Source of the DNA: Lachnospiraceae bacterium
GTDB lineage: Bacteria; Bacillota_A; Clostridia; Lachnospirales; Lachnospiraceae
Assembly: GCA_021770615.1 (NCBI GenBank)
Contig: JAETQR010000083.1
Location: forward strand, 1-8,111
Direction of reading: 5' to 3'
DNA length: 8,111 nt
Below the pieces are notes generated by a model. It searched no databases and had not been told where the DNA came from. It saw only the letters and a list, made by a program, of their open reading frames with translations. Positions 1 to 8,111 of this stretch are shown piece after piece (the first letter of the stretch is position 1; every line of letters begins with the position of its first letter). The translations under genes were made by a program, and so were the position numbers.

Positions 1-48
1 AGTTGTTATGATTATTACATAGAACGTCATGCTTTGAAGTTATGTTGA
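1..48 (+). CDS. C-terminal tail of a probable group II intron-encoded reverse transcriptase (partial)
   Basis: Only the last 15 codons would be in the window. Frame 1 is open from the window edge to a TGA at 46-48 (ending ...ERHALKLC); the other two frames stop earlier. An intron-encoded reverse transcriptase/maturase normally ends just upstream of domain V, and this stop lies immediately before the first base pair of domain V, so position fits. Fifteen residues hold no domain that can be recognised, so the identification rests on the intron context alone. The alternative is that this is non-coding intron RNA. Confidence 0.4.
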   Translation, partial: SCYDYYIERHALKLC

Positions 49-114
49 ACCGCCGTATGCCGAACGGCACGTACTGGTGGTGTGAGAGGGGAGATTTAAT
101 CTCCCCTACTCGAT
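1..114 (+). mobile_element. Group II intron, 3' terminal part (domains V and VI)
   Basis: The segment folds as the catalytic 3' end of a bacterial group II intron. Domain V is at about 49-81: 49-57 pairs with 72-81, and an inner GCC/GGC stem (59-61 with 66-68) closes a GAAC loop. Domain VI is at 84-111: GAG 84-86 pairs with CTC 109-111, A87 with T107, and 88-95 with 99-106. This leaves A108 as the single bulged adenosine, 7 nt from an intron end at ...CGAT (114), matching the AY 3' terminus. The sequence GTGGTGTGAGAGG after domain V is, from memory, typical of a common family of clostridial group II introns. The body of the intron lies outside the window. The exact 3' boundary (114) is inferred from domain VI geometry. 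Confidence 0.82.
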
Positions 115-129
115 TGTGCTACGTTTCAC

Positions 130-158
130 TTGCGAAAACAGGCGGTATTGTATATAAT
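130..158 (+). promoter_or_regulatory. Sigma-A-type promoter for the CapA-family gene
   Basis: TTGCGA (130-135) and TATAAT (153-158) are separated by 17 bases, a near-consensus housekeeping promoter; transcription should start near 165, giving a leader of about 40 nt. The -35 box begins only 16 bases after the inferred end of the group II intron (114), so the intron sits just upstream of the promoter rather than within the transcript. Confidence 0.75.
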
Positions 159-204
159 TATGTATTGTCAGAGGCGTGATTAAAAGAAATTACGGAGGAT
201 GAAA

Positions 205-1248
205 ATGAAAAATTACGGCAGGAGGATCCTGGTGGCAGGCTTGATGGCAGCATTGTTACTGCTATCCGCAATGGCAGATGAAGCACCGGTTTGTGCAAAA
301 AAACAGGAAAAAAAGGAATTTACGCTGAGTGCGGCGGGAGATTGTACGTTTGCCAGTGATATCAAACAACCTGCCAGCGTAAATTTTTTTTCGATGTATC
401 ATAAAAAATCACCAGATTATTTTTTGAAAAAAGTACAGTCTGTATTTGCAAAAGATGATTTGACGATTGTTAATTTTGAAGGAACGCTCAGCAATGCGGG
501 AAAACGGGTGGATAAAAAGTGGGCGTTTCGCGGGAGGCCGGAGTTTGTAAAAATTCTGCAGAAGGGTTCCGTGGAGGCAGTTTCATTTTCAAATAACCAT
601 ACGCGTGATTATGGGGAAAAGAGTCATGCAGATACGATGGATATACTAAAAAAAGGTAGTATTGCGTTTTCTACAGAGACCAAAACGGCAATCCGGCAGG
701 TGAATGGAATCCGGGTGGGACTGGTGTCCGTGTCAAGCATCGAACCGGTCGGTGCACCGGAAAGTCAGTTGAGAAATGCCATGAAAGAAATTAAGAAGAA
801 GAATCCGGAGGTTATCCTTGTTAGTATGCATTCGGGGATTGAATATACGCAGGAGATTCAGCCGGTGCAAAAAAGACTCAGCCGGGTAGCTATCGATCTG
901 GGGGCGGATCTTGTGATCGGGCATCACCCGCATATCATACAGGGAATCGATAAATACAAAGGATGTTATATCATCTATAGCCTGGGCAATTTCTGCTTTG
1001 GCGGAAATACGAATCCGCCTGATAAAGATACTATGATCTTCCAACAGACATTTGTAGTAAAAAACGGGAAATTAGAGAAAAAGAAAAATGCCAGAGTGAT
1101 ACCGTGCCGTCTCAGCGGGCAGGATGGCATCAATAATTATCAGCCGGTCATAAGTAAGGGGAGCCGGAAGAAAAAGTGTATTTCGAGACTGAAATCGTAT
1201 TCGGCACAATATGGAGTAAAGGTCAGGGATGATGGGAGCATAAAATAA
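205..1248 (+). CDS. CapA-family exported metallophosphatase-like protein
   Basis: CapA/PgsA-type protein of the poly-gamma-glutamate capsule family, which has a calcineurin-like metallophosphoesterase fold. Visible motifs (numbered from the ATG at 199; subtract 2 for the start chosen here): AAGDCTF (Asp48), VNFEGTL (Asn92, Glu94), SNNH (132-134), HSGIE (211-215), GHHPH (241-245) and YSLGNF (260-265), all in family order. An N-terminal RR plus a hydrophobic stretch (residues about 9-24) followed by a SAMA-type cleavage site indicates Sec export; there is no lipobox cysteine. The GGAGG at 194-198 touches the ATG at 199 but lies 6 bases before the in-frame ATG at 205, so 205 is preferred. No capB/capC ligase or transporter genes lie nearby, so the polymer-synthesis name should not be taken literally; a wall or polymer-related hydrolase or binding role is possible. 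The LytTR regulator gene follows after 48 bases, so the two may be cotranscribed. Confidence 0.88.
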   Translation: MKNYGRRILVAGLMAALLLLSAMADEAPVCAKKQEKKEFTLSAAGDCTFASDIKQPASVNFFSMYHKKSPDYFLKKVQSVFAKDDLTIVNFEGTLSNAGKRVDKKWAFRGRPEFVKILQKGSVEAVSFSNNHTRDYGEKSHADTMDILKKGSIAFSTETKTAIRQVNGIRVGLVSVSSIEPVGAPESQLRNAMKEIKKKNPEVILVSMHSGIEYTQEIQPVQKRLSRVAIDLGADLVIGHHPHIIQGIDKYKGCYIIYSLGNFCFGGNTNPPDKDTMIFQQTFVVKNGKLEKKKNARVIPCRLSGQDGINNYQPVISKGSRKKKCISRLKSYSAQYGVKVRDDGSIK

Positions 1249-1296
1249 AATCCATCCGGGAGTATATTGAGGTCAAGGCGAAAGGTGAGATTTGAG

Positions 1297-2040
1297 TTGA
1301 AAAATATATTGATTTTAGAGGATGACAGGGAGAACAATAAAATGCTCTCCGATCTGCTCTCACATTGCAGGGAAACGATCTGTATATATTCTGCGTACGA
1401 TGAGAAGGAAGCGATGCAGCTTGCGACGGAGTGTTACATTGATCTGTTTGTCATTGATATTTCCCTGCATGGCGAAAAAGCCCATGATACATCGGGTGTC
1501 GCATTTGCAAAAAAAATACGTAAGATTGAACATTATGAGATCACGCCGGTTATTTTCGTGACCTCAGTTGCAAACATGGAACTCCGGACATACAGGGAGG
1601 TTTCCTGTTTTAGTTATATCCTCAAACCACTGGATACAGGCAAGAAAAATGAATTGCTCCGCGATGCGGAGAAATTATTAAAAAGCGCAAAGAGGAAAGA
1701 TCAGAAAGAAAGCTATTATTTTAAGATTGATTCGGTTTATTATCCGATTCGGATTTCAGATATCGTTACGATCAAATGTGAGAACCGGAAACTGCTGGTC
1801 CGCACAAAAAAGGATCAGTTTTATGTATCCAATATAACGCTGAAGCAGGTCGTAAAAGATCTTAACAAAATGGGATGCAATCCTTTTGCAGAGTGCCGCC
1901 GGGGAGTTCTGGTGAATCCGGATTATATTGAGAATATAGACAGAGTAAATAAATGTTTGAAAGTGCACTATGAGGAAAATGTGATCGGGTTTGGAAATTC
2001 AAAATGGCTTTCCGTATTTCAGGGAGTGATCCGTCACTGA
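1297..2040 (+). CDS. LytTR-family (AgrA/ComE-like) response regulator, orphan in this window
   Basis: Two-domain transcriptional regulator of 247 residues. Residues 1-125 are a receiver domain: acidic pair Asp9/Asp10 (LEDD), phospho-acceptor Asp54 (FVIDISL), Thr89 (FVTS) and Lys110 (ILKPLD). Residues about 140-247 are a LytTR DNA-binding domain, with the typical segment ECRRGVLVNPDYIENIDRVN. Start: TTG at 1297 has an AAAGGTGAG site (1281-1289) 7 bases upstream and gives the canonical MKNILILEDD terminus; an upstream in-frame TTG at 1267 and a GTG at 1285 are poorer. Such regulators usually answer a peptide- or membrane-sensing histidine kinase (HPK10 type) and control quorum, bacteriocin or surface genes. 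No kinase is present here, so signal and partner are unknown. The next gene downstream has its own promoter and is a plausible, unproven target. Confidence 0.9.
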   Translation: MKNILILEDDRENNKMLSDLLSHCRETICIYSAYDEKEAMQLATECYIDLFVIDISLHGEKAHDTSGVAFAKKIRKIEHYEITPVIFVTSVANMELRTYREVSCFSYILKPLDTGKKNELLRDAEKLLKSAKRKDQKESYYFKIDSVYYPIRISDIVTIKCENRKLLVRTKKDQFYVSNITLKQVVKDLNKMGCNPFAECRRGVLVNPDYIENIDRVNKCLKVHYEENVIGFGNSKWLSVFQGVIRH

Positions 2041-2252
2041 AAGTTGCACCGGAGAGGAGACAAAAAGACCGGATTATATATGAATAAATATCGGAATTGA
2101 AGGGTTTAAATGAGTTGAAAAGGCGTATTTTTTCAAAAAACAGAAATTTCAGACAGGAAATAACACGATTCGCACAATATTTGTGATTTTTTACCCCCTG
2201 TTCCTATACAATAGAGATTGTATACAAGTACGAAGGAGGAACAGCAATTATT
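2041..2252 (+). other. AT-rich intergenic region between the LytTR regulator and the C39-like gene
   Basis: This 212-base gap contains no ORF of useful length. It holds a small inverted repeat at the end of the preceding gene (AGTGA/TCACT around 2026-2039, without a T-run, so not a convincing terminator). It also has two short direct repeats, ACAGAAATT (2140) and ACAGGAAAT (2153), and the promoter described separately. No match to the published AgrA-type paired 9-bp repeats could be found by eye. Confidence 0.5.
2181..2212 (+). promoter_or_regulatory. Candidate promoter with a 20-bp spacer and an overlapping inverted repeat
   Basis: TACAAT (2207-2212) is a good -10 box. The best -35 candidate is TTGTGA (2181-2186), which gives a 20-base spacer, longer than the 17-base optimum and typical of weak or activator-dependent promoters. 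The right arm of a small palindrome, CACAA-TAT-TTGTG (2173-2185), overlaps that -35 box. Transcription would start near 2219, about 34 bases upstream of the ATG at 2253. The -10 assignment is fairly safe; the -35 and the operator are inference. Confidence 0.5.
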
Positions 2253-3179
2253 ATGGAGTACATACTACCGCCTCTCAAAAATGTAAATGACAGTAATAAT
2301 AATTTTATGGGGGCATTTGTGAATTTAATGCGTTATAAAGGGATTGAACTGGATGAGAGAAAGGTTCAGTTATTTTATGCGGGGATCAGGTTAAATCTGA
2401 CGTATCGTGATGAGATAAATTTAAGTTCCAATTTTTCTCAGGGAGTTCATAATTTTTGTGCGGAAAATAATATAAAATTCAGGGAGATGAATATTCCCTC
2501 CGACTATATGAAGGAAGCGGTCCACGATATACTTGTGACAGACGGGCCATGTATCATTTTTCTCGATTCAGGAAATTTCAAATATTATAAATCTTTTGTA
2601 AATGACAATGTCAGTCATTGCGTGACAGTGACGGGGATCGATGAAGGCGGGTTTCACATTGTGGATTCGTATGCATCACCAGCGCCGGGAAGTGTATATC
2701 AGGGTGTGCTGCCCTTTTCTGCGATCAGTGATCAAAAAACAAAGAGGCAGGTCAGGATTGCTTATGTAGAAGGGGAAGCGAAGAATTCATTTGATGATGC
2801 CAGGTTGAATTTAACGTTGGAACGACAGAAATATGTCAATGAAAATATTTATATGGAACCGGGCAGCAGATTGAAGACAAGTGCAGATTATTGTGAGTAT
2901 ATCCAGTCGGATCTTTCTGTATTTAAGGGAGGAATGCTCCGGAAGGTTGCATATAACATCATGACAGACACCCATGTCCCACAGATCAGGATGATCATAC
3001 CGTTATTTGTCAGAGAAAAGGAAAAATATGCAAAATTATGCAGATTAAGTAATGACTGGCTGCTTTTATCATATCGTTTTCTTAAAGACAGTTTCAGCAC
3101 CCCTTTTCAGGGACAGGAGGTTTTGCTTGAAAATTACAGGGCGTTAGTAAACAGAGAGCAGGATATTTATATGCGGTAG
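2253..3179 (+). CDS. C39-peptidase/BtrH-like N-terminal domain protein, apparently lacking the catalytic cysteine
   Basis: The N-terminal half (about 1-175) resembles the papain-like fold shared by C39 peptidases and the BtrH N-terminal domain (an acyl/peptidyl-transfer enzyme of butirosin synthesis). It has an N-terminal helix segment (FMGAFVNLMRYKG, 18-30), a strand with the usual histidine (SHCVTVTGID, His122) and the following Asp (GFHIVDSY, Asp138). Where the family has a cysteine at the head of the helix, this protein reads DSNNNF (13-18), so the nucleophile seems missing. The C-terminal part (about 180-308) is mostly helical, charged and unrecognised. There is no signal peptide or membrane segment, so it should be cytoplasmic. 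A GGAGG site lies at 2235-2239, 13 bases from the ATG, which is long; no better start was found. The assignment is by motif and fold pattern only; substrate unknown. It may be under control of the LytTR regulator upstream. Confidence 0.55.
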   Translation: MEYILPPLKNVNDSNNNFMGAFVNLMRYKGIELDERKVQLFYAGIRLNLTYRDEINLSSNFSQGVHNFCAENNIKFREMNIPSDYMKEAVHDILVTDGPCIIFLDSGNFKYYKSFVNDNVSHCVTVTGIDEGGFHIVDSYASPAPGSVYQGVLPFSAISDQKTKRQVRIAYVEGEAKNSFDDARLNLTLERQKYVNENIYMEPGSRLKTSADYCEYIQSDLSVFKGGMLRKVAYNIMTDTHVPQIRMIIPLFVREKEKYAKLCRLSNDWLLLSYRFLKDSFSTPFQGQEVLLENYRALVNREQDIYMR

Positions 3180-3180
3180 C

Positions 3181-3226
3181 CGGAACGGCGACACCATTTC
3201 AAATTGGCATCGCCGTTTCCGATTTT
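3181..3226 (+). terminator. Hairpin terminator between convergent genes
   Basis: CGGAACGGCGA (3181-3191) pairs with TCGCCGTTTCCG (3210-3221) with one bulged base, and further pairing (CCA-TTT with AAATTGG) continues inside. A short run, ATTTTA, follows on the plus strand, so it would end transcription of the C39-like gene. The other side has no T-run on the minus strand, so I do not call it bidirectional, although the hairpin lies just beyond the stop codon of the facing thiamine diphosphokinase gene. Confidence 0.6.
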
Positions 3227-3860
3227 ATAGGTTCCGGCTCCATAAAACCAGAAGAGTGCCCTTTTCTACGCTTATGATCCCTTTTTTTCCGATTGCTTCG
3301 TTACTCACCCCGAGAGGAAAGGTATTGGTCAGGATTGCTCCCGTGATTTCATATTTTAATCCCCGGATGGTTACGTTTTCGCTTCTGTCGCTAAGCGAAA
3401 AAACAGAAACATAACCAGTGATATCTTTTGGGATCGTGTAGCTGCTGTTGTGGATGACAGTGAGTTCATAATCTTCGTGATAAAGGATAGCATTTGCGCC
3501 TTCTGCGGCGAGAAAGGAAAGGGCCTGGATATTGGCGATCGTGTGATCCAAGCGTCCACCCAGTCCGCCGTAGATCGAAAAGGTTTTGTAACCTTTGGAC
3601 AGTCCGAGACGGATGGCAAGAATCATGTCTGTGTCGTCTTTTTCCGGGGGATAGGTATATCTCTCGCAGATCGTATCTTCCCAGACTTCATTTGATACAA
3701 CAGAATCAAAATCCCCGAGGACGATATCCGCCCGCAGGCCGAGCTGGAGCAGATGATCGTATCCGCCATCAGCGGCGATGACCAGATCCTCATCAGATAA
3801 GGTGATCTCACAGGGACAGAATTCGCCTGCGCCAAAGATATAACAGACAGGGGTTTCCAT
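3225..3860 (-). CDS. thiN: Thiamine diphosphokinase (thiamine pyrophosphokinase)
   Basis: Transfers pyrophosphate from ATP to thiamine, giving thiamine diphosphate, the cofactor of pyruvate:ferredoxin oxidoreductase, transketolase and related enzymes; cytoplasmic. Diagnostic motifs in order: VIAADGGYDH, LGDFDSV, PPEKDDTDM (substrate and Mg2+ binding acidic cluster) and GGLGGRLDHTIAN, followed by the C-terminal beta-rich thiamine-binding domain with SNEAIGKKG. Length (211 residues from this start) is normal for bacterial TPK. Start: an AAAGG site (3874-3878) abuts the outer ATG (3872), leaving almost no spacing, whereas the ATG at 3860 begins METPVCYIFGAG, close to family N-termini, but with a long 13-base spacing; 3860 is preferred with moderate certainty. 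It lies 36 bases downstream of the Mrp gene on the same strand, so it is probably cotranscribed with it. No TPP riboswitch is visible upstream. Confidence 0.93.
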   Translation of the reverse strand: METPVCYIFGAGEFCPCEITLSDEDLVIAADGGYDHLLQLGLRADIVLGDFDSVVSNEVWEDTICERYTYPPEKDDTDMILAIRLGLSKGYKTFSIYGGLGGRLDHTIANIQALSFLAAEGANAILYHEDYELTVIHNSSYTIPKDITGYVSVFSLSDRSENVTIRGLKYEITGAILTNTFPLGVSNEAIGKKGIISVEKGTLLVLWSRNL

Positions 3861-3908
3861 GTTTATACCCATTCCTTTCGCTTTTAAAAATAAACCAGAG
3901 TGTGGTTG

Positions 3909-4733
3909 TTATTCCATTTTTTCGATGATATTTATCGTATCATCCATATAATCAAATTCAAAATCTTCAATCTTTCCGGTGTCAACTGCTTTTGTAAGTT
4001 CAGGATTGATCGGAAGCTGGCACAGAACAAGAAGACCATACTGATCAGCGATTTCTTTTACATGGCTCTCACCAAATACGGAAATTTTCCGGCCGCAGTC
4101 CGGGCACTGGGCATAGCTCATGTTCTCAACGATCCCAAGAACCGGAATATTCATCATTTCGGCCATTTTAACTGCCTTTCCTACGATCAGGGACACAAGA
4201 TCCTGTGGGGTTGTGACCACGATGATCCCGTCTACCGGAATAGACTGGAATACCGTCAGGGGGACATCTCCGGTTCCGGGTGGCATATCTACAAAAAGAT
4301 AATCCACATCTTTCCAGAGCACATCCGTCCAGAACTGTTTTACAGTCCCGGCGATAACAGGCCCTCTCCAGATAACAGGATCTGTTTCATCTTCAAGCAG
4401 AAGATTGATCGACATGATGTCAATATTCGTTTTTGATTTTACAGGAAAGATCGTTGTAGAGTTTCCTGTGGCTTTTTCTTTTATTCCAAATGCTTTTGGT
4501 ATCGATGGGCCGGTGATATCCGCATCCATAATTCCGCAGTGGTATCCTCTGCGGCTGAACGCAACAGCGAGAAGGTCTGTGACCATGGATTTTCCCACGC
4601 CTCCCTTGCCGCTTACGACACCAATCACCTTTTTTATCCTGCTGTCCGGATGTGGTTTTTCGATCAGGGACTCCGGCGTCCTGTCGCTGCAGTTTGAACT
4701 GCAATTAGAACAATCATGATTGCAATCGCTCAT
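3909..4733 (-). CDS. Mrp/ApbC (NBP35-like) P-loop ATPase, Fe-S cluster carrier
   Basis: ParA/MinD-type deviant Walker ATPase that carries and delivers [4Fe-4S] clusters as a dimer in the cytoplasm. Visible: deviant Walker A GKGGVGKS (42-49), MDADITGPSIP (69-79, Asp70/Asp72), VDMPPGTGD (148-156, the signature of the family), and CPDC (210-213), the pair of cysteines that bridges the cluster between subunits. The N-terminus adds Cys4, Cys8, Cys11 and Cys15, an NBP35-like cysteine-rich extension found in many anaerobe homologues. The length of 274 is normal for a form lacking the N-terminal DUF59 domain. AAGGAAG lies 9 bases before the ATG. It is divergent from a cysteine-rich C_GCAxxG_C_C gene and upstream of thiN; the shared divergent control region suggests redox or metal-linked regulation (inference). 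Confidence 0.93.
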   Translation of the reverse strand: MSDCNHDCSNCSSNCSDRTPESLIEKPHPDSRIKKVIGVVSGKGGVGKSMVTDLLAVAFSRRGYHCGIMDADITGPSIPKAFGIKEKATGNSTTIFPVKSKTNIDIMSINLLLEDETDPVIWRGPVIAGTVKQFWTDVLWKDVDYLFVDMPPGTGDVPLTVFQSIPVDGIIVVTTPQDLVSLIVGKAVKMAEMMNIPVLGIVENMSYAQCPDCGRKISVFGESHVKEIADQYGLLVLCQLPINPELTKAVDTGKIEDFEFDYMDDTINIIEKME

Positions 4734-4769
4734 AATAGCTGCTTCCTTTCTTTAATAAAAATCAGATCA

Positions 4770-4802
4770 TTGACCTGACCGTGCTGTCAGGCTAACTATA
4801 AA
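4770..4802 (+). promoter_or_regulatory. Candidate promoter of the C_GCAxxG_C_C gene with an overlong spacer
   Basis: TTGACC (4770-4775) and TATAAA (4797-4802) are separated by 21 bases. The spacer is almost filled by a perfect 6-bp inverted repeat. Spacers of 19-20 bp with a palindrome inside are the hallmark of promoters activated by MerR-family regulators; 21 is one beyond the usual range. An alternative, TTGATT (4818-4823) with a poor -10, is less convincing. Confidence 0.45.
4774..4791. promoter_or_regulatory. Inverted repeat CCTGAC-N6-GTCAGG, candidate operator in the divergent region
   Basis: CCTGAC (4774-4779) and GTCAGG (4786-4791) form a perfect 6-bp dyad with a 6-base centre. It starts inside the plus-strand -35 box and lies just after the predicted start point of the minus-strand promoter, so a bound protein could affect both genes. 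No regulator gene is next to it, so the cognate protein is unknown. A 5' leader hairpin of the Mrp mRNA is the alternative. Confidence 0.5.
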
Positions 4803-4829
4803 TTTAATACGAAACCTTGATTTTGTCAA
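4801..4829 (-). promoter_or_regulatory. Promoter of the Mrp-thiN transcript (minus strand)
   Basis: Read on the minus strand, a perfect TTGACA (complement of 4824-4829) is followed after 17 bases by TAAATT (complement of 4801-4806). Transcription should start near 4794, giving a leader of about 60 nt. The inverted repeat at 4774-4791 falls just downstream of that start point and could act as an operator or as a 5' leader hairpin. Confidence 0.65.
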
Positions 4830-4868
4830 TGAATTATGGCATTCTTAAAAAAAGAAAGGAAGATTAAA

Positions 4869-5363
4869 ATGATTTCAAGAAAAGAAAAAGGAATGGAACT
4901 GTTTATGCAGGGTTATAACTGCTCGCAGGCGGTTGTGCTTGCTTTTGCAGATGTGATCGGAGTGGATCAGGATCAGGCGGCCAGATTGTCGGCATCGTTT
5001 GGCGGAGGTCTGGCGAGGCTGCGCCATGTGTGCGGGACTGTTTCCGGGATGTCAATGGTGGCGGGAATGCTGACTGCTTCTTCTGATCCGAAAGATACCC
5101 AAAAGAAAAAAGAGAATTATGAGATGGTGCAAAGATTGGCAGGAGAGTTTGAAAAGCGTAATGGGAGCATCATATGCCGTGAGCTTCTCGGGCTTGGAAC
5201 GGAGCGCACATCTGTCGGAAAAGAGTATCGGGAAGGCGCTGCACCAGAGCCAAGGACAAAAGAATATTATGATAAGAGACCGTGTAAGGAGCTGGTGGGA
5301 GAGGCCTGTGAGATCCTGGAGGATTTTCTCTTTAGCCAGGTTGACAAGGAAATTGATTTTTAG
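4869..5363 (+). CDS. C_GCAxxG_C_C family protein (conserved multi-cysteine protein, probably redox/metal-linked)
   Basis: Small family common in anaerobes and of unproven biochemical function; members are thought to bind a metal or cofactor or to have a redox role because of their conserved cysteines. Here 164 residues with Cys18 (GYNCSQAV), the SFGGG segment (43-47), CGTVSG (55-60; the family usually has Ala where Thr57 is), Cys103 (IICRELLG), and Cys139 (RPCKELV), plus a further Cys147. There is no signal peptide, so it is cytoplasmic. Start: AAAGGAAG (4855-4862) lies 6 bases before the ATG at 4869; the upstream in-frame ATG at 4836 lacks a binding site. The last 11 or so codons and the TAG lie inside a long inverted repeat (5332-5616), so the natural C-terminus may have been replaced. 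Divergent from the Mrp gene. Confidence 0.85.
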   Translation: MISRKEKGMELFMQGYNCSQAVVLAFADVIGVDQDQAARLSASFGGGLARLRHVCGTVSGMSMVAGMLTASSDPKDTQKKKENYEMVQRLAGEFEKRNGSIICRELLGLGTERTSVGKEYREGAAPEPRTKEYYDKRPCKELVGEACEILEDFLFSQVDKEIDF

Positions 5364-5616
5364 CGCTTGCAGCTTTATGAGACCAGTAAGATTTGTACAG
5401 CAGCGGGTATATTTCCCGATTCAGACCCGCTCCCGCTTAAAATAAACATGTAGCGGTACAAAGGCTGCAAGGTGCAAAAGTTGCACCTTGTACGCAGCCT
5501 AAGGACCGACACGTTTATACGGTCTTTATCAGGAAATATACCCGCTGCTGTACAAATTTTTATCAGCTTTTTATAAAGCTGCAAGCGCTAAAAAATCAAT
5601 TTCTATGTCAGGCTAA
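5332..5616. repeat. Very long imperfect palindrome (MITE-like fold-back element)
   Basis: Two arms pair across about 285 bases. Outer: TTAGCC (5332-5337) with GGCTAA (5611-5616), TGACA (5342-5346) with TGTCA (5606-5610). Then 5349-5378 pairs with 5573-5603 with one extra base, through AGCGCTTGCAGC. After a mismatched loop, 5391-5416 pairs perfectly with 5532-5557 (26 bp). The centre is a separate stem: AGGCTG (5462-5467) with CAGCCT (5495-5500), and CAAGGTGCAA (5468-5477) with TTGCACCTTG (5481-5490) around a 3-base loop. It contains no gene. Neither end has a T-run placed as in an intrinsic terminator. It could be a miniature inverted-repeat transposable element, a structured RNA, or a double terminator. 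No target-site duplication was recognised. Most of the 341 bases between the two flanking genes is this element. Confidence 0.85.
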
Positions 5617-5624
5617 GGAAATTC

Positions 5625-5653
5625 TTGAATAAGGGCGGCGATTATGGTATTAT
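5625..5653 (+). promoter_or_regulatory. Extended -10 promoter of the nfnAB operon
   Basis: TTGAAT (5625-5630), a 17-base spacer, then TATTAT (5648-5653) preceded by TGG (5645-5647), which is an extended -10 (TGn) element. Transcription would begin near 5660, about 45 bases before the nfnA start. It lies 9 bases beyond the right end of the long palindrome, so the operon keeps its own promoter whatever the palindrome does. Confidence 0.75.
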
Positions 5654-5704
5654 AAGAAATGTATGTGACGAATTTTATCAAAAAAACAGGCAGGAGGCAT
5701 TTTT

Positions 5705-6547
5705 ATGTTTAAGATTGTAGAGAAAACGTCCCTGAACCCTACTGTTACAAAGATGGTAGTGGAAGCGCCTATGATTGCGAAAAAGGCGGAGCCGGGACAG
5801 TTTATTATCTTTCGCGCAAAAGAGGACAGCGAAAGAATCCCTTTGACGATTTCAGATTATGACAGGGAAGCCGGAACGGTTACGATCATTTATCAGATCG
5901 TTGGCGGTTCGACAATGGAACTGGACACACTGAAAGCAGGGGAATACATTCATGATTTTGTGGGGCCGTTAGGAGTCCCGACACACACAGAGGGATTAAA
6001 AAAGGTGGCTGTAGTAGGCGGCGGTGTGGGATGTGCGATCGCATATCCGGTGGCCAAAAAGCTTCATGATATGGGAGCGGAAGTTCATGCCATCGTAGGT
6101 TTCAGAAGTCAGGATCTTGTGATCCTCGAAGAAGAGTTTAAGAATGCAAGCGATAAACTGGTCATGATGACAGATGACGGAAGTTACGGGGAAAAGGGAC
6201 TTGTTACAGATGCACTTGAGAGATTGATCAATGAGGGAAATGAATATGATGAAGTCATTGCGATCGGGCCGCTCATCATGATGAAATTCGTCTGTCTTAC
6301 AACGAAGAAATATAATATTAAGACAATGGTCAGTATGAATCCGATCATGATCGATGGAACGGGAATGTGTGGCGGCTGTCGTCTTACTGTAGGCGGGGAG
6401 ACGAAGTTTGCCTGTGTGGATGGACCGGATTTTGATGGCCATCTTGTGGATTTTGATGAGGCGATGCACCGGGGGACGATGTATAAAGAGTTTGAGACTC
6501 ATGCAAGGGAAGCAGCCTGCAATTTATTGAAAAAGGAGGCGCAGTAA
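5705..6547 (+). CDS. nfnA: NADH-dependent reduced ferredoxin:NADP+ oxidoreductase, small (FAD/[2Fe-2S]) subunit NfnA
   Basis: Small subunit of the Nfn electron-bifurcating transhydrogenase; also annotated SudB or dihydroorotate dehydrogenase electron-transfer-like subunit. It binds NAD(H), FAD and a [2Fe-2S] cluster. 280 residues: an N-terminal FAD-binding beta-barrel with RIPLTISDY (44-52), an NAD-binding Rossmann segment VAVVGGGVGCA (101-111), an IGPL motif (187-190), and a C-terminal cluster loop DGTGMCGGC (Cys222, Cys225) plus Cys237 (FACVDGPDF). In characterised Nfn one ligand is an aspartate rather than a fourth cysteine; Asp217 is the likely one here. AGGAGG (5692-5697) is 7 bases before the ATG. 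It is one base apart from nfnB, so the two are translationally linked. A pyrK-like role is unlikely because nfnB follows and no pyrD is present. Confidence 0.93.
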   Translation: MFKIVEKTSLNPTVTKMVVEAPMIAKKAEPGQFIIFRAKEDSERIPLTISDYDREAGTVTIIYQIVGGSTMELDTLKAGEYIHDFVGPLGVPTHTEGLKKVAVVGGGVGCAIAYPVAKKLHDMGAEVHAIVGFRSQDLVILEEEFKNASDKLVMMTDDGSYGEKGLVTDALERLINEGNEYDEVIAIGPLIMMKFVCLTTKKYNIKTMVSMNPIMIDGTGMCGGCRLTVGGETKFACVDGPDFDGHLVDFDEAMHRGTMYKEFETHAREAACNLLKKEAQ

Positions 6548-6548
6548 A

Positions 6549-7943
6549 ATGGCGGAACGTAATATGGATATGAATAAATGTCCGATGCCTGTACAGGATC
6601 CGGATGTCAGAAACGGAAATTTTGACGAGGTAGCCCTTGGTTACACATATGACATGGCAGTGGGTGAGGCGAGAAGATGTCTGAACTGCCCGAAAAAACC
6701 CTGCGTGAGCGAGTGCCCGGTACAGATTGATATACCTGCATTTATTGAGCGGGTAGCCAATGAAGATATGGAAGGAGCTTTTGAGATACTTTCAAAATCA
6801 ACATCCCTTCCGGCCGTTTGTGGACGTGTGTGTCCGCAGGAGAGCCAGTGTGAAGGCAAATGTGTAAGAGGGATCAAAGGTGAACCCGTGGGGATCGGAC
6901 GTCTTGAGAGGTTTGTGGCAGATTATCACAGAGAGCACTGTGATGAGAAACCGGTGATGCCGGAGCAGAATGGACATAAAGTGGCAGTGATCGGCGCTGG
7001 TCCAAGTGGGCTTACCGTAGCTGGTGACCTTGCCAAAATGGGATATAAGGTTACGATCTATGAGGCACTGCACCTCGCCGGAGGAGTTCTGGTATACGGG
7101 ATTCCGGAGTTCCGTCTTCCGAAAGCGATCGTACAGAAGGAGATCGACAATCTGAAGGCGATCGGTGTCGATGTGGAGACGAATATGGTCATCGGAAAGG
7201 TTCTTACGATCGATGAACTTTTCGAGATGGGAAATGAGGCAGTTTTTGTGGGATCCGGTGCGGGACTTCCAAGATTTATGAATATACCGGGAGAGAGCCT
7301 GAAGGGCGTTTATTCAGCCAATGAGTTCCTGACCCGTATTAATTTGATGAAGGCATACAGGGATGACAGCAAGACTCCGATCCAGCACGCAAAAAAGGTT
7401 GCTGTGGTAGGTGGCGGAAATGTGGCGATGGACGCTGCGAGGAGTGCGAAACGTCTTGGCGCCGAAGAGGTATATATTGTATACCGGCGTGGTATGGAAG
7501 AGCTTCCTGCCAGAAAAGAAGAGGTGGAGCACGCAGAAGAAGAAGGAATTATCTTCAAGACGCTTCATAATCCGGTAGAGATACTCGGTGATGAGGACGG
7601 TATGGTGTGCGGAATGAAATGTGTACAGATGGAACTGGGCGAGCCGGATGAGAGTGGCCGCCGCCGTCCGATCGTAAAAGAAGGAAGTGAATTTACACTT
7701 GATGTAGATTCCGTTATCATGTCGATCGGTACAAGCCCGAACCCGCTGATCCGTTCTACAACCCCCGGGTTGGATGCGAACAATCACGGCTGTCTGATCA
7801 CAAAGGACGAAAAGGGTGAGACGACACGTGAAGGTGTTTATGCCGGCGGTGATGCCGTGACAGGAGCGGCTACGGTTATTCTTGCAATGGGGGCAGGAAA
7901 ATCGGCAGCGAAGGCGATCGACGAGTATATTCAGGGGAAATAA
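6549..7943 (+). CDS. nfnB: NADH-dependent reduced ferredoxin:NADP+ oxidoreductase, large (bifurcating FAD) subunit NfnB
   Basis: Large subunit of Nfn, often mislabelled as NADPH-dependent glutamate synthase small chain. The complex couples NADPH, NADH and ferredoxin: 2 NADP+ + NADH + 2 reduced ferredoxin + H+ give 2 NADPH + NAD+ + 2 oxidised ferredoxin, and it is reversible; cytoplasmic. 464 residues: N-terminal Fe-S domain with Cys44, 47, 52, 56 and Cys91, 95, 101, 105 for two [4Fe-4S] clusters; FAD-binding GAGPSG (149-154); second nucleotide-binding GGGNVAMD (288-295), followed by YRRGMEELPARKEE for NADPH; C-terminal GVYAGGDAVTGAATVILAMGAG, the FAD-capping motif. The ribosome binding site GGAGG (6535-6539) lies in the end of nfnA. 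The large GltB subunit is absent here, which argues against glutamate synthase. Confidence 0.93.
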   Translation: MAERNMDMNKCPMPVQDPDVRNGNFDEVALGYTYDMAVGEARRCLNCPKKPCVSECPVQIDIPAFIERVANEDMEGAFEILSKSTSLPAVCGRVCPQESQCEGKCVRGIKGEPVGIGRLERFVADYHREHCDEKPVMPEQNGHKVAVIGAGPSGLTVAGDLAKMGYKVTIYEALHLAGGVLVYGIPEFRLPKAIVQKEIDNLKAIGVDVETNMVIGKVLTIDELFEMGNEAVFVGSGAGLPRFMNIPGESLKGVYSANEFLTRINLMKAYRDDSKTPIQHAKKVAVVGGGNVAMDAARSAKRLGAEEVYIVYRRGMEELPARKEEVEHAEEEGIIFKTLHNPVEILGDEDGMVCGMKCVQMELGEPDESGRRRPIVKEGSEFTLDVDSVIMSIGTSPNPLIRSTTPGLDANNHGCLITKDEKGETTREGVYAGGDAVTGAATVILAMGAGKSAAKAIDEYIQGK

Positions 7944-7960
7944 ATGATCAGATTATAAGG

Positions 7961-7994
7961 AAGGAACCGGTTTAAAAAGACCGGTTCTTTTTTT
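7961..7994 (+). terminator. Intrinsic terminator of nfnAB
   Basis: GAACCGGT (7964-7971) pairs perfectly with ACCGGTTC (7980-7987), extended by a G-T and two A-T pairs outside, with an 8-base A-rich loop and seven T's (7988-7994). This is a strong rho-independent terminator, 18 bases after the nfnB stop. Confidence 0.93.
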
Positions 7995-7996
7995 GA

Positions 7997-8111
7997 GTAT
8001 GACGGGCATGCCTGTGTTCTGTGGTGAAAGTCCACTTAGGCGTAGCTACCGACGAACTTTATAGCGACTCTCAAGGTTTGCATCGTGAGGTGCAGGCGAG
8101 AAGAAGAGATA
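7997..8111 (+). mobile_element. Group II intron, 5' part (domain I), cut by the window edge
   Basis: The sequence from GTATGACGGGCATG (7997) looks like the start of a clostridial group II intron; the usual GTGYG start would be GTATG here. Supporting features are GTGG-TGAAAGT-CCAC (8021-8035), a characteristic early hairpin, and GCATC-GTGA-GGTGC (about 8080-8093), a stem capped by a GNRA tetraloop that matches the usual ATCGTGAGGTG motif of domain I. It has the same orientation as the intron fragment at the left edge. The insertion point would be two bases after the T-run of the nfnAB terminator. The reverse transcriptase gene and the 3' end lie outside the window, so completeness cannot be judged. 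The exact 5' base is inferred. Confidence 0.72.

Follow-up and report, generated by a model that had tools for sequence, protein, structure and literature searches.

The window, i.e., the whole 8,111-nt stretch of DNA analyzed here, carries a long palindrome, with a gene for a C_GCAxxG_C_C protein (PF09719) upstream and two genes downstream whose domains are consistent with nfnA and nfnB. A protein matching BtrH_N just below the cut-off (24.5 versus 29.7 bits) is also encoded, at 2253-3179. A sequence-only reading had placed the palindrome between the genes, at 5332-5616, and had described 26 unbroken pairs and a central 10-bp dyad with a 3-nt loop. The palindrome is real: a repeat search recovered nested arm pairs at 5388-5427/5521-5560 (90% complementary over 40 nt), 5357-5378/5573-5594 (22/22 complementary), and 5342-5361/5591-5610 (90% of 20), and the RNA fold of 5320-5630 reached -163.4 kcal/mol, ca. 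90 kcal/mol below 100 dinucleotide shuffles (-73.3 ± 4.9; z = -18.3), none of which folded equally well. The letters also agree with the 26 pairs (5391-5416/5532-5557) and with the dyad (5468-5477/5481-5490). However, the element proper corresponds to 5345-5607, 263 bp that are self-complementary nearly throughout, and it is flanked by a duplication at 5336-5344 and 5608-5616. On the left it reaches into the C_GCAxxG gene, the last five codons and stop of which are element sequence. The features are as follows.

5345-5607, no strand: whole palindromic mobile element, 263 bp, bounded by terminal repeats and a target duplication; missing from the six relatives aligned
5336-5344, plus: left copy of the decayed 9-bp target duplication, CCAGGTTGA; 6/9 identical to 5608-5616
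5608-5616, plus: right copy of the target duplication, TCAGGCTAA; letters uninterrupted in L007, which lacks the element
5345-5360, plus: left terminal inverted repeat; 3 mismatches to the G001 consensus CACGGAAATCAATTTT
5592-5607, minus: right terminal inverted repeat; 4 mismatches to the same consensus
5391-5416, no strand: arm; 26 perfect pairs with 5532-5557
5532-5557, no strand: arm; partner of 5391-5416
5406-5542, minus: conserved core (model R2, 87.1 bits; the window is one of the 29 model sequences)
5429-5437, minus: side hairpin AGC-GGGA-GC, with its GNRA loop on the minus strand, from the letters and the family counts
5447-5464, minus: conserved helix, 3' strand on the minus strand, CCTTTGTACCGCTACATG, with a 2-nt CU bulge
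5493-5513, minus: conserved helix, 5' strand on the minus strand, CGTGTCGGTCCTTAGGCTGCG
5346-5363, plus: end of the C_GCAxxG reading frame encoded by the element (KEIDF and stop)

Among the 56 loci of the NfnA scan, the closest one (L001) belongs to a MAG named Roseburia sp. (genome G001; a genus of the Lachnospiraceae according to the NCBI), with 80 to 88% DNA identity to the window on either flank. The match ends at window position 5333 and restarts at 5619, with two bases in between. The comparison of empty sites suggested by the first reading was clear, as the palindrome is absent between the same genes in all six aligned relatives (L001 to L005 and L007), and TGTCAGGCTAAGGAAATTC, which in the window comprises the end of the palindrome and what follows it, is uninterrupted in L007. 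The protein of the window ends in SQVDKEIDF, with KEIDF and the stop codon (5361-5363) read from the element, and the C_GCAxxG proteins of the relatives have different tails. A promoter-like TTGAAT-N17-TATTAT ahead of nfnA (5625-5653) is located outside the insertion and has a counterpart in the relatives; two promoter-like sites were found in the scanned region versus 0.8 expected.

Dispersed copies and target duplications

A miniature inverted-repeat element had been among the explanations proposed, together with a search for further copies in relatives. Using blast, the window element gave 39 matches in G001, the closest genome searched, and none in the 13 further genomes searched alongside it or in 38 more drawn from the genus. 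R1, a covariance model of 152 positions built for the inner part from 26 G001 copies and the window, detected 28 places in G001 above 100 bits, plus weaker ones that are partly reverse-strand matches of the same places. Thus, instead of one copy per genome at a single conserved locus, the pattern that the first reading associated with a structured RNA or terminator, we found many dispersed copies. The aligned G001 copies fold into long hairpins and have a common terminal sequence, CACGGAAATCAATTTT; allowing up to three mismatches, this pattern was found 63 + 56 times in G001, versus 7 + 12 for a backwards control.

Target duplications were assessed in the 12 elements with both ends recognizable. 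The 9-bp flanks agreed at six or more positions in 7 of the 12, versus 2 of 132 swaps (1.5%), with a mean agreement of 5.0 positions versus 2.27 when swapped, and among the lengths of 4 to 12 tested, 9 alone stood out. The duplication is perfect in L071 and L090, 8/9 in L088, 7/9 in L065 and L066, and 6/9 in the window and L084, while the other five (L064, L069, L080, L082, and L089; 0 to 2 of 9) have none. L063, with five mismatches in its left end, was omitted from this test; visual inspection shows TTCAAAAGT repeated exactly at both of its ends. Of 18 G001 stretches inspected, four (L087 to L090) match the terminal pattern at both ends, and three of these are shorter derivatives, possibly by later deletion: L088 (136 bp) has no core match, L089 (47 bp) consists of ends only, and L090 (199 bp) retains part of the core. 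Since L088 lies within an 8/9 duplication without a core, the core may be dispensable for movement.

Inspection by eye of the ORFs in the 18 stretches of G001, a fragmented MAG, revealed no recognizable transposase with these ends, and only ordinary-looking genes were seen between paired cores in G492 and G218. Seven G001 contigs (C21, C30, C38, C44, C59, C80, and C118) start or stop in or near a copy, so assemblies are probably interrupted by the element and contain fewer copies than the genome does. Neither phages nor plasmids gave a blast match to the window element, viral contigs scanned for exact patterns gave none either, and the core of locus L143 was not found in plasmids. The L143 core had two weak matches, L283 (MT838426.1) and L284 (MT839589.1), both in unverified, unannotated "Bacteriophage sp." scaffolds from human feces that may represent bacterial contamination of a virus preparation.

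The empty sites, dispersed copies, common ends, and 9-bp duplications support the idea of a miniature element, and we regard mobility of the palindrome as well supported. It would have been moved by a transposase supplied from another locus and cutting with a 9-bp stagger.

A conserved core near the tip of the hairpin

The inner part of the element is recognizable far beyond G001. With R1, matches were obtained in 102 of the 397 family genomes, and in the distant copies the arms were very different and the tip alike. A second model (R2, 118 positions, from 29 sequences of 28 sources, the window included) matched 162 of the 397 genomes of the family Lachnospiraceae, or about two fifths; at the higher ranks, the matches were in 33 of 295 genomes (order), 12 of 391 (class), and 5 of 398 (phylum). 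These taxa are those of G001, which was counted in every set, and the cut-off was an E value of 0.001 per genome, with a few genomes near the limit (e.g., G063, G601, and G1255). Core copy numbers per genome are lower bounds, as 7 to 12 candidates were scored in each.

Read on the minus strand, the motif consists of a long outer helix and an inner helix ending in AAAACG/CGTTTT, with a 2-nt CU bulge on the 3' side. A side hairpin, AGC-GNRA-GCG, is located between the inner and outer helices on the 3' side. CGGUAC-UUAG pairs with CUUA(N)-GUACCG, leaving one U.U mismatch, and the tip is a variable stem whose loop is frequently GUNYUUU. A shared boundary of the outer helix, with CAG before it and CGTCC after it, was seen by eye in ca. 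7 of 29 loci.

Folding the RNA and looking for covariation had been suggested as a check, and compensatory changes proved to be far above both shuffled and slid controls. In alignment A2, 86.7% of cells pair, and two-sided changes affect 38 of 42 pairs (277 cells), compared with 26.9 pairs and 97 cells in shuffles. None of 500 shuffles was as high, and sliding the partner gave at most 28 pairs and 107 cells; the structure was derived from the same alignment, which favors covariation, but the margin is large. The loop of the side hairpin is GNRA in 77 of 78 matches (GAAA 36, GAGA 20, GCAA 6, GGGA 6, GCGA 5, GGAA 3, GUAA 1, and GAUA 1), and both sides of its two-pair stem change (GC/GC 65, GU/AC 9, AU/AU 2, AC/GU 1, and GC/GA 1). 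These counts come from a model-fitted alignment of 78 matches at 69 loci, in which copies of the same genome are not independent; 78 of 82 rows were used, the four omitted being reverse-strand matches within copies already counted. The structured RNA put forward as an alternative to a mobile element therefore gains some support, as a structured nucleic acid within a mobile element and not in place of one.

Rfam 15 gave no match at the gathering score for the window or for the 40 source entries, and none for 5300-5660 at E values up to 5. Below the threshold, a Clostridiales-1 match (24 bits, other strand) overlapped the core in L147, and plant miRNA models did so in L057 and L140. In L143, a Clostridiales-1 RNA below its gathering score (40.9 versus 48 bits) is found at 1142-1284, a few hundred bases from the core. 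Among the open-licence papers listed in literature searches, none describes the element, as judged on titles and the beginnings of abstracts.

The units carrying the core vary among genomes. In G148, the whole core-bearing unit is repeated in tandem at two places, with four copies and a 164-bp period at L181 (C59, 124500-126600) and three copies and a 187-bp period at L182 (C21, 11700-13700). Three loci of G076 (L163, L165, and L167) carry two different core-bearing units that are adjoining and divergent. Their ends are of the AAACTG(C/T)AG type, which occurs 49 + 27 times in that genome versus 0 + 1 in the control. Terminal repeats differ among G001, G076, and G113, suggesting different transposases or rapid co-evolution.

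Nature and function of the core

An RNA helix under selection for pairing is expected to prefer G.U mispairs on its own strand. In the core, G.U was not preferred to A.C (43 versus 52; 19 versus 16 in helices 2 and 3 of A2), and the arms gave similar figures, with 67 versus 89 in the 26 G001 copies plus the window (arms trimmed to element length) and 25 versus 22 in loci of 22 genomes, a count that took 22 of the 29 sequences, as seven, including the window, failed the hairpin search pattern. At columns 43/186 of alignment A3, the pairs are UA (49), CA (19), and CG (10), the intermediate being G.U on the opposite strand. With such parity, RNA and single-stranded DNA are both possible. It is compatible with pairing being proofread or mended at the DNA level, e.g., when single strands form hairpins or when templates are switched at quasi-palindromes (PMC7202029), and a mixture is also possible, with helices matched in DNA and tip features maintained as RNA.

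The core could thus act as single-stranded or cruciform DNA instead of RNA, serving as a hairpin that a transposase, recombinase, or replication protein recognizes, and this is the alternative that we take most seriously, although we consider it unlikely. Besides the mispairs, it agrees with an orientation bias relative to flanking genes that is weak. Among the 86 copies between co-directional genes, the genes are on the strand opposite to the GNRA strand in 50 and along it in 36 (crude ORF calls around 184 copies, 38 of them set aside for an overlapping ORF). GC-GAAA-GC is, moreover, a very stable mini-hairpin in DNA too. However, the purine at the third loop base in 77 of the 78 matches is the RNA GNRA rule, the minus strand folded better as RNA in 26 of 29 core sequences, and Y1 transposases were not associated with the core in 24 genomes whose carrier status was set by R2 (8 of 17 carriers, 5 of 7 non-carriers, and none in G001). 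On the strength of the loop rule and of the minus-strand folds, we somewhat favor minus-strand RNA. A similar argument, from tetraloops that stabilize RNA but not DNA, has been put forward for the STAXI motif (PMC2864571).

The core might also be a functionless relic of an ordinary MITE family, looking conserved only through recent copying, as the mobile signature of 9-bp duplications and the coreless copies L088 and L089 would allow. This is improbable given a core recognizable in 162 genomes with differing arms, its compensatory changes, and the GNRA constraint. It is also at odds with the slow change of a copy that G679 and G648 carry at the same position between asnS and asnA (NCBIfam equivalogs). 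There, the element is 144/154 identical (93.5%) between the two genomes, the last 600 bases of asnS 560/600 (93.3%), and the spacer between the element and asnA 114/169 (67.5%). From the common position and these identities, the copy predates the split of G679 and G648 and evolves at the pace of coding sequence, which suggests, for this one species pair, that it is functional.

An even less probable function, in our view, is that of a 3'-UTR element or transcription terminator of the upstream genes. The window copy does start at the end of a gene, the 3' side of the core faces a gene 3' end in 83 copies versus a 5' end in 53, and five of the seven close core pairs inspected (L268, L270, L271, L272, and L273; ORFs by eye) are opposed pairs between convergent genes, with one core behind each. 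Against it, 36 copies are reversed between co-directional genes, 16 lie between divergent genes, and 5300-5720 contains no terminator-like site (a G+C-rich stem plus T run; 0.3 expected), which speaks against an intrinsic terminator. In L153, two opposed cores (1217-1334 and 1501-1618) follow the genes encoding ribosomal proteins L10 and L7/L12, and an L10 leader is located at 15-172.

The matching of the arms differs between genomes. In seven copies of G306, arm identity was 0.90 to 1.0 within a copy and 0.39 to 0.73 between copies, figures that omit one copy with a 5-nt match and in which the within-copy stretches are favored by local alignment. In G001, identity was 0.715 within and 0.64 and 0.62 between copies, and the arms were nearest to each other in only 2 of 26 copies. 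Concerted evolution of the arms is therefore weak in G001, and we make no claim for the family. An immobile local palindrome, produced by inverted duplication or by template switching, would accommodate the G306 arms, which match in each copy yet differ among copies, and in E. coli template switching has been described as correcting imperfect palindromes (PMC7202029). As a full account, however, an immobile palindrome is contradicted by dispersed homologous copies, common ends, and target duplications, and we give it hardly any credence. The process may nevertheless contribute to the matching of the arms.

Differences between the arms had been read as independent drift. This is true of the G001 arms, in which both kinds of mispair are frequent, but not of the asymmetric tip features, which are kept in many genomes with compensatory changes. 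The unequal block at 5417-5461 is not drift alone, because it contains the GNRA mini-hairpin and the 2-nt bulge of the widely conserved core.

Overall interpretation and known systems

Taken together, the comparisons make it probable that the palindrome is a non-autonomous, MITE-like element carrying a conserved core selected as a folded nucleic acid. Near its tip, the core (a helix with a U.U mismatch, a 2-nt bulge, and the GNRA side hairpin) recurs in many Lachnospiraceae genomes while arms and ends differ, and it would be kept by selection in folded form, with minus-strand RNA somewhat likelier than single-stranded DNA. The long arms would mainly serve to keep it in hairpin form. A function of the core is likely on the sequence evidence. 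A broader proposal, to which we give slightly less than an even chance, is that the core represents a new class of functional structured nucleic acid (RNA or DNA hairpin), absent from Rfam 15 and carried through the Lachnospiraceae at the tips of palindromic mobile elements with repeatedly replaced arms and ends, which locally (e.g., between asnS and asnA) would have become a host element under purifying selection.

If this is true, undescribed mobile hairpins are present in a large part of a dominant gut-bacterial family, by the dozen in some genomes, and bear a conserved motif resembling a working RNA or DNA structure. Annotators would gain a new type of repeat, perhaps also an RNA family, and the hairpins would account for altered tails of genes and for some of the contig breaks in such genomes. 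The elements would also be a natural test case for how long palindromes persist and keep matching themselves amid sequence change.

Several known systems share parts of this picture. Integron attC sites are hairpins with extrahelical bases and a variable tip; compared by description, the element is alike in these respects, but its mobility leaves target duplications. REP/BIME elements are intergenic imperfect hairpins in multiple copies, at times in opposed pairs, as is the element described here, which differs from those served by RAYT (Y1) in its target duplications and terminal repeats. The Y1_Tnp counts given above speak against a Y1-linked REP system. Clostridiales-1 (RF01699) and others are hairpin RNAs given for Clostridiales and the human gut (PMC2864571). 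Our cores resemble them in this, but fall below every Rfam gathering score, with weak overlaps only. The closest parallel is with bacterial MITEs, which are likewise short and gene-free, with terminal inverted repeats, target duplications, many dispersed copies, and empty sites in relatives. Unlike them, the element is palindromic from end to end, has an asymmetric core conserved across genomes with differing ends, and had no parent transposon among the 18 stretches of the fragmented G001 MAG. The element itself is thus of an ordinary MITE-like kind, and the conserved covarying hairpin core is its unusual passenger.
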